From the NCBI GenBank assembly GCA_020161755.1, contig JAIUOS010000011.1, positions 1-64,000 of the forward strand: DNA of 64,000 nucleotides. The letters are read 5' to 3'. Position 1 is the stretch's first letter. Every line of letters starts with the position of its first letter. This DNA comes from Actinomycetota bacterium. Its GTDB lineage: Bacteria; Actinomycetota; Actinomycetes; Propionibacteriales; Propionibacteriaceae. The notes below the pieces were generated by a model. The model did not search any database. It was not told the origin of the DNA and saw nothing but the letters and a program-made list of their open reading frames with translations. Made by a program: the position numbers and the translations under genes. This document shows, piece after piece, positions 1 through 64,000 of the stretch.

Positions 1-329
1 ACCACATCGTCATGCTGGTCGGTCCAGGCCAGGAGCGGGGTCTGGGCGCCGGCAGTGGCCGAGCCGACAGCGAACAGCGCATCGGCCGGGTCGTGGGAGT
101 AGGTCGAGGTGCCGTCATTGGCCAAGGTGTTGGCCGTCCCGCTGTAACTGAGGGTGATGGTGTGGCCACCGCTGCCGCTGGTGACCGGCGTGATCGCCAC
201 GCTGGCGCCCCCAGCGGTGGAGATGGGCGCGGTTTCGCTCGTGGGCCGGCCGCACAAGATCGAGAAGACCAGCGCAACACTGATCGACAACGCGATCAAG
301 ACACGCCACGAGCGTGGCTTCAAAGACAC
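1..329 (-). CDS. Secreted protein, N-terminal part only (runs off left edge)
   Basis: An open frame starts with GTG at 327-329 and runs to the left edge without a stop, giving about 110 residues. The start is well supported: GGAGGT lies at 336-341 with a 6-nt spacer. The N-terminus reads as a signal peptide: SLKPRSWR, then a hydrophobic stretch (VLIALSISVALVFSIL, about residues 9-24). A Ser/Thr/Gly-rich region follows (SGSGGHTITLSYSGTA). The Cys at the end of the hydrophobic stretch is not in a good lipobox. The product is probably exported or anchored to the surface. The visible part belongs to no family I recognise, and the C-terminus is outside the window. Confidence 0.7.
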   Translation of the reverse strand, partial: MSLKPRSWRVLIALSISVALVFSILCGRPTSETAPISTAGGASVAITPVTSGSGGHTITLSYSGTANTLANDGTSTYSHDPADALFAVGSATAGAQTPLLAWTDQHDDV

Positions 330-341
330 GACAAGACCTCC

Positions 342-730
342 AAGGGCGGCCAGAGCGAGCGAAGTCAACCCGTCCCCGAGCCACTCAACCGAACCTGTCC
401 AGATACTGAGAACGCCTGTGCCTACTTCGCCAACCCCGTCCAGCTCAAGCCATCGACAGCAACGTTCAATGCGTTTCTTGGACTAGACCATGCAATCAGG
501 CGCGGGTTGACTGGCGGCGTGACGTCGGCGAGGAGCCCGGAGGGTCGCGAACTGCGAGGTCACACGGCGGCGGGGCGGTTCGTGGTGGAGTCGCACCGGC
601 CGACGGACAACGACACAGATGGAGGTCTTCACCTCAAGGCTTGACCACAAGGGCAGCGGACGACGTCCCGAGCCCTGCGCAGCCGGGGCCAACCGGCCAC
701 CCAACACGGCACGTCCGGCAGGCTAGGCCC
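342..730. other. Intergenic stretch without a supported gene
   Basis: Nearly 400 bases separate the left-edge secreted gene from the lut promoter. Frames are open on both strands here, but none has a ribosome binding site, a recognisable protein or a composition unlike a random GC-rich frame. I see no tRNA, large repeat or convincing terminator. It presumably holds the promoter of the leftward gene. Confidence 0.5.
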
Positions 731-784
731 TTGACGCGCAGCGGTCGGGGAGTGACACTTGACCTATTGGTCTGACCAATAGGT
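731..784 (+). promoter_or_regulatory. lut operon promoter with perfect GntR/FadR-type operator
   Basis: A perfect inverted repeat with 11-bp arms and a 1-nt centre lies at 762-784 (ACCTATTGGTC, T, GACCAATAGGT). Its core TTGGTCTGACCAA fits the TNGTN(3-4)ACNA operator pattern of FadR-subfamily GntR regulators, which include the lactate regulators LldR and LutR. TTGACG at 731-736 and GACACT at 754-759, 17 bp apart, could be the -35 and -10 boxes. The operator would then cover the transcription start and block it. This promoter placement is inference. No GntR gene is in the window. Confidence 0.72.
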
Positions 785-816
785 CGGACCGGGTCCAACA
801 AGGGAGTGTGGACTGC

Positions 817-1581
817 ATGGCGCATCGATTCGGAGTCGGCCCGCGGGTCGCCCTGTTCGCGACCTGCATCAACGACGTGATGTTCCCCGGCACGCCGAAA
901 GCGGTCGTGCAGGTGCTGGAACGCCTGGGTTGCACGGTGGAGTTCCCCGTGGAGCAGACCTGCTGCGGCCAGATGCTCACCAACACCGGTTACTTCGACG
1001 CCGCGGTGCCGAACGTCCGCAACTACGTCAAGGCGTTCCGCGGGTACGACTACATCGTCGGGGCCTCGGGCTCGTGCATCGGCGCGGTACGCCACCAGCA
1101 CCCGATGCTCGCCGAGCACGCCGGCGACCCCGGACTGGCCGAGGCCGTCGCCGACGTGGTGGCCCGCACCTACGACTTCAGCGAACTGCTGGTGGACGTG
1201 CTCGAGGTCACCGACGTCGGTGCCTACTTCCCGCACAAGGTCACCTACCACCCCACCTGCCACTCAGTACGGGTGACGAAGGTGGGCGACCGTCCCTACC
1301 GGCTGCTGGAGAAGGTGAAGGGCCTGGAGCTGATGCCGCTGGAGGCCGCCGACCAGTGCTGTGGCTTCGGCGGCACGTTCTCGGTGAAGAACCCGGACGT
1401 GTCGGTCGCGATGGGCTCGGACAAGGCCCGGCACGTCGTCGACACCGGCGCGGAGTACCTGGTCACCGGCGACAACGCCTGCCTGATGCACATCGGCGGG
1501 TTGCTGCACCGGCAGAACTCGGCGGTCCGGACGATCCACCTCGCCGAGATCCTGGCGTCCACCGAGGGTGGTGCGGCATGA
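817..1581 (+). CDS. lutA: Lactate utilization protein A, CCG-domain Fe-S subunit
   Basis: This 254-residue protein is the LutA subunit of the cytoplasmic LutABC complex, which oxidises L-lactate to pyruvate. It carries two copies of the cysteine-rich CCG domain: cysteines about 17, 49, 50 and 87 (EQTCCGQ, GASGSC), and about 148, 181, 182 and 222 (HPTCHS, DQCCGFGG, DNACL). These normally hold Fe-S clusters. I chose ATG 817 because the AAGGGAG at 800-806 is well spaced for it. The in-frame GTG at 808 is only 1 nt from that site. lutB overlaps the stop by 4 bp, so the genes are translationally coupled. The upstream palindrome suggests lactate-responsive repression. Confidence 0.93.
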   Translation: MAHRFGVGPRVALFATCINDVMFPGTPKAVVQVLERLGCTVEFPVEQTCCGQMLTNTGYFDAAVPNVRNYVKAFRGYDYIVGASGSCIGAVRHQHPMLAEHAGDPGLAEAVADVVARTYDFSELLVDVLEVTDVGAYFPHKVTYHPTCHSVRVTKVGDRPYRLLEKVKGLELMPLEAADQCCGFGGTFSVKNPDVSVAMGSDKARHVVDTGAEYLVTGDNACLMHIGGLLHRQNSAVRTIHLAEILASTEGGAA

Positions 1582-3059
1582 CCGAACAGGCCCAGCGGCG
1601 CACCCCCGCCCCGCCCCCCGGCACCTACCTCGGCATGCCCACATTCCAGAAGAACGCGAAGGTGCAGCTCGCCGACCCCCAACTGCGCAGCAACCTGCGC
1701 CACGCCACCGGCACCATCCGGGCCAAGCGCGCCGAACGGGTCGCGGAGGTGCCGGAGTGGGAGCAGCTGCGGCTGGCCGGTGAGGCCATCAAGAACCGCA
1801 CCCTGCGCCACCTCGACACCTACCTCGTGCAGCTGGAGGAGTCGCTGACGAAGGCCGGGGCCACCGTCCACTGGGCGCGGGACGCCGCCGAGGCCAATGC
1901 GATCGTGGTGGGGCTGGTGCAGGCCAAGGGTGTCGACGAGGTCGTCAAGGTCAAGTCGATGGCCACCCAGGAGATCGAGCTCAACGAGGCTCTCGAGCAC
2001 GCCGGGATCGCCGCGTGGGAGACCGACCTCGCCGAGCTGATCGTCCAGCTCGGGCACGACCGTCCCAGTCACATCCTGGTGCCGGCCATCCACCGCAACC
2101 GCGCCGAGGTGCGCGAGATCTTCCTGCGCGAGATGAAGCAGTACGGCACCCCGGCGCCGGAGGACATCACCGACTCCCCGGCCGAACTGGCCGGCGCCGC
2201 CCGGCGGCACCTGCGCGAGAAGTTCCTGCGCGCGAAGGTGGCGGTCTCGGGGGCGAACTTCGCGATCGCCGAGACCGGGACCCTGGTGGTGGTGGAGTCC
2301 GAGGGCAACGGACGCATGTGCCTGACGCTGCCCGAGACGCTGATCTCGGTGGTCGGCATCGAGAAGGTGCTGCCGACGGTCGAAGACCTCGAGGTGTTCA
2401 TGCGGCTCCTGCCGCGCTCCTCGACCGGGGAGCGGATGAACCCCTACACCTCGGTCTGGACCGGGGTCACCCCGGGTGACGGTCCGCAGGAGGTCCACGT
2501 CGTCCTGGTCGACAACGGACGCACGAACGCGCTGGCCGACCCGCAGGGGCGTCCTGCACTGCGCTGCATCCGGTGCTCGGCCTGCCTGAACATCTGCCCG
2601 GTGTACGAGCGGGTGGGCGGGCACGCCTACGGCTCGGTGTACCCCGGCCCGATCGGCGCGGTGCTGAACCCGCAGTTGCGCGGCATCTCCTCCAAGATCG
2701 ACCAGTCGCTGCCGTACGCGTCCAGCTTGTGCGGCGCCTGCTTCGACGTCTGCCCGGTGCGGATCCCGATCCCCGACATGCTCGTGCACCTGCGCCACGA
2801 GGTGGCCGAGCACAAGCGCGGGCACGTCGGCGTCCAGCAGACCGCGATGGCGGTGGCCGGCTGGGTGCTGAGCGACCACAAGCACTTCGAGCTCGCCGAA
2901 CGTGCGGCCGGGCTCGCGGCCAGGGCGCTGCCGAACACGACCCACCTCGGGCCGCTGCCGTGGCCCGCGTCCCCGTGGACGAGGGCGCGCGACCTGCCGA
3001 TGCCACCGGCGGAGTCGTTCCGGACGTGGTGGCGCAAGGAGCGGGGGGAGGCCCGATGA
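1578..3059 (+). CDS. lutB: Lactate utilization protein B, LUD domain with two 4Fe-4S motifs
   Basis: LutB is the central Fe-S subunit of the LutABC lactate oxidase; at 493 residues it has the normal family length. An N-terminal LUD (DUF162-like) domain spans roughly residues 60-300 and includes FAIAETGTLVVVE. Two ferredoxin-type cluster motifs follow: CIRCSACLNICP near residue 330 and CGACFDVCP near 385. The C-terminus ends in a W-rich tail typical of LutB. The start ATG overlaps the lutA stop (ATGA), and the stop overlaps the lutC start, so all three genes form one coupled operon. No frameshift or missing cluster cysteine is visible. Confidence 0.93.
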   Translation: MTEQAQRRTPAPPPGTYLGMPTFQKNAKVQLADPQLRSNLRHATGTIRAKRAERVAEVPEWEQLRLAGEAIKNRTLRHLDTYLVQLEESLTKAGATVHWARDAAEANAIVVGLVQAKGVDEVVKVKSMATQEIELNEALEHAGIAAWETDLAELIVQLGHDRPSHILVPAIHRNRAEVREIFLREMKQYGTPAPEDITDSPAELAGAARRHLREKFLRAKVAVSGANFAIAETGTLVVVESEGNGRMCLTLPETLISVVGIEKVLPTVEDLEVFMRLLPRSSTGERMNPYTSVWTGVTPGDGPQEVHVVLVDNGRTNALADPQGRPALRCIRCSACLNICPVYERVGGHAYGSVYPGPIGAVLNPQLRGISSKIDQSLPYASSLCGACFDVCPVRIPIPDMLVHLRHEVAEHKRGHVGVQQTAMAVAGWVLSDHKHFELAERAAGLAARALPNTTHLGPLPWPASPWTRARDLPMPPAESFRTWWRKERGEAR

Positions 3060-3721
3060 TGAACGCTCGCGACGAGATCCTCGGCCGGGTGCGGGCAGCG
3101 CTGGCCGACGTGGTGCAGCCCGACCCGGTGGCCGATGTGCCGGTGGAGTGGGAGTTCGGGCGTGCCACCGCCATGCCGGACGTGCTCGGCCGCTTCGTCG
3201 AGATGTGCGAGGACTACCAGGCCCGGGTCGTCCGGGCGGCGGACGGCGACGTGGCGGCGCAGGTCGCCGCCCTGCTCGCCGAGGCCGGCGTGTCCTCCGT
3301 TGTACTACCGAGCGGTCTGGACGCCGGCTGGCGACAGGCGGTGGCGGATGCCGGCATCACCGTCCACGACGACGACCCGCAGCTGTCCCGCGCCGAACTG
3401 GACGCGATCGACGCGGTGGTCACCGCCGCGGCGGTGGGCATCGCCGAGACCGGGACGATCGTGCTCGACCACGCCGCCGACCAGGGCCGGCGAGCACTCA
3501 CCCTGGTGCCCGACACCCACCTCGTGGTGGTGCGCGCCGACCAGGTGGTCTCGGACGTGCCCGAAGCGGTGGCGCGGCTGGTGTCCGCGGTCGCCGACGG
3601 GGCGCCGCTCACCTGGATCAGCGGCCCCTCGGCCACGTCCGACATCGAGCTGAGCCGCGTCGAAGGCGTCCACGGGCCGCGGAACCTGCTGGTCATCCTC
3701 GCCGAACAGCCGCCGGAGTAG
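3056..3721 (+). CDS. lutC: Lactate utilization protein C, LUD-domain subunit
   Basis: LutC (221 residues) is the third subunit of the lactate oxidase and consists of a single LUD domain. The family hallmark is the segment AETGTIVLDHA followed by ALTLVPDTHLVVV, about residues 130-160. The tandem ATGATG at 3056-3061 gives two possible starts. A run of G ending in GAG at 3042-3050 serves either, and I took the first, which overlaps the lutB stop. It is the last gene of the lut operon. A short hairpin at 3726-3741 follows the stop. Confidence 0.92.
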   Translation: MMNARDEILGRVRAALADVVQPDPVADVPVEWEFGRATAMPDVLGRFVEMCEDYQARVVRAADGDVAAQVAALLAEAGVSSVVLPSGLDAGWRQAVADAGITVHDDDPQLSRAELDAIDAVVTAAAVGIAETGTIVLDHAADQGRRALTLVPDTHLVVVRADQVVSDVPEAVARLVSAVADGAPLTWISGPSATSDIELSRVEGVHGPRNLLVILAEQPPE

Positions 3722-3725
3722 CCTG

Positions 3726-3741
3726 CCTCCCGAACGGGAGG
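3726..3741 (+). terminator. Short hairpin after lutC that buries the next gene's ribosome binding site
   Basis: CCTCCCG (3726-3732) and CGGGAGG (3735-3741) form a perfect 7-bp inverted repeat with a 2-nt centre. The right arm contains the GGGAGGAG ribosome binding site of the gene starting at 3750. No T-tract follows. It could be a weak end-of-operon signal or a fold that limits translation of the next gene. Its role is inference. Confidence 0.4.
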
Positions 3742-3749
3742 AGCGGCTG

Positions 3750-4376
3750 ATGGCAGACCTCGACCCGACGAACTGGGCGACCCTGCGGCGGGCGTTCGCC
3801 GACGCGACCGGGTGGTACCGGGAGGTGCTGGCCCGGGTGGGCGACCGCTGGGCGGAGCCCGGGCTGGGGGAGTGGGACGTCCGCGCGCTGGCCGGCCACA
3901 CCAGCCGCTCGCTGGTCACGGTCGAGACCTACCTCGCCCAACCGGCGGACGCGGTGGTGGTGCCGTCCGCGGTGGCCTACTACCAGGCGTGCCGCGGGAT
4001 CATGGCCGGTCCGGGGGTGGCCCGGCGCGGCGTGGACGCGGGACGCGCGCTCGGCGACGACCCGGTCGCCGCGGTGGCGGAGCTGGCCGGACGGGTGCTG
4101 CCGCTCGTCGACGGCCTGAACGGGGACGAGCTGCTCACGAGCATCGTCGGCGGCATCCGGCTGGTCGACTACCTGCCCACGCGGGTCCTCGAACTCACCG
4201 TGCACACCGGCGACCTCTGCGTGGCGCTCGGGCTGCCCGTCGAGCCGCCCGCGCTGCCGGCCGCGGTGACGCTGCGCCTGGTCGGTGACCTCGCGGTCGC
4301 GGACGGTCGCGCCGGCGCGCTGCTGCTCGCCGCCACCGGTCGCGGCGGACTGCCAGCCGGCTTCTCGGTCCTGTAG
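3750..4376 (+). CDS. Maleylpyruvate isomerase-family mycothiol-dependent enzyme (DinB-like)
   Basis: At 208 residues, this matches actinobacterial proteins named for the mycothiol-dependent maleylpyruvate isomerase N-terminal domain, a DinB-like four-helix bundle. Visible signs are the N-terminal WATLRRAFADAT helix, the metal-site region DVRALAGHTSRSL (His near residue 50) and VLELTVHTGDLC, whose His could complete the metal site. Family members use mycothiol or related thiols in isomerisation, transfer or detoxification. The substrate here is unknown. GGGAGGAG at 3736-3743 precedes ATG 3750 by 6 nt and lies inside a hairpin. The gene may be read through from lut, but nothing ties it to lactate metabolism. 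Confidence 0.78.
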   Translation: MADLDPTNWATLRRAFADATGWYREVLARVGDRWAEPGLGEWDVRALAGHTSRSLVTVETYLAQPADAVVVPSAVAYYQACRGIMAGPGVARRGVDAGRALGDDPVAAVAELAGRVLPLVDGLNGDELLTSIVGGIRLVDYLPTRVLELTVHTGDLCVALGLPVEPPALPAAVTLRLVGDLAVADGRAGALLLAATGRGGLPAGFSVL

Positions 4377-4381
4377 TCCGC

Positions 4382-5041
4382 TCAGCGGACGACCTTGAAG
4401 GTGTAGAGCGGCGACCCGACCACGCCCCACAGCCGCAGCCAGGGCAGCATGAACGCCTCGGCGCCGCGAGCGGACTCCAGCCCGCCGAGGTCGACGACGT
4501 CGCGGTGGCCGAGGTCGGCCAACAGGCTGCTGACCAGCGCTTTCGCGTCCGCGTCGTCGGCGCAGACGAAGGTGCTGAAGTCGCCGTCAGCCAGGTCGTG
4601 GGGCGACACCATCAGCCGGGCGGGCATCGTGTTCAGGGACTTGACCACCCGCAGGCGCGGGTAGGCCCGCTGGAGCTGCTCGGCCAGCGAGTCGGTGTTC
4701 GCCACGAACAGGCTCGGCGGCATGCCGTGGCTGGCGTCCAGCGGGTTGGCCACGTCCAGCAGGACGGTGTCGTCGGCGATGGCGGCTGCACCGAGGCCGG
4801 CCACGGACGCGTCCCCGGACAGCGCGTTGACCACCAGGTCGGCGTCCGCCGCGCTGTCGGCGAGCGCGGTCACCGTGACCTGGGGGTGGGCGGCGGCCCA
4901 GGTGCCGAACCCGTCGGGGCCGCCGCGGGCGAGGGTGGCCGCCGGGTCCCTGGTGCCCACCGTCACCTCGTGGCCGAGACCCGCCAGGGCGGCGGCCAGC
5001 GTGCGTCCGACCACTCCGGTGCCGAGTACCGCGATCCGCAT
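4382..5041 (-). CDS. NAD(P)-binding oxidoreductase of the F420-dependent NADP reductase type
   Basis: The 219-residue product begins MRIAVLGTGVVG, a classic Rossmann dinucleotide-binding motif (GxGxxG), followed by GHEVTVGTRDP, which would sit at the NADP phosphate. Later segments, DLVVNALSG, VLLDVANPLD and VVKSLNTM, match the short bacterial proteins related to F420H2:NADP oxidoreductase (NpdG-like). Many of these proteins have no assigned reaction. ATG 5041 is chosen because AAGGAGG lies 4 nt before it; an earlier in-frame start at 5071 has no such site. It converges on the preceding MDMPI gene with only 5 bp between stops and is divergent from the MFS gene. Confidence 0.75.
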   Translation of the reverse strand: MRIAVLGTGVVGRTLAAALAGLGHEVTVGTRDPAATLARGGPDGFGTWAAAHPQVTVTALADSAADADLVVNALSGDASVAGLGAAAIADDTVLLDVANPLDASHGMPPSLFVANTDSLAEQLQRAYPRLRVVKSLNTMPARLMVSPHDLADGDFSTFVCADDADAKALVSSLLADLGHRDVVDLGGLESARGAEAFMLPWLRLWGVVGSPLYTFKVVR

Positions 5042-5116
5042 CCGCCCTCCTTCGTCGACCCCATCCTGCACACCCGACCGGCCTGCGTGGAATGCGCAGT
5101 TGAGTGGTGGCTAGAC

Positions 5117-5140
5117 TTGCTTACCGACCGGTAAGTAAGG
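5117..5140 (+). promoter_or_regulatory. TetR-type operator upstream of the MFS pump
   Basis: CTTACCG-AC-CGGTAAG at 5120-5135 is a perfect 7-bp-arm palindrome. Three further symmetric bases lie outside it after one mismatch. It sits about 15 bp before the GTG start of the MFS gene, where a bound repressor would block transcription. The likely ligand is the TetR protein encoded at the end of the same operon. That is inferred from position and symmetry. Confidence 0.7.
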
Positions 5141-5150
5141 GGAGGGGCCA

Positions 5151-6569
5151 GTGGACGACAAGCACCGCAACCGCCTCCTCGGCGTCCTGTTCGTCGGGGT
5201 GCTGATGGGCGCGCTCGACATCGCGATCGTCGGTCCGGCGCTGCCCGCCATCCAGGCCGAGTTCGGTCTGGACTCGCGCGCCGGGTCGTGGATCTTCAGC
5301 AGCTACGTGCTCGCGAACCTGATCGGCACCCCGCTGATGGCCAAGCTGAGCGACCGGTACGGACGCCGCGCGATCTACGTCCTCGACGTGGGGCTGTTCG
5401 CGGCCGGCTCGCTCATCGTGGCGCTGTCCCACGGCTCCGGCCTGTTCTGGCTGCTGCTGCTCGGACGCGCGGTGCAGGGCCTCGGCGCCGGCGGCATCTT
5501 CCCGGTGGCCAGCGCGGTGATCGGGGACACCTTCCCGCCGCAGAAGCGGGGTGGCGCCCTCGGCCTGATCGGTGCGGTGTTCGGCCTGGCCTTCCTGATC
5601 GGCCCGGTGATCGGCGGCCTGCTGCTCGGCTTCGGGTGGCAGTGGCTGTTCCTGATCAACCTGCCGATCGCCGTCGCGGTGGTCGCGCTGGCGTGGCGGC
5701 TGCTGCCGCACCACCCGGTGGCGGCGACCGCCCGCTTCGACTGGCGCGGGATGATCGCCCTGACCCTCGCGCTCGGCGGGCTCGCCTACGGGCTGGACTC
5801 GATCGACACCGCCCACGTCTGGGCCAGCCTCACCACTACCGAGGTGTGGTTCCCGATCGCCGTGTCCGCTGCCGCCTGGCTGGTGCTGCTGCGCATCGAG
5901 CGGACCGCGAAGAACCCGGTGTTCCCGACCCGGCTGTTCGCCCGCCGGCAGCTGACGATCGGCTACGTGCTGACCGCGGGCGCCGGCCTGGGCGAGGCCA
6001 GCCTGGTGTTCATGCCGTCGCTGGCGGTGGCCGCGCTCGGGGTGCCGGCCGGCGTGGCCAGCTACCTGCTGATGCCGGTGGTGCTGGCGATGGCCGTTGG
6101 CTCGCCGCTCGCCGGACGCCTGCTGGACCGGCTCGGCTCGAAGGTGGTGATCCTGAGCGGGGTCGCGGTGATGACGGTCGGCATGTTCCTGCTGGGCGCC
6201 ACCGCGGGCTCACTGGGGTGGTTCATCGGCTCAGGCGTGCTGATCGGGTTCGGCCTGTCGGCGCTGCTGGGGGCCCCGATCCGCTACGTCACGCTGAACG
6301 AGACCACGACCGCCGAACGCTCGGCCGCGCAGGGCCTGGTGAACACGTTCACGAGCATGGGCCAGCTGCTCGGCAGCGCGGTTGTGGGCGCGGTGGCCGC
6401 GTCCGTCGGGGCGGCGGCGGGGTACACCACGGCGTTCGCGATGATCGGCGTCCTCGGCATCGTGCTGTTCGGGGCGGCGCTGCTGCTGAAGTCACGGCAG
6501 GACGAGGCCCGGCCCGCGCAGGAACAAGCGCAACCGGCCACGGGTGAGCAGGGCACCGCCCATGCGTGA
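5151..6569 (+). CDS. MFS drug/proton antiporter (DHA2-like)
   Basis: A 472-residue, highly hydrophobic protein with about 14 predicted membrane segments. The first loop carries LMAKLSDRYGRRAIY, the conserved MFS motif A (GxLaDrxGrr-type). The start region VLMGALDIAIVGPALPAI is typical of multidrug antiporters of the EmrB/QacA type. Substrate cannot be read from the sequence. The GTG start at 5151 follows GGGGAGGGG by a few bases. A TetR gene overlaps its 3' end by 8 bp and a palindrome overlaps its promoter, so expression is probably induced by a compound the pump exports. Confidence 0.88.
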   Translation: MDDKHRNRLLGVLFVGVLMGALDIAIVGPALPAIQAEFGLDSRAGSWIFSSYVLANLIGTPLMAKLSDRYGRRAIYVLDVGLFAAGSLIVALSHGSGLFWLLLLGRAVQGLGAGGIFPVASAVIGDTFPPQKRGGALGLIGAVFGLAFLIGPVIGGLLLGFGWQWLFLINLPIAVAVVALAWRLLPHHPVAATARFDWRGMIALTLALGGLAYGLDSIDTAHVWASLTTTEVWFPIAVSAAAWLVLLRIERTAKNPVFPTRLFARRQLTIGYVLTAGAGLGEASLVFMPSLAVAALGVPAGVASYLLMPVVLAMAVGSPLAGRLLDRLGSKVVILSGVAVMTVGMFLLGATAGSLGWFIGSGVLIGFGLSALLGAPIRYVTLNETTTAERSAAQGLVNTFTSMGQLLGSAVVGAVAASVGAAAGYTTAFAMIGVLGIVLFGAALLLKSRQDEARPAQEQAQPATGEQGTAHA

Positions 6570-7113
6570 CCGCATCCTCACCACCGCGACCGCGCTGTTC
6601 GTGGAGCGCGGCTACGAGGGCGTCGCCATGCGCGAGATCGCGGAGGCCTGCGGGATCACCAAGGCCGCCCTGTACTACCACTTCGACGGCAAGGCGGACG
6701 TGCTGAACGCGGTCTTCCGTGGCTACCTGGCCGAGATCGCGGCGGTGGTCGAGGCCAGCGCGTCCCACGGAGCCGGACGCCGGCGGCTGCGGTGGCTGGT
6801 CGAGCAGCTGTTCGCGCTACCGCCCCAGAACCGGGCGATCATGCGGCTGGCGATGCACGACGTCGACCAGCTCGACCCCGACCAGCGGGCGTCCTTCGCC
6901 GCCGACTACCGGGCCACGTTCATCGGACCGCTGCAGGACATCGTCGCCGAGGGCGCGGCAGCGGGGGAGTTCAAGCAGCTCGACCCATCCGTGGTGGTGT
7001 GGCTGCTGCTCGGCATGCTCTACCCGTTCTTCGCCCCGCCCGGCGCCCGGCCCCCGGGGGACGCCGACGTCGCCGACCTGCTGGACGTGTTCTTCACCGG
7101 CCTCTGCCCCTGA
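6562..7113 (+). CDS. TetR/AcrR family regulator of the adjacent pump
   Basis: The 183-residue product has a TetR N-terminal helix-turn-helix: RDRILTTATALFVERGYEG, then MREIAEACGITKAALYYHF (about residues 2-45). The C-terminal ligand domain is divergent, as usual. ATG 6562 is preferred over the in-frame GTG at 6544 because it places the conserved RxRIL at the N-terminus. It overlaps the MFS stop by 8 bp, so the two genes are cotranscribed. It most likely binds the palindrome at 5120-5135 and represses its own operon. A strong hairpin follows its stop. Confidence 0.88.
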   Translation: MRDRILTTATALFVERGYEGVAMREIAEACGITKAALYYHFDGKADVLNAVFRGYLAEIAAVVEASASHGAGRRRLRWLVEQLFALPPQNRAIMRLAMHDVDQLDPDQRASFAADYRATFIGPLQDIVAEGAAAGEFKQLDPSVVVWLLLGMLYPFFAPPGARPPGDADVADLLDVFFTGLCP

Positions 7114-7147
7114 CCCCGTCCCCGCCCGTCCCCACGCGCCCGTCCCC

Positions 7148-7211
7148 ACCCGCCGACTTGTCAGAATCTCAAGTCGCCAGAGCGACTTGAGATTCTGACA
7201 AGTCGGCGGGT
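7148..7211. terminator. 30-bp-arm perfect hairpin between convergent genes
   Basis: Perfect 30-bp inverted repeats at 7148-7177 and 7182-7211 enclose a 4-nt loop (CAGA). The core arm contains GACTTGTCAGAATCTCAAGTCGC. It lies between the convergent tetR and gatD genes and should work as a bidirectional terminator, although neither side has a clear T-tract. Three direct copies of CGGCGGGT follow on the right. An arm this long and AT-rich in its middle is unusual for the window. Confidence 0.75.
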
Positions 7212-7239
7212 CGGCGGGTCGGCGGGTGGGCGGCGCGGC

Positions 7240-7968
7240 TCAGCGGCGCAGGCCGGCCTTCCGGACGGCGGTGATGCGCTGGCGGCGCAGCTCGTCGAGC
7301 TCGGGGTCGGGCAGCGGGTCGAGCTCGCGTCCCAGGGCCAGTTCGAGCAGGTGGTCGGCCAGTTCGGGGTTGCGGGCCAGGATCGGGCCGTGGGGGTAGA
7401 TCCCCAGCACCCGGCCCTGGACGGCGCCGTCGGTGCCGTCGCCGGCGTTGCCGATGCCGATCTCCATCCGGGCCAGCGGACGCGCGTTGATGCCGAGGTA
7501 GGTGAAGCCGCCGTGGTTCTCGAAGCCGGTGATCAGGCTCTCGGTACCGTCCGGCTTCGTCCAGGTGCTCAGCACCTCGCCCACCGCACGCTCGGGGCCA
7601 CGGCGGGTGGTCACGTCCAGCAGCCCGAGGCCGTCGATGACGTCGTCGTTGTCGCCCACGGTGAAGGTCTCACCGACGATCTGGTAGCCCGCGCACACGG
7701 CGAACAGGACGGCGCCGTCGTCGAGGGCCCGGAACAGGTGGCCGTCGGCCTTCAGGGCCCGCACCGCCGAGACCTGGGCGGCGTCCTCACCGCCACCCAG
7801 CAGGTAGACCGCGCCGGTGGCCGGGAGCGGGTCGCCGGGTTCGACGACGGTCAGGGTGGCGTCGATGCCGCGCCGGGCCAGGCGCTGGCGCAGCACCATC
7901 GCGTTGCCGCGGTCGCCGTAGATGCCCAGCAGCGACTGGTAGACCAGGACGATCTCGACGGGGCTCAT
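7240..7968 (-). CDS. gatD: Lipid II isoglutaminyl synthase, glutaminase subunit GatD
   Basis: GatD (242 residues) is a class I glutamine amidotransferase that supplies ammonia to MurT for amidating the D-glutamate of lipid II. The nucleophile Cys sits in VCAGYQ (about residue 94) and the His in IYPHGPIL. The N-terminus VLVYQSLLGIYGDRGNA is characteristic of GatD and separates it from cobyric acid synthase, which is larger. Its ATG overlaps the murT stop (ATGA), the usual coupled murT-gatD pair. Ammonia is channelled to the neighbouring MurT, and the reaction occurs at the inner face of the membrane. Confidence 0.93.
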   Translation of the reverse strand: MSPVEIVLVYQSLLGIYGDRGNAMVLRQRLARRGIDATLTVVEPGDPLPATGAVYLLGGGEDAAQVSAVRALKADGHLFRALDDGAVLFAVCAGYQIVGETFTVGDNDDVIDGLGLLDVTTRRGPERAVGEVLSTWTKPDGTESLITGFENHGGFTYLGINARPLARMEIGIGNAGDGTDGAVQGRVLGIYPHGPILARNPELADHLLELALGRELDPLPDPELDELRRQRITAVRKAGLRR

Positions 7969-9263
7969 CGCAGCCCCGCCATCTTCAGCAGCCGCTGGAA
8001 CGGGGTGTAGGTGGCGATCACGTCCACCGGCAGCTCCCTCTCACCGAGCGCGGCCCGCAGGTCCGGCTCGATCTCGTGCTCGACCCCGGCGTAGCTGAGG
8101 CGCACCGCCAGGTCCTGGGCGCGCGGTCCGGTGCAGACCACGCGGCGCCCGACGAGCTGTTCGTAGTCGACGTCCCACAGCCAGGAGACGTCCTTGCCGT
8201 CGGCGGCGACCGAGTCGATCGCCAGGATCACCGGGTCGGACGTGGCCAGCGGCAGCGCCTCGGCCCAGCCGGCCGGGTTCTTGGCCAGCAGCAGCCGGGC
8301 CCGGGTGCGGCCGAAGTACGCGGTGGCGAACCGGCCGGCGGGCGCGGTGACGGTGTGCATGCCGGCCAGTGCAACCGGCACGGGGACGCCGAACTCGACC
8401 GCGGCGGCCAGCGCACAGGCCGCGTTGGAGACGTTGAACGAACCCGGCACCTGGAGGTCGGGACGCACCATGGTGCCGCCCGGCAGCACGATGTGGTCGT
8501 CCTCGACCCGGTAGCTCGCCACCGGTTGGGCCAGTCCGCAGCCGGGGCACAGCCACCGGTCACGCCCGTCCGTCTCCTCGCGGCGCAGCACCGTGCCGCA
8601 GGCCGGGCACAGCGTCCCGTCCGCGTTCCAGGTGGTGGCGGTCTCGACCCAGATCGTGCGGGCTGCGGTCTCGGCGGACCACACCACGAGCGGGTCGGAC
8701 GCGTTGGCGACGATCACCGGCCCGGCCGTCCCTGCTGCCTCGAGCGCGACCCGCCAGGCGCGGCCGAGGGCCTTGATCTCGTGGTGGCGGTCGAGCTGGT
8801 CGCGGCTGAAGTTCAGCAGCACCAGCACCTCGGGACGGGCGTGGGCGATCATGTCCGACACCACGCGCTCGTCGGTCTCGATGACCGCGATGTCGGCGTG
8901 CGGACGCTGGCTCAGCGCGGACGCGATGCCGTAGTGCAAGTTGGCGCCGTCGGCGTTGGTGACCAGCCGGCCGGCGTCGGCGCCCAGGCCGGCGCGGACC
9001 GCGGCGGCGAGCAGGTGGGTGGTGGTGGTCTTGCCGTTGGTGCCCGACACCGCCAGCACACGGCGTCCCTGGAGCAGTTGCGCGAACGCGTCCGGGGCCA
9101 GCCGGGTCAGCACCTGGCCACGGATGGACGCGCCGGAGCCGCGTCCGGCCAGCCGTGAGGCGAGCGCCGCGGCGTCGCCCACCCGGATGGCGGCCCACAG
9201 CCGCAGCCGCTCGGCGCGCGACAGCGACGCGGGCACTGCGGAGGCGCTCAGGGTGGTCGGCAT
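7965..9263 (-). CDS. murT: Lipid II isoglutaminyl synthase, Mur-ligase subunit MurT
   Basis: MurT (432 residues) is the ATP-using, Mur-ligase-like partner of GatD; together they convert the stem-peptide D-Glu of lipid II to D-isoglutamine. Evidence: the ATP site SGTNGKTTTTHL (about 73-84), a central four-cysteine zinc ribbon typical of MurT (CPAC and CPGC, about 218-241), and a C-terminal DUF1727-type domain with DSVAADGKDVSWLWDVDYE. The first codon is taken as ATG 9263. No ribosome binding site is seen, but CACAAT lies exactly 6 nt before it, matching the leaderless promoters found elsewhere in this window. Confidence 0.94.
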   Translation of the reverse strand: MPTTLSASAVPASLSRAERLRLWAAIRVGDAAALASRLAGRGSGASIRGQVLTRLAPDAFAQLLQGRRVLAVSGTNGKTTTTHLLAAAVRAGLGADAGRLVTNADGANLHYGIASALSQRPHADIAVIETDERVVSDMIAHARPEVLVLLNFSRDQLDRHHEIKALGRAWRVALEAAGTAGPVIVANASDPLVVWSAETAARTIWVETATTWNADGTLCPACGTVLRREETDGRDRWLCPGCGLAQPVASYRVEDDHIVLPGGTMVRPDLQVPGSFNVSNAACALAAAVEFGVPVPVALAGMHTVTAPAGRFATAYFGRTRARLLLAKNPAGWAEALPLATSDPVILAIDSVAADGKDVSWLWDVDYEQLVGRRVVCTGPRAQDLAVRLSYAGVEHEIEPDLRAALGERELPVDVIATYTPFQRLLKMAGLR

Positions 9264-9319
9264 GCGCCCATTGTGCCAATATCGGCTCTGGGGGCGGGTA
9301 TCGGCTCGACCACGGAGCG

Positions 9320-10123
9320 TCACACCCGGGCCGGCGCCACCTCGGTGTAGGCGGGCAGCTTGGGGGCGCGCCCGGCTCCGGAACTCGTGCGGCGCAGGCG
9401 GCGCAGCAGCCACGGGCTGAGGTGTTCGCGCGTCCAGGCAACGTTCCAGTCGACGGTCTCGCGGCGGGTCATCGGCGGACGCGCGAGCAGCGGCTCGTCC
9501 CAGTCGGGGCTGTCCGGTTCCAGGCCGAGGCCGACCAGCGCGGCCTGCGCGACGCGGGCGTGCCCGAGCGCGTTCAGGTGGATGCGGTCGGCGTGCCACA
9601 TCCGCCAGTCGCGCAGCGACCGCATGTTCCAGGCGTCGAGGATGTGCGCGCCGTGCCGCGCGGCGATGCCGACCAGGTGGATGTTGTAGATCGCGGTGCG
9701 CTTGCGGGTGAGCTTGATCACCGGTGAGTCGCGGGAGTCGACGCCGAGGCCGATCAGGACGTCGGCGCCCGCGGCGCGGAACCGTGCCACGGCCCCTTCG
9801 ACCGCCGCCGCCATCTCGTCGGGGTCGGCGTCGGGACGCAACATGTCGTTGCCGCCGCCCCAGATCGAGACCAGGTCGGGCGCGAGCGCGAGGGCCGGCT
9901 CGACCTGTTCGTCGAGGATCGGCTGCAACAGGCGTCCGCGAATGGCGAGGTTGGCGTAGCGGACGGGCTCGCCGGCCCGGTCGGCGAGGTGCCCGGCGAA
10001 CCGGTCGGCCCACCCGACGGGGTTGCCCACCGGGTCGAAGTCCTGGAGTCCCTCGGTGAGGGAGTCGCCGATCGCGACGAACGAGCGCCAGGGAATCTCG
10101 GGCACGGGCTCACCAACTTTCAA
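9320..10123 (-). CDS. SGNH/GDSL-family hydrolase
   Basis: About 267 residues with all SGNH blocks: block I FVAIGDSLTEGL with the nucleophile Ser, block II NLAIRG, block III WGGGNDML (GxND-type) and block V HADRIHLNALGH, carrying the catalytic Asp and His. Such enzymes cleave ester bonds of lipids or decorated sugars. The absence of a signal peptide suggests a cytoplasmic role. Substrate is unknown. The start is uncertain: TTG 10123 gives the longest form, while GTG 10105 sits directly before the conserved PEIPWRSFVAIGDS. It is divergent from the DUF2461 gene. Confidence 0.85.
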   Translation of the reverse strand: MKVGEPVPEIPWRSFVAIGDSLTEGLQDFDPVGNPVGWADRFAGHLADRAGEPVRYANLAIRGRLLQPILDEQVEPALALAPDLVSIWGGGNDMLRPDADPDEMAAAVEGAVARFRAAGADVLIGLGVDSRDSPVIKLTRKRTAIYNIHLVGIAARHGAHILDAWNMRSLRDWRMWHADRIHLNALGHARVAQAALVGLGLEPDSPDWDEPLLARPPMTRRETVDWNVAWTREHLSPWLLRRLRRTSSGAGRAPKLPAYTEVAPARV

Positions 10124-10222
10124 CTCGGGGTGAATTCACGGTAGCGCGCCGGTGGCGCAAATCGTCCGCTCCTCGGCCCGTGGACCTTCCGGCGCCGCCC
10201 GGGCTGCTGCCAGAGTGTGCGG

Positions 10223-10885
10223 GTGGCACAGACCCAGGCGCTCCCGGGCATCCCGCTGGATGCGGTCGACTTCTTCACCGAACTCGAGTACAACAACGAA
10301 CGGCCCTGGTGGACGGCCCAGCAGGACCGGTGGAAGCGGTCGGTGCGCGACCCGATGCAGGCGCTGTGCGACGGGCTTTCCGACGAGTTCGGAGCGGCCA
10401 AGCTGTTCCGGCCGCACCGCGACGTCCGGTTCTCCTCGGACAAGTCGCCGTACAAGGTGCACCAGGGCGCGGTGGTCGGCACCTCGCCGGGGGTGGGGCT
10501 GTACGTGCAGGTGAGCAGGCACGGGCTGATGACCGGCGCCGGTTGGTACCAGTCGACGCCGGCCCAGGTGGCCGCGTTCCGGGAGGCCGTGGTGGACGAC
10601 GACAGCGGCGCCGAGCTGGAGGCGATCGTGGCGCGGTTGGTGGACGCCGGCGTGGCGATCGGTGGCGACCAGCTCACCTCGGCGCCGCGCGGCATCGCGT
10701 CCGACCATCCGCGGATCGCGCTGCTGCGGCACCGGACGCTGCGCGCGTCCCGCGACCAGGGGACGCCCGACTGGCTGGAGGAGGCGGCCGTGATCGACCA
10801 CGTGCGGCAGGACTGGCGCGACTACGCGCCGCTGATCGCGTGGTTCGGTGCGCACCTCGACGTGGACGCGTCCGACGTCGGATGA
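10223..10885 (+). CDS. DUF2461 family protein
   Basis: The 220-residue product belongs to the DUF2461/TIGR02453 family, a widespread group of unknown biochemical function. Typical segments are FFTELEYNNERPWW near the N-terminus, FRPHRDVRFSSDKSPYK (about 60-80) and LMTGAGWYQ. No catalytic site is established for the family. GTG 10223 is chosen over GTG 10217 because CAGAGT lies exactly 6 nt before it, fitting a leaderless start. Neither candidate has a ribosome binding site. Its stop is 1 bp from the stop of the convergent PIN-domain gene. Confidence 0.82.
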   Translation: MAQTQALPGIPLDAVDFFTELEYNNERPWWTAQQDRWKRSVRDPMQALCDGLSDEFGAAKLFRPHRDVRFSSDKSPYKVHQGAVVGTSPGVGLYVQVSRHGLMTGAGWYQSTPAQVAAFREAVVDDDSGAELEAIVARLVDAGVAIGGDQLTSAPRGIASDHPRIALLRHRTLRASRDQGTPDWLEEAAVIDHVRQDWRDYAPLIAWFGAHLDVDASDVG

Positions 10886-10886
10886 G

Positions 10887-11321
10887 CTAGACCACAGACC
10901 CTCGCCCCGGATCGTCGGTGACGGGATCGAGCACGGCGAACCCGAGGCCGGCGGCAGCCCGGGCCATCTGGACGTCATGGGTGACGATCGTGACGCTCTG
11001 TGGGCCGAGCCGTAGGGCCGATGCGATGTGTAGTGCGTCGGCCCCACCCAGGACGTGGTCGAGTGCGATGGCCTCGTCGACCAGGTCGTCCCCGACCGCG
11101 ATCAGGGTGAACTCGTCCAGGTATTCGAGGGCGACGTCCGTGGCCAGCCCGGCGTTCTTGACGACCCGCAGCACCTCCAGTTCGAGCATGCGTGAGCCGA
11201 CGAACCTGTCACCGGCGGCATAGGCGGTTTCGAACCACTCGCGGGCCGCAGCGGAGGTGTCCGCGATTGCTCGCAGCAGCACGGACGAGTCGACGAACCA
11301 GGTGCGCTCAGATGAGGCCAT
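10887..11321 (-). CDS. PIN-domain toxin (VapC-like ribonuclease)
   Basis: A 144-residue PIN-domain protein. It shows the acidic residues that bind Mg2+ in VapC toxins: FVDSSVLL (first Asp), LELEVLR (Glu), GGADALHIASAL (Asp) and VTHDVQMARAAAGLGF (last Asp). VapC toxins cut tRNA or rRNA when not held by their antitoxin. It follows, and overlaps by 14 bp, a Phd/YefM-type antitoxin gene, the usual antitoxin-first order. The pair is one transcription unit read leftward and is presumably autoregulated from the repeats at 11599-11618. Confidence 0.87.
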   Translation of the reverse strand: MASSERTWFVDSSVLLRAIADTSAAAREWFETAYAAGDRFVGSRMLELEVLRVVKNAGLATDVALEYLDEFTLIAVGDDLVDEAIALDHVLGGADALHIASALRLGPQSVTIVTHDVQMARAAAGLGFAVLDPVTDDPGRGSVV

Positions 11322-11592
11322 CGAGCCTGGCCCGTTCGGCGTCGAGGGCAGTCCCGAGGTCGATCTCGGTGGGGAGGGTGGGGAAGCGGCGAGCCGACCG
11401 GGGAGCGGTGCTGCGGGACGGTCGGGCGAGGCCGGTGTCCACCAGTTCGTCGAGCGGATCGCCGGAACTCTCGATCCTGGTGATGCGATACGCGGCTCGT
11501 CCCCGGCGCATCACGATCACCTCACCCTGGTCGGCGAGTCGCGTCGCCCGGGAGGGGTTCTGGTTCAGCTCGGTGAGCGTGATCGACGTCAC
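11308..11592 (-). CDS. Phd/YefM family antitoxin
   Basis: A 94-residue antitoxin. The N-terminal half (SITLTELNQNPSRATRLADQGEVIVMRRGRA) is the Phd/YefM DNA-binding fold, which contributes to operator binding. The basic, Pro- and Arg-rich C-terminus would neutralise the PIN toxin. The GTG start at 11592 has no ribosome binding site, but a perfect TAGAAT box ends 6 nt before it, so the mRNA is probably leaderless. A second copy of the same box 13 bp further upstream could be an operator repeat for autoregulation. Confidence 0.85.
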   Translation of the reverse strand: MTSITLTELNQNPSRATRLADQGEVIVMRRGRAAYRITRIESSGDPLDELVDTGLARPSRSTAPRSARRFPTLPTEIDLGTALDAERARLDGLI

Positions 11593-11598
11593 GGCTTG

Positions 11599-11618
11599 AT
11601 TCTAGCATTTCATTCTAG
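11599..11618 (-). promoter_or_regulatory. Antitoxin promoter with two direct CTAGAAT repeats
   Basis: On the minus strand CTAGAAT occurs twice, at 11612-11618 and 11599-11605, spaced 13 bp apart. The proximal TAGAAT ends 6 nt before the GTG start and should be the -10 box of a leaderless transcript. The repeat is suited to autoregulation by the antitoxin. The repeats are seen directly; the regulation is inferred. Confidence 0.6.
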
Positions 11619-11657
11619 TTTGGGACGAGCGAGCCTGCTGCACGACTGCTGCATGAA

Positions 11658-11698
11658 GAAACCCGCCCTGACCATTGGAGCTCGTCAGAACGGGTTTC
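11658..11698 (-). terminator. Hairpin terminator of tRNA-His
   Basis: GAAACCCG (11658-11665) pairs with CGGGTTTC (11691-11698). CTGAC/GTCAG pairs inside after a 2-nt mismatch, leaving an 11-nt loop. Read on the minus strand it lies just after the tRNA-His 3' end and is followed by a short T-rich stretch (TTCTTCAT). This fits an intrinsic terminator for the tRNA transcript. Confidence 0.7.
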
Positions 11699-11702
11699 AA
11701 CC

Positions 11703-11779
11703 TGGGGTGAGTAACGGGACTCGAACCCGCGACCACCTGGACCACAACCAGGTGCTCTACCAACTGAGCTATACCCACC
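11703..11779 (-). tRNA. tRNA-His (anticodon GTG)
   Basis: A complete cloverleaf reads on the minus strand. The acceptor stem GTGGGTA pairs with TACTCAC. The D arm is AGCTCAGTTGGTAGAGC. The anticodon stem CCTGG/CCAGG encloses TTGTGGT with anticodon GTG. The T arm is CGGGTTCGAGTCCCG. The extra 5' G at position -1 (11779), which pairs with discriminator C73, is the identity mark of tRNA-His and is included. CCA is encoded at 11703-11705. A hairpin terminator follows. Confidence 0.97.
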
Positions 11780-11843
11780 ATGTGCCCCGGCGTTGCCGTT
11801 CAGGGCCCGACCAGCTTAGCGGCTGGTCCGTCGAGAGTTGAAA

Positions 11844-12473
11844 TCAGTGTCCGGCGGAGGCGACCGCCTCGCCGGTCAGCGAGCCCTGGTGCTTGGCGGC
11901 GAGCTCTCGCAGCGACTCGGTGTTGAGCCCGGGCGGCGGCACGAACAGCGCCTCGCGGTAGTAGCGGAGCTCCTCGATCGACTCGCGGATGTCGGCCAGC
12001 GCGCGGTGGTTCCCGTTCTTGGCCGGAGTGTTGTAGTACGTCCGCGGGAACCAGCGTCGGGCGAGCTCCTTAAGGCTGGAGACGTCGACGTTGCGGTAGT
12101 GGACGTGGCCCTCGAGGGTGGGCATGTCGCGGGCCAGGAACGCGCGATCGGTGCCGATGGTGTTGCCGGCCAGCGGGGCGCGGCGCGGCTCAGGCACGTG
12201 CTCGCGGATGTAGGCGAGGACGCGCTCCTCGGCGTCGGCCATCGGCAGGCCGTCCTCGAGCAGCGGCAGCAGGCCGGAGTTGTCGTGCATGGTGCGGACG
12301 AACTCGCCCATCTGCTCCAGCGCCTCGGCGGGCGGCTTGATGACCACCTGGATGCCGTCGCCGAGCACGTTCAGCTCGGAATCGGTGACGAGGGCAGCGA
12401 CCTCGATCAGGGCGTCAGCGTGGAGGTCGAGACCGGTCATCTCACAGTCGACCCACACCAGGTGTTCATTCAC
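11844..12473 (-). CDS. orn: Oligoribonuclease
   Basis: Orn (209 residues) is a 3'-5' exonuclease of the DEDDh family that degrades RNA dinucleotides and short oligonucleotides, including pGpG from c-di-GMP turnover, at the end of mRNA decay. Motifs: WVDCEMTGLD (Exo I, Asp and Glu), AGNTIGTDRAFL (Exo II, Asp), and HRALADIRESIEELRYY (Exo III, His and Asp). The length matches the family. The GTG start at 12473 has no ribosome binding site; TAAAGT lies 7 nt upstream (12481-12486), indicating a leaderless mRNA. It reads toward tRNA-His. Confidence 0.96.
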   Translation of the reverse strand: MNEHLVWVDCEMTGLDLHADALIEVAALVTDSELNVLGDGIQVVIKPPAEALEQMGEFVRTMHDNSGLLPLLEDGLPMADAEERVLAYIREHVPEPRRAPLAGNTIGTDRAFLARDMPTLEGHVHYRNVDVSSLKELARRWFPRTYYNTPAKNGNHRALADIRESIEELRYYREALFVPPPGLNTESLRELAAKHQGSLTGEAVASAGH

Positions 12474-12528
12474 GGGCGGTACTTTACGACGTTCGATTGC
12501 GCGATGGCGTCGCGCGTCGTCCGGGTGG

Positions 12529-13071
12529 TCATGCCGTGCCCGCCCAACCTGAGTTGATGCCTCGGCTGCGCTCCCGAAGCCCCCGGATGTAGCCGGCCTG
12601 TCCCATATGCTGGGCGGTCTCGACCATCACCGACACCAGCCGGGCGCCGAGGGTCACCGGAGGCGTGTAGCGCGAATCGATGATCTCGTCGAGCCGGTCC
12701 TCGCCCAGGCTGGCAAGGATGGCCTGCGCCTGCTCCCAGGTGGCGGCCGCGTAGCCGTTGAGCAGCCCGGTCTCGGTCACGTTGAACGCTCCGACCTCCA
12801 CCGGCGTCATCCGGAAGCCGTGCGCGCCCTTCAGGTACGGCAGCCCGAAGCGCTGGTACCAGCCGTCCGCCGTCCACGCCTGCTCGACGCCGGCGAGCCG
12901 GGCGAGGTGGTCGTCCTCGACCCTCGTCAGGTGCCACACCAGCCAGCCGATGGAGTTGGCCTCGGGGTCCGGACGCCACAGCAGGTCCTCGCCGGAGAGG
13001 CCGTCCAGCACGGCGGGAATCAGTTCGTGGACGCGGCCCAGGGCGTCGCGGACGAGGTCGAAGGTCTGCAT
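12529..13071 (-). CDS. DinB/DUF664-family protein, probably thiol-dependent
   Basis: This 180-residue four-helix DinB-superfamily protein shows the three-His metal-site pattern: SIGWLVWHLTRVEDDHLARL near the middle and VETAQHMGQAGYIRGL near the C-terminus. Actinobacterial members are often mycothiol- or bacillithiol-dependent transferases; the substrate here cannot be told. ATG 13071 is preferred because AGGA lies 8 nt before it, while the in-frame ATG 13080 has none. A 55-bp gap separates its stop from the orn start on the same strand. It is divergent from tRNA-Arg. Confidence 0.78.
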   Translation of the reverse strand: MQTFDLVRDALGRVHELIPAVLDGLSGEDLLWRPDPEANSIGWLVWHLTRVEDDHLARLAGVEQAWTADGWYQRFGLPYLKGAHGFRMTPVEVGAFNVTETGLLNGYAAATWEQAQAILASLGEDRLDEIIDSRYTPPVTLGARLVSVMVETAQHMGQAGYIRGLRERSRGINSGWAGTA

Positions 13072-13133
13072 GGGGCCCATCCTGCCGCGGCACGGGAACT
13101 TGGGCCAGACCGGATACCATCGAAGCGCGCCTG

Positions 13134-13206
13134 GCCCCCGTAGCTCAGTGGATAGAGCAACAGCCTTCTAATCTGTCGTGCGTGGGTTCGAGTCCCGCCG
13201 GGGGCG
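13134..13206 (+). tRNA. tRNA-Arg (anticodon TCT)
   Basis: The acceptor stem GCCCCCG pairs with CGGGGGC. The D arm is AGCTCAGTGGATAGAGC and the T arm GTGGGTTCGAGTCCCGC. The anticodon loop CTTCTAA gives anticodon TCT, reading AGA/AGG codons that are rare in this GC-rich genome. The anticodon stem ACAGC/TCTGT has four good pairs and one mismatch (C31 against T39) next to the loop. The discriminator base is G and CCA is not encoded. All other tRNA hallmarks are intact, so I call it functional. Confidence 0.93.
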
Positions 13207-13319
13207 CAGATCCCCCGTGGCGGACCTCGGTCAGCGGGTCGGCCGGACCAGGTGGACCTCTGCGAGGTATCTCCGACCGTCATGGACGCTCTCATCGGGT
13301 GACGGCGGGAGGAGACGCG

Positions 13320-13979
13320 ATGCCGCTGCGCAACGGCTACGGACTGGTCATCGGGACCGAGCACGACTACTACCGGGATCCCCCGGACGACTACGGGCGC
13401 TACTACCACGGCAACCTGGTCGTGCACGCGCCGCCGGGCAACTACCACTGCGCGATCGACGTCGACCCGAAGAACGCCCCCGACGGCATCCAGTGGCGCA
13501 TCGTGCGCATCCGGCCGGCCGACCTCGCCGCCCTCACCGCGCTCCCGGACGGCTGGCACCCGCTCGCGTCCACGCCGACGTCCGGCGCCCTGGACTACCC
13601 GCGCTCGCCGGTGCTGCACCCCCCGTTCCTCATCAACTGGGTGCGTTACGACAGCTGGCTGTCGCGCCTGCTCGGCTGGCTGCGCTGGAACCCGCCGTGG
13701 AACAGCGGGACGGGCATCCAGGCGCTCACCGACCTGGAGTCGATCCTCACCCAGGGCGTGCGTTTCTACGTCTTCGGGGAACCGTTCACCAGCGGGCTGG
13801 GCGTGCACAACATCCACCAGAACCAGGGCGACCCCCCGGGCGGCGGCCACGACGAGGAGAACGCGATCTGGCAGGACGGCGCGACGATCGTCCAGACCAC
13901 GGACGGTCGCCTGCTCGGCTTCCTGAACAAGTTCAAGACCCAGTCGTTCCGCACCGACGACGCCGGGCACCCGCTCTGA
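13320..13979 (+). CDS. DUF2278 family protein (YukJ-like)
   Basis: A 219-residue protein of the DUF2278 family, whose biochemical role is not established. The family signature GVHNIHQNQG is present near residue 160, along with HDEENAIWQDGA. The N-terminus (MPLRNGYGLVIGTE) also fits. ATG 13320 follows GGGAGGAG with a 6-nt spacer, which settles the start. There is no signal peptide. It converges on the ANTAR regulator, with 8 bp between the stops. Confidence 0.85.
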   Translation: MPLRNGYGLVIGTEHDYYRDPPDDYGRYYHGNLVVHAPPGNYHCAIDVDPKNAPDGIQWRIVRIRPADLAALTALPDGWHPLASTPTSGALDYPRSPVLHPPFLINWVRYDSWLSRLLGWLRWNPPWNSGTGIQALTDLESILTQGVRFYVFGEPFTSGLGVHNIHQNQGDPPGGGHDEENAIWQDGATIVQTTDGRLLGFLNKFKTQSFRTDDAGHPL

Positions 13980-13987
13980 GGTCCGCC

Positions 13988-14629
13988 TCAGGCGACGTCC
14001 GGCTCGACGCCGGTCTCGATCACGCGCCGCGCGATCTCGATCAGCTTGATGTTGCGGTTCTGGCTGGCCGCACGGAGCCGCTGGAACGCCTCGGCGGGCG
14101 TCAACCGGTGGCGCTCGAGCAGGATCCCGACCGCCTGCCCGACCACCTCGTGGCTGCGGATCGCCGCCCGCAGCTGGTCCTCCCGCACCGACGCCTTGTC
14201 CAGGGCCACCACGCGGTCGACCGCGATCGCGAACGCCTGCGCGAGCAGATCGGCGACGATCAGTTCGTCCACCGGGATCCGCCGCGGCGTCGGGAACTGG
14301 ATCCACGCACGGCAGTCGCCGGTTGCCGACTCCGGCGCCAGCAGGATGCCCGGACGCACCAGCACGACCTCGGCGCTCGGCGTCCCCGCCAGACCGGCGC
14401 CCACCGCCTCGTCCAGCGTCGCGCGGGGCAGCACCCCGCCGCCGCCGATCAGGTCGTCGTCCACCTCGACGGTCAACTGGATCGTGCAGTCGCCGCCGAA
14501 CAGCAGCGAGAACCCGTACTCCGCAGCCCCGATCAGCGTGCTGAGGTCGTCGAGCCCGGCGAAGTCCCTGCTCACGCCCGCAGCGGACGCGCGCCGCTCA
14601 GCCGCCGCCGTGTTCGCCGTGTGTTCCAC
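13988..14629 (-). CDS. GAF-like/ANTAR-domain RNA-binding regulator
   Basis: The C-terminal 60 residues are an ANTAR domain: LRAAIRSHEVVGQAVGILLERHRLTPAEAFQRLRAASQ, with the conserved AxGxLm- and AF.LR-type positions. ANTAR domains bind paired RNA hexaloops and prevent termination. The N-terminal 130 residues look GAF-like (SLLFGGDCTIQLTVEVDDDLIG) and probably sense a signal, as in many actinobacterial GAF-ANTAR proteins. I chose GTG 14629 (213 residues) because a G-rich AGGGGTGGGG stretch precedes it; GTG 14575 is a shorter alternative. No dual-hexaloop target was recognised in the window. Confidence 0.8.
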   Translation of the reverse strand: MEHTANTAAAERRASAAGVSRDFAGLDDLSTLIGAAEYGFSLLFGGDCTIQLTVEVDDDLIGGGGVLPRATLDEAVGAGLAGTPSAEVVLVRPGILLAPESATGDCRAWIQFPTPRRIPVDELIVADLLAQAFAIAVDRVVALDKASVREDQLRAAIRSHEVVGQAVGILLERHRLTPAEAFQRLRAASQNRNIKLIEIARRVIETGVEPDVA

Positions 14630-14767
14630 CCCGTCACCCCACCCCTCGCCGTCGCGCTCGTGGCGACCCGACCAGTCATACCCGCCGCCCCTCCGGGCAG
14701 CACCTGACAGCGTAATCATCACTCGCTGACGTTGGATTTCGACCACCCCGATCGGGTAGAAAGCGGC

Positions 14768-15655
14768 ATGGCATCCGACCAACCCGCCGCCGTGAAGGCC
14801 GACCGACCCTCCCGGATCCCGCCCCGGCGGTGGTTCGCGCTGGCCGTGCGCGGCTGGAAGGAGGCCTCGGCCGAGCAGGTCCCGCTGCTGGCCGCGGGTG
14901 TGGCGTTCTACGGCTTCATGGCACTGTTCCCGGCCCTGATCGCGTTCACGCTGGTGTGGGGGCTGTTCGCCGACCCCGACACCATCGCGCACCAGACCTC
15001 CGGCCTGTTGAACGCGATGCCCCCGGACGCGAGCACGTTCCTGGCGAGCCAGCTGAAGCAACTCGCGTCCGCGCCGACCCGGAGCCTGGGCTGGGGTCTG
15101 GTCGTCACGCTCGTGCTGGCGCTGTGGAGCGCGTCTGGTGGCATCGGCAACCTCGTCACCGCCATCAACGTGGCCTACGACGACCAGCAGAAGCGGGGCT
15201 ACCTCCAGCAGAAGCTGGTCGCGCTCGGCCTCACCGTCGGAGCGGTGGTGTTCATGCTGCTGGTGGTGGGACTGGTCGCCGTCCTGCCGGTGGTCTTCCA
15301 GGTGATCGGGCTGGACGGCGGGCTGCGCTGGCTGGCCGAGATCGTCCGCTGGCTGCTGCTCGCCGGCCTGGTGATGTTCGGGCTGGCGATGCTGTACCGG
15401 CTCGCGCTGGTGAAGGAGTCACCGAACCTGGCCTGGACCTCGGTCGGTGCGGTCGTGGCCACCGTGCTGTGGCTGGCCGCGTCCGCGGGCTTCTCGACCT
15501 ACGTGACGATGTTCGGCAACTACGCCAAGACCTACGGCGCACTGGCCGGGGTGGTGGTGATGATGCTGTGGCTGTGGATCACCAGCTACGCCGTGCTGCT
15601 GGGCGCCGAGATCAACGCCGTCGCCGCCGAGGAAGTGGGCGCGACGTCCACCTGA
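14768..15655 (+). CDS. YihY/BrkB-family inner membrane protein
   Basis: A 295-residue polytopic membrane protein with six predicted membrane segments and the YihY/virulence factor BrkB signature: a cytoplasmic N-terminus, then EQVPLLAAGVAFYGFMALFPALIAF (about 40-64), LWSASGGIGNLVTAINVAYD (about 127-146) and WITSYAVLLGAEINA near the end. It was once annotated as ribonuclease BN in error. Its transport or structural role is unknown. ATG 14768 begins the conserved protein; no good ribosome binding site is seen. It is divergent from the ANTAR gene. Confidence 0.87.
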   Translation: MASDQPAAVKADRPSRIPPRRWFALAVRGWKEASAEQVPLLAAGVAFYGFMALFPALIAFTLVWGLFADPDTIAHQTSGLLNAMPPDASTFLASQLKQLASAPTRSLGWGLVVTLVLALWSASGGIGNLVTAINVAYDDQQKRGYLQQKLVALGLTVGAVVFMLLVVGLVAVLPVVFQVIGLDGGLRWLAEIVRWLLLAGLVMFGLAMLYRLALVKESPNLAWTSVGAVVATVLWLAASAGFSTYVTMFGNYAKTYGALAGVVVMMLWLWITSYAVLLGAEINAVAAEEVGATST

Positions 15656-15703
15656 TTCGGACGAGCGTGCGTCCGGTGGGATCATGACCCCCGGGGGAGG
15701 ACG

Positions 15704-16447
15704 ATGCAGCGGACGGACGGGGCTCGGCGGCGCACGGCCGTGCTGGCGTGGCTCGCGGTGGGCGTGCTCGTGACCGCCGCCGTCGTGGTGGCGCTGAACT
15801 GGCGCACGGTCACCGGCTGGTTCGCCCCCGGGCCGCCCGTCCCCGGCAACACGATGTTCACCAGTTCGGCCAAGGACATCGCGACCGCCCGGACCCAGCT
15901 CGCCGCGCTCGTCGTGGTTCCCCGTCCCGGCAGCGTCGGCGGCTACTCCCGCGCCCGGTTCGGGGACGCCTGGACCGACACCGACCGCAACGGCTGCAAC
16001 CAGCGCGACGACGTGCTGCTGCGCGACCTGCTCAAGGACCGTCCCTACCGGGTGGCCCGGCAGGGCCGCTGCGACCACGACGTCCGCTCGGGCTCCTGGG
16101 CCGACCCGTACACCGGGACCGTCGTCACCCTCACCGATGCGAAGAAGCAGTCCGAGCAGGTGCAGATCGACCACATCGTCGCGCTGAGCGTCGCGTGGCG
16201 GTACGGCGCGGACGCCTGGACCCCCGCCCGGCGGCTCACGTTCGCCAACGACCTGCGCAACCTGGTGGCGGTCGACGGGGCCACCAACAAGGGCAAGGGC
16301 AACGCCGACGCCAGCCAGTGGCGTCCCGACCGGGGCGCCGAGTGCGGCTACGCGGTGCGCTACGTGATGGTGAAGGCCGCCTACGCCCTCCCCACCGACC
16401 GGCAGGAGAAGCAGGCGCTGGCCGCCATGCTCGACACGTGCGGCTGA
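15704..16447 (+). CDS. Exported HNH nuclease (GmrSD/DUF1524-like)
   Basis: The 247-residue product has an N-terminal hydrophobic segment (VLAWLAVGVLVTAAVVVAL, about 13-31) and then a DUF1524-type HNH nuclease fold. Evidence is YSRARFGDAW followed by DTDRNGCNQRDDVL (about 86-108), QIDHIVALSVAW with the metal and general-base residues (about 154-165), and NDLRNLVAVDGATNKGKGNA. It resembles secreted or membrane-tethered DNases common in actinobacteria, probably for nutrient scavenging or defence outside the cell. GGGGAGGAC ends 1 nt before ATG 15704. It is 60 bp before the beta-glucosidase gene and shows no link to it. Confidence 0.86.
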   Translation: MQRTDGARRRTAVLAWLAVGVLVTAAVVVALNWRTVTGWFAPGPPVPGNTMFTSSAKDIATARTQLAALVVVPRPGSVGGYSRARFGDAWTDTDRNGCNQRDDVLLRDLLKDRPYRVARQGRCDHDVRSGSWADPYTGTVVTLTDAKKQSEQVQIDHIVALSVAWRYGADAWTPARRLTFANDLRNLVAVDGATNKGKGNADASQWRPDRGAECGYAVRYVMVKAAYALPTDRQEKQALAAMLDTCG

Positions 16448-16507
16448 TTCGCCACTGGCCGCCGGGGCCCGGTGTAGCGTCGAGCCAGGACCAACGAAGG
16501 TGCCGGC

Positions 16508-17782
16508 ATGCCTGGTTTCTCGCTCCCGAACTGCGCCCTCGGCGTGGCCACGGCGGCCACACAGATCGAGGGTGGCGACCTCGACACCAACTGGCATCGC
16601 TGGGCGGCGACGCCCGGCCACATCCACGACGGCACCACACCGGCCCGGGCGGCCGACCACTGGAACCGGGTGGCGCCGGACACCGCGCTCCTGGCCGAAC
16701 TCGGCGTCCGCCACTACCGGCTGGGACTGGAGTGGGCGCGCCTCGAGCCCGCCCCCGGACGTTTCGACGCCGACGCGTTCGCCCACTACCGCGACGAGCT
16801 GACCGGGCTGCGGGACGCCGGCATCACCCCGCTGGTGACCCTGCACCACTTCAGCGTGCCGGGCTGGTTCGACGACGCCGGCGGCTGGCTCGCCCCAGCG
16901 GCGGTGCGCACGTTCCTTCGCCTGGTGGAGAAGGTCGTGCGCGAGCTCGGCGACCTGGTCGGGGAGTGGATCACGATCAACGAGATCAACGTGCAGGCGG
17001 TGAAGGGCTGGCTGTACGGGGAGTGGCCGCCGGGCGAGATGTCGCTGCCGCGCACGATCGCGGTGATGCAGGCACTGCTGGAGGCCCACGTGGCCGCGTA
17101 CCGGCTGATCCACGAGCTCCAGCCGGACGCGCTGGTCGGCGCCGCACACCACCTGCGGGTGTTCCGTCCGCGGCACCGGGCCAACCCGGTGCACGCGGCG
17201 TCCGCGCTCGCCACCCGGCACCTGTTCCAGGGGGCGGCGGTGCGGGCCGCGTCCACCGGCCGCTTCCTGCCCCCGTTGCGGACGCCGCGCGGCGTGCGTC
17301 CGGGCCGATACGCCGACTTCCAGGCGATCAACTACTACACGCGCAACACGGTGCGGGGGATCGGCGACGAGATGGCGACCGGCGTCCCGGTGAACGACCT
17401 GGGCTGGGAGATCCACCCGGCCGGGCTGGTCGAGCTGGCCGCGTGGGCGCACCGGGTGCTGCCGGTGCCGGTGTGGATCACCGAGAACGGCACCGCCGAC
17501 GCCGCCGACAGCTTCCGCGCGCGTTACCTCTACGAGCACCTGGCCGCGATCGCCGCGTCCGACCTGCCCATCGAGCGCTACTACCACTGGTGCTTCACCG
17601 ACAACTGGGAGTGGGCCGAAGGCGAGTCGGCGAGGTTCGGCCTGGTGGCGCTCGACTTCGAGAGCCAGGAGCGGACGATCCGGGAGTCCGGACGGTTCTA
17701 TGCCGACGTGATTGCACACTCCGGCGCTACGGTCGAGGCGCACGACCGGTGGGTCGCCGGCCAGCAGTACCCGATCGGGTGA
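16508..17782 (+). CDS. Glycoside hydrolase family 1 (beta-glucosidase-like)
   Basis: A 424-residue cytoplasmic GH1 enzyme, slightly shorter than the usual 450-480. N-terminal LGVATAATQIEGG is the GH1 signature. The acid/base Glu lies in ITINEINVQ (family consensus T[FL]NEP; the usual Pro is Ile here). The nucleophile Glu lies in WITENGTAD (about 321-329). YYHWCFTDNWEWAEG is the aglycone-site Trp motif. It should cleave terminal beta-linked glucose or a related sugar. ATG 16508 follows GAAGG by 7 nt. The next gene, 10 bp on, is a sugar symporter, so uptake and cleavage of a beta-glucoside are coupled. Confidence 0.9.
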   Translation: MPGFSLPNCALGVATAATQIEGGDLDTNWHRWAATPGHIHDGTTPARAADHWNRVAPDTALLAELGVRHYRLGLEWARLEPAPGRFDADAFAHYRDELTGLRDAGITPLVTLHHFSVPGWFDDAGGWLAPAAVRTFLRLVEKVVRELGDLVGEWITINEINVQAVKGWLYGEWPPGEMSLPRTIAVMQALLEAHVAAYRLIHELQPDALVGAAHHLRVFRPRHRANPVHAASALATRHLFQGAAVRAASTGRFLPPLRTPRGVRPGRYADFQAINYYTRNTVRGIGDEMATGVPVNDLGWEIHPAGLVELAAWAHRVLPVPVWITENGTADAADSFRARYLYEHLAAIAASDLPIERYYHWCFTDNWEWAEGESARFGLVALDFESQERTIRESGRFYADVIAHSGATVEAHDRWVAGQQYPIG

Positions 17783-17792
17783 GGGGGACGCG

Positions 17793-19190
17793 ATGAGTGA
17801 CGCCGAACCGGCTGCGGTCACGGTGCCGCCGGCGATCGACCGCCGGAACCTGTGGGCCTTCGGGATCGGCACGGTCGGCCGGGACATGGTCTACACCCTG
17901 GTCAGCCTGTACCTGGTGTTCTTCCTCAGCGACGTGCTGCGTCCGCCGCCCCAGGAGTTCCTGTGGGCCAGCTCGCTGATCCTCATCGCCCGGCTGTTCG
18001 ACGCGGTCGCCGACATCGTGATGGGCGCGATCGTCGACAACACCCGGACGCGGTGGGGCCACTACAAGCCCTGGATCGCGGTCGGGGTGGTGGCGTCCTC
18101 GATCGCCACCGTCCTGCTGTTCACCGACCTCGGGCTGACCGGCACCGCGTTCGTGGTGGTGTTCGCGCTGGTCTACCTGCTGTGGAGCCTGTCGTGGACG
18201 GCGAACGACATCCCGTACTGGTCGCTGCTGCCGGCCCTGACCATCGACCAGAAGCAGCGCGAGCGCTTCGGGTCGGTGGCCAAGATCTTCGCCACCATCG
18301 GGCTGTTCGTGGTGGTGGTCGCGGTGCTTCCGGTCACCCAGGCCCTGACCCCGTCGGCGGGCGCGACGGGAGCGTGGACGCTGTTCGCGATCGGCGTGGT
18401 GGCGATCATGCTGTGCAGCCAGTCGGTGACGCTGTTCGGCGTCCGCGAGCCCCCGATCGTGGTCGAGCAGGAGCGCACCAGCCTCCGTGGACTGGCGAGG
18501 GTCGTGTTCGGCAACGACCAGCTGCTGTGGACCGCGATCGCGATGGTCCTGTTCATGACCGGCTACCTCACCACGACCACGTTCGGCACCTACTACTTCA
18601 AGTACGTGTACGGCGACGAGACGATGTACTCACCGTTCGGCGCGGTGCTGGTGGCCAGCCAGCTGGTGGGCTACGCGATCTTCCCGTGGGTGTCGAAGCG
18701 CTACTCGCGGCGCACCCTGTACTCGTTCGCGACCGGCCTGATCCTGGCCGGCTACCTCGTCTTCTTCGTCAGCCCCGCCCAGATCGCGTTCATCCTGGTG
18801 GCCGGCCTGCTGCTGTTCCTCGGCTCCTCGTTCATCACGCTGCTGATGCTGGTGTTCCTCACCGACACCATCGAGTACGGGCAGTGGAAGCTGGGACGCC
18901 GCAACGGCGCGGTCACCTTCGCGTTGCAGCCGTTCATCAACAAGGTGGGCGCGGCGCTGTCGACCGAGATCGTGGCGGTGGCGATCGTGATCGCGGGCGT
19001 GAACCCCGCGCGGCCTGCCGACACCTCGGCGTCCGGCCTGCTCACGATCAAGATCGGCATGCTGGTGCTGCCGCCGGTGCTGATCGTGATCAGCTACCTG
19101 ATCTACCGGGCGAAGTACCGCATCGACGAGGCGTTCTACGACCGCATCGTCGCCGACCTGCGCGAGCGCGGGGAGCTGCGCGCGCCCTGA
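17793..19190 (+). CDS. Glycoside-pentoside-hexuronide (GPH) family sugar symporter
   Basis: A 465-residue, 12-segment MFS protein of the GPH:cation symporter branch (MelB/XynP-like). The N-terminal segment FGIGTVGRDMVYTLVSLYLVFF and the motif RLFDAVADIVMGAIVDNTRTRWGHYKPWI (about 67-95) with its D, R and KPW positions are diagnostic. The membrane segment SLSWTANDIPYWSLLPAL is also characteristic. It should import a glycoside with H+ or Na+. GAGGGGG precedes ATG 17793, which is 10 bp after the GH1 stop, so the two genes form an operon for a beta-glycoside. No regulator gene is adjacent. Confidence 0.9.
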   Translation: MSDAEPAAVTVPPAIDRRNLWAFGIGTVGRDMVYTLVSLYLVFFLSDVLRPPPQEFLWASSLILIARLFDAVADIVMGAIVDNTRTRWGHYKPWIAVGVVASSIATVLLFTDLGLTGTAFVVVFALVYLLWSLSWTANDIPYWSLLPALTIDQKQRERFGSVAKIFATIGLFVVVVAVLPVTQALTPSAGATGAWTLFAIGVVAIMLCSQSVTLFGVREPPIVVEQERTSLRGLARVVFGNDQLLWTAIAMVLFMTGYLTTTTFGTYYFKYVYGDETMYSPFGAVLVASQLVGYAIFPWVSKRYSRRTLYSFATGLILAGYLVFFVSPAQIAFILVAGLLLFLGSSFITLLMLVFLTDTIEYGQWKLGRRNGAVTFALQPFINKVGAALSTEIVAVAIVIAGVNPARPADTSASGLLTIKIGMLVLPPVLIVISYLIYRAKYRIDEAFYDRIVADLRERGELRAP

Positions 19191-19205
19191 ACCGGCGTGC
19201 CCGGC

Positions 19206-20408
19206 CTAGGAGAGCGCGATGACGGAGGCGTCGATCACCGACTCGTGGCTCCGGATGGCGTCCAGCAGGGCGTCGTCCACGGCGCCCTCGATGTTGATGT
19301 GGGCGACCGCGGCGAGCGCGCCGTCGAAGATGATGTTCTCCATCTCCTGGACGTTGATACCGGCCGCGCTGATCGCGTCCAGCGTGTGGGCCAGTGTCCC
19401 GGGCCGGTCGAGGTGGCGCACCACGATCGTGGACGTCGCGGGCGTCTTCCTGGCCAGGTTGACCACGTTCGGCACCGACCCGGTCTCGGCGAACACGCGG
19501 ACGATCCGGACGGCCTCGGCCGCGATCGCCTCCTGCGCCTGGTCGGTGGACGCGCCGATGTGGTGGGTGCCGTAGACGCCGGGCAACTGCGCGACCTCGG
19601 AGGCGAAGTCGCCGGTTCCGGTGGCCGGCTCGTCGGCGAACACGTCCAGACCGGCGCGCAGGCCCCTCGCCCGGATCGCGGCGACCAGCGCGGGCTCGTC
19701 CACGACCTCGCCGCGGGAGGTGTTGACGAAGAACGCGCCGTCCTTCATGGCGTCGAAGAAGGCGGCGTCGAGCAGGCCCCGAGTCTCGGAGTTGAGGGCG
19801 ACGTGGACGCTGACGATGTCGGCGGTCCTCGCGACCTCGAGCGGAGAAGCGGCCAGCGTGACGCCCAGCTCCGACGCCCGCTCGGGCGTGAGGCTGCGGC
19901 TCCAGGCCACCACCTTCAGGCCGAACGCCCTGGCCCGCGGGATCATCTCCTTGCCGATCCCGCCGACGCCGATCAGGCCGAGCGTGAGGCCGTACAGGCC
20001 CTTGGCCTTCGAGTACTCGGACTTGTTCCAGCGGCCCGCACGCAGGTCGGCGACGCTGTCGGCGATCCGGCGATCGAGCGCACAGATCAGGCCGAACGCG
20101 AGCTCGGCGACGGCGATCGAGTTCTTGCCGGGGCAGTTGGCGACGTAGATGCCGAGCCGGGACGCGGTGGCGACGTCGATCGTGTTGTAGCCCGCACCCG
20201 CGCGGACCACCAGCTTCAGCGGGCCGGCCTCGAGTGCCGCGGCCGGGACCTTCGTGCTGCGCACCACCAGCACGTCGGGGGCGTCGGCCGCGATCTGGTC
20301 GACGAGGGCCTGGTCCTTCAGGGCAGGGGAGAACACCACCTCGCAGCCGGCCGCGGTGAGGCCGTCGAGACCGGACTGTTCGAACTGGTCGGCAACGAGT
20401 ACTCGCAT
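19206..20408 (-). CDS. serA: D-3-phosphoglycerate dehydrogenase with ACT domain
   Basis: SerA (400 residues) catalyses the first step of serine synthesis, 3-phosphoglycerate to 3-phosphohydroxypyruvate with NAD+. Motifs: substrate loop VVRAGAGYNTID (about 69-80), NAD-binding LGLIGVGGIGKEM (about 143-155), catalytic FVNTSRGEVVDE (Arg), a Glu in the FADEPA region, and GTHHIGAST (His). A C-terminal ACT domain (VRHLDRPGTLAHTLDAISAAGINVQEME) suits feedback by serine. This is the short, ACT-only form, without the extra domain of mycobacterial SerA. TAGGTT lies 6 nt before ATG 20408, so the mRNA is probably leaderless. Confidence 0.93.
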   Translation of the reverse strand: MRVLVADQFEQSGLDGLTAAGCEVVFSPALKDQALVDQIAADAPDVLVVRSTKVPAAALEAGPLKLVVRAGAGYNTIDVATASRLGIYVANCPGKNSIAVAELAFGLICALDRRIADSVADLRAGRWNKSEYSKAKGLYGLTLGLIGVGGIGKEMIPRARAFGLKVVAWSRSLTPERASELGVTLAASPLEVARTADIVSVHVALNSETRGLLDAAFFDAMKDGAFFVNTSRGEVVDEPALVAAIRARGLRAGLDVFADEPATGTGDFASEVAQLPGVYGTHHIGASTDQAQEAIAAEAVRIVRVFAETGSVPNVVNLARKTPATSTIVVRHLDRPGTLAHTLDAISAAGINVQEMENIIFDGALAAVAHINIEGAVDDALLDAIRSHESVIDASVIALS

Positions 20409-20644
20409 GCCCCCAACCTATTGCCGCGGGTGCCCTCGCGTCCGGTTCACCCCTGATCTCCGCCGCGTGCGGCCGGCCCACGCCGGCCATGGGCGAACCG
20501 ATCTGCACTGGATCGGGTCGTTTTCGGCCTGATCGGCCGACGTGCGGACCGATCCAGGGCGGATTGCGTACTGCACTGAGATCGCGATGTTCGCCGGGAA
20601 GGAGGCCCAGCTGTCGGTCCGGGGCATGACACGATGGGCCGGAC
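20409..20644. promoter_or_regulatory. Structured divergent promoter region between serA and the helicase
   Basis: On the minus strand TAGGTT (20415-20420) is the serA -10 box. The region also holds a perfect inverted repeat GGCCGGC-CCAC-GCCGGCC (20471-20488). A nested structure follows: outer arms CTGGATCGG (20508-20516) and CCGATCCAG (20549-20557) around an inner CGGCC/GGCCG hairpin (20525-20539). Two copies of CTGCACTG (20503-20510, 20571-20578) flank it. Its function is unknown; it could be an operator or a transcribed structure in the helicase leader. Confidence 0.5.
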
Positions 20645-23164
20645 ATGAGACTCACCGACCTGGTGCCCGCGGACGGCGCCGCCGACCCCGACCGGCTGTA
20701 CGAGGCCTTCCTGGAGTGGACGGCCGCGGACGGCATCACGCTCTACCCGCACCAGGACGAGGCCGTCATCGACATCCTCACCGGCGCGAACGTCATCGTC
20801 ACCACGCCCACCGGCTCGGGCAAGTCGCTGATCGCCACCGCCGCCCACTTCGCCGCGCTGGCGGCCGGTGGACGCAGCTACTACACCGCCCCGATCAAGG
20901 CCCTGGTCAGCGAGAAGTTCTTCGCCCTGTGCGCGGTCTTCGGCGCGGCCAACGTCGGCATGGTCACCGGCGACGCCTCGGTGAACCCCGACGCGCCGAT
21001 CGTGTGCTGCACCGCCGAGATCCTGGCCAACATCGCCCTCCGCGAGGGCCGGGACGCCCACGTCGACCAGGTGGTGATGGACGAGTTCCACTTCCTCGCC
21101 GACCGCGACCGCGGCTGGGCCTGGCAGGTGCCGCTGGTGGAGCTCCCGCAGGCCCAGTTCGTGATCATGTCCGCCACCCTCGGCGACATGAGCGACACCG
21201 CCGCCGGGCTCGAGCGCCGCACCGGCCGTCCGTCCACGATCGTCGGGGGCGCGCTGCGCCCGGTGCCACTGGTCTACTCGTGGGCGGTGACGCCGGTCCA
21301 CGAGACCATCCAGGGCCTCATCGACACCCGCCAGGCGCCGGTCTACGTGGTGCACCCCACCCAGGGCAGCGCCGTCGACCGCGCGCAGGCCCTGCTCAGC
21401 TCCGGCATCGTCGACCGCAGCCACCGGGCGGCCCTGGTCGAGGCCCTGCGCGGGTTTCGGTTCTCCGGCGGCTTCGGCAAGACGCTGTCCACGCTGCTGC
21501 ACGCCGGCATCGCCGTCCACCACGCCGGCATGCTGCCCCGCTACCGGCGCCTCGTCGAGACCCTCGCCCAGCGCGGGCTGCTCACCGTCATCTGCGGCAC
21601 CGACACCCTCGGCGTCGGCATCAACGTGCCGATCCGCACCGTGCTGTTCGCGGCGCTCGCCAAGTTCGACGGGCGCCGCTCCCGCGTCCTGCGCAGCCGC
21701 GAGTTCCACCAGATCGCCGGACGCGCGGGGCGCCCCGGCTACGACACCGTCGGCTACGTCGTCGCCCAGGCCCCCGACCACGAGGTCGAGAACACCCGGA
21801 TCCTGGCCAAGTTCGCCGACGACCCGAAGAAGCTGAAGAGCGTGCGCCGCAAGAAGCCGCCCGAGGGCATGGTGAACTTCACCGAGGCCACCTTCACCAA
21901 GCTGATCGAGTCCGAGCCCGAACCGCTGCACGCGCGGATGAGGGTCACCCACGCGATGCTGCTGAACCTGCTGCAGCGCGACGAGGACACCGGCACCGCC
22001 CTGGCCGCCCTGATCGACTCCTGCACGCCCGACCGCACCCAGCGCCAACGGATGCTGCGCCGGGCGGCCGCGATGGGCCGTTCGCTGCTGCGCGCCGGGG
22101 TCGTCACCCGGCTCGCCGAGCCGACACCCGGCGGACGCCGCTACGCGCTGGCCGTCGACCTCCAGTCGAACTTCGCCCTCAACCAGCCCCTGAGCGCGTT
22201 CGCCCTGGCCGCGATGGCCCGGCTCGACCCCGAGACCCCCGGCTACGCCCTCGACGTGGTCAGCGTGATCGAGGCCACCCTCGAAGACCCCAAGGTGATC
22301 CTGCTCGCCCAGCAGTTCAAGGCGCGCGGCGAGGCGGTCGCCGAGCTGAAGGCCGACGGCTACGACTACGAGGAGCGCCAGGAACTGCTGGACGAGGTCA
22401 GCTGGCCGCGCCCGCTGGCCGAGCTGCTCGAGCACGTCTACTCCGGAGAACTGGCCGCCCACCCGTGGCTGGCCGAGAGCCCGGTGAGCCCGAAGTCCGT
22501 CGTCCGCGACCTGTTCGAGCGGGCAATGACGTTCGGCGAGTACGTCGGCTTCTACAAGCTGCAACGCAGTGAGGGCCTGTTGCTGCGCTACCTCTCCGAC
22601 GCCTACCGGGCGCTGCGCCAGACCGTGCCCGAGAGCGTCCGCACCGAGGAACTGGAGGACCTGATCGAGTGGCTGGGCGAGGTCACCCGCCTCACCGACT
22701 CCTCCCTGCTCGACGAGTGGGAGTCGTTGGCCGGGTTGTCGTCCGGCGCCTCCCCGGACGAGCCGTTGCCGCCGCGCCAGACCGTCACCAGCAATCTGCG
22801 GGCGTTCCGGGTGCTGGTACGCAACGCCATGTTCCGCCGGGTCGAACTGGCCTCCGCCGACGACGTGGACGGCCTGGCCGCGCTCGAGCCCGGCGGCGCG
22901 ATGACCCGGACGCGCTGGGACGAGGCGCTGGGGGAGTACTGGGACGAGCACGACGAGCTGCCCACCGACGCGGACGCGCGCGGCCCGAAGCTGCTGGTGG
23001 TCACCGAGCACGGACGCACCTGGGACGTCCGGCAGATCATCGACGACCCGGCCGGCGACCACGACTGGTCGATCACCGCCCGCATTGATCTCGACGAGTG
23101 CGAGGAGGCCGGCGAACTCGTGCTGCGCACCCTCGATTTCGGACGGCTCGACGGCCCGGTCTGA
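20645..23164 (+). CDS. Ski2-like DEAD/DEAH RNA helicase with DUF3516
   Basis: An 839-residue superfamily 2 helicase. Motif I is TPTGSGKS (about 54-61), motif II DEFH (about 145), motif III SATLGD (about 174) and motif VI QIAGRAGRPG (about 355). The layout places it with the Ski2-like group, and the long C-terminal part matches DUF3516, an actinobacterial extension. Ski2-like enzymes unwind RNA for decay or processing; the bacterial members are poorly characterised. No partner exonuclease is adjacent. ATG 20645 is the first start giving the conserved LYPHQDEAV N-terminal motif. It is divergent from serA. Confidence 0.88.
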   Translation: MRLTDLVPADGAADPDRLYEAFLEWTAADGITLYPHQDEAVIDILTGANVIVTTPTGSGKSLIATAAHFAALAAGGRSYYTAPIKALVSEKFFALCAVFGAANVGMVTGDASVNPDAPIVCCTAEILANIALREGRDAHVDQVVMDEFHFLADRDRGWAWQVPLVELPQAQFVIMSATLGDMSDTAAGLERRTGRPSTIVGGALRPVPLVYSWAVTPVHETIQGLIDTRQAPVYVVHPTQGSAVDRAQALLSSGIVDRSHRAALVEALRGFRFSGGFGKTLSTLLHAGIAVHHAGMLPRYRRLVETLAQRGLLTVICGTDTLGVGINVPIRTVLFAALAKFDGRRSRVLRSREFHQIAGRAGRPGYDTVGYVVAQAPDHEVENTRILAKFADDPKKLKSVRRKKPPEGMVNFTEATFTKLIESEPEPLHARMRVTHAMLLNLLQRDEDTGTALAALIDSCTPDRTQRQRMLRRAAAMGRSLLRAGVVTRLAEPTPGGRRYALAVDLQSNFALNQPLSAFALAAMARLDPETPGYALDVVSVIEATLEDPKVILLAQQFKARGEAVAELKADGYDYEERQELLDEVSWPRPLAELLEHVYSGELAAHPWLAESPVSPKSVVRDLFERAMTFGEYVGFYKLQRSEGLLLRYLSDAYRALRQTVPESVRTEELEDLIEWLGEVTRLTDSSLLDEWESLAGLSSGASPDEPLPPRQTVTSNLRAFRVLVRNAMFRRVELASADDVDGLAALEPGGAMTRTRWDEALGEYWDEHDELPTDADARGPKLLVVTEHGRTWDVRQIIDDPAGDHDWSITARIDLDECEEAGELVLRTLDFGRLDGPV

Positions 23165-23268
23165 CGCCCGACCCTCCCGCTGGTGCCGCGAACCGCCATC
23201 GAGCAAACCGCACGGACTTCGCCCCCGCTGGCGCGTCGGCACGGGCGGTGCTTGGCCGAGGCTGGACG

Positions 23269-23919
23269 ATGGAAGGCGTGGAGAAGATGACTGCGCCCCG
23301 ACCGAACCCGGCCCTGCGGCGATGGGGGAGGGCGGTCGTCGCCGCCCTCGGAACCGGGGTGGCCGTCAGCCTGACCGCCTGCGCGACCGCGACGCCCGGT
23401 TTCACCCCGAAGCCGGTGGAGACCATCACCCCGTCCGCCCCGACCCGGACGCCGTCCAGCACGGCGACCTCGACGGCCACGTCGAGCGCGTCCCAGACCG
23501 CGACGGCCACGCCGAGCCCCGCGTCGGTGAAGGCGTCGGGGAGCCTGACGATGTACGCCGAGGTCACGAAAAAGCTCACCGGCACGTGCGGGACGAAGAA
23601 CGGGGCGTCCACGATCACCCTCGCCGACCACGCGAACGACTTCTACGGCACCGTGGACGCCACGATCGTGCTGAAGGCCGGCAAGGCCGCCGTCGACTCG
23701 GTGGCCGTCGCCTTCGGCGAGGACTCCGAGGGGTTCACCTGGAAGCTGTCCTACGACTCCGCCAAGACCGCGAGCGGGACGTCGGCCAAGCTGGCGTCCG
23801 CCGGCAACACCTACACGGTCTCGGGCAAGCTCAAGGCCGTGGAGACCCGGAAGGGCAAGACCATCGAAGAGGTCCTGCCCTTCAAGGTCGTCGCGAAGTG
23901 CGCGGGCGCCCAGTGGTGA
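23269..23919 (+). CDS. Lipoprotein with Thr/Ser-rich linker
   Basis: The 216-residue product has a lipoprotein signal peptide: basic RRWGRA, a hydrophobic core VVAALGTGVAVSL and lipobox LTAC (Cys about residue 44). A long Thr/Ser/Pro/Ala-rich linker follows (about 45-90), then a beta-rich globular domain with one Cys pair (KLTGTCGTKN and VVAKCAGAQW). The family is not recognised; it resembles small actinobacterial surface lipoproteins. ATG 23269 is chosen because GAGG lies 7 nt before it; ATG 23287 is an alternative. It converges on the cell-wall hydrolase, with 3 bp between stops. Confidence 0.75.
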   Translation: MEGVEKMTAPRPNPALRRWGRAVVAALGTGVAVSLTACATATPGFTPKPVETITPSAPTRTPSSTATSTATSSASQTATATPSPASVKASGSLTMYAEVTKKLTGTCGTKNGASTITLADHANDFYGTVDATIVLKAGKAAVDSVAVAFGEDSEGFTWKLSYDSAKTASGTSAKLASAGNTYTVSGKLKAVETRKGKTIEEVLPFKVVAKCAGAQW

Positions 23920-23922
23920 CGG

Positions 23923-26109
23923 TCAGCTGATCTTCAGCTTGGCCGACTGCTTGCCCAGGTTGCGGTAGCCCTCCAGCGACCCGACCACCCGGACGCTGAC
24001 CACCTTGCCCTTGTTCACCTTGGCGAGCTTGTAGGTGCTCTTGGTCGCGCCGGCGATCTTCGCCGAGCCGCGGTACCACTGGTAGGTGAAGGTGACCCCG
24101 GACGGCGCCCAGGTGCCCGGCACCGCGGTGAGGGTCTTGCCCACCTTGGCCGTCCCGGTGATCTTGACGCCCTTGACGCTCAGCGTGCCCGCGGCCACCG
24201 CGTCCGTCTTGGCGGAGGTCTTGGTCACCGCGTTGTAGCCGACCCGCGTGCCGGTCACCGCCACGGTCAGGACGTCGTCGAGGTCGGCGACCTGGACCGC
24301 GTAGCTGCTGGACGTCGCGCCGTCGATCTCCTTGCCGTTGCGCGACCACTGGTAGGCGAGGGTGACCTTGCCCGGCCCCCAGGTCCCGGCGACGGCGGTC
24401 AGCTTGTTGCCGACGGCCACCGTGCCGGTGATCTTCGGCGTGGGCGTGGCGGTCAGGGTGCCGTTGTCGACCACGTCGCTCTGCGCGGCGCGCTCGGTCT
24501 GGGTGTAGTTGGTCCGCAGGCCGGTCACCACGACACGCAGCGGCGAACCGGCGTCGGTCGGCTGCACGTCGTAGCTGTTGGCGGTGGCGCCGCTGATCGC
24601 CTTGCCGTCGCTGTACCACTGGTAGGAGAGCGCGACCGCGCCCGGGCCCCAGTTGCCGCCGTCCACGCTCAGCGTCTGCCCGACGCGTGCCGTGCCGGTC
24701 AGCTTGGGGGCGACCGTGTCCAGCGACATGAACAGTGCCGACCAGGTGTAGGTGTCGACGGTCCCGCTGGCGCTGTGCCCGGCGGTGGCCTGGAACGACT
24801 TGACCGAGGCCAGGGTGGCGCTGCCGAAGCCGTCGCCGTCGGTGGTGCGGTAGCCCAGGTCGTCGAGCAGTGTGTTCAGCGCCGTCGTCCGGGAGCCGGT
24901 GTCACCGCTGGTCAGCTTCGCGAACAGGGCGGTCAGCGTGTACTGGCCGACCTGGCCGTCCACCTCGAGCTTCTTGGCCTTCTGGAACTTGCGCACCGCG
25001 GAGACCGTGGCCGCGTCGAAGGTGCCGGTGGCGCTCACGCTGTAGCCGGCAGCCTTCAGCAGGTACTGGACGGCCGTCACCTTGGCGCCGTCGTCGCCGG
25101 ACTCGAACAGGCGCTTGATCGGCACGACGTTGTAGTCGTTGAGGTTGTAGGTGTCGATCAGCTCGTCGAGGGTGTTGGCGTAGGACGACGCGCTCTTCGG
25201 CTTGACCACCTTGGCGATGGCGTCGACTAAGCGGGGGACGCTGGACATCACGGCGCGGGCGTCGGCGTAGGCGCTGTCCTCGGCGATGGCGGCCCCGTTC
25301 GCGTAGAACGAGTTGGTCATCGAGGTGAACTTGCCGAGCTGGCTGGAGCCCACGGTGGTGCAGCCCGACTGGTAGGTCGCGGACGCGGAGGCGGTCACGC
25401 TGTCGCCGTTGGCGAGCACGAATTTGGAGTACCGGCGCAGGCCCGCGTAGTAGGAGCGCTGCTTCCAGTAGGAGAGGGTGGTCTTGACCACGCCGTACGC
25501 CCGGCCGCGGGCCTCGATGACCTCCCAGCCGCCGTCCGCCTTCTTCTTGGTCACGACCGCCACGTGGCCGATGCCGTTGGCGCGGGCGGGGTTGTTGCGC
25601 AGGAACACCAGGTCGCCGGGCTTCGGGGAGCTCCCCGACGGCACCTTCTTCGTCACGTTGTACTGGGACGCGGCCAGGTCGGTGATCTCGTTGCCGGAGC
25701 GGCCGAACAGCCACTGCACGAGCTCGGAGCAGTCGAACTTGGGCGGATCGGGGTTGCTGATCGCCGCCTCGGCGCCGAGCACGTACGGCTTGCCGACCTG
25801 CGCCTCGGCCAGCTTCGCGAACTGCGAGGCCGTCATCGACGCGCTGCACGGGGTGTCGAAGTAGTTCTTCGCCTTGTCGACTGCGCTCGAGGTGCCCCAG
25901 TCGGATGCGGCGATCGCCTGTGCCATGGAGACCGACGCGGGCACGCCGAACTTGCGCTGGGTGTTCTGCGCCGCGGTCACCATCGAGGCGATGAATTTGG
26001 TCTTGGTGCTCGACGTGATCGCGTCGGATGGCGACACGAAGGTCACGGCAGGGCCAAGGCCCACGGCGACCCCAATGGCCACGGACAGCACTCTCGTCAC
26101 AGCTTTCAC
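23923..26109 (-). CDS. Secreted NlpC/P60 peptidase with degenerate GH73-like and Ig-like domains
   Basis: A 728-residue exported wall hydrolase. Signal peptide about 1-30. Residues 36-90 read like the first half of a GH73 glucosaminidase (FIASMV, VPASVSMAQAI, SDWGTSS, NYFD), but the expected catalytic Glu is Ala (about 68). NlpC/P60 domain about 95-230, with Cys in KFDCSELVQWLF and His in GIGHVAVV. Residues 250-328 (SSYANTLDELIDTYNLNDY) resemble the end of GH73, as if NlpC/P60 were inserted into it. Two peptidoglycan-binding domains follow (about 335-490), then three repeats with YQWxxxGKxIxGAT (about 500-728). The NlpC/P60 part should cut stem peptides. GTG 26109 starts the signal peptide; TTG 26199 is a longer alternative. 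Confidence 0.83.
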   Translation of the reverse strand: MKAVTRVLSVAIGVAVGLGPAVTFVSPSDAITSSTKTKFIASMVTAAQNTQRKFGVPASVSMAQAIAASDWGTSSAVDKAKNYFDTPCSASMTASQFAKLAEAQVGKPYVLGAEAAISNPDPPKFDCSELVQWLFGRSGNEITDLAASQYNVTKKVPSGSSPKPGDLVFLRNNPARANGIGHVAVVTKKKADGGWEVIEARGRAYGVVKTTLSYWKQRSYYAGLRRYSKFVLANGDSVTASASATYQSGCTTVGSSQLGKFTSMTNSFYANGAAIAEDSAYADARAVMSSVPRLVDAIAKVVKPKSASSYANTLDELIDTYNLNDYNVVPIKRLFESGDDGAKVTAVQYLLKAAGYSVSATGTFDAATVSAVRKFQKAKKLEVDGQVGQYTLTALFAKLTSGDTGSRTTALNTLLDDLGYRTTDGDGFGSATLASVKSFQATAGHSASGTVDTYTWSALFMSLDTVAPKLTGTARVGQTLSVDGGNWGPGAVALSYQWYSDGKAISGATANSYDVQPTDAGSPLRVVVTGLRTNYTQTERAAQSDVVDNGTLTATPTPKITGTVAVGNKLTAVAGTWGPGKVTLAYQWSRNGKEIDGATSSSYAVQVADLDDVLTVAVTGTRVGYNAVTKTSAKTDAVAAGTLSVKGVKITGTAKVGKTLTAVPGTWAPSGVTFTYQWYRGSAKIAGATKSTYKLAKVNKGKVVSVRVVGSLEGYRNLGKQSAKLKIS

Positions 26110-26264
26110 ACGTATTTGGTAACCGGCGCCGCGACCGGCCAGCAAGGGTCCGGTTGAGGGTTGGGAGCCTGCGGCCTTCGGTCGAATCCGCTCTGACAAG
26201 GAGATTTGTTCCGTTCAGCCTTCAAGTAGCCCTCGAGGGTTGGGTTGAGGGTTGAGGGATCTCT

Positions 26265-26930
26265 TCAGTTCTGGCCGAGGATCGTGTTCAGGGCGAGCAC
26301 GATGATCGCGCCGTTGAAGAAGTAGCTGATCACCCCGTGGACGGTGACCGCCCAGCGCACCCGCCGGGTGAGCACGCTCACGTCCGAGGCCGCGAAGGTC
26401 GTCCCGACGGTGAACGCGAAGTAGGTGAAGTCGACCAGCGCCGGACGCGGCGTCCCCGGGAAGTCCAGCGGCGGGGTGTCCGCGGCGTAGTAGATCCCGA
26501 AGTACCACTGCGCGAAGCCCCAGTGCACCAACCCCCACGCCAGCAGCATCGCCCACGCGCCCAGGCCCTTGACCAGCAAGCCCAGGTCCTGGTCGTCGCG
26601 GAGCAGCAGCACGAGGACCGCCGTGAGCACGCCGATCACGCCGGCGGCCACCGAGGCGGCGAGCGCCACCGTCCGCACCACCGGGTTCACCTGGACGAGG
26701 CTGGGACGCCAGCCCTCCCCACCATCGGGGGCCCGGGCGGAGACCCACAGGGCGATCACCATCGTGCCGGCGTACAACGTCCCCAGGACGCACCACAGCA
26801 TCAGCATCCCGACCGAGTCCTCGTTCTCGGTCGTGGCCAGGTAGCCCACGCCCAGCGCGATCAGGGTCACCTGGACGACCAGCCCGGCCACCACGCCCAG
26901 GTCGCCCCACCGCCCGCGCAGGTCCTTCAT
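26265..26930 (-). CDS. DUF1345 membrane protein
   Basis: A 221-residue membrane protein with about five to six membrane segments. It ends in the DUF1345 signature DFTYFAFTVGTTFAASDVSV followed by VRWAVTVHGVISYFFN. This region resembles an ion-channel pore-like turn, but the family has no proven function. TAGGCT (26937-26942) lies exactly 6 nt before ATG 26930, so it has its own leaderless promoter even though cysE ends only 25 bp upstream on the same strand. It may also be reached by read-through from the cysteine operon. Confidence 0.83.
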   Translation of the reverse strand: MKDLRGRWGDLGVVAGLVVQVTLIALGVGYLATTENEDSVGMLMLWCVLGTLYAGTMVIALWVSARAPDGGEGWRPSLVQVNPVVRTVALAASVAAGVIGVLTAVLVLLLRDDQDLGLLVKGLGAWAMLLAWGLVHWGFAQWYFGIYYAADTPPLDFPGTPRPALVDFTYFAFTVGTTFAASDVSVLTRRVRWAVTVHGVISYFFNGAIIVLALNTILGQN

Positions 26931-26955
26931 GGTGGCAGCCTAGGGGACCTCCTGC

Positions 26956-27744
26956 TCAGACCTCGCCGACGACGTCCAGTTCGTCGAGGGCGGGCAGCGC
27001 GTGCCCGGGGTAGGCGACCGGACGGGCCGGGACGCCCGCCACGGTGGTGAACGGCGCCACGTCCTCCAGCACGACGGAGCCGGCGCCGACCTTCGCGCCC
27101 TCACCGACCCGGATGTTGCCCAGCACCTTCGCGCCCGCGCCGATCATCACGCCGCGGCCGATCTTCGGGTGCCGGTCACCGCCGACCTTGCCGGTGCCGC
27201 CGAGGGTGACCTCGTGCAGCATCGAGAAGTCGTCCTCGACGACCGCGGTCTCGCCGATCACGACGGAGGTGGCGTGGTCGAACATGATCCCCTTGCCGAT
27301 CACGGCCCCGGGGTGGATGTCGACGGCGAAGACCTCCGAGATGCGGCTCTGGAGGAACAGGGCGAGGGCCGGACGCGCGTGCGTCCAGTAGTAGTGGGCG
27401 ACGCGGTACGCCTGGAGGGCGTGGAAGCCCTTGAAGAACAGCAGCGGCTGGGAGTACCCGCGGGTCGCCGGGTCGCGGCTGAGCACGGCCCGAAGGTCCT
27501 CGCGGACCGAGACGCCGATGCCGCGGTCGTCGTCGAACGCCGCGGTGATCAGCTCGCGCAGGCTCAGCGAGGTGATCGTCTCGCTGCCGAGCTTGCTGGC
27601 GAGGATGAAGCTGAGGGCGTCCTCCAGCCGGGTGTGGGAGAGGACGGTGGTGTGCAGGAAGCTCGCCAGCGCCGGCTCGGCCTGGGCGTCGGTGGCCACC
27701 TCGGTGCGGATCCGTGTCCACACGTCGTCGCGAAATGCGCTCAT
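26956..27744 (-). CDS. cysE: Serine O-acetyltransferase
   Basis: CysE (262 residues) acetylates serine to O-acetylserine, the first committed step of cysteine synthesis. The N-terminal helical domain (about 1-140) has the CysE-type SFILASKLGSE and LQAYRVAHYYW segments. The left-handed beta-helix follows: VDIHPGAVIGKGIMFDHATSVVIGETAVVEDD (catalytic Asp-His), then LGGTGK and HPKIGRGVMIGAGAKVLGN. This is the longer enterobacterial-type CysE with a full N-domain. It lies 20 bp after the thioredoxin-like gene, third in an operon behind a poly-Cys leader peptide, so its expression should rise when cysteine is scarce. Confidence 0.95.
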   Translation of the reverse strand: MSAFRDDVWTRIRTEVATDAQAEPALASFLHTTVLSHTRLEDALSFILASKLGSETITSLSLRELITAAFDDDRGIGVSVREDLRAVLSRDPATRGYSQPLLFFKGFHALQAYRVAHYYWTHARPALALFLQSRISEVFAVDIHPGAVIGKGIMFDHATSVVIGETAVVEDDFSMLHEVTLGGTGKVGGDRHPKIGRGVMIGAGAKVLGNIRVGEGAKVGAGSVVLEDVAPFTTVAGVPARPVAYPGHALPALDELDVVGEV

Positions 27745-27764
27745 CTGTTGAGTCCTTGGTCTGG

Positions 27765-28175
27765 TCAGTTGTCGATCAGCTGGAGTGCCTGGAGCACGTC
27801 CGGCTTGCGGGGAGCGCCGACGATGCGGTTGCGCACGACACCCTTGCTGTCCAGCAGGAGCACCGTGGGCGTCCGCGTGATACCGAGCTCGTCGGCCAGG
27901 TCGAGGCGCTGGGCTGCGTCGATCTCCACGTGGGCGACCCCCGGCGTGGCCGCGCTCACCTCGCCCAGGACGCGGGCGGTGGTGCGGCAGGGCGCGCAGA
28001 CCTCGGACGAGAACTGGACGAACGTCGCCCGGTGCCCGAACTCGTGCCCGATGCGGGCCGGGTCGAGACCGTCGTCGGCCGTGGCCGGACGGAGCCGTCC
28101 GTCCACCACGCGCCGGTACAGCCCGAACCCGAGGGCGAGCAGCACGGCTGCCGCGACCACCCATGCGCCGGTCAT
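27765..28175 (-). CDS. Membrane-anchored thioredoxin-like protein (CAPC)
   Basis: A 136-residue protein with one N-terminal membrane segment (WVVAAAVLLALGFGLY, about 5-20) and a thioredoxin fold. The active site reads EVCAPCRTT (Cys 60 and 63), a CAPC variant of CGPC. The cis-Pro region is GITRTPTVLLLD. It should act as a thiol reductase or as a carrier of sulfur equivalents. Its ATG overlaps the stop of the DUF4395 gene (ATGA) and cysE follows 20 bp later. The same gene pair is known next to sulfur metabolism genes in other actinobacteria. Confidence 0.9.
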   Translation of the reverse strand: MTGAWVVAAAVLLALGFGLYRRVVDGRLRPATADDGLDPARIGHEFGHRATFVQFSSEVCAPCRTTARVLGEVSAATPGVAHVEIDAAQRLDLADELGITRTPTVLLLDSKGVVRNRIVGAPRKPDVLQALQLIDN

Positions 28176-28645
28176 CGGGCGCTCCCCGCGGCCGCGGCGC
28201 GACGCCCGAGAAGGCGCTGGCCCAGCAGGTAGACCTCGCAGCCGAGGCAGAAGTCGAAGACCGCGTTCAGCAGGGCCGCGACCAGGGCGACGCCGACCGC
28301 GACGTAGAACAGGACCGGGACGGCGAACACGATGCCGAGGATGCCGAGCACGGCGAACCCGAGGCCGACGGCCTGGGCGAACCGGGGCGGACGCTCGTCC
28401 TCGAGGTCGTCGGGCGCGCCGAGGCGCGGCCGGACGAAGCGCCGGAAGAACCAGCCGTACGGCTGGTAGCGCAGGCCCAGCAGCGCGCCGGCGGCGAACG
28501 CGCCGGTCTGGAGGGCCAGCAGCACCAGGCCGAGGGCGGGGCCGGTGAGCAGGGTGGCCGCCAGCACCACGGAGGTGACGGCGGCGCCGAAGCGGGGGCC
28601 GCGCGGGTCGATGAGCGCGGCGGTCGGAGTGGAAGCGGTGGTCAT
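28172..28645 (-). CDS. DUF4395 membrane protein
   Basis: A 157-residue membrane protein of family DUF4395 with four hydrophobic segments. The conserved C-terminal FDFCLGCEVY holds a Cys pair (about 133 and 136) at a membrane edge, suggesting redox or sulfur chemistry together with the thioredoxin-like protein. The function has not been demonstrated. AGAGGA precedes ATG 28645. It is the first structural gene after the poly-Cys leader peptide, from which it is separated by 118 nt containing a GC-rich palindrome. Confidence 0.88.
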   Translation of the reverse strand: MTTASTPTAALIDPRGPRFGAAVTSVVLAATLLTGPALGLVLLALQTGAFAAGALLGLRYQPYGWFFRRFVRPRLGAPDDLEDERPPRFAQAVGLGFAVLGILGIVFAVPVLFYVAVGVALVAALLNAVFDFCLGCEVYLLGQRLLGRRAAAAGSAR

Positions 28646-28731
28646 TGGGGGAGTCCTCTGGTCGGTTGGTCACGGCGTGCGGCCAGCGGCAGACGCGGGG
28701 ACGTCCAGAGGTCGAGGATCTCGGATCGTCA

Positions 28732-28748
28732 CGCGGCCGGCGGCCGCG
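28732..28748 (-). promoter_or_regulatory. GC palindrome in the cysteine leader, possible attenuator hairpin
   Basis: CGCGGCCG and CGGCCGCG form a perfect palindrome around one base, 15 nt after the leader peptide stop codon on the minus strand. In RNA it could form a 5-6-bp stem with a 5-7-nt loop. No T-tract follows, so if attenuation occurs it may use Rho or occlude translation. This role is inference. Confidence 0.4.
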
Positions 28749-28763
28749 GCGATCAGGCTGCGG

Positions 28764-28844
28764 TCAGGCCAGGCGGCGACAACAACACATGCACGAAAGG
28801 ACGCGCGAGGAGCTCAGCGAAGCGGCGAGCCGGCGGGTGTGCAT
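28764..28844 (-). CDS. Poly-cysteine leader peptide (26 aa), cysteine attenuator
   Basis: A 26-codon frame begins MHTRRLAASLSSS and ends VLSCMCCCRRLA. Four of its last nine codons are cysteine, three of them consecutive TGT. A TACCCT box (28852-28857) ends exactly 7 nt before the ATG and there is no ribosome binding site, so it should be translated leaderlessly at the very 5' end of the mRNA. Leaderless poly-Cys peptides with a TRR start precede sulfur operons in mycobacteria and other actinobacteria. Ribosome stalling at the Cys codons when Cys-tRNA is scarce turns on the downstream genes. Here these are DUF4395, the thioredoxin-like gene and cysE. Confidence 0.9.
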   Translation of the reverse strand: MHTRRLAASLSSSRVLSCMCCCRRLA

Positions 28845-28961
28845 GCCCCCGAGGGTAACACGCGTCCCGACGGGCGCCGAAGCGGGCCGTCCGCCTGCTG
28901 GGCGGGGTGCCACCCGGACGGGGACAGGTGGGGTCCGCGGCCGGCAGGTAGGCTTCCTCCC
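28845..28961. promoter_or_regulatory. Divergent leaderless promoters: cysteine leader (-) and membrane protein/dsbA side (+)
   Basis: On the minus strand TACCCT (28852-28857) with a 7-nt spacer precedes the leader peptide ATG. On the plus strand TAGGCT (28949-28954) with a 7-nt spacer precedes GTG 28962. The 117 bp between the two start codons thus serve both transcripts. I see no strong palindrome here that would name a shared regulator. Confidence 0.7.
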
Positions 28962-29438
28962 GTGCAGTCGATGCGCGCGTGGCTCCTCCGCCCGGGCCTG
29001 CGGTCCCGGGTCGCTGCCGGCGTGCTCACGATCCTGGGCCTGGTGCCGCTGCTGCTGCAGCTGCCGCGGGTGACCGTGGTCGCCTGTTTCGACGCCGGCC
29101 ACCCGCTGTACGAGTGGATCCCGAGCACCCCCGCCGCCTTCGTGCACTGTGTCAGCGCCCCGACCCCTGCGGTCAGCTGGACGCTGATGATCGCCGCGAC
29201 GCTGGTGGTGCAACTGCTCCTGCTGCCGTTGCTGCTCACCGCCGGCGGGCTGCTGGTCCGGGCCGCCCGGCGTGCCGCGGCCGCCGCCGACCGCGTGCTG
29301 GCCGGCGCCCTGGTACGCCTCTCCGCCGTGCTCGTCCCCGAGCAGCGGCTCGTTCCGGTGCGCGTTCGTGCGCACTACCGGGGCGTGGACGCCGCGCAGG
29401 CACAGCGCCGCCGCGGGCCTCCGTCCTGCTCGATCTGA
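28962..29438 (+). CDS. Small membrane protein of unknown function
   Basis: A 158-residue protein with two membrane segments (VAAGVLTILGLVPLLLQL, about 17-34; LMIAATLVVQLLLLPLLLTAGG, about 72-93). The loop between them contains two cysteines (VVACFDAGHP and FVHCVSAP) and would face outside, where DsbA and VKOR act. The C-terminal half is basic and cytoplasmic. No family was recognised. GTG 28962 is preferred because TAGGCT lies 7 nt before it; ATG 28971 is the alternative. Genes for DsbA and VKOR follow 122 bp later on the same strand. Confidence 0.65.
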   Translation: MQSMRAWLLRPGLRSRVAAGVLTILGLVPLLLQLPRVTVVACFDAGHPLYEWIPSTPAAFVHCVSAPTPAVSWTLMIAATLVVQLLLLPLLLTAGGLLVRAARRAAAAADRVLAGALVRLSAVLVPEQRLVPVRVRAHYRGVDAAQAQRRRGPPSCSI

Positions 29439-29560
29439 TCTCCTGACCCCCGCCGCGCCCCCGGGCGCGGCCGCTGCGCGTTCGCGCTCCCGGACGGCTG
29501 CCGCCGTCCCCCACCACATCGAGCACCACCAGGGCGGTACCCGCCCGGAAACGAAACACC

Positions 29561-30346
29561 ATGTCCAAGACTTCCAAGAACACCCCTGCGTCCTCCCCGG
29601 GAAGCCGGCGCGAGGCACTCCGCACCCAACAGCAGGCCCGGGCCCGGGCCGCCGCCCGCACCGGACGCGCCGTCAAGGCGGCCTGGATCGCCGGCCTCAC
29701 CGTGATCGCGCTGATGGTCGGCGTGATCGCGTGGACGCTGGTCCGCGCCGGCGGGCCGACCGCCGGCATCTCCGACTCCCTCACCGTGCCCGCCGGGGCG
29801 ACCAGCGGCGGGGCGGTGGTCGTCGGGCAGGCGTCCGCGCCCGTGACAGTGAGCGTGTACGCCGATTTCATGTGCCCCTGGTGCGGGCGGTTCGAACGCG
29901 CCAACGGCGACGCGCTGGCGAGCGCGGTCGAGGCCGGCACCGCCAAGCTGGAGATCCACCCGATGGCGTTCCTCGACGAGATGTCGGCGGGCACCCGGTA
30001 CTCCAGCCGCGCGGCGAACGCGTTCGTCACGCTCGCGAACGACGACCCGGCGGTCGCGTTCCGGTTCCACCGGCTGCTCTACGCCAACCAGCCCGCGGAG
30101 AACTCCGCCGGGTTGAGCGACGCCCGGCTGGCCGAGCTCGCCCAGGAGGCCGGCGCCACCCCGGCCATGACCGACCGCTTCGCCGCACAGACCTACGCGG
30201 GGTGGGTGGAGGACGCCACCCAGCAGGCCTGGGACGACGGCGTCACCGGCACGCCGACCGTCAAGATCAACGGCCAGACGTTCACCGGCGACCTGTTCAC
30301 CGCCGGTCCGCTGGCCGCCGCCATCGAGGCGGCCGCGCGTGGCTGA
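29561..30346 (+). CDS. DsbA-family extracytoplasmic thiol oxidase
   Basis: The 261-residue product has a basic N-terminus, a membrane anchor (AAWIAGLTVIALMVGVIAW, about 40-58) and a DsbA thioredoxin domain. Its active site is DFMCPWCGRFE (Cys 105 and 108) and the cis-Pro loop is GVTGTPTVKINGQ. It should introduce disulfides into exported proteins on the outer face of the membrane. The VKOR gene overlaps its last 8 bp, giving the actinobacterial oxidation pair in which VKOR re-oxidises DsbA. This is the anchored type common in actinobacteria. Confidence 0.92.
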   Translation: MSKTSKNTPASSPGSRREALRTQQQARARAAARTGRAVKAAWIAGLTVIALMVGVIAWTLVRAGGPTAGISDSLTVPAGATSGGAVVVGQASAPVTVSVYADFMCPWCGRFERANGDALASAVEAGTAKLEIHPMAFLDEMSAGTRYSSRAANAFVTLANDDPAVAFRFHRLLYANQPAENSAGLSDARLAELAQEAGATPAMTDRFAAQTYAGWVEDATQQAWDDGVTGTPTVKINGQTFTGDLFTAGPLAAAIEAAARG

Positions 30347-30956
30347 CGTGCTCGGACGGTTCAACCGGTTTCGGCAGACGAACCGGTGGATCTTCGCCAC
30401 CATGCTGTTCTCGGCCGCGCTCAGCCTGACCGCCTCGTTCGTGCTCTCGGTCGACGCGATCGCGCTGGCGAAGGACCCGCGCGCGGCGCTCTCGTGCAAC
30501 ATCAACGCGGTGCTGAGCTGCGGTACGGTCGGCAGCTCGTGGCAGGCCAGCCTGTTCGGCTTCCCGAACGCGTTCCTCGGGCTGGTCGCCGAACCGGTGG
30601 TGATCACGATCGCGGTGGCCGCGCTGGGCGGCGTCCGCTTCCCGCGGTGGTTCATGCTGTCCGCGCAGGTGGTCTACACGATCGGACTGGTGTTCGCGTA
30701 CTGGCTGTTCTTCCAGGCGTACTTCGTGATCGGGGCGCTGTGCCCGTGGTGCCTGCTGATCACGCTGTCGACCACCCTGGTGTTCAGCTCGCTGACCCAC
30801 GTGAACATCCGCGACGGCAACCTGTACCTGCCCGCGCGGGCCAGCTTGGCCGCCTGCCGGTTCACGGTGGCCGGGCTCGACGCCCTGCTCGTCGGGGTCT
30901 GGCTGATGGTCATCCTGACCATGGTCGTCACCAAGTACGGCCCCCTGATGGTCTGA
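30339..30956 (+). CDS. Vitamin K epoxide reductase (VKOR) family protein
   Basis: A 205-residue protein with about five membrane segments, the bacterial VKOR that replaces DsbB and passes electrons from DsbA to quinone. The loop cysteines lie in ALSCNINAVLSCGTVG (about 53 and 61) and the quinone-site pair in GALCPWCLL (135 and 138). The conserved FGFPNAFLGL segment contains a hydroxyl-free variant of the usual Ser/Thr region. GTG 30339 overlaps the dsbA stop by 8 bp, so the two are coupled. A hairpin lies shortly after the stop. Confidence 0.92.
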   Translation: MADVLGRFNRFRQTNRWIFATMLFSAALSLTASFVLSVDAIALAKDPRAALSCNINAVLSCGTVGSSWQASLFGFPNAFLGLVAEPVVITIAVAALGGVRFPRWFMLSAQVVYTIGLVFAYWLFFQAYFVIGALCPWCLLITLSTTLVFSSLTHVNIRDGNLYLPARASLAACRFTVAGLDALLVGVWLMVILTMVVTKYGPLMV

Positions 30957-30967
30957 CCCCGTCGCGA

Positions 30968-31004
30968 GCTGTGAGTTTGGCGACATCGCCGCCAGACTCA
31001 CAGC
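30968..31004. terminator. Bidirectional hairpin between VKOR and LysR genes
   Basis: GCTGTGAGTTTGGCG (30968-30982) pairs with CGCCAGACTCACAGC (30990-31004) with one mismatch and a 7-nt loop. The two genes converge here; the right arm overlaps the last codons of the LysR gene. It has no T-tract on either side but is the strongest fold in the interval. Confidence 0.6.
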
Positions 31005-31921
31005 GTGCGGGGCTGGGGGGCCTCCGTGGCGGGGGAGAGCGCCGCGCCGGTCTCGGCCAGCGCGCTGAGGACGACCCGGACGGCCGCGCGCTGCAGGCGG
31101 TCGGGGCGCCCGATCGCGAAGATCGAGCGCACCGAGCGGACGTCGGCGAGCGGCACCAGGCGCAGGTCGGGCCGTGCGCGGGTGGTGAACCTCGGCAGCA
31201 GCGCGCAGGCTTCGCCCGCCGCGACCAGCGCCTCGACGAGCCGGTTGTCCCGGATGCGCTGGACGACCTCGAGCGGACGCCCGGCGCGGTTCTCGATCGC
31301 GATCCGCACGGTGTCGAACGGGTAACCCGCCGGCACGCTGATCCAGCGCTCGCCGGCCAGGTCGTCCGCGGTCACGGAGGACCGTCCGGCCAGCCGGTGG
31401 CCGGTGGGCAGGGCCACGTCGAGGGGCTCACGGGCGATCAGCTGGACGAACAGCCGGTCCGACCCTTCCGGGAACTCGGCGAGGCTGTGGCCGATGACCA
31501 GGTCGTGGTCGGCGGCGCGTCCGGCGAAGTCGGCCTCGGCAACGTCGGTGTCGCTGATCCGCACCTCGACCTCGGTGCCCGCCAACCGGGAGATCAGTCC
31601 GGGGGTGAGGAACTCCAGCGCGCTCGGCAGCCCGGTGATCGTGACGGTGCCGCTGGGCGCGCCGGCGAGGTCGTCGAGGCTGCGCTGGAGGCGTTCGAGG
31701 ACGGTGGCCACCTCGACCGCGCCCTCGGCGAGCAGGCGTCCGGCCGCGTTGAGGCGCAGCCCGCGTCCGTTCGGTTCGACGAGGGCCATGCCGGCGGCCC
31801 GCTCGGCGCTGCGCAGTTGCTGGCTCACCGCGGACGGGGTCCGGTACGTCGCTGCCGCCACCGCGGTCACCGTCCCGCGGTCGGCGAGCTCCCTGAGCAG
31901 TTCGAGGTACCGGACGTCCAT
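30998..31921 (-). CDS. LysR-family transcriptional regulator
   Basis: A 307-residue LysR protein. The N-terminal winged helix reads LELLRELADRGTVTAVAAATYRTPSAVSQQLRSAE (about 6-40), the standard LTTR layout. The co-inducer domain spans about 90-295, with typical VTITGLPSALEFLTPGL and YPFDTVRIAIEN segments. The effector is unknown. It is divergent from the EamA exporter gene 71 bp away, the usual arrangement of a LysR regulator and its target. A CACAA-N8-TTGTG dyad lies between them. Confidence 0.9.
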   Translation of the reverse strand: MDVRYLELLRELADRGTVTAVAAATYRTPSAVSQQLRSAERAAGMALVEPNGRGLRLNAAGRLLAEGAVEVATVLERLQRSLDDLAGAPSGTVTITGLPSALEFLTPGLISRLAGTEVEVRISDTDVAEADFAGRAADHDLVIGHSLAEFPEGSDRLFVQLIAREPLDVALPTGHRLAGRSSVTADDLAGERWISVPAGYPFDTVRIAIENRAGRPLEVVQRIRDNRLVEALVAAGEACALLPRFTTRARPDLRLVPLADVRSVRSIFAIGRPDRLQRAAVRVVLSALAETGAALSPATEAPQPRTL

Positions 31922-31944
31922 GAAGTCAGCCTAAACATATCGTT

Positions 31945-31962
31945 CACAAATCGGAACTTGTG
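31945..31962. promoter_or_regulatory. Candidate LysR operator between divergent lysR and eamA
   Basis: CACAA (31945-31949) and TTGTG (31958-31962) form an interrupted dyad close to the T-N11-A pattern bound by LysR proteins. It lies just upstream of, and overlaps, a possible -35 (TTGTGC, 31959-31964). A CAGCAT box at 31981-31986 sits 6 nt before the EamA start codon. The dyad is seen; binding is inferred. Confidence 0.5.
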
Positions 31963-31992
31963 CTTCAGTGTTTCCGGCTCCAGCATGGTGGC

Positions 31993-32946
31993 GTGCCCGT
32001 AACCCACCGTTTCCTCGCTGTCGCCGTGGCCGCGATCTGGGGCGTGAACTTCCTCGCGATCCACGCCTCGCTCACCCAGTTCCCGCCGTTCTTCCTGGTG
32101 GCGCTGCGGTTCACGCTGATCGCGCTGCCCACCGTGCTGCTGGTGCCGCGTCCGAAGGTGCCGCTGCGGTGGCTGATCGGCTACGGGCTCGGGTTCGGGG
32201 TCGCGCAGTTCACGTTCCTCTACGCAGGGATGGCTGCCGGGATGCCGACCGGGCTCGCGTCCCTGGTGCTGCAGGTGTCGGGTCCGTTCACCCTGGTGCT
32301 CGGCGGGCTGCTGCTGGGTGAGCGGATCCGCGGCCGCCAGTGGGTCGGCGTCGCGATCGCCGTGGCCGGCATGGCGCTGGTCGGGGTCTCGCGCGCGCAG
32401 GCGGCGGCGTTCTGGCCGTTCCTGCTGGTGGTGCTCGGCGGGCTGGGCTGGGCGTTCGGCAACCTTTCCAGCCGGCTCGCGCAGCCGCAGAACCCGCTGC
32501 ACCTCACGCTGTGGATGTCGGTGGTGGTGCCGGTGCCGATGCTGGCGCTGTCGTTGGCGGTCGAGGGGCCGCAACAGATCATGGCGTCCCTGGCCGGGTC
32601 GCTGTCCGTGGCCGCGCTGCCGGCCTGGGTGGGTCTGGCCTACACCTGCGTGATCGGTACGGCGGTCGGTTCGGGGATCTGGACGTGGCTGCTGGTCCGC
32701 CACCCGGCCGGCGTGGTCGGGCCGTTCTCGATGCTCGTGCCGGTGTTCGGGATCGCGACCGCCGCGGTGGTGCTGGGGGAGCGTCCGGGCTGGCTGGAAC
32801 TGCTCGGTGGTGCCGTGGTGGTCCTCGGGGTGCTGATCGGTGCGCGGCGGGTCAGCGCGCGTCCTGCTCCGGATCCGGACCCTCCGGCTCATCCGACGAA
32901 CGCATCTGCTGTTCCCGTCGGCGTAGGTCGTCCTCCCACTTCCTGA
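31993..32946 (+). CDS. EamA/DMT-family transporter
   Basis: A 317-residue, ten-segment drug/metabolite transporter with two EamA repeats. The first begins VAVAAIWGVNFLAIHASL and the second FLLVVLGGLGWAFGNLSSRLAQ. Such proteins export amino acids or other metabolites. I chose GTG 31993 because CAGCAT lies 6 nt before it and it opens the first membrane segment directly. The last 95 bp overlap the 3' end of a convergent gene, encoding a Pro-rich hydrophilic tail (PAPDPDPPAHPTNASAV) absent from most family members. It is probably controlled by the divergent LysR protein. Confidence 0.87.
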   Translation: MPVTHRFLAVAVAAIWGVNFLAIHASLTQFPPFFLVALRFTLIALPTVLLVPRPKVPLRWLIGYGLGFGVAQFTFLYAGMAAGMPTGLASLVLQVSGPFTLVLGGLLLGERIRGRQWVGVAIAVAGMALVGVSRAQAAAFWPFLLVVLGGLGWAFGNLSSRLAQPQNPLHLTLWMSVVVPVPMLALSLAVEGPQQIMASLAGSLSVAALPAWVGLAYTCVIGTAVGSGIWTWLLVRHPAGVVGPFSMLVPVFGIATAAVVLGERPGWLELLGGAVVVLGVLIGARRVSARPAPDPDPPAHPTNASAVPVGVGRPPTS

Positions 32947-33274
32947 GCATCGCCTCGTGGTCGGTGTTGTCCTTGGCGAGCTTCGCCAGGAACTCCGGGT
33001 TGTCGTCGGGGGCGCGATGGCGCAGGTGCGCGGGACGTTCGTCCTCGGGGTACCCCGCCGTCCGGGACGGCCAGGGCGCCTGGCGGGTGGGTGACCCGAG
33101 TGGCCGTCCGGCGACCAACCAGGCGATGCCGCCCACGATCGGCAGCACGATGATCAGCAGGATCCACGTCCACTTCGGCAGGTTCCGCACCCGGTGGTCC
33201 TCGGCCAGGATCACGTCGATGAGGCAGAAAACGAGGATGACCGCCTCGACGGCGATGGGCAGGATGCGGATCAT
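32852..33274 (-). CDS. PLD-nuclease N-terminal (PLDc_N) membrane protein, paralogue 1
   Basis: A 140-residue protein. Two membrane segments (about 4-22 and 36-54) flank the conserved RVRNLPKWTWI, and AWLVAGRP follows: the PLDc_N domain seen in cardiolipin synthases and in small stand-alone actinobacterial proteins. The C-terminal half is charged and helical (PEFLAKLAKDNTDHEAMLRKWEDDLRRREQQ), probably a coiled coil. No PLD catalytic domain is present, so this is not an enzyme by itself. GGGAG lies 6 nt before ATG 33274. It overlaps the EamA gene tail-to-tail by 95 bp. The gene just upstream is a close paralogue. Confidence 0.82.
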   Translation of the reverse strand: MIRILPIAVEAVILVFCLIDVILAEDHRVRNLPKWTWILLIIVLPIVGGIAWLVAGRPLGSPTRQAPWPSRTAGYPEDERPAHLRHRAPDDNPEFLAKLAKDNTDHEAMLRKWEDDLRRREQQMRSSDEPEGPDPEQDAR

Positions 33275-33347
33275 GTGGGGCTCCCGGGGCTGTTCGTCGC
33301 CCTCACCCTAGGGGAAGCGGCTGCCCGGGGCGGTCACCCGTGAGGGG

Positions 33348-33749
33348 TCAGCGGTCGTCCGGATCGGTGTCGGTCTGCTCCTGCTGGCGCAGTTCCTCCT
33401 CGCGGCGCCGCAGGTCCTCCTCCCAGCGCTTCAGCTGGCGTTCGTGCTCGGAGTTGGTGCGCTTGAGCTTCGCGATGAACTCCGGGTCGTCGTCGGGGGC
33501 GGTCGGACGCAGGTAGGGCGGGTGCTCCCAGGTGGCCGGCGTGCCGGCGTCCGGGGTGGGACGCGGGCGGCGCAGCGGACGTCCGGCGACCAGCCAGGCG
33601 ATGCAACCGATGAGTGGGATCACGGCCATCAGCACGACCCAGCCCCACTTCGGCAGGTTCCGGACGCGCGCCTGGTCGGCGAGGATGCAGTCGACCAGGC
33701 AGAAGACGAGCAGGAACAGGTCCAGCGCGAGGGGCAGCAGGCGGATCAT
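33348..33749 (-). CDS. PLD-nuclease N-terminal (PLDc_N) membrane protein, paralogue 2
   Basis: A 133-residue paralogue of the next gene with the same plan: two membrane segments around VRNLPKWGWVVL, then CIAWLVAGRPL and a charged C-terminal helix (PEFIAKLKRTNSEHERQLKRWEEDLRRREEEL). ATG 33749 is chosen because AGGAG lies 5 nt before it; a longer form from 33776 has no such site. The two genes are 73 bp apart and read in the same direction, a recent tandem duplication. They may form a hetero-oligomer in the membrane. Function unknown. Confidence 0.82.
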   Translation of the reverse strand: MIRLLPLALDLFLLVFCLVDCILADQARVRNLPKWGWVVLMAVIPLIGCIAWLVAGRPLRRPRPTPDAGTPATWEHPPYLRPTAPDDDPEFIAKLKRTNSEHERQLKRWEEDLRRREEELRQQEQTDTDPDDR

Positions 33750-33816
33750 CGGGCTCCTAGAGAACTCGCTCCCCACGATAGGTCATGCCCCAAGCGGTCC
33801 GGTCTCCCACGGCACC

Positions 33817-33884
33817 GGATCGAATTGGGGACGGTTCCCAATACGGTCCCGGACCGAGTTGGGGAACCGTCCCCGATTCGGTCC
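33817..33884. repeat. Inverted copies of a GGGGACGGTTCC repeat, likely terminator
   Basis: A 25-bp left arm (33817-33841) and 26-bp right arm (33859-33884) are near-perfect inverse copies (GAATTGGGGACGGTTCC against GGAACCGTCCCCGATTC) around a 17-nt spacer. It follows the stop of the amidotransferase gene on the minus strand and so is likely a terminator. The same word occurs in the tandem array at 60031-60165, so this is a dispersed repeat family. Confidence 0.7.
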
Positions 33885-33885
33885 G

Positions 33886-34602
33886 TCAGGCGGCGAGGGA
33901 GCGGGCGCGGAGCTGGCCGCAGAAGGCCTGGGCGAGGAGGCGGCCGTTGCGGGAGGTCTCGGTGTCGTGGACGTTCATCTCGCGACGCATCACCCGGCCG
34001 TCGTCGCCGCCGAGCGCGGCCCAGCGTCCCATCAGTTCGGGGGACGCCTCGGGGTGGAACTGGACGCCGACCGCGGACCCCACCCGGAACGCCTGGTTCG
34101 GGTAGCGCTCGGTGCTCGCCAGCTGCACCGCGCCCTTCGGCAGCCGGGTCACGGCGTCGTCGTGGGACTCCGGCAGCAGCGAACGGCCGGCCTCGGCGAG
34201 GCGACCGAGCAACGGGTCGTCCGCCGCAGCCTCGTGCCAGGTGACCTGGTACGCGCCGTGCTCGCCCCCGCCGGGATGGTTCACCGTCACCTGCCCACCG
34301 AACGCCTCGGCGAGCAGCTGGTGGCCCAGGCAGATCGCCAGGGTGGGGACCTCGGCCTCGACCGCGGCGACGAGCAGCTCCTTGAGCGGGTCGATCCATT
34401 CGTGCTCGGCCTGGTCGTGGGCGCTCATCCGCCCGCCGAGCACGATCAACCCGTCGCCGAGGCTGTCGACGCCCGGCACCGGCCGCTGCCACAGCGGTAC
34501 CGCGCGCACGAGCACACGGTTGCTGGCCAGCCACGTGCCGAGCCGGTCGGCGGGCACCTGGGGGTCGGGCTGGATGATGGTTGCGCGAACTGCCCTCGGC
34601 AT
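33886..34602 (-). CDS. Class I glutamine amidotransferase domain protein
   Basis: A 238-residue stand-alone class I amidotransferase related to the GMP-synthase glutaminase domain. The nucleophile Cys is in LAICLGHQLLAEAFGG (about 93), and the His and Glu are in GVQFHPEAS (about 180). Such stand-alone proteins include gamma-glutamyl hydrolases of polyamine or amino-acid catabolism and others without assigned role; no synthetase partner is adjacent. TAGTCT (34610-34615) lies 7 nt before ATG 34602, indicating a leaderless mRNA. The repeat hairpin at 33817-33884 follows the stop. Confidence 0.87.
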   Translation of the reverse strand: MPRAVRATIIQPDPQVPADRLGTWLASNRVLVRAVPLWQRPVPGVDSLGDGLIVLGGRMSAHDQAEHEWIDPLKELLVAAVEAEVPTLAICLGHQLLAEAFGGQVTVNHPGGGEHGAYQVTWHEAAADDPLLGRLAEAGRSLLPESHDDAVTRLPKGAVQLASTERYPNQAFRVGSAVGVQFHPEASPELMGRWAALGGDDGRVMRREMNVHDTETSRNGRLLAQAFCGQLRARSLAA

Positions 34603-34680
34603 GGACCGGAGACTAGCCGAGGTTTTCGACGGCCACGTTACAGCGCCCTGAACGGCCGGGACGGGCTGAGGGGCCCGGGT

Positions 34681-35907
34681 TCAGGCCGCGAGCGGGTCGG
34701 CCACCCGGGTCAGGGACGGCGCCACCCAGCGGGACGCGAACAGTGCCGCGAGCAGCGGTACCAGCACCACTAGCAGCGCGTGCCGGGCACCGCCCAGGCT
34801 GCCGGCGACCACGCCGATCAGCGGCGCGCCCGTCATCACGGCCACGGACGCGAGCGAGGCCATCATCGAGACCCGTGCGGGGGCGCGGCGCGGCTCGTCC
34901 GACACCGCGGCGACGGTCAGCGGGAAGCACAGCGCGGTTCCGGCACCCCAGAGGGCGACGCCGACCAGCGCCACCTGCGGGTGGGACGACAGACCGAAGG
35001 TCGCGACGCCGAGCACGCCGAACAGGCAGGACAGTTGCAGCGCGGCGACGCGTCCGAGCCGGTCGATCGCCCGGCCGCCGAGCAGGCGCACCAGCATCAT
35101 CGAGCCGATGAACACACCGAGGACGATGCCACCGAAGGCCTCGCTGGCACTGAAGCCGTCGACGAAGGCCAGGGCCAGCCAGTTGTTGGCGGCGCCCTCG
35201 CTGAGCGCGGCGGCGAAGGCGACCACGCCGATCAGGATCGAGCGGGGCTCGGTCCAGACCGCGAGCTGGCTCACCCTGGCGGGCGCCGGCTCCCAGGACA
35301 CACGGACGGGCGTCGCCGAGGCGGGCATCACCATGCCGGCCCGGAGCGCCACCAGGCGCAACGTCCCGGTGGCCACGGCGACCACCGAGAACTGCACGAC
35401 CACCGGGACGCCGATCGTCGAGGCGACGGCCCCGAGGATCGAGCCGACCACGGCGCCCGCGGAGAACGCGGCGTGGAACTGGGGGATCACGGACCGGCCG
35501 TGCGCCTGTTCGATGCGGGCCGACTCCACGTTCATGGGTACGGTCAGCAGCGAGCCGCCGATGCCGTTGACCAGGATGCCGACGCCGAACAGCCAGCGCG
35601 ACGCGAACGCGGGACCCAGCCCCACCAGCAGGAAGCCGATCGTCATCACCACGGCCCCGGTGGCGAACACCCGGGTGCTGCCGAACCGCGCCAGCAGCGC
35701 CGGGCCGGAGAACACCGTGACCAGCGCCCCGATCGAGCCGACCAGCAGGACGGCCCCGAGTTCGGCGGCGGTCAGCCCGAGCGCGTCCCGAATGCTGGGG
35801 ATGCGGGCCAGCCAGGAGAACGCGAACACCCCACTGAGGGCGAACACGCCGATCAGCAGGACGCGGGCACGCTCAGGCGCCGCCAGGGCCGAAAGAGGCC
35901 GAAACAC
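34681..35907 (-). CDS. MFS transporter
   Basis: A 408-residue, 12-segment MFS protein. Early motifs IGVFALSGVFAFSWLARIPSI and LGAVLLVGSIGALVTVFSGPALLARFGSTRVF fit the branch related to fucose permease-like and YbjJ-type transporters. Substrate unknown. GTG 35907 is supported by CTGGAG with a 7-nt spacer. Longer in-frame alternatives upstream have no site and add a non-membrane, Arg/Pro-rich stretch. It is divergent from the nitroreductase gene; the 229 bp between them hold both promoters. Confidence 0.83.
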   Translation of the reverse strand: MFRPLSALAAPERARVLLIGVFALSGVFAFSWLARIPSIRDALGLTAAELGAVLLVGSIGALVTVFSGPALLARFGSTRVFATGAVVMTIGFLLVGLGPAFASRWLFGVGILVNGIGGSLLTVPMNVESARIEQAHGRSVIPQFHAAFSAGAVVGSILGAVASTIGVPVVVQFSVVAVATGTLRLVALRAGMVMPASATPVRVSWEPAPARVSQLAVWTEPRSILIGVVAFAAALSEGAANNWLALAFVDGFSASEAFGGIVLGVFIGSMMLVRLLGGRAIDRLGRVAALQLSCLFGVLGVATFGLSSHPQVALVGVALWGAGTALCFPLTVAAVSDEPRRAPARVSMMASLASVAVMTGAPLIGVVAGSLGGARHALLVVLVPLLAALFASRWVAPSLTRVADPLAA

Positions 35908-36060
35908 AACACAACTCCAGGGATAGGTCTTGCCGGGCTCCCATTTCCGCGGTCGTTCGGACGTCGCAGCGGTGTGCAAACCGGCTTCCGGGCGGCCAGC
36001 CAGGGGCTGGACGCGGCATCGGGGATGGCCCAATTGAATCAAGGACGCCGCCTGCAGTCA

Positions 36061-36118
36061 AACCGAACGCCGGTTGGGATTGCGCCCGTCGGCGATGGTA
36101 TAGTTTAGGAATCAACTA
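36061..36118 (+). promoter_or_regulatory. Nitroreductase promoter with two dyads
   Basis: TATAGT at 36099-36104 is a near-consensus -10 box, the best in the window. TTGGGA (36074-36079, 19 bp before) is a possible -35. AACCG-N5-CGGTT (36061-36075) overlaps the upstream part and TAGTT-N8-AACTA (36101-36118) overlaps the -10 and the transcription start. These are good candidate operator sites for a regulator not encoded nearby. Confidence 0.55.
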
Positions 36119-36136
36119 CCTCGGAGACACCCTGAA

Positions 36137-36736
36137 ATGACCGTGCAGGACCTGCTCGACACCCCCACCGCCACCAGCATCTTCACCGACATGCACACCG
36201 CCTACCGGTTCACCTCCGAGCCGGTCGGCGACGAGCAGCTGGCAGCCATCTACGACCTGGCCAAGTTCACGCCGACCGCGCTGAACAGCCAGCCGCTGCG
36301 GATCACGTTCGTGCGCACCCCGGCCGGCAAGGAGCGCCTGCTGCCGCTGCTGTCGGAGATGAACCGCGCCAAGTCGGCGTCCGCCCCGGTGGTGGCCATC
36401 CTGGCCGCCGACACCGACTTCCACGAGCACCTGCCGGTGATCGCCCCGCAGTCGGAAGGAGCGCGTGAGCGGTTCGCCGCCAACGACGAGCACCGCGCCG
36501 CGATGGCCCGGAACAACGCCTGGCTCCAGGCCGGCGGGTTCATCCTCGCGGTCCGCGCCGCCGGGCTGGACGCGGGCCCGATGGGCGGCATCGACACCGC
36601 GGCCATCGACCGCGAGTTCTTCGCCGGCACCTCGCTGCACGCCTTCATGGTGGTGAATATCGGCCACGTCGCGGAGGACGGCAACTTCCCCCGCAACCCT
36701 CGCCTCGGTTTCGACGAGGCCGCCACGCTGGCCTGA
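36137..36736 (+). CDS. Malonic semialdehyde reductase/nitroreductase family protein (RutE-like)
   Basis: A 199-residue FMN-binding nitroreductase fold of the RutE/HadB subfamily. Evidence: AYRFTSEPV with the FMN phosphate-binding Arg (about 23), PTALNSQPLRITFVRTP (about 46-62) and RAAGLDAGPMGGID (about 140-153). RutE reduces malonic semialdehyde in pyrimidine degradation, but no other rut gene is near, so the substrate may be another aldehyde or quinone. The promoter is strong and carries dyads, suggesting induction. An imperfect site (CGGAGA) precedes ATG 36137. Confidence 0.83.
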   Translation: MTVQDLLDTPTATSIFTDMHTAYRFTSEPVGDEQLAAIYDLAKFTPTALNSQPLRITFVRTPAGKERLLPLLSEMNRAKSASAPVVAILAADTDFHEHLPVIAPQSEGARERFAANDEHRAAMARNNAWLQAGGFILAVRAAGLDAGPMGGIDTAAIDREFFAGTSLHAFMVVNIGHVAEDGNFPRNPRLGFDEAATLA

Positions 36737-36741
36737 CCGGC

Positions 36742-36758
36742 GCCCGGCTCAGCCGGGC
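36742..36758. terminator. Small hairpin between convergent genes
   Basis: GCCCGGCT (36742-36749) and AGCCGGGC (36751-36758) form a perfect palindrome around one base, between the stops of the nitroreductase and the convergent alpha/beta hydrolase. No T-tract. It may serve as a weak bidirectional terminator. Confidence 0.4.
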
Positions 36759-37411
36759 TCGACCACGGCGAGCACGGCCTTCAGGCAGGACGGGTGCCCC
36801 AGCACCTGGAAGTGCCCCGAGGCCGGCAGCCGGATGTTGCGCGCCCCGGGCAGTTCGCTGCCCTCGGGGACATGCTCGTCGAAGCGTCCGTACAGCGACG
36901 TGATGCGGGCGTTCACCGGGTCTGGCTCGCCCAGGCCCACCAGGGTCGGGTGCTCGGGCACCAGCGGCCGCACGCTGGGCAGCGGCAACAGCCGCGCCCG
37001 GCTCGACCCGTGGAACGGCGTGCACACGGTGACCATGGACGCGATCCGGCCGTCGTCGGCCATCATCGCCAGCTTCCCGATCAGTCCGCCCTTGCTGTGC
37101 GCGACCAGGACCACGTCGCTGAGGTCCCGCTCGACGAGCAGGTCCTGCACGAGCCGGGCGCCGTCCGCGATCGGGGCGCGGGTGTGGCCCAGGTCGGGCA
37201 CCACGTGCACCGCATGGCCGCGACGGTGCAACGGCACGACCAGCGGACGCAGGAACCGCCAGTCCTCGTAGACCCCCGGCAGCGCGACCACCGTCCGCCC
37301 GGTGCCGTTCGCGTAGCCCGCGGGTGAGGGCGGCGCGAACGGCGTGCCGAGCCACACCGCGGCCGCCCACGCATAGTCCTGCACCCACCAGCCCAGTTCA
37401 CGTACCAGCAC
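36749..37411 (-). CDS. Alpha/beta hydrolase, lipase-like
   Basis: A 220-residue alpha/beta hydrolase. The strand-loop VVALPGVYEDWRFLRPLVVPL opens the fold, the nucleophile Ser is in LVAHSKGGLIGKLAM (GxSxG variant HSKGG), and the His is near LPASGHFQVLGHP. The start region with an aromatic amphipathic helix (VRELGWWVQDYAWAAAVWLG) may sit at the membrane. The lipid or ester substrate is unknown. GTG 37411 is preferred because CAGACT lies 7 nt before it (leaderless pattern). GTG 37459 would run through a 20-bp tandem repeat. It is divergent from the M50 peptidase gene. Confidence 0.8.
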   Translation of the reverse strand: MLVRELGWWVQDYAWAAAVWLGTPFAPPSPAGYANGTGRTVVALPGVYEDWRFLRPLVVPLHRRGHAVHVVPDLGHTRAPIADGARLVQDLLVERDLSDVVLVAHSKGGLIGKLAMMADDGRIASMVTVCTPFHGSSRARLLPLPSVRPLVPEHPTLVGLGEPDPVNARITSLYGRFDEHVPEGSELPGARNIRLPASGHFQVLGHPSCLKAVLAVVEPG

Positions 37412-37423
37412 ACCGCACAGTCT

Positions 37424-37463
37424 GCCCGCGCGTGGCCACTCGTGCCCGCGCGTAGCCACTGGT
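37424..37463. repeat. Two tandem 20-bp repeats
   Basis: GCCCGCGCGTGGCCACTCGT (37424-37443) is followed directly by a copy differing at two positions (37444-37463). It lies in the divergent promoter region of the alpha/beta hydrolase and M50 genes and could be a double operator or a replication-slippage product. Confidence 0.6.
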
Positions 37464-37479
37464 CAGGTATGAAGGGTGC

Positions 37480-38193
37480 GTGGACGAGATCGCTGAGCTG
37501 TGGCGGCGCGCCGTCGCCACCCAGCCGGTCCCGAGCCTGACGGCCGTCGCGGTGGCCGGCGCGATCGCGGTGGTCGCGGTCCTGGCGACCTGGCCGCTGG
37601 TACGCCTGCTGGTCACCGTCTGCCACGAGGCCGGCCACGCCGTGGTCGCCCTGCTGGTCGGACGCCGGCTCAGCGGCATCCGGCTGCACTCCGACACCTC
37701 CGGACTCACCGTGAGCCGCGGACGCCCGACCGGGCCGGGCATGGCCGCCACCCTGTTCGCGGGCTACCCGGCGGCGTCCGTCGTTGGCCTGGGCGCGGCC
37801 TGGATGGCCGGGGCGGGCCACGCGATCGGCATGCTCTGGCTGCTGGTCGTGCTGCTGGCCCTGATGCTGCTCACGCTGCGCAACATCTACGGCGTCCTGG
37901 TGGTGCTCGGGCTGGGCGCGGTGGTCGGGCTGCTGTCCTGGTTCGCCACGCCGGTGGTGGCCGGCTGGCTGGCCACCGGGCTGGCGTGGCTGCTGCTGTT
38001 CGCGGCGCCGCGTCCGGTGGTGGAACTGTTGGCCCGGCACCGTCCCGGCTCGGACGCCGCCCAACTCGCGGGCCTGACCGGGGTGCCGAAGGTCGTCTGG
38101 GGGCTGGTGTGGCTGGCGCTCACCGTCGGCGCCCTGCTGCTCGGTGCGTCGTGGCTGGTCAGTCCCGGCTCAGGTTCGCCAGGAACGCCTTGA
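37480..38193 (+). CDS. M50B-type membrane metallopeptidase
   Basis: A 237-residue protein with about six membrane segments and the zinc motif CHEAGHAVVALLVGRRLSGI (HExxH about residue 49), typical of the M50B-like actinobacterial family. NIYGVLVVLGLGAVVG may contribute the third ligand region. Such proteins are related to site-2 proteases, although many of this short type have no known substrate. The GTG start at 37480 is preceded by GAAGGG with a short spacer. Its last 35 bp overlap the convergent lipoprotein gene. Confidence 0.82.
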   Translation: MDEIAELWRRAVATQPVPSLTAVAVAGAIAVVAVLATWPLVRLLVTVCHEAGHAVVALLVGRRLSGIRLHSDTSGLTVSRGRPTGPGMAATLFAGYPAASVVGLGAAWMAGAGHAIGMLWLLVVLLALMLLTLRNIYGVLVVLGLGAVVGLLSWFATPVVAGWLATGLAWLLLFAAPRPVVELLARHRPGSDAAQLAGLTGVPKVVWGLVWLALTVGALLLGASWLVSPGSGSPGTP

Positions 38194-38701
38194 GCTCGCC
38201 GCGGGTGCGGTCCTGGTAGGTGCCGGACGGGCTGGCCAGCGCGATCACCTGGAGCACCTGGGGGCCGAGGGTGAGCAGTCCGACCTGGTCGGTGCCGGTC
38301 GTGCAGCTGTTCGTGCACTCGAAGTAGGAGTTCGCGAACAGCCGGAGGTCCCCGGCCGGCGTGGTGAACTGCTCGACGATCGCCTTCTCCGGCGGATCGA
38401 CGAAGTAGCCGTGGAACCCGTTGCCGGCCACCGTCTGCGACGTGCACCCGGCATTGACCAGTACCACCTGGTAGTCGCCCGTCGGCGTGGTGATCAGGTG
38501 GACGCGGTCGGTGCAGTCGTTGGGGCTGGGTGCCCAGTTGGTGTCGGAGCCGTCCGGCCCCGGGTCGAGGCGCAGGCCCCCGCCGAGGGCGATCGTGCGG
38601 TCCTCGCCCATGGGGACCAGCGTGGCCGACGCGGTCGGCTCGGGATCCGCCGAGCACCCGGCGACAAGGAGGAGCATCGCGGCCAGCGCCACCCGCAACA
38701 T
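38159..38701 (-). CDS. Lipoprotein of unknown function
   Basis: A 180-residue lipoprotein: the signal peptide MLRVALAAMLLLVAGC has a textbook lipobox (LVAGC, Cys 16). The mature part is beta-rich with four further cysteines in two regions (NDCTDRVHL, NAGCTSQ, YFECTNSCTT), probably forming disulfides, which suits the DsbA/VKOR system elsewhere in the window. No family recognised. TAAGCT (38708-38713) lies 6 nt before ATG 38701, so the mRNA is leaderless. It overlaps the M50 gene tail-to-tail by 35 bp. Confidence 0.78.
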   Translation of the reverse strand: MLRVALAAMLLLVAGCSADPEPTASATLVPMGEDRTIALGGGLRLDPGPDGSDTNWAPSPNDCTDRVHLITTPTGDYQVVLVNAGCTSQTVAGNGFHGYFVDPPEKAIVEQFTTPAGDLRLFANSYFECTNSCTTGTDQVGLLTLGPQVLQVIALASPSGTYQDRTRGELKAFLANLSRD

Positions 38702-38717
38702 GGGGGCAGCTTACGTC

Positions 38718-39662
38718 TCAGCGCTGGCGTGCCACCAGATTCACGAAGACGTCCTCGATCGTCGGGTCGACCTCGGTGACCTCGACACCGACGTGCCCGG
38801 CGGCGGCCAGTCGCTCACGCAGTCCGGCCTCGGTGAGCGGGGAACCGGTGGGCACTACGGCGTGCAGGGACGCTCCCGACAGGTACGCCTCGTCGACCCC
38901 GTCCGCTTTCTCCAGCCACTCCAGGACCGCGTCGGCGTCTGGGGTGGTGATGTCGAGGATCCGCTGTTCCATGTGGTCGGCGCGGATCTCGGCGGGGCTG
39001 CCGTCGGCGATGATCCGTCCGCGGTAGATGAAGGCCAGCCGATTGCAGTGCGACGCCTCGTCCATGTAGTGGGTGGTGACGAACAGTGTGACGCCGCGGC
39101 TGGCCAGGTCGTACAGCAGGTCCCAGAACTGGCGCCGGGCGACCGGGTCGACGCCGGAGGTCGGCTCGTCGAGGAACAGCAGTTCGGGCTCGTGGATCGT
39201 GGCGGCGCCCAGGGCGAGCCGCTGCCGCCAGCCCACCGACAGGTTGCTGGTGAGCTCGTCCTCGCGTCCGACCAGGTCGGCCATCCGCAGCACGTACTCC
39301 CGTTGGGCGGCGAACGTGGCGGGGTCGAGGTCGTAGACGCCGGCGTAGAACTTCAGGTTCTCGTCGACCGTCATGTCCTCGAACAGGGCGAACTTCTGGC
39401 TCATGTAGCCGATCCGCCGCTTGACCCGCTCGGGGTGGCGGACCACGTCGACCCCGAGCACCTCCGCCGTGCCCGACTTCGGACGCAGCGTGCCGGTCAG
39501 CATGCGGATCGTGGTGGTCTTGCCCGACCCGTTCGGTCCGAGGAAGCCGAAGATCTGGCCGCGCGGCACGTCCAGGTCGATGCCGTCCACGGCGGTGAAG
39601 TCACCGAAGGTCTTGGTGAGGCCGCGGAGCGAGATCGCGGGCCCGGTCGTCGGCTGCATCAC
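38718..39662 (-). CDS. ABC exporter ATP-binding protein, second ATPase of the Ybh-type operon
   Basis: A 314-residue ATPase. Walker A GFLGPNGSGKTTTIRML (about 39-55), signature NLSVGWRQRLALGAA (an LSGGQ variant, LSVGW), Walker B ELLFLDEPTSGVDP, and a C-terminal DrrA-like extension. The order of exporter genes matches the E. coli ybhGFSR type, in which one protein (YbhF) carries two ATPase domains; here the two domains are separate genes at the two ends of the permease pair. It is the last gene of the operon, 10 bp after the second permease. The MM start gives ATG 39662 or 39659. Confidence 0.9.
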   Translation of the reverse strand: MMQPTTGPAISLRGLTKTFGDFTAVDGIDLDVPRGQIFGFLGPNGSGKTTTIRMLTGTLRPKSGTAEVLGVDVVRHPERVKRRIGYMSQKFALFEDMTVDENLKFYAGVYDLDPATFAAQREYVLRMADLVGREDELTSNLSVGWRQRLALGAATIHEPELLFLDEPTSGVDPVARRQFWDLLYDLASRGVTLFVTTHYMDEASHCNRLAFIYRGRIIADGSPAEIRADHMEQRILDITTPDADAVLEWLEKADGVDEAYLSGASLHAVVPTGSPLTEAGLRERLAAAGHVGVEVTEVDPTIEDVFVNLVARQR

Positions 39663-39672
39663 GGCAGGCTCC

Positions 39673-40794
39673 TCACTCCGCGATCCGGCGTCGGGTGGCG
39701 ATGATGGACGCGCCGAAGATCACCACGCCGAACCCCGCCAGGGCCAGCATGGGGACGGCGAGCGCCTCGAACCCGCTGCCCTTGACGAAGGCGCCGCGCA
39801 ACACCTCCAGGGCGAACGTGAGCGGGATCAGGTTGGTCAGCGGCTGGATCGCCGGGGGCATCGACTGGATCGGGAAGATGAACCCCGACAGCACCATGGT
39901 GGGGATCATCAGGAACATCACGGCCTGCTGCGCCTGGTGCCGGGTGCGGGAGACCAGCGAGATCAGCAGCCCGAGTCCCAGGCAGGTGAACATGAACAGC
40001 AGCAGGCCGACCAGCACCACCCAGAAGCTGCCGTTGAACGGCACCTTGAACCAGTAGAGGCCGCCGAGCGCGACCAGGGCCATCTGGGCGGTGGCCAGTG
40101 CCGCGTACGGGGTGAGCTTGCCGATCAGGTACTCGGTGGCCTTGATCGGGGTCACGAACATCTGTTCGAGCGTGCCCGACTCCCGTTCCTTCACCACGGC
40201 CTGGCTCATGATCACCATCAGCGAGATCATCATGATCGCCGCGATGAGCCCGGGGATCATCGTGTTGATCGGGTCCAGGGTCGGGTTGAACATCACCCGC
40301 ACCCTCGCGTCGATCCCGGGTGCGTCGAGCTGGGCGCCGGAGGACGTCCGCCGGTCGGTGTTGAACTGGGCGATGATCTGGGACGCGTACCCGCTGCCGA
40401 TCGCCGAGATCTGGGAGTCCGACCCGTCCACGATGATGCCGATCGGCGCGGTCTCGCCGCGGCCGAGGCGGTCCTGGGTGCCCTGCGGGATCACCAACGC
40501 GACCTTGATCGTGCCGCTGTCGAGCAGCGGCTGGAGGTCGGCCTCGCTGGCCGGCGTCCGGGTGATCGTGAAGTAGCCGGATCCGGAGAACGCGGCCTGG
40601 AGCTGCCGGCTGGCCACGGTCTGGTCGAGGTCGACCACCGCGGTGGACAGGTTGCGGACGTCCACCGCCACCACGTAGCCGAACATGATCAGCTGGAGCA
40701 CCGGCATCAGCAGCAGCAGCCGGATCAGCAGGGGGTCGCGGCGCAGCTGGGTGAATTCCTTCCAGATCAGCAGCCGGACGCGCTTCGCGCTCAT
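39673..40794 (-). CDS. ABC-2 type exporter permease (YbhR/YbhS-like), second
   Basis: A 373-residue ABC-2 permease. One N-terminal membrane segment (LLLLMPVLQLIMFGYVVAV), a large extracytoplasmic domain (about 45-180, starting NLSTAVVDLDQT) and five C-terminal segments, with VVKERESGTLEQMFVTPIKATEYLIGK as the ATPase-contact motif. ATG 40794 overlaps the first permease stop (ATGA), and GGAGGG lies about 7 nt before it. It pairs with the preceding permease as a heterodimer. The exported substrate is unknown; drugs or lipids are likely. Confidence 0.9.
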   Translation of the reverse strand: MSAKRVRLLIWKEFTQLRRDPLLIRLLLLMPVLQLIMFGYVVAVDVRNLSTAVVDLDQTVASRQLQAAFSGSGYFTITRTPASEADLQPLLDSGTIKVALVIPQGTQDRLGRGETAPIGIIVDGSDSQISAIGSGYASQIIAQFNTDRRTSSGAQLDAPGIDARVRVMFNPTLDPINTMIPGLIAAIMMISLMVIMSQAVVKERESGTLEQMFVTPIKATEYLIGKLTPYAALATAQMALVALGGLYWFKVPFNGSFWVVLVGLLLFMFTCLGLGLLISLVSRTRHQAQQAVMFLMIPTMVLSGFIFPIQSMPPAIQPLTNLIPLTFALEVLRGAFVKGSGFEALAVPMLALAGFGVVIFGASIIATRRRIAE

Positions 40795-41936
40795 CGCCGG
40801 GCCCTCCGTCCGTACAGCACCGAGGAGATGACGATCATCACCACGGCGTAGACCGCCAGTGCCGCGAGTTCCGGCCACACCTCGGGGAAGCCGGCGCCCT
40901 TCAGGAACACCCCGCGCGAGATCGTCACCATGTAGCGTGCCGGGAAGCCGTAGCTGATCCACTGCAGGACCACCGGGATCTGGTCGAGCGCGAACGCCAG
41001 GCCCGAGAGCAGGAACGACGGCAGGAAGGCGATCAGCATGGCGAGGATGTTGGCGGTGTCCAGGGACGGGGCGACCGCCGAGATCAGCAGGCCCATGCCC
41101 AGGGACGCGAACACGAACAGCGCGGCGCCCACGGCCAGCGCCCAGAAGTCGCCGCGCATCGGGATGCCGAAGACGGTGCGGCCGAGCCCGGTGATCATGG
41201 CCACCTCGGCGAACGCGATCAGCGTCCATGGCAACAGCTTGCCCACCATCAGCTCGACCTTGCGCAGTGGGCTCACCTCGAGCTGCTCCTCGGTGCCCAG
41301 GTCCCGCTCGCGCACCAGGGTGACCGCGGTCTGCTGGACCGTGACGATCGCGATGATCACCACCATCAGGCCGGGGATCAGGAAGTCGGAGGACCGGCGC
41401 TCCGGGTTGTACCAGGTGCGCACCCGCGGCTCGAGCATGCCGACGCTGCTCAGGTCGAGACCCTGCGCGTCCGCCCACTGCCGGGTCAGCTGCTGGGTGT
41501 AGAGCTGGTTGATCGCTACCGAGTACGCCTGGGACACCTTGGCCGCGTTCGGCTCGCTGCCGTCCACCATGACCGACACCTGCGCCTGTTCGCCGGCGGC
41601 CAGCGAGCGAGCGAACCCCGCCTGGATGACGATGGCCACCCGGGCGGTGTTCTGGTCGAAGGCGGTGTCGACGTCGGCCAGCGTGCTGCCGTGGGCGACG
41701 ACCTCGAAGAACGGGGAGGCCTCGTACTGCTCGAGGTAGGTGCGGCTGGTCTGGGTCTGGTCGAGGTCGACCACGAGCGTGGGCACGTTCTCGACGTCGA
41801 AGCTGATCGCGTAGGCGAACAGCAGCAGCTGGATCACCGGGGTGATCACGACCGCAAGCAGCATCCGGGGGTCGCGGAGCAGGTGCCGGAACTCCTTCAC
41901 CACGATCGCGCCGATGCGCGTCAGCGTCGCCATCAT
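40791..41936 (-). CDS. ABC-2 type exporter permease (YbhR/YbhS-like), first
   Basis: A 381-residue ABC-2 permease with the same layout as its neighbour: an N-terminal segment (LLAVVITPVIQLLLFAYAI), an external domain starting NVPTLVVDLDQTQTS, then LVRERDLGTEEQLEVSPLRKVELMVGK and five C-terminal segments. The two permeases are paralogues with only moderate similarity. Its start overlaps the end of the upstream ATPase gene by 4 bp, and its stop overlaps the next permease. It acts in the cytoplasmic membrane. Confidence 0.9.
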   Translation of the reverse strand: MMATLTRIGAIVVKEFRHLLRDPRMLLAVVITPVIQLLLFAYAISFDVENVPTLVVDLDQTQTSRTYLEQYEASPFFEVVAHGSTLADVDTAFDQNTARVAIVIQAGFARSLAAGEQAQVSVMVDGSEPNAAKVSQAYSVAINQLYTQQLTRQWADAQGLDLSSVGMLEPRVRTWYNPERRSSDFLIPGLMVVIIAIVTVQQTAVTLVRERDLGTEEQLEVSPLRKVELMVGKLLPWTLIAFAEVAMITGLGRTVFGIPMRGDFWALAVGAALFVFASLGMGLLISAVAPSLDTANILAMLIAFLPSFLLSGLAFALDQIPVVLQWISYGFPARYMVTISRGVFLKGAGFPEVWPELAALAVYAVVMIVISSVLYGRRARR

Positions 41937-42943
41937 GAGGCCACCTCGCTGCCGGCGCCCGGCGGGGCGTCCGCCTCGGCGAGGAACGCGAAGACCGTCT
42001 CCATGTCCGGGGAGATCTCGCGGACGCCGACGCCGTGCAGTCCGGCGGCGACGAGCGCGGAGGTGAGCGGTCCGACAGGCTCGGACGGCGCCTCCCACAG
42101 CACCCGCACGACGTCGCCGAGCAGGTGGACCGAGGCCACGCCGGGCAGGGTGCGGACCACGGCCAGCGCCGCGCGCGGGTCGGTGGCAGACACCTCGAGC
42201 AGGCGTCCGGGCACCAGGGCCTTGATCGATTCGGGAGTGCCGGACTGCTTGATCCGCCCGCCGTCGAGGAACGCGATGTGGGTGCAGCGCTCGGCCTCGT
42301 CCATGTACGGCGTCGCGACCAGCACGGTCTTGCCCGCGCGGTGCAGGCCGGCCAGGATGCGCCAGAACTCGCGCCGCGAGACCGGGTCGACGCCGGTGGT
42401 CGGCTCGTCCAGCAGCAGCAGGTCGGGCTCGTGCATCAAGGTCGTGGCCAGCATCAGCTTCTGCTTCATCCCGCCCGAGAGGTGCTGGGCCTGACGGCGG
42501 GTGAACTCGTCCAGCCCCATGCTCGCCAGCAGCGCCTGCGAACGCGTCCGGCGGTCGGCGCGTCCGACGCCGCGGATCGTCGCGAAGAACTCCAGGTTCT
42601 CGGCCACCGACAGGTCGGGGTACATCGAGAACCGCTGCGACATGTAGCCGATCCGGGGCGTCACCGCGTCCCGCTCGGTCGTCACCGAGTGGCCGAACAC
42701 GGACGCCTCGCCCGCGGTCGGGACCAGAACGGTCGCCAGCATCCGGATCAGCGTGGACTTGCCGGCCCCGTCCGGGCCGAGCAGGCCGAACACCGCTCCG
42801 GTGGGCACGTCGAGGTCGAGGGTGTCGACGGCGACCGTGTCACCGAAGGTTCTGCGCAGGCCACGAGCGCTGATCGCACCTCGATCGGACGCCGTCGTGG
42901 CCGGCGGGGGAGCGGAGGACACGGTGTCAGCCCAGGACGACAT
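41933..42943 (-). CDS. ABC exporter ATP-binding protein, first ATPase of the Ybh-type operon
   Basis: About 336 residues. Walker A LLGPDGAGKSTLIRML (note GPDG where GPNG is usual), signature HLSGGMKQKLMLA, Walker B DLLLLDEPTTGVDP, then a DrrA-type C-terminal domain. It powers the two permeases, probably as a heterodimer with the ATPase at the operon end. The start is uncertain: ATG 42943 overlaps the HlyD gene by 17 bp, and GTG 42922 lies just after its stop. Both fit translational coupling, and the conserved fold begins only at about residue 25. Confidence 0.88.
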   Translation of the reverse strand: MSSWADTVSSAPPPATTASDRGAISARGLRRTFGDTVAVDTLDLDVPTGAVFGLLGPDGAGKSTLIRMLATVLVPTAGEASVFGHSVTTERDAVTPRIGYMSQRFSMYPDLSVAENLEFFATIRGVGRADRRTRSQALLASMGLDEFTRRQAQHLSGGMKQKLMLATTLMHEPDLLLLDEPTTGVDPVSRREFWRILAGLHRAGKTVLVATPYMDEAERCTHIAFLDGGRIKQSGTPESIKALVPGRLLEVSATDPRAALAVVRTLPGVASVHLLGDVVRVLWEAPSEPVGPLTSALVAAGLHGVGVREISPDMETVFAFLAEADAPPGAGSEVAS

Positions 42944-43721
42944 CCACCGGCATGCCGGCCAGGAGGGCCCCGCCACCGCCGGAGATACGGATGCGCACCT
43001 CGTAGACCCGCTTGACGCGTTGGTCCTTGGTCTGGACGTCGTTCGGCGTGAACTCCGACTGGCTGGCGATGAAGCTGACCTTGCCGGTGAAGGTCTGGGT
43101 TAGCGAGTCGGTGGTCACGGTGGCGGCCTGGCCGACGGCGACCTTGCCGAACGAGGTCTCCGGGACGAACACGCGGACGTACAGGTCGTCGGGGTTCATG
43201 ATCGTCAGCAGCGTCCGGGCCGGGGAGGCGTTCTGCCCGGCGTTGGTGATGACCGACACCACCCGGCCGTCGGCCGGTGACGTCACGATCGTGTACCCGC
43301 GCTGAACGCGGGCCAGCTCGACCGCGGCCTCGGCCTGCTTCAGCCGGGCCTTCGCGGCGGCGATGTCGGCGTCGGTGGAGTCGTCGTCGTCCCGGGCGTT
43401 GGTGAGCGCGGCCTTCGCGGCCGTCACACCCTGCTTTGCCTGCTCGATGGCCAGGGTGAGCGCGGTGCGGTCGAGCCGCACCAGCTCCTGGCCCTTGGTG
43501 ACCTGGTCGCCCTCGCGCACCCGGACGGACGTGACCTGCCCCTGCACGCCCGGCATGACCTGGTACTGGGTGGCCTCCACCGAGCCGGTGAGCTGTTGCT
43601 CGGCCGCCGCGGAACTGGTCTGGGTGGAACTCCACCACCACCAGACGCCGCCACCGATCAGCAGCAGCAGCACGACCACGATCACCGGGATCGGCGGGTG
43701 CTTCCGTGATGTCTGTGCCAT
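42927..43721 (-). CDS. HlyD-family membrane fusion/adaptor protein (YbhG-like)
   Basis: A 264-residue adaptor. One N-terminal membrane segment (VIVVVLLLLIGGGVWWWW, about 13-30) and a biotinyl-lipoyl half-motif VMPGVQGQVTSVRVREGDQVTKGQELVRLD. A short helical hairpin follows (about 90-140), then VTSPADGRVVSV and a beta-barrel. ATG 43721 has AGGTGA 5 nt before it; GTG 43730 overlaps the upstream stop and is the alternative. In E. coli the equivalent YbhG links the pump to the outer membrane. In a monoderm it may instead collect substrate outside the membrane. Confidence 0.88.
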   Translation of the reverse strand: MAQTSRKHPPIPVIVVVLLLLIGGGVWWWWSSTQTSSAAAEQQLTGSVEATQYQVMPGVQGQVTSVRVREGDQVTKGQELVRLDRTALTLAIEQAKQGVTAAKAALTNARDDDDSTDADIAAAKARLKQAEAAVELARVQRGYTIVTSPADGRVVSVITNAGQNASPARTLLTIMNPDDLYVRVFVPETSFGKVAVGQAATVTTDSLTQTFTGKVSFIASQSEFTPNDVQTKDQRVKRVYEVRIRISGGGGALLAGMPVDVVLG

Positions 43722-43726
43722 GTTCG

Positions 43727-45022
43727 TCACCTGTTCGAATCGGTGTTGTCGGCTGCCGTGCGGCAGCCCTGGATGCTGATCTCCACCGGGGCGCCCGCGG
43801 GCAGCTGTCCGGTGTCGGTGGTGAGGGTGACCTCGACCGCGCGGGTGAGGTGGACCTCGTCGGTCGCCACGGAGGTGGGTGGGTACTCCGAGGAGTCGGA
43901 GATGCGGGTGAGGCTGGCCGGGACGCCGTCGCCGCTCATCCAGTCGCCGGCGATCCGCGCCGCGTCCCCCACGCAGACCTGGCCGAGCTGGGACGGGGAC
44001 AGCCAGGCGGTCACCGTGCTGGGCTGGTCCTCGCGGATGCTGACCACGGTCGCCCCCGGCGCCAGCTGCGTCCCGACGTGGGCCACCGACACGACCACGC
44101 CGTCCACCGGTGCGGTGAGGGTGCCCAGGGTGACCTGGGCGCGGGCCACGTCGATCGGCACCTTGAGCGCCTCGGCCTGGAGCTCGACGAGCTCCTTCTG
44201 GTCGCGCAGGGTGCCGCGCGCGTCGGCGATGCCGGCCAGGCCGTCGTTGATCTTCCGCAGCGCCGCCTTCGCCTTCTTCAGCCCGGCGGCCAGCTTCGGC
44301 AGGGCGGCGTTGATCTTCTTCAGCCCGGCCTTCAGCTGGCCGAGCTGGGCGGCCAGCGCCTGGGCCTTGGCCTGGAGCTCGGCGAGGGTGGGGTAGCCGG
44401 GCGGCGGTACCGGCGGATAGTTCGCGATCATCGCCTCCACCTGGGCGAGCGCGGCACGCAACTGGGGGAGCGCCTTCTCCAGCTGGTGCCTGGTCTTGAG
44501 CAGCGTGGCCCTGGTCGAGCGCACCTTGGCGATCGCGTCGATGACGGTCTGCTTGGCGTCCTCGACGTCGGCCTGCTTGTCGAACGTGGTGTCGATGGCG
44601 TCGGCGAGCAGGTCGACGTTGGCCGCCATCACCTTCTGGTCGGCCTTCGCGGCCGCGATCTGCGCCCTCTGCATGCGGGTGTCGAGCACGACCAGCTCCT
44701 GGCCGGCGGTGACCGTGTCGCCCTCGGCGACCCGGACGTGAGTGACCGCGATCGTGCTGCCCACCCCGAAGGTGGCGGCGGCGGAACTGGTGGCGTTGGC
44801 CGTCCGCCCGCTCACCGGGTCGCGGCGACCGGTGACGGTGGTGAAGCCGGCGTCCAGGTTCACGGCGGGAACGGTGAGCGTGGGGGCGGTCACCAGCGTG
44901 AGGGTGGTGTCGACCGTGCCGGACGCGACGATCGCCGATGACGTCGCCCCCGAGCAGCCCGAGAGCGTGAGGCCGAGGGCGGTCGCCAGCGCGACCGCGG
45001 CGGGCAGGCGGCGGCTGCTCAC
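43727..45022 (-). CDS. HlyD-like lipoprotein with long coiled-coil hairpin
   Basis: A 431-residue lipoprotein: signal peptide ending LGLTLSGC (lipobox). A lipoyl-type half-motif (VTHVRVAEGDTVTAGQELVVLD) and a very long helical hairpin follow (about 115-290, with heptad-like runs such as ALPKLAAGLKKAKAALRKIN). Then come the second half-motif (LTAPVDGVVVSVAHVGTQL) and a barrel with two C-terminal-half cysteines. It is a second, lipid-anchored adaptor of the same pump, longer than its neighbour. GTG 45022 overlaps the TetR stop by 4 bp. Two different adaptors for one ABC-2 exporter are unusual. Confidence 0.85.
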   Translation of the reverse strand: MSSRRLPAAVALATALGLTLSGCSGATSSAIVASGTVDTTLTLVTAPTLTVPAVNLDAGFTTVTGRRDPVSGRTANATSSAAATFGVGSTIAVTHVRVAEGDTVTAGQELVVLDTRMQRAQIAAAKADQKVMAANVDLLADAIDTTFDKQADVEDAKQTVIDAIAKVRSTRATLLKTRHQLEKALPQLRAALAQVEAMIANYPPVPPPGYPTLAELQAKAQALAAQLGQLKAGLKKINAALPKLAAGLKKAKAALRKINDGLAGIADARGTLRDQKELVELQAEALKVPIDVARAQVTLGTLTAPVDGVVVSVAHVGTQLAPGATVVSIREDQPSTVTAWLSPSQLGQVCVGDAARIAGDWMSGDGVPASLTRISDSSEYPPTSVATDEVHLTRAVEVTLTTDTGQLPAGAPVEISIQGCRTAADNTDSNR

Positions 45023-45639
45023 GGGGTCACCGCCACCATGGCGAGGACGTGGTCGACGATGCGCTCCAGCTGTTCGGGCGACGGCGGCACGACGTCGCCG
45101 GCGGTCAGGAACCCGTCGATCGCGACGTAGGTCATGATCGGGCCGAGCAGCATCCGCGCGGTGAGGTCGGGGTCGGGGGCGGAGATCAGGCCCTGGGCGT
45201 CGGCCGCCGCGATCAGGGAGCCGAAGCGGTGCAGCGCACGGACCGGCAGGGCGTTGCGGATGGTCTCGCGGAGCTCGGGGATGCGGAAGGCCTCGCCGAG
45301 TGTCAGCCGGACCAGCGAGACCGCGTCGGGGTGCAGCAGGTTGTTCGTGAGGCGTGCGGCGAACCCGAGCAGGAGGTTCCGCAGGTCGTCGACGGTGTGC
45401 AGCTGGGGCAGGGCGGGCTCGCCGCTGGCGATTGCGGTCATCTCCTCGTCGAAGATCGACCGCAGCAGGTCGAGCTTGGCGGGGAAATACACGTAGAGGG
45501 TCTGCTTGCTGACGCCCGCCTCGGTCGCGACGGCGTCCATCGAGGTGCCGGCATAGCCCTGCTCGAGGAACAGCCTGCGGGCCGCCGACGCGATCTGCTC
45601 GCGTTTGGCGACCTGGCGCGTCGTTAGCCCCGTTCCCAC
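45019..45639 (-). CDS. TetR-family repressor of the exporter operon
   Basis: A 206-residue TetR protein: REQIASAARRLFLEQGYAGTSMDAVATEAGVSKQTLYVYF (about 13-52) is the DNA-binding domain. The C-terminal part (LLGFAARLTNNLLHP) resembles the AcrR/TetR_C group. It is the first gene of the seven-gene operon, mirroring the CecR-ybhGFSR arrangement of E. coli. GTG 45639 is chosen because TACGGT (45646-45651) ends 6 nt before it, with no ribosome binding site. The near-perfect 25-bp palindrome over this promoter should be its own operator. Confidence 0.88.
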   Translation of the reverse strand: MGTGLTTRQVAKREQIASAARRLFLEQGYAGTSMDAVATEAGVSKQTLYVYFPAKLDLLRSIFDEEMTAIASGEPALPQLHTVDDLRNLLLGFAARLTNNLLHPDAVSLVRLTLGEAFRIPELRETIRNALPVRALHRFGSLIAAADAQGLISAPDPDLTARMLLGPIMTYVAIDGFLTAGDVVPPSPEQLERIVDHVLAMVAVTP

Positions 45640-45640
45640 A

Positions 45641-45665
45641 ATCAAACCGTACGGTCCAGTTTGAT
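45641..45665. promoter_or_regulatory. TetR operator over the exporter operon promoter
   Basis: A 25-bp palindrome (ATCAAACCGTA...GTTTGAT) with 10 of 12 base pairs matched covers the TACGGT -10 box and lies 1 nt before the TetR start codon. Its length and position are typical of TetR autorepression sites. The symmetry is seen directly; the binding partner is inferred. Confidence 0.72.
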
Positions 45666-45978
45666 CCCGCGCAAGCACCACGGCCCACGAGACCAGCTGA
45701 CGCGATGTGGCCGCCCTTGGCGTCCCCGCGGTCACACTCGTCACACCCGGGCCCTCGCGCGGCCAGATCACGACAGGCGTCCCCGCCATGCGTCGCGTAC
45801 CTACCAGCGCCGGCGAGCACGGCGTGGGTCGGACCGTGTCGCGGTCCGTCCACCGAACCGGCCAGATGAGTGGCCAGATCACGACAGCGGCGCGGCGGAC
45901 GCGTGGACCGAAACGAAAGGGGACTGTCCCCTTTCGTTTCGGTCGGGGATCGGACGCGGGGGCGGTTCGGCGTCCTTG
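45666..45978. other. Intergenic stretch with direct repeats and a long palindrome, no gene
   Basis: The 352 bp between the TetR and PrsW start codons carry no supported gene. They contain two copies of GGCCAGATCACGACAG (45761-45776, 45872-45887), a partial copy (GCCAGATGAG, 45861-45870), and the palindrome annotated at 45906-45944. Confidence 0.55.
45906..45944. repeat. Perfect 19-bp-arm palindrome (GGGGACTGTCCCC core)
   Basis: Arms of 19 bp (45906-45924 and 45926-45944) are perfectly complementary around a single T; the arm begins GACCGAAACGAAAGGGGAC. It lies 35 bp before the PrsW -10 box. Its GGGGAC/GTCCCC core recalls the repeats at 33817-33884 and 60031-60165. It may be a REP-like element or a terminator for transcription entering from the left. 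Confidence 0.7.
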
Positions 45979-45991
45979 TACGCTGGGCGCC

Positions 45992-47407
45992 ATGACGGAT
46001 CCGGTGGCCCAGCTGGCACGGCGCCGCAACGACCTGCCCACCGACCCGGACACCTCCGTCCCGCTGCCCAAGCGCATCCTGACCTCGTGGTGGACGTGGG
46101 CCGTCGTGGCCCTGTCCATCGTGTTCACGGTGGCCCTGGTGTCGCAGTACCAGCTCATCACCGAGGACGTCCCGGTGCAGGGCGGGGTGATCCCCGGACT
46201 GAACTTCGCGGCGATCCGGACGGCGTTCTGGTTCGCGCTGCCGACGTTGGCCTTCTGGACGGTGGTCTTCGTCTGGGCCGACCGCTACCGTCCGCAACGC
46301 GTGGTCGTGTGGTACCTCACCCTCGGGTGGGGAGCGGCGATCGCCACCTTCATCTCGATCCACGTCAACACCTGGGCCTCCCAGCAGCTGGCGGTCGCCG
46401 GCAACGGCGACCCGACGACGAGCGCCCGGGCGGCGATCTTCATCGCCCCGTTCGTCGAGGAGGCCGCGAAGGCGTCCGTGCTGTTCCTGATCGCGATCAT
46501 CGCCCGCTACCGGGTGGTCTCGAAGGTGTCGATGGTGGTGCTCGCGGGGCTCTCGGCGGCCGGCTTCGCGTTCACCGAGAACATCATCTATTACGCCCGC
46601 GCCATCGTGTACTCCTCGCAGACGATCCAGGTGGGCGACGCGGACGCGGCCGTCCAGGAGCTGGTCTGGCTGCGCGGGTTCTGGACCTGCTTCGGTCACC
46701 CGCTGTTCACGATGATGACCGGCATCGGGGTCGCGGTCGCGGTGCGCACCCGCAGCAAGGTGGTACGCGTGCTCGCCCCGCTGGCCGGCTACGGTGCCGC
46801 CGCGCTCCTGCACATGGTGTTCAACTCCCAGGCCAGCCTGAACAGCGGCCAGGGCCTCATCCTGATCTACATCTTCGTGGCGCTGCCGGTGGTGCTGGGC
46901 GCGGCCATCTACGTGGTGCGCCAGGTGTTCAAGCAGCGCCGGGTGCTGGCCACGCGCCTGGGTGACTACGCCCAGCTCGGCTGGCTGCCGGCGAGCGACC
47001 CGGTGGTGTTCGCCCGCCAGTGGCTGCGCTTCCGTGCGGTGGCCATCGCCGCCACCCGTGGCTGGCGGGTGTTCTCCGCCACGGTCCGGCTCGAACGGAT
47101 CCTCACCGAGCTCGCCTACCTGCGGGACGGCCAGATCCGGGGTATCTATGATCAGGCCGCAACCGTCCGGGCGCGGGAACTGGTGGAGCAGGCGAAGGCG
47201 CTGCGGGGGGTCGCGATCGACGATCCGCGGGGGCTGAAGCTGAGCCTGCCGAGGCTCCGGCGGCAGCGGCCGCCGGCCTACGCGCCGCCGTCCTACCCGG
47301 GTCCGTCCGGTATCGGGGGCAACTGGCCAGCACCGGTCGGGCAGGCGCCGATAGGATCGCCTGGGTACTCGGCAGTGAACCCCAACTGGGGGCCGCCGAA
47401 AGGGTAG
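45992..47407 (+). CDS. PrsW-family intramembrane metalloprotease-like protein
   Basis: A 471-residue protein with about eight membrane segments and the PrsW motifs: FIAPFVEEAAKASVLFL with EExxK (about 156-160), GFAFTENIIYYAR, and FGHPLFTMMTGIGVA with His. A Pro/Gly-rich C-terminal tail (about 410-471) has the low-complexity character of actinobacterial membrane proteins. PrsW in Bacillus cleaves the anti-sigma factor RsiW; no anti-sigma gene is near. TACGCT (45979-45984) lies exactly 7 nt before ATG 45992. Two GTPase genes follow, 9 bp after its stop. Confidence 0.88.
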   Translation: MTDPVAQLARRRNDLPTDPDTSVPLPKRILTSWWTWAVVALSIVFTVALVSQYQLITEDVPVQGGVIPGLNFAAIRTAFWFALPTLAFWTVVFVWADRYRPQRVVVWYLTLGWGAAIATFISIHVNTWASQQLAVAGNGDPTTSARAAIFIAPFVEEAAKASVLFLIAIIARYRVVSKVSMVVLAGLSAAGFAFTENIIYYARAIVYSSQTIQVGDADAAVQELVWLRGFWTCFGHPLFTMMTGIGVAVAVRTRSKVVRVLAPLAGYGAAALLHMVFNSQASLNSGQGLILIYIFVALPVVLGAAIYVVRQVFKQRRVLATRLGDYAQLGWLPASDPVVFARQWLRFRAVAIAATRGWRVFSATVRLERILTELAYLRDGQIRGIYDQAATVRARELVEQAKALRGVAIDDPRGLKLSLPRLRRQRPPAYAPPSYPGPSGIGGNWPAPVGQAPIGSPGYSAVNPNWGPPKG

Positions 47408-47416
47408 GAGGACGGC

Positions 47417-49243
47417 ATGGGCGCAGAGCAACTCGCCGCGTCCCTGACTGCCCTCCGTGAGGCGCTCGCCGGTGTCCGGCTGCCGCTCGACCTGCCCGGC
47501 GCTTCCGCCGTCCGCGATCGCGTCCGCCGGTTCGTCGACCAGCTCGACGACTACGTCCTGCCACGCCTGGACCGCCTCGAGGCGCCGTTGCTCGCGGTGA
47601 TCGGCGGCTCCACGGGCGCCGGCAAGTCGACCCTGGTGAACTCGCTGCTGGGACGGGTGGTGACCGCCCCCGGGGTGATCCGTCCGACCACCCGCTCTCC
47701 GGTGCTGGTGCACCACCCCGACGACGCGGCGTGGTTCGCCTCCGACGCGATCCTTCCCGGCCTGGCCCGCAGCACCGCGTCGGCCGCCGACGCCCGCACT
47801 CTCCAGATCGTCGCCGAGCCCACCATGCCGCGCGGGTTGGCCATCCTGGACGCCCCGGACGTGGACTCGGTGGTGGCCGAGAACCGGGCCCTCGCCGCGC
47901 AGCTGCTCGCGGCGGCCGACCTGTGGCTGTTCGTCACCACCGCCGCCCGCTACGCCGACGCGGTCCCGTGGGACTACCTGCGTTCGGCGGCCGAGCGGCA
48001 CGCCGTGGTGGCCGTCGTGCTCGACCGGGTGCCCCCGTCCGCGATGGACGAGGTGCCCGCCCACCTCGGCCAGATGATGGGCCAGCGCGGGCTGGGCCGC
48101 TCCACCCTGTTCGCCGTGCCCGAGACCGACGTGGACGCAGAGGGCCTGCTACCCGACCAGGCGGTCGCGCCGATCCGCGAATGGCTGGGCGGGCTCGCCG
48201 CGGACGCGGTCAGCCGCAAGAAGGTCGTGCTCCAGACCCTCGACGGGGCCATCGGGGCGCTGGCCGCGGACGCCCCGGCAGTGGCGGCGGCGATCCGCGA
48301 ACAGGTGGCGAGCCTGGAGACGCTGCGCGAGGACGCGGAGAAGTCGTTCGCCGAGGCGGTGCGCAGCATCGCGGTGCAGACCGCGGACGGCACCCTGCTG
48401 CGGGGCGAGGTGCTCGCCCGCTGGCACGACTTCGTCGGCACCGGGGAGTTCTTCCGCGCGGTCGAGCAGAAGATCGGCTGGCTGCGCGACCGCATGGTGG
48501 CCGCGTTCCGGGGCGAGCCCAAGCAGGCCCTCGACGTGAAGGTGGCCGTCGAGTCGGGGCTGGAGGTGCTGATCCGCGAGGAGGGCGAGGCCGCCGCCCG
48601 GCGCGTCGAGTCGGCCTGGCTCGCGCACCCGGCCGGACGGCAGCTGCTGACCACCGCGACGGCCGCCGACCTCGGCCGGGCCTCCGCCGACTACGGCACC
48701 GCCGCCGCCCGCGCGATCCGCGACTGGCAGGGCGACGTGCTGGAACTGGTCACCACCGAGGGCGCGTCGAAGAAGTCCACCGCCCGGTTCTGGGCACTCG
48801 GCGTCAACGGTGTGGGCGTGGCCCTGATGATCCTGGTGTTCAGCCAGACCGGCGGCCTGATCGGCGCCGAGATCGGCGTGGCCGGTGGCACCGCGATCCT
48901 CGCCCAGCGGGTGCTGGAGGCGATCTTCGGCGAGGACGCGGTCCGCCGCCTCGCCAAGCAGGCCAAGCGCGACCTGGACGCTCGGGTCGAGGCCCTGCTC
49001 GCGGTCGAGCTCAGCCGCTACCTGAAGGTGCTGGACGACGTGGACGAGCGCCCCGAACAGGCCGGCGAGCTGCTCGCCGCCGCCGGGGAGGTGGACGCGG
49101 CGCGCGTCGGGGTGCTCGACCAGCCGGTGCGGGAACCGCGCGAGCTGGCGGCCACCCCGCCGGCCGTGACGGCTGCCGAGCGGGCAGAGCTCACCGGCGC
49201 ACCGGTCGAGGGCGAGGTCCTCGACCCGGAGGTGCAGCAGTGA
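47417..49243 (+). CDS. Dynamin-like GTPase A
   Basis: A 608-residue protein. Walker A AVIGGSTGAGKSTLVNSLLG (about 60-79), a switch Thr in RPTTRSPVL, a G3-like LDAPDVDSV (Asp-Ala-Pro-Asp in place of DxxG) and VVLDRV where the NKxD region should be. A long helical middle and two hydrophobic segments (VGVALMILVFS; GLIGAEIGVAGGTAIL, about 460-495) could insert in the membrane, as in bacterial dynamin-like proteins. It ends in an acidic tail. It is preceded by PrsW (9 bp) and overlaps GTPase B by 4 bp, forming a pair like other bacterial tandem dynamins. Confidence 0.8.
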   Translation: MGAEQLAASLTALREALAGVRLPLDLPGASAVRDRVRRFVDQLDDYVLPRLDRLEAPLLAVIGGSTGAGKSTLVNSLLGRVVTAPGVIRPTTRSPVLVHHPDDAAWFASDAILPGLARSTASAADARTLQIVAEPTMPRGLAILDAPDVDSVVAENRALAAQLLAAADLWLFVTTAARYADAVPWDYLRSAAERHAVVAVVLDRVPPSAMDEVPAHLGQMMGQRGLGRSTLFAVPETDVDAEGLLPDQAVAPIREWLGGLAADAVSRKKVVLQTLDGAIGALAADAPAVAAAIREQVASLETLREDAEKSFAEAVRSIAVQTADGTLLRGEVLARWHDFVGTGEFFRAVEQKIGWLRDRMVAAFRGEPKQALDVKVAVESGLEVLIREEGEAAARRVESAWLAHPAGRQLLTTATAADLGRASADYGTAAARAIRDWQGDVLELVTTEGASKKSTARFWALGVNGVGVALMILVFSQTGGLIGAEIGVAGGTAILAQRVLEAIFGEDAVRRLAKQAKRDLDARVEALLAVELSRYLKVLDDVDERPEQAGELLAAAGEVDAARVGVLDQPVREPRELAATPPAVTAAERAELTGAPVEGEVLDPEVQQ

Positions 49244-50841
49244 GCGCGGCGGACGACCAGCTGGCGCCCCGCGTCCGTGCCCTGGCCGATGCCGTCGAGG
49301 CTGCCGCCGGACGGGCCGACGCCGCCGTGCTCGACAAGGCCGCGGCGGTGGTCGAACGGGCCGGCGAACGGGTGGCGTTCAGCGGCAGCTACACGGTCGT
49401 CGCGCTCGCCGGGGCCACCGGCTCGGGCAAGTCCAGCCTGTTCAACGCGGTCACCGGGACCGAGCTGGCGCGGGTGGCGGTCCGGCGTCCGACCACCTCG
49501 AAGGTGATGGCGGTCAGCTGGGGCAGCGAGCTGCCGCACGAGCTCCTCGACTGGCTCGACATCACCGGCCGCCGGCTGGTGCCGTCCGGGCCGAACGAGT
49601 TCTCCGACCTGGTGCTGCTCGACCTGCCCGATCACGACTCCACCGAGCTCGCGCACCGGCTGGCCGTCGACCGGCTCGTCGAGCTCGTCGACGCCCTGAT
49701 CTGGGTGGTCGACCCCCAGAAGTACGCTGACGCCGCCCTGCACGACGGCTACCTCAAGCGGCTGGCGCCGTACGCGGACGTGATGATGGTGGTGCTGAAC
49801 CAGGCGGACCGGCTCGCGCCCGACGAACTCGACCGGTGCCTGAGCGACCTGCGCCGGCTGCTCGACTCCGAGGGGCTCCGGGCCACGCCCATCATGGCCA
49901 CGTCGGCGCTGCGCGGCACCGGGGTGCCCGAACTGCGCGAGGCGTTGGTGCGCACGGTGGTCAACAAGCAGGCGATGGCCAAGCGGCTGTCCGCGGACGT
50001 CAGGGTGGCGGCGTCCGCGCTGGCCGACGACCTGGGCACCGCCGCGGTGCCCACGCTGGACGGAGGGCTGAAGCACCAGGCGGTGCGGGTGCTGGGCGAG
50101 GCCGCCGGCGTCCCCGTGGTCGTGGACGGCGTCCGGCGTGCCTGGCGACGTCGGGGCTCGGCCGCCACCGGCTGGCCGTTCGTCTCGTGGCTGGCCCGGC
50201 TGCGTCCCGACCCCCTGAAGAAGCTGCGCCTCGACCTGCGGCCCGGCGACCACAGCCCGACCGAGCTCAACCGCACCTCCTTGCCGAGGGCGACGTCGGT
50301 GCAGCGGGCCCGGGTCGACCAGGGCCTGCGGCAACTGTCGGAGTCGGCTGTCGAGGGCCTGCCGCGCGGCTGGGCGCAAGCGGTCCGGGACGCCGCGCGC
50401 GGACGCGAGACCCTCCTTCTCGACCGGCTGGACACCGCGATCGCCGGCGCTGACCTGGAGGTGCGGCGCGGCACCTGGTGGTGGGGCCTGTTCGGGCTCG
50501 TGCAGTGGCTGCTGATCGCTTCGGTGGCCGTCGGTGCGGTGTGGCTGTTCGCCAACCCGGTGCTGGTGGCGAGCGGCCTGCCGCCGCTGCCGCCGGTGAC
50601 CTGGTACGACGTCCCGGCCGGCACGTGGCTGCTCGCCGGCGGGCTCCTCGGCGGGGTGCTGCTCGGTGTGCTGGGGCGTGCGTTCGTCGAGATCGGGGCC
50701 AACAGCCACGCGCGCGCGGCGCGCCGCACCCTTGAGGGCGCGGTGGAGGCGGTGGTGGCCGACGAGGTCTTCGCTCCCGTGCAGGCCGAACTCGACCGTT
50801 ACCGCCGGGCGCGCGAAGCGGTCGTCCTGGCGAAGGGCTGA
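49240..50841 (+). CDS. Dynamin-like GTPase B
   Basis: A 533-residue partner of the preceding GTPase. Walker A ALAGATGSGKSSLFNAVTG (about 55-73), switch RRPTTSKVMAV, G3 LLDLPDHDSTE and G4-like VVLNQADRL. Two strong membrane segments lie near the C-terminus (LVQWLLIASVAVGAVWLF; TWLLAGGLLGGVLLGVLG, about 415-490). GTG 49240 overlaps the stop of GTPase A (GTGA), and GGAGG lies about 7 nt before it. Paired bacterial dynamins remodel or repair membranes. The PrsW-GTPase-GTPase order suggests a shared membrane-stress function (inference). Confidence 0.82.
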   Translation: MSAADDQLAPRVRALADAVEAAAGRADAAVLDKAAAVVERAGERVAFSGSYTVVALAGATGSGKSSLFNAVTGTELARVAVRRPTTSKVMAVSWGSELPHELLDWLDITGRRLVPSGPNEFSDLVLLDLPDHDSTELAHRLAVDRLVELVDALIWVVDPQKYADAALHDGYLKRLAPYADVMMVVLNQADRLAPDELDRCLSDLRRLLDSEGLRATPIMATSALRGTGVPELREALVRTVVNKQAMAKRLSADVRVAASALADDLGTAAVPTLDGGLKHQAVRVLGEAAGVPVVVDGVRRAWRRRGSAATGWPFVSWLARLRPDPLKKLRLDLRPGDHSPTELNRTSLPRATSVQRARVDQGLRQLSESAVEGLPRGWAQAVRDAARGRETLLLDRLDTAIAGADLEVRRGTWWWGLFGLVQWLLIASVAVGAVWLFANPVLVASGLPPLPPVTWYDVPAGTWLLAGGLLGGVLLGVLGRAFVEIGANSHARAARRTLEGAVEAVVADEVFAPVQAELDRYRRAREAVVLAKG

Positions 50842-50848
50842 CGGCGGG

Positions 50849-50899
50849 TTGTCCACAGGCCCCTGGTCATCCACAGGCGACCACAACGCGTGACGCGTT
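50849..50899 (+). promoter_or_regulatory. Two DnaA-box-like sites and a palindrome before ssb
   Basis: TTGTCCACA (50849-50857) equals the strong actinobacterial DnaA box, and TCATCCACA (50867-50875) is a weaker copy 18 bp on in the same orientation. AACGCGT-G-ACGCGTT (50885-50899) is a perfect palindrome. They lie in the 113-bp gap between GTPase B and ssb and may control ssb in step with replication. Function inferred. Confidence 0.5.
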
Positions 50900-50954
50900 C
50901 GCGCCCTCCGTGCCGAAGATCCCGGTGAGGAACCATGGGAAGGATGGTCAGTAC

Positions 50955-51410
50955 ATGGACGCAACGATTGCGATCACCGGCAACGTCGGCAGCGAGGTAC
51001 AGCTCCGGGAACCGCGCGAGGGTCTCGCGTACGCGAGCTTCCGGCTCGGGTGCACCCCGCGCAGCTGGCGACCGGACGGGTGGCGTGACGACGAGACGAC
51101 CTGGATCGGGGTGGTCTGCAACAAGTCGCTGGCGCTGAACGTGAAGTCGAGCATCAACAAGGGCGACCCGGTCGTGGTGGTCGGCCGGCTGCGCACCGAG
51201 CGCTGGATCGACGCCGACGGGGTGGAGCAGGAACGGCTGAAGCTCGACGCGCAGTCGGTGGGCCACGACCTGGGCCGCGGCACGTCGGTGTTCCGCCGGT
51301 CCACCCGCCCGGTCACCGAGGAGGCCGAGGTGAGCATCGGCGACCTGATGCTGGCGATCGAGGAGGAGCCAGGGGACGCCGCGGAGGAGGCGGCGGTGCA
51401 CGCCGCCTGA
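50955..51410 (+). CDS. ssb: Single-stranded DNA-binding protein
   Basis: A 151-residue SSB with the OB fold: MDATIAITGNVGSEVQLRE, FRLGCTPRSW and DPVVVVGRLRTERW (about 70-83). It lacks the acidic DDDIPF-type C-terminal tip of the main SSB and ends EEAAVHAA. It is therefore a second, shorter SSB, like the SsbB types of actinobacteria that act in recombination, chromosome segregation or DNA uptake rather than in the main replication role. ATG 50955 begins the fold; the nearest ribosome binding site (AAGGA) is rather distant. Possible DnaA boxes lie upstream. Confidence 0.88.
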   Translation: MDATIAITGNVGSEVQLREPREGLAYASFRLGCTPRSWRPDGWRDDETTWIGVVCNKSLALNVKSSINKGDPVVVVGRLRTERWIDADGVEQERLKLDAQSVGHDLGRGTSVFRRSTRPVTEEAEVSIGDLMLAIEEEPGDAAEEAAVHAA

Positions 51411-51515
51411 GGCGCGGAAACGGGCGCTGGCGAGCGGCGACGCCGCGAGGTGCAACGAACGGGCCCGCCGCGGCGTGGGTACGCACGGAAGTGTATGGAC
51501 TGCCGAGTTGCCATT

Positions 51516-51531
51516 GAACCGGGCCCGGTTC
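51516..51531. repeat. Perfect 16-bp palindrome between ssb and next gene
   Basis: GAACCGGGCCCGGTTC is an uninterrupted 16-bp palindrome in the 170-bp gap after ssb, about 50 bp before the membrane protein start. It could be an operator or a weak terminator of ssb. Nothing else is seen in this gap. Confidence 0.5.
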
Positions 51532-51580
51532 ACTGGTTCCATCGAAGCTGTCGCAGTCCTCCCACCCCCGAGGAGACGCA

Positions 51581-52118
51581 GTGTTGCCGACCCGAACAGC
51601 GGCCGCGGACCGTGCCACGAGCGCGCTCACGTCAGCCTGGCTGCCCCGTGTGCTGATCGGGGTCTCCTACGTGATCGCCGGTGCCCTCAACGCTCGTGCG
51701 CTGGTGGCGACCACGCGTCCGGGCATCGCGGGGGTGGTGGCGTCCAGCTGCTTCCTCACCGCCTGGCTGGCCTACGCGGCGCGCGCCGGGCGGTGCCGGA
51801 AGTGCCGCGCGCTGCGTCGCATGGCCATGTACTGGGCGGTCACGATCGGCGGCACGGCCATCTGCGGCACGTTGCTGCCGATGAGGCTCAGCGGCGGCGG
51901 CGAGACCAACCCGGGCAACTGGGTTGTGCCGGCGATCGCGCTGGTCATCGCCGCACCGCTGTACGGCCTGGCCGGCTGGTTCACCACCGACCCGCTGGCC
52001 GTTCTGGTGGCTGTCGCGGGGGGTGCGGCCGTGCTCACCATCGTGGTGGCGCTGCTCGCCCGGCGTTCGAGCCCGGCGAGCGTGCGCGCCCCGCAGTTGG
52101 CGAGGAGCCGGGCGAGGC

Positions 52119-52132
<14 letters not shown>
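51581..52132 (+). CDS. Membrane protein with Cys pair, unknown family
   Basis: A 183-residue protein with four predicted membrane segments (about 22-40, 48-68, 80-100, 118-160). Between segments two and three is AGRCRKCRALRR, a CxxC embedded in basic residues that could bind metal or form a redox pair; a third Cys lies in GGTAICGTLLP. No family recognised. GTG 51581 has GAGGAG 6 nt before it. Its last 14 bp overlap the end of the convergent ettA gene. Confidence 0.65.
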
Positions 52133-53801
<1,669 letters not shown>

Positions 53802-53887
53802 GGTCGATCTTCCTCAAGGGTTGTGGAGCGGCGACCAGTGTATGCCAGAGTGCGCGTCCGGCTCCCGGTGGGGATGGACGGGTCTCG

Positions 53888-56686
53888 CTACGGGCCGTCC
53901 GGCGCGTCCGGCGACGCCAGGAGTTCGGCGAGGGTGAGCGCGCGGCGGCCGGCGAGATCGGCGAGCTGGAGGCGGCAGGAGAAGCCGTCGGCCAGCAGCA
54001 CCGCGTCCGGCCCGGCGGCGTCCACGGCGGGCAACAGGTGGGTGTTCGCCACCGCCACCGACGTGTCGTAGTGACCCCGTTCGACGCCGAAGTTCCCGGC
54101 CAGGCCGCAGCACCCGGCGACCCTGACCACGGTGGCGCCGGTGCGGGCGAGCAGGCGCTCGTCGGCGTCCCACCTGATCACCGCGGACTGGTGGCAGTGC
54201 GGCTGGGCCACCACGACCGTCCCGGACAGGTCCGGCGGCTGCCAGTCGACCTCGGCCAGCAGCTCGGCCAGGGTCCGGACGCCCGCGGCGACCTCGGCCA
54301 CCCGGGGGTCGTCCACGAGCTCGGCGGCGTCACTGCGCCACACCGCGACGCAGGACGGCTCGAGCCCGACGACCGGGGTGCCGGCCGCCACGATCGGGTG
54401 CAGGTGGTCGAGCGAACGGCGCAGCAGCTCGGCCGCGCGCTCGCGCTGGCCGGTGGTGATCCAGGGCAGACCGCAGCACGTGGTACTTCGCAGTACGGCC
54501 GGTGCGAACCCCGCGGCGGTCAGCACGTCCAGCAGGGGCGTGAGCTTCGTCGCGTCCAGGGTGTCGGTGAAGGAGTCCACCCACACGACCACCGGGCGCC
54601 CCTCGCCCGGACGGACGCGGGCCCGCCGCGCCGGGCGGGCGTTGAACCGCGGCAGCGACCGGCGGGCGTCCACGCCGGCGACCGAGGTCGCCAGCCGGCC
54701 GAGACCGGGCGCGGACAGGACGGCGTTCACGACCGCCGGCAGGCCGGGGACGGCGGTGACCAGCCGGCCCCACGCCGGGAGGCGTCCGAGGGCGTAGTGG
54801 CTGCGCGGACGCAGCCGTCCGCGGTACGCCTCGGCCAGCACGCGGGACTTGAGCGCGGCCACGTCGGTGCCGGTGGGGCACTCGCTCGCGCACGCCTTGC
54901 AGGACAGGCACAGGTCGAGCGCCTCGTGCACCTCGGGCGCCCGCCAGCCGCCGGTGACCAGGGTCCCGTTGATCATCTCCTGCAGCGCGTGCGCGCGACC
55001 GCGGGTGGAGTCCTGCTCGCGGCCGGTCGCCTGGTACGAGGGGCACATCACCTGCCCGGTGTCGGCGAGGCACTTGCCGACACCGGTGCAGCGGTGGGCG
55101 TCGGCGGCGAACGTGGGGTCGAGCCGGGGCAGCCGGGACCGGGCGGCGGACGGGAGCCGCAGGTCGGCGTCCAGCGGACGCGGGTCGACCAGCACCCCCG
55201 GGTTGAGCAGGTTGTCGGGGTCGAACAGGTGCTTGACGGCCGCGAACAGGGCCAGCGCCGCCGGGGAGTACATCCGCGGCAGCAGCTCCGAGCGTGCGCG
55301 GCCGTCCCCGTGCTCGCCCGAGCACGAGCCGCCGTGCCGCGCGGCCAGGTCGGCGGCCTCCTCGACGAAGCGGCGGTAGCCCTCGACGCCGGGGGCGTCG
55401 GACAGTTCGAAGTCGATCCGGATGTGGACGCAGCCCTCGCCGAAGTGGCCGTACGGCAGCCCGTGCAGGCCGTGGGCGGCCAGCAGTGCGTCGAACGCGC
55501 GCAGGTAGGCGCCGAGCGCGGCCGGCGGCACCGCGGCATCCTCCCAGCCGGCGTGGGCGGGCCTGGCGAGCCCGACCGCGGCCAGGCCGGCGCCATCGGC
55601 GCGAATGCGCCACAGCCGTCCGGCGTGGGTGCGGTCGGTGACCACCTCGCCGGCGAGCCCGCCGGCCGCGGCGAGCACTCCGGCCGCTCGCTCGGCGAGG
55701 CTCGCCGGGTCGGCGTCGGTGAGCTCGACGAACAGCCAGCCCTCGCCGTCGGGCAGCGGTGGGACGGCGGCTGGACCGCGGCGCCGGCGGACGACGTCGA
55801 CGATCCGCCGGTCGAGGCCCTCGACGGCGGTCGGATGGAACGGGAGCACCGCGGGGGTGCCGTCGGCGGCGTCCGCCATGCTCGCGTAGCCGATGACCAC
55901 CAGGGCGGCGTGCGGCAGGTCGGTGACCAGGCGCAGCCGGGCGCCGGTGACGACGGCGAGCGTGCCCTCGCTGCCGGCGAGGAACCGTGCCACGTCGAAG
56001 CCGTGCTCCGGCAGCAGGTGCTCGAGGCTGTACCCCGACACCTGCCGCGGGAACCGGCCGAACTCGGTGCGGATCACGCCGAGGTTGTCCCGCACCAGCG
56101 CTTCCAGCGCGTCCAGGGTCGGCGAGGGCGGACGGCTGCGGCTGCCGGACGCGAGCGAGAGACGCTCGCCGGTGCCGGTGATCACCTCGAGCCCGAGGAT
56201 GTTGTCCGCCGTGCGCCCGTAGCCCAGCGCCCGCGGCCCGCAGGCGTTGTTGCCGATCATCCCGCCGACCGTGCAGCGGTCGACGGTGGAGGGGTCCGGC
56301 CCGAACCGCAGGCCGTGCGGTGCGGCCGCGGCGGTGAGTTTCGCCGGCACCACCCCCGGCTCGACGATCGCCGCGTGACCGGCCGGGTCGAGGTGTGCGA
56401 TGCGGTTCAGGAGCGAGCAGTCGACCACCAGCCCCTGGCCGATCGCGTTGCCGGCGATGGACGTACCTGCGCCGCGGCTGGTGAGGGGGAGCCCTGCGCG
56501 GCGCGCCGCGTCCACCAGGTCGGTGAGCTCGGCGACGCTCGTCGGACGGGCGACCGCGGCCGGCGGCACGCGGTACAGCGACGCGTCGCTGCTGTACAGC
56601 GCGCGGGCGAGGGTGGTGGTGTCGAGGCTGAAGCCGTCGGCGGCCAGCGCGGCAACCCGATCGGGGGAGCTCTGCGAGGCCGGCAC
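53888..56686 (-). CDS. FAD-linked oxidase with Fe-S and CCG domains (D-2-hydroxyglutarate/D-lactate dehydrogenase type)
   Basis: A 932-residue fusion. N-terminal FAD-binding type 4 domain (SRGAGTSIAGNAIGQGLVVD; STVDRCTVGGMIGNNACGPRALGYGRT, about 70-160). FAD-oxidase C domain with HFGEGCVHIRIDF and CSGEHGDG, the metal and substrate His region (about 395-450). A two-cluster ferredoxin region (CTGVGKC, then CLSCKACASECP, about 530-610). A CCG domain (TTCCGLP, PHCHQSA, AGCCGLAGNFG, about 735-850). The architecture is that of E. coli YdiJ, a D-2-hydroxyglutarate dehydrogenase, and of related D-lactate dehydrogenases. The HglS gene nearby, which makes D-2-hydroxyglutarate, favours the former. It lies 4 bp after a marR gene. 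Confidence 0.88.
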   Translation of the reverse strand: MPASQSSPDRVAALAADGFSLDTTTLARALYSSDASLYRVPPAAVARPTSVAELTDLVDAARRAGLPLTSRGAGTSIAGNAIGQGLVVDCSLLNRIAHLDPAGHAAIVEPGVVPAKLTAAAAPHGLRFGPDPSTVDRCTVGGMIGNNACGPRALGYGRTADNILGLEVITGTGERLSLASGSRSRPPSPTLDALEALVRDNLGVIRTEFGRFPRQVSGYSLEHLLPEHGFDVARFLAGSEGTLAVVTGARLRLVTDLPHAALVVIGYASMADAADGTPAVLPFHPTAVEGLDRRIVDVVRRRRGPAAVPPLPDGEGWLFVELTDADPASLAERAAGVLAAAGGLAGEVVTDRTHAGRLWRIRADGAGLAAVGLARPAHAGWEDAAVPPAALGAYLRAFDALLAAHGLHGLPYGHFGEGCVHIRIDFELSDAPGVEGYRRFVEEAADLAARHGGSCSGEHGDGRARSELLPRMYSPAALALFAAVKHLFDPDNLLNPGVLVDPRPLDADLRLPSAARSRLPRLDPTFAADAHRCTGVGKCLADTGQVMCPSYQATGREQDSTRGRAHALQEMINGTLVTGGWRAPEVHEALDLCLSCKACASECPTGTDVAALKSRVLAEAYRGRLRPRSHYALGRLPAWGRLVTAVPGLPAVVNAVLSAPGLGRLATSVAGVDARRSLPRFNARPARRARVRPGEGRPVVVWVDSFTDTLDATKLTPLLDVLTAAGFAPAVLRSTTCCGLPWITTGQRERAAELLRRSLDHLHPIVAAGTPVVGLEPSCVAVWRSDAAELVDDPRVAEVAAGVRTLAELLAEVDWQPPDLSGTVVVAQPHCHQSAVIRWDADERLLARTGATVVRVAGCCGLAGNFGVERGHYDTSVAVANTHLLPAVDAAGPDAVLLADGFSCRLQLADLAGRRALTLAELLASPDAPDGP

Positions 56687-56690
56687 GCGC

Positions 56691-57149
56691 TCAGTCTGTC
56701 ACGCGGGTGACCGCCTCCATGGCACGACCGAGGGCTTCGAAGTCATCGGGGTCGACCCGGTCGACGAACGCGCAGCGCACGGACTCGACATGGGCGGGGG
56801 CGGCCTGCACCAGCAGCCGGTAACCGTGGTCGGTGAGCCGCGCGATCACACCGCGCCGGTCTGAGGGGCACGCCGTCCGCTGCACGAGGTTCTTGACCTC
56901 CATGCGCGAGATCGTGTGGGTGAGCCGCGACCGGGACTGCCGGACGCTCTCGGCGAGGTCGGACATGCGCAGGGCGTGGCCCTCGGACTCCGACAGGTGC
57001 ACCAGGATCTCGTACTCGCCGAGGTCGAGGCCGAAGGGCCGCAGCCCCACCTCGAGACGTTCGTTGATGCGGGCGACGCCGTTGAGGTAGGCGCGCCAGA
57101 TCCGCTGCTGTTCTGCGCTCAGCCAGCGGGGTTCGAGCATGGTGGTCAC
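56691..57149 (-). CDS. MarR-family regulator
   Basis: A 152-residue winged-helix MarR protein: GLDLGEYEILVHLSESEGHALRMSDLAESVRQSRSRLTHTISRME (about 45-90), then the wing CPSDRRGVIARLTDHGYRLL with the conserved DxRG. It is cotranscribed with the FAD/Fe-S oxidase 4 bp downstream and is divergent from fadD. GTG 57149 or ATG 57140 may be the start; a GAGG lies just upstream of both. The palindromes at 57157-57189 are likely operator sites covering both directions. The ligand could be an aromatic acid or an acyl-CoA (inference). Confidence 0.87.
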   Translation of the reverse strand: MTTMLEPRWLSAEQQRIWRAYLNGVARINERLEVGLRPFGLDLGEYEILVHLSESEGHALRMSDLAESVRQSRSRLTHTISRMEVKNLVQRTACPSDRRGVIARLTDHGYRLLVQAAPAHVESVRCAFVDRVDPDDFEALGRAMEAVTRVTD

Positions 57150-57156
57150 GCCTCGA

Positions 57157-57189
57157 TGGTACCAATAAAGTTTACGGTTCAACAACTTT
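57157..57189. promoter_or_regulatory. MarR-type operator candidates between marR and fadD
   Basis: TGGTACCA (57157-57164) is a perfect 8-bp palindrome 8 nt before the marR start codon. AAAGTT-N11-AACTTT (57167-57189) is a second dyad right beside it. This AT-rich patch stands out from its surroundings and should hold the marR promoter. Confidence 0.55.
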
Positions 57190-57265
57190 GGTGAGAGTGT
57201 CGAGCGGCGTGGCCACCCACGGGGAGAGAACTCCACTCCGGCGGCCACCCGCCACCCCACATGGG

Positions 57266-57283
57266 AGGGGCCTGCCCCTAGAC
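57266..57283 (+). promoter_or_regulatory. fadD promoter box with overlapping dyad
   Basis: TAGACT (57278-57283) is a likely -10 box about 36 nt before the fadD start. AGGGGC-CT-GCCCCT (57266-57279) is a perfect dyad that runs into it, well placed for a repressor. No clear -35 is seen. Confidence 0.5.
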
Positions 57284-57318
57284 TTGCGGGAATATCCAAA
57301 GGCGGATGCGAGGAAAAA

Positions 57319-59159
<1,841 letters not shown>

Positions 59160-59163
<4 letters not shown>

Positions 59164-60020
59164 GCGAGTTCGTCAGTCGCGTCCCGCTGCGCTGGGTCGA
59201 CCTGGATGCACAAGGCCACGTCAACAACGCGGTCGTCGCCGACTACCTCCAGGAGGCGCGGGTCGAGTGGCTCCTGTCGGGGCCGAACGCGCACCTGCTG
59301 GGGACGTCCACGATGGTGGTCTCGCACCAGGTGGAGTATCTCGGGCCGGTGTTCTTCGGCGTCGAGCCGGTCGAGGTGGTGCTGCGGGTCGGGGCAGTCG
59401 GGCCGGTGCGGTTCACCCTCGGCTACTCGGTGCGGCAGGCCGGCCGCGAACTCGCCCGGGCACGGTCGGTGCTGTGCCTGTACGACTACGCGGCGGGCCG
59501 TCCGCGCCGGATGACGAGCGCCGAGCGGGCCTGGTTCGCCGCGCAGGCGGTGGACCTGAAGCCGCTGGCCGGGCTGGGCAGCTGGACGGTGGGGGAGCAG
59601 GCCCATTCCTACGAGCTCATGGTGCGGTGGTCGGACCTCGACCCCTACGGCCACGTCAACAACGTCCGCGTGTTCGACTTCGTCGCCGAGGCGCGGATCC
59701 GGATGAACCCGGACAGCGAGGACACCACCCGCATGCATGCCGCCGCCGAGCAGGGCCTGCTGTGGATGGTGGCCCGCCAGGACGTCGACTACCTCGGCCA
59801 GATCGCGCACCGCGCGTCCCCGTACCGGGTGCGGTCGGCGATCGGCCGGGTGGGACGCACGTCGGTGACGATCGTCGCGCAGGTCGAGGACCCGCTGGAC
59901 GGTGCGGTGCTGGTGCGCACCCGCACCGTCCTGGTCTGCGGCGACCGCGACGGCCGTCCCGTCCCGCTGCCCGAGAACATGCTCGCCGCCGCGTCCGCCT
60001 GGCCCGCCGTTCCCGCCTGA
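59160..60020 (+). CDS. Double-hotdog acyl-CoA thioesterase
   Basis: A 286-residue protein with two tandem 4HBT-like hotdog domains. The first has RWVDLDAQGHVNNAVVADYLQEARVEWL (about 10-37) with the catalytic Asp in the DxxGHVNN motif. The second repeats it as RWSDLDPYGHVNNVRVFDFVAEAR (about 159-182). Both halves keep the Asp, so both may be active. It probably hydrolyses acyl-CoA made by the coupled ligase, setting the acyl-CoA level. GTG 59160 overlaps the fadD stop (GTGA). Confidence 0.88.
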
Positions 60021-60030
60021 CGGAAAGGAT

Positions 60031-60165
60031 CCGTCCCCATCTCGGTCCGGGTCCGGGTTGGGAACCGTCCCCATCTCGGTCCGGGTCCGGATTGGGGACG
60101 GTTCCGATTTCGGTCCGGGTCCGGGTTGGGGACGGTTCCGATTCGGTCCGGGACCGGATTGGGGA
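60031..60165. repeat. Four tandem 34-bp repeats
   Basis: Units at 60031-60064, 60065-60098, 60099-60132 and 60133-60165 (the last is 33 bp) share the pattern CGGTCCGGGTCCGGGTTGGG with small differences. They fill the gap between the convergent thioesterase and aldehyde dehydrogenase genes. There are no spacers, so it is not a CRISPR array. Single copies of the same words make the inverted pair at 33817-33884. Confidence 0.85.
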
Positions 60166-60181
60166 CAGATCTCGCCCGGCG

Positions 60182-61684
60182 TCAGCCGAAGTGGACGCCC
60201 TGCGCGAGCTGGACGGAGCCGGAGTAGTTGATCGTGTTCGTCGAGCGCCGCATGTAGGCGCGCCAGGCGTCCGAGCCGGATTCGCGTCCGCCGCCGGTCT
60301 CCTTCTCCCCGCCGAACGCCCCGCCGATCTCGGCGCCCGAGGTGCCGACGTTGACGTTGGTGATCCCGGTGTCGGCGACGGCCAGGAACCGCTCTGCCTC
60401 GGCCTGGTCACGGGTGAAGATGCCGGCCGACAGCCCCTGGCTGGCCGCGTTGTGCAGCGCCAGGGCCTCGTCGAAGTCGTCATAGGCCACCACGTACAGG
60501 ATCGGTGCGAACGTCTCCCGCAGCACCACCGGGGTCTGGGACGGCATCCGCACCAGCGCGGGACGGACGTAGCTGCCGCCCGCCCCGACCGGCACCGCCT
60601 CACCGCCAGCCAGCACCTCGCCGCCGCTCGCCACCGCCTCGGCCAGAGCCGCCTGCATGGCCTCGGCGGCGGCGGGTCGGATCAGTGGCCCGACCAGCGT
60701 GCCCTCCTCGGACGGGTCCCCGACCGGCAGGGACGCGAACGCGCGCGCCAGCCGCTCGGTCGCCGCGTCGGCCACCGACCGGTGCACGATCAGTCGCCGC
60801 AGCGACGTGCACCGCTGGCCGGCGGTGCCGGCCGCGGCGAACACCATCGAGTTCACGGCCAGGTCGAGGTCGGCGCTGGGGGCCAGCACCACCGCGTTGT
60901 TGCCGCCGAGCTCCAGCAGCACCCGTCCGAACCGGGACGCGACCCGCGGGCCGACCTCCCGTCCCATCCGGGTGGAACCGGTCGCGCTCAGCAGCGCGAT
61001 GTCGGGGGAGTCCACCAGGGCCTCGCCGACGTCGCGTCCGCCCAGCACCAGGGGTCCGACACCGGGCGGGGCGCCCACGTCGGCGGCGGCCCGCTCCAGC
61101 AGGGCGCTGGTGGCCAGGGCCGTCAGCGGGGCGAGCTCCGACGGCTTCCACACCACGGTGTCGCCGCAGACCAGCGCGATCGCGGCGTTCCACGACCACA
61201 CCGCGACCGGGAAGTTGAAGGCCGAGATCACCCCGACCACACCGAGTGGGTGCCACACCTCCTGCAGCCGGTGCCCCTCCCGCTCGGACGGCATGGTGCG
61301 CCCGAACAGCTGCCGGGACAGCCCGACCGCGAGGTCGCAGATGTCGATCATCTCCTGCACCTCGCCGAGCGCCTCGGACGAGATCTTGCCGACCTCGATC
61401 GTGACCAGCCCGGCCAGTTGCTCCTTGTGCTCGCCGATCAGTTCTCCCAGCCGCTTGACCAGCTTGCCGCGCACCGGTGCGGGTGTCACCCGCCACTGCG
61501 TGAACGCCTCGCCGGCGACGGCGATGGCCTCGGCCACCTCGGCGTCGGTGTGGGCACGGACGGTCAACAGCTCGCTGCCGTCGATCGGGCTGGAGCAGGC
61601 CAGCACGTCCCCGGAGCCGCCGAGCGACTCCGGGTCCACACCCACCCCGCGCAGCAGGTCGGCGGCTCGTTCGGCGAGGGTCAT
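60182..61684 (-). CDS. Aldehyde dehydrogenase, probably L-aminoadipate-semialdehyde dehydrogenase
   Basis: A 500-residue NAD(P)-dependent aldehyde dehydrogenase. The oxyanion Asn is in ISAFNFPVAVWSWN. The Glu base is in LLELGGNNAVVL, and the nucleophile Cys is in AGTAGQRCTSLRRL (about 292). FGGEKETGGGRESGSDAW near the C-terminus is typical of the ALDH7 (antiquitin) group, which oxidises 2-aminoadipate 6-semialdehyde. Downstream of lat and hglS in one operon, it should convert the Lat product to 2-aminoadipate. ATG 61684 overlaps the hglS stop (ATGA). Confidence 0.9.
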   Translation of the reverse strand: MTLAERAADLLRGVGVDPESLGGSGDVLACSSPIDGSELLTVRAHTDAEVAEAIAVAGEAFTQWRVTPAPVRGKLVKRLGELIGEHKEQLAGLVTIEVGKISSEALGEVQEMIDICDLAVGLSRQLFGRTMPSEREGHRLQEVWHPLGVVGVISAFNFPVAVWSWNAAIALVCGDTVVWKPSELAPLTALATSALLERAAADVGAPPGVGPLVLGGRDVGEALVDSPDIALLSATGSTRMGREVGPRVASRFGRVLLELGGNNAVVLAPSADLDLAVNSMVFAAAGTAGQRCTSLRRLIVHRSVADAATERLARAFASLPVGDPSEEGTLVGPLIRPAAAEAMQAALAEAVASGGEVLAGGEAVPVGAGGSYVRPALVRMPSQTPVVLRETFAPILYVVAYDDFDEALALHNAASQGLSAGIFTRDQAEAERFLAVADTGITNVNVGTSGAEIGGAFGGEKETGGGRESGSDAWRAYMRRSTNTINYSGSVQLAQGVHFG

Positions 61685-63072
61685 CGGGTTTCCTCCGGGG
61701 TCGGGATGCGGAGCTCGGCGCAGGCGGTGACCAGCGCGGCCCGGCTCTGCTCGGCGTACAGGTGCATGGGGTCGTGGACGGTGCGTCCGACGGCCTCGGC
61801 GATCCAGTCGAGGTCGCGGGGCGACCCCTCCAGGGTGGCGTCGCGGCTGCCGCTGCTGTCGAGGTTGGACGCGAAGATGCCGGCCGCAGAACGCGGCAGG
61901 AAGTCCTCGTAGACGATCGGGGTGGCCTCCAGCCAGCCCGCCTCGACCAGTCCGGCCACGGTGCGCGGAGGCTCGTCGTCGATCCGCCGCGCGGACGCGG
62001 TGAACTCGAAGAAACCCTCGCCGTTCGCGAGCAGCCCGAGTTCCTCGGTCGGCCAGTTCGCCTGCCACACCTCGACCTTGATCCCGTCACGCTGGGCGGC
62101 GTCCAGCCCCGCCGAGCGCTGGTCGATCTCGGAGACCAGCCGGTCGTACCGGTCGCGGCCCGGGGTGGTGAGCGCGATGCCACGCTGCTCCACCTCGCCG
62201 AAGCGGACGCTGAGCGCGCCTTCGCTGATGCTGCCGTCCGCCTCGGTGAAGCGGCGCGGCTCGGCCAGCGCCTTGAACGAGGTCTGCCGCAGCAGCACGT
62301 CCGGGCCGTCCCACTTCGGCGGGCCCTGGATCTCGTCGATCATCGTGATGCCCAGGTCGGTCATCCTCCGGTACAGGTCGTCGATGTCCAGCACCCGCGG
62401 CGTGAGGTGGTTGATGTGGGTGGTCGGCACCCCGCCGATGTCGGCCGCGACACCCGAGATCGCCGACAGCCGCGCGTACCACGCCCGGTCGACCGGTTCG
62501 GGGGAGAGTTCGAAGCAGGCTGTGGCGAGTCGCAGGAACTCGGCGGCGTCCGCGTCCGGCAGGCCACCGTCGGCCTCCGCCCGCTCGGCCAGCGCCAGCA
62601 CCTCCGGCCCGAACAGCACCCGCCGGGCGAGGAACGCGTCCAGTTCGCCCTGGAGGTCGGCGTCGAAGTACCGGCGGTCGTCGGTCACCAGCACCGAGGT
62701 GAACACCCGGAACGGGTTGATCGCCAGCGCCTCCGCCGTGGTCGGACGGAACGCCGTCGACACGATCGGCAACGAGGTGGCCTCGGTGCCGCGCAGGTCG
62801 TAGAAACCGACCGGCTCCATGCCCAGCGCGGCGAAGATCTGCGCGACCTGGCGCAGTTCGGACGCCGTCCCGACCCGGATCGCGCCGTGGCGTTCGGCGG
62901 TGACGCGGTCGATGCGTCCGAGCCGTTCGGCCCGCACCGGGTCGGCGGCCAGCACGTCGGCGTTCACCGCGGTCGACACGTCGACCAGGGTGTTGTAGGC
63001 CGGCACCTCGGTGCCGTACATCGCCGACAGCGAGCGGGCGAAGCCCGCCCTCAGGTCATGCGTACTGAACAT
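61681..63072 (-). CDS. hglS: 2-oxoadipate dioxygenase/decarboxylase (DUF1338, HglS/YdcJ)
   Basis: A 463-residue DUF1338 protein. HglS converts 2-oxoadipate to D-2-hydroxyglutarate with Fe(II) and O2. Candidate metal ligands and substrate residues are visible in TAERHGAIRVGT (His and Arg about 60-64), TTHINHLTPRVLDIDD (His about 216) and FGEVEQRGIAL (Glu about 287), in the order of the characterised enzyme. ATG 63072 has GGAGCGG just before it; GTG 63075 is a near alternative. It overlaps the end of lat and the start of the aldehyde dehydrogenase gene, so the three are one coupled operon. Confidence 0.9.
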   Translation of the reverse strand: MFSTHDLRAGFARSLSAMYGTEVPAYNTLVDVSTAVNADVLAADPVRAERLGRIDRVTAERHGAIRVGTASELRQVAQIFAALGMEPVGFYDLRGTEATSLPIVSTAFRPTTAEALAINPFRVFTSVLVTDDRRYFDADLQGELDAFLARRVLFGPEVLALAERAEADGGLPDADAAEFLRLATACFELSPEPVDRAWYARLSAISGVAADIGGVPTTHINHLTPRVLDIDDLYRRMTDLGITMIDEIQGPPKWDGPDVLLRQTSFKALAEPRRFTEADGSISEGALSVRFGEVEQRGIALTTPGRDRYDRLVSEIDQRSAGLDAAQRDGIKVEVWQANWPTEELGLLANGEGFFEFTASARRIDDEPPRTVAGLVEAGWLEATPIVYEDFLPRSAAGIFASNLDSSGSRDATLEGSPRDLDWIAEAVGRTVHDPMHLYAEQSRAALVTACAELRIPTPEETR

Positions 63073-64000
63073 CACCGCTCCGATCGCGGCCGGATTCCAC
63101 CACCGAGACCGCCCGGTCGAGGGCGGCGAGGGCGGTCTGGATGACCTCGCTGGTGACGGTCAGCGCCGGACGGACGCGCAGCGAACGGTCGCCACAGCCC
63201 AGCATGATGACCTGCTCGTGTTCGAGCAGCACGTTCAGGACGCGGTCGCGGACGTCGCGGTCGGGCATGGTCAGGGCGCACATCAGGCCCAGCCCGCGCG
63301 GGTTGGTCAGTGTCGGGTGCTTGGCGGCCAGTTCCTTGAGCCCGGCCAGCAGTTCGGCGCCGCGCTCCTGGGCGGCCTCGAACAGGTGGTCGGCTTCGAT
63401 GATCTCCAGGATCCGGCGCGCGCGCACCATGTCGGTGAGGTTGCCGCCCCACGTCGAGTTGATCCGCGACGGCACGTGGAACACGTTGTCGGGCACCTCG
63501 TCGACGCGTCCGCCGGCCATCACGCCGCAGACCTGGAGCTTCTTGCCGAACGCCACCACGTCGGGCGTGATGCCCTTCCACTGGTACGCCCACGGCTTGC
63601 CGGTGAGCCCGCCGCCGGTCTGCACCTCGTCGAGCACGAACAGCGCGTCGTTGCGGTGGCACAGCTCCTTCATGGCCGCGAAGAACTCCGGACGGAAGTG
63701 GTGGTCGCCGCCCTCGCCCTGCACCGACTCCATGATGAAGCAGGCGATGTCGTGCGGGTTCGCGGCGAACGCCTCCTCGGCCTGCGCCAGCGCGCGCGCC
63801 TCGTAGGCCGGGACGTCCCGCTCGTCCGCGATGAACGGGGACGTGATCCGCGGCCAGTCGAACTTGGGGAACCGGGCGACCTTGTTGGGGTCGGTGTTGG
63901 TGAGCGACATGGTGTAGCCGCTGCGTCCGTGGAAGGCGCCGGTGAGGTGCATCACCTGGGTGCCGAGTTCGGGGGAGATGCCGTGTGCCTCGTTCCAGCG
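63056..64000 (-). CDS. lat: L-lysine 6-transaminase, C-terminal part (runs off right edge)
   Basis: The last 314 residues of a class III PLP aminotransferase; the N-terminus lies beyond the window. Motifs: ACFIMESVQGEGGDHHF, LFVLDEVQTGGGLTGKPWAYQ (PLP-ring Asp), VVAFGKKLQVCGVMAGG (Schiff-base Lys in FGKKLQ) and WGGNLTDMVRARRILEI. FGKK.QVCG and the GLTGKPWAYQW segment are typical of Lat, which moves the epsilon-amino group of lysine to 2-oxoglutarate, giving 2-aminoadipate 6-semialdehyde. Its stop overlaps the hglS start region, so it is upstream in the lysine catabolic operon. Confidence 0.93.
   Translation of the reverse strand, partial: RWNEAHGISPELGTQVMHLTGAFHGRSGYTMSLTNTDPNKVARFPKFDWPRITSPFIADERDVPAYEARALAQAEEAFAANPHDIACFIMESVQGEGGDHHFRPEFFAAMKELCHRNDALFVLDEVQTGGGLTGKPWAYQWKGITPDVVAFGKKLQVCGVMAGGRVDEVPDNVFHVPSRINSTWGGNLTDMVRARRILEIIEADHLFEAAQERGAELLAGLKELAAKHPTLTNPRGLGLMCALTMPDRDVRDRVLNVLLEHEQVIMLGCGDRSLRVRPALTVTSEVIQTALAALDRAVSVVESGRDRSGDVQYA

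Follow-up and report, generated by a model that had tools for sequence, protein, structure and literature searches.

A 64,000-nucleotide stretch of DNA from a bacterium of the family Propionibacteriaceae (hereafter the window; it belongs to contig 11 in a draft genome of 61 contigs and 4.08 Mb) carries a short ORF, predicted to be leaderless, that ends in a run of Cys codons, directly in front of a presumed operon for a DUF4395 protein, a thioredoxin-like protein and the serine O-acetyltransferase CysE. Judged by its conservation in relatives, this leader is very probably a cysteine sensor, and we consider it highly likely that it serves the operon as a cysteine-responsive ribosome-stalling leader. 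The sensor part of this interpretation is well supported by how the leader is built and conserved, by its specific placement in the genome and by its biased codons, and we take the leader to be one branch of a system for attenuation by cysteine.

Table 1. Positions of the leader, the operon genes and two further Cys leaders of the same genome (window positions unless a locus is given).
Feature	Position	Strand	Basis
Extended -10 box TGTTACCCT	28852..28860	minus	sequence reading
Short ORF of 26 codons, predicted leaderless, MHTRRLAASLSSSRVLSCMCCCRRLA, and stop	28764..28844	minus	sequence; 6 further same-operon loci
Cys tract TGC ATG TGT TGT TGT (C-M-C-C-C), presumed ribosome-stall site	28779..28793	minus	four Cys codons invariant in 7/7 cysE-operon loci
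GC-rich inverted repeat	28732..28748	minus	15 nt past leader stop; sequence
DUF4395 protein gene	28172..28645	minus	PF14340 1e-40; AGAGGA upstream
Thioredoxin-like protein gene, motif CAPC	27765..28175	minus	PF00085 4e-8
cysE, serine O-acetyltransferase with SATase_N domain	26956..27743	minus	TIGR01172; PF06426 4.5e-37
Second Cys leader MTSTRPATMCCCCVPSMACCRMR, before metY-cysK-cysE2	L168 7914-7843	minus	TAGTCT 6 nt before ATG
Third Cys leader MNEPTRVVRALRNISAGSMCCAC, before sulfite/nitrite reductase gene	L202 6145	minus	sequence, relatives

Direct reading of the minus strand confirmed the proposed frame (28844-28764) and its ATG (28844-28842), which lies 7 nt after a TACCCT box (28857-28852); transcription is predicted to start at 28844, the A of this ATG. 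Inspection upstream of the ATG revealed no Shine-Dalgarno sequence, in line with the claim that the leader lacks a ribosome binding site. The frame comprises 26 codons followed by TGA at 28766-28764. The original prediction had the Cys run right and the end of the peptide wrong, since the peptide closes with CMCCCRRLA and not with CMCCCRR, from which the two last residues were lacking. The palindrome noted past the stop was also confirmed: its arms pair over 7 bp around a 3-nt loop (28748-28732), no T run comes after it, and 118 nt separate the leader stop from the DUF4395 start. Two ORFs of 12-45 aa in the window show such -10 spacing, and of these only the leader combines at least 3 Cys with a Cys-Cys pair close to the end. 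Across 30 order-2 Markov copies of the window, a comparable leader turned up once in total.

Profile searches bore out the identities proposed for the three downstream genes, with CysE scoring 234 bits against TIGR01172 (cut-off 210.65), while the cysE gene itself (26956-27743) falls outside the interval first assigned to the unit (28172-28857). The thioredoxin gene overlaps DUF4395 by 4 nt (ATGA). Near its C-terminus the DUF4395 protein carries the motif CLGCE (window 28235-28249, minus), which is invariant in 11 DUF4395 proteins; with the CAPC thioredoxin as partner, this motif hints that the two proteins form a pair for thiol relay or sulfur transfer. The opposite strand upstream of the leader (29561-30956, plus) holds genes for a DsbA-like thioredoxin-fold protein (PF13462) and then a VKOR-family protein (PF07884), possibly a disulfide-forming pair adjoining the thiol operon.

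Close relatives with the same operon were expected to keep the leader and its Cys codons while other sites drift. We found the DUF4395-thioredoxin-cysE arrangement at 7 loci (L001-L006 and L008), and the leader is present at 7 of 7. In the codon alignment the TGC and TGT-TGT-TGT codons are invariant at all three positions in every leader; they form the longest invariant block, most other codons drift, and 9 of 27 amino-acid columns are invariant. The cysE-type loci need one change on a DUF4395 tree of 42 rows (support 66/85, weak), and a single swap is likely. The third gene is often cysK in neighbouring lineages (for example in L035, TIGR01139 411 bits), and at some DUF4395 loci neither cysE nor cysK is next in line. 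On this comparison of gene content, the form of the operon with cysE belongs to a single clade, and several neighbours carry cysK in its place. At three loci from Nocardioides, Aeromicrobium and Actinomadura (L099, L153 and L125), DUF4395 is followed by genes for a larger and a short protein, which by eye resemble the mycobacterial cysA2-sseC pair.

The association was also tallied by hand across the family. Among 197 Propionibacteriaceae genomes searched, 48 encode DUF4395 at E<=1e-20, and the Cys leader lies directly upstream in 27 of these and further upstream in 8. In five of the 8 (L228-L232) the gene order is thioredoxin-DUF4395-cysK-like, with the leader upstream of the thioredoxin gene and the cysK-like identity at 39-43%. 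In G018 metY and cysK come first and the DUF4395-thioredoxin pair follows them in the same orientation, the leader preceding metY. The G116 leader sits at -597, where no further gene is apparent ahead of DUF4395, and G003, on a short contig, is counted by likeness only, its leader link being inferred from upstream sequence shared with G018 (93% over 883 nt). The leader was not found in the fetched DNA of 12 of 47 testable genomes; G021, of the same genus as the window genome, shows none before DUF4395 or metY.

In a wider survey, DUF4395 matches at E<=1e-3 were obtained in 40 of 60 relatives searched, the nearest named loci to the window being Propionibacteriaceae and Propionicimonas assemblies, and 130 loci were oriented and reduced to 100 distinct ones. 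Under a strict rule (an ORF linked to a -10 box, with Cys-Cys close to its end, at most 420 nt upstream of DUF4395), 21 of the 100 carry a leader directly upstream. A leader of the RRxVDxCR (Ms5788A-like) type was seen at 47, and 32 had neither type. These 32 include L085, with 163 nt upstream only, five loci with an RRxVDxCR leader about 2 kb upstream, and four more (L023, L115, L137 and L158) in which a looser scan found a two-Cys leader. By comparison, none of 789 regions of 320 nt taken upstream of other predicted genes qualified in an approximate control, which took gene starts from the longest ORF and did not catch the cysK leader of L095; the four control regions with at least 2 Cys all hold Ms5788A-like leaders. 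Away from the DUF4395 position, only 2 Cys-Cys leaders occur in 954,868 bases of both strands. One of the two, in L095 (Propioniciclava flava), is a separate Cys leader, MFRAARHHSSLCSAALTPVAARCCCR, directly upstream of cysK, about 2197 nt downstream of the DUF4395 match start. To judge from the 21 of 100 DUF4395 loci against 0 of 789 other upstream regions, the placement of the leader is not due to chance.

Twenty related leaders were selected by a TANNNT box 4-9 nt before the start, so that the -10 spacing is itself a selection criterion; within that range it is 6-7 nt in 20 of 20, and TGN precedes the box in 18 of 20. Their N-terminal sequences vary between lineages, and the terminal Cys run persists. 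Codon choice within this run is biased. The last eight codons of the 20 leaders contain 53 TGT versus 11 TGC, compared to 2 TGT versus 11 TGC among the earlier Cys codons of the same leaders and 69 TGT versus 334 TGC in other predicted ORFs of the same loci (comparing every Cys codon of the leaders with those of other ORFs, Fisher p = 1.5e-20, a significance overstated by the relatedness of the loci). Of 354 non-Cys leader codons, 275 have G or C in third position, and with one leader per peptide type (10 types) the count is 28 TGT versus 12 TGC. We read the TGT bias as selection at the presumed stall site, which might act through slow or sensitive decoding or through RNA pairing.

A non-exhaustive scan of the window genome found two further Cys leaders, both recurring in the genus. 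One precedes a metY-cysK-cysE cluster (metY TIGR01326, 620 bits; cysK TIGR01139, 449 bits) whose cysE is a second, short, EpsC-like copy (TIGR01172, 227.9 bits). We fetched 24 metY loci, 16 of them from the genus of the window genome; among the 15 testable genus loci, a leader with at least 2 Cys is present in 12 and Cys-Cys in 10, and none was seen at the 8 loci from other families. The other leader precedes a gene of the NirA/sulfite-reductase type (PF01077; no NCBIfam cut-off reached), which we name sirA from its cluster context, and two PF01507 genes follow, probably cysH and cysD. In the window genome 10 nt separate TAAGGT from the ATG of the sirA leader, whereas the leaders of relatives start one codon earlier, with ATG or GTG 7 nt past TAGGGT; because of this spacing the automatic -10 scan passed it over. 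The sirA gene occurs in 8 of 30 genus genomes, and a Cys leader in 7 of 7 sirA loci with upstream DNA, ending in SMCCA in 6. The original prediction of a cysteine-feedback loop through the cysE of the window was overstated in that this is not the sole control of the committed step: a second cysE exists under a second Cys leader, so the window operon is not the sole entry to cysteine synthesis, and the cysE form of the operon is confined to one clade among neighbours with cysK. These leaders raise the broader idea that in Propionibacteriaceae the sulfite reductase cluster, metY-cysK-cysE and the DUF4395-thioredoxin operons with cysE or cysK might form one ribosome-read regulon for the reductive sulfur and cysteine pathway, in which the peptide is freely replaced while terminal UGU codons are selected, so that the sensing element would be UGU itself and not cysteine alone, and in which cysteine would control both cysE copies without a dedicated protein regulator. 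We regard this as plausible, slightly short of an even chance.

For the window leader we propose that transcription would start at the A of the leader ATG and that ribosomes would bind directly at the 5' AUG, with no need of a Shine-Dalgarno sequence, to translate the short ORF. A shortage of charged tRNA-Cys would make them pause at the terminal C-M-C-C-C run, and the pause would alter the use of the 118-nt stretch and raise expression of DUF4395, thioredoxin and cysE; with plentiful cysteine the leader would be read through quickly and the operon kept low, as the mycobacterial precedent leads us to expect. Stalling would probably affect expression by controlling how accessible the DUF4395 ribosome binding site is; the chief alternative is Rho-dependent termination.

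In leaders of the mycobacterial kind, the ribosome binding site of the downstream gene is concealed in folded RNA except when ribosomes stall. Folding tests gave no support to such a switch here. In 20 leaders, blocking the Cys tract produced no rise in access to the DUF4395 ribosome binding site (Stouffer z = -1.0), and the window leader has no significant downstream complement to its Cys tract (z = -1.03). Individual complements at p<=0.015 were obtained only for the metY leaders L177, L181 and L182 and for the DUF4395 leaders L032 and L036; pooled, and uncorrected for kinship, the signal reached a Stouffer z of 3.3 for 20 DUF4395 leaders and 6.5 for 10 metY leaders, and a duplex-energy version omitting the last 20 nt gave -0.6. 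In 3 of the 10 metY leaders (L177 and the close kin L181 and L182) a 13-16 nt complement to the Cys tract sits just upstream of the metY ribosome binding site, the form that a binding-site switch would take; it is absent from the two tested leaders of the window genome. Excess structure after the leader stop was considered and set aside: the leaders alone gave a Stouffer z of -5.3, yet control intergenic regions were negative too (mean z -1.19 for the leaders vs -0.65 in 32 control regions, sd 1.6). A consensus fold of 6 leaders showed two-sided change in 1 of 33 pairs, and Rfam gave no match in the leader.

The same sensor could instead act on another output step, transcription, if a completed leader leaves the GC-rich stretch behind it untranslated and open to Rho or to an intrinsic terminator, and a ribosome stalled at the Cys codons keeps termination from occurring. 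The 118 nt of untranslated RNA, the GC-rich hairpin soon after the leader stop and the lack of any sign of a ribosome-binding-site switch in the folding tests are all compatible with such a scheme. However, the palindrome has no T-rich tail, and a scan of 28500-29000 found no intrinsic terminator after the leader, the repeat at 28748-28732 giving no site and the only terminator-like match (28806-28791, minus) lying inside the short ORF. The mycobacterial precedent is reportedly translational, and a 2022 review (PMC9031893) describes regulation of translation. We hold transcription attenuation to be possible, though less likely than not.

Two other explanations dispense with cysteine supply as the signal. 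The peptide might work through its amino-acid sequence, either by arresting the ribosome or as a small protein with a function, so that the Cys residues themselves matter, and MHT, a Leu and a Ser are indeed invariant in the N-terminal part of the 7 cysE-type leaders. Between lineages with the same first genes, however, the N-termini vary while the Cys run is kept, and the synonymous-site bias of the terminal Cys codons would be needless for protein function; we judge this explanation improbable. That the ORF arose by chance, with DUF4395 transcribed from another start, fits with TGYTGYTGY being no commoner in the genome than a reversed control (686 vs 742), but is contradicted by the specific placement and conservation of the leader and seems to us extremely improbable. 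Cysteine-responsive ribosome stalling remains our preferred reading, and the TGT bias offers a directly testable claim about which leader feature senses.

Classical attenuators such as the trp, his and leu leaders gauge the supply of the amino acid made by the operon through repeats of its codons. The window leader likewise repeats codons for the product amino acid, and differs from those attenuators in having neither a Shine-Dalgarno sequence nor a T-rich terminator after it. Polycysteine leaderless short ORFs of mycobacteria reportedly, from the work of Canestrari and colleagues, are cysteine-responsive attenuators. The window leader, predicted to be leaderless as well, shares with them a conserved Cys run near the end of the short ORF and a place immediately before an operon for sulfur or cysteine metabolism. 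It differs in its family, Propionibacteriaceae, and in a peptide that matches no NCBIfam model: against NF042933 and NF042934 it gave no match at E<=10 (0 NCBIfam families). NF042934 gave four matches in the window genome, none over its cut-off, and 10 of 14 control genomes match it too. By contrast, the RRxVDxCR leaders before DUF4395 resemble the Ms5788A family (NF042933), which four of them match at 1.5e-10, 5.4e-10, 3.6e-8 and 7.3e-5, with scores of 40.6 to 22.4 bits that lie below the curated cut-off of 45; one of the four reaches the cut-off of NF042934, a putative leader peptide (27.1 vs 27). Because of these NF042933 matches, the link between leader and DUF4395 extends well beyond Propionibacteriaceae. 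The tested models miss the window leader, and promoter spacing combined with a terminal Cys run could be used to annotate such leaders.

Shell et al. 2015 (PMC4633059) propose that leaderless ORFs upstream of cysA2 and nirA work by cysteine attenuation; those ORFs too are conserved, Cys-rich and placed before sulfur genes, but the genes downstream of them do not include cysE. A 2022 review (PMC9031893) cites Canestrari et al. 2020 (doi 10.1111/mmi.14498) for such ORFs regulating downstream translation by cysteine supply in M. smegmatis, and Smith et al. 2022 (PMC9094748) refer to that study in connection with six Cys-rich ORFs of M. tuberculosis. In the portions of the literature covered by our search, which did not extend to Canestrari et al. 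2020 and supports no claim of absence, no Cys leader before cysE was described. Operons of the window type carry cysE or cysK, which may set them apart from the mycobacterial ones. The proposed mechanism is thus of a kind already known from mycobacteria, to which the present analysis adds another family, different leader peptides and the presence of cysE or cysK in the operon. The case for ribosome-sensed control by cysteine thereby extends beyond mycobacterial sulfur operons to the first enzyme of cysteine synthesis and to another actinobacterial family, in which the leader peptides change while the Cys codons stay.
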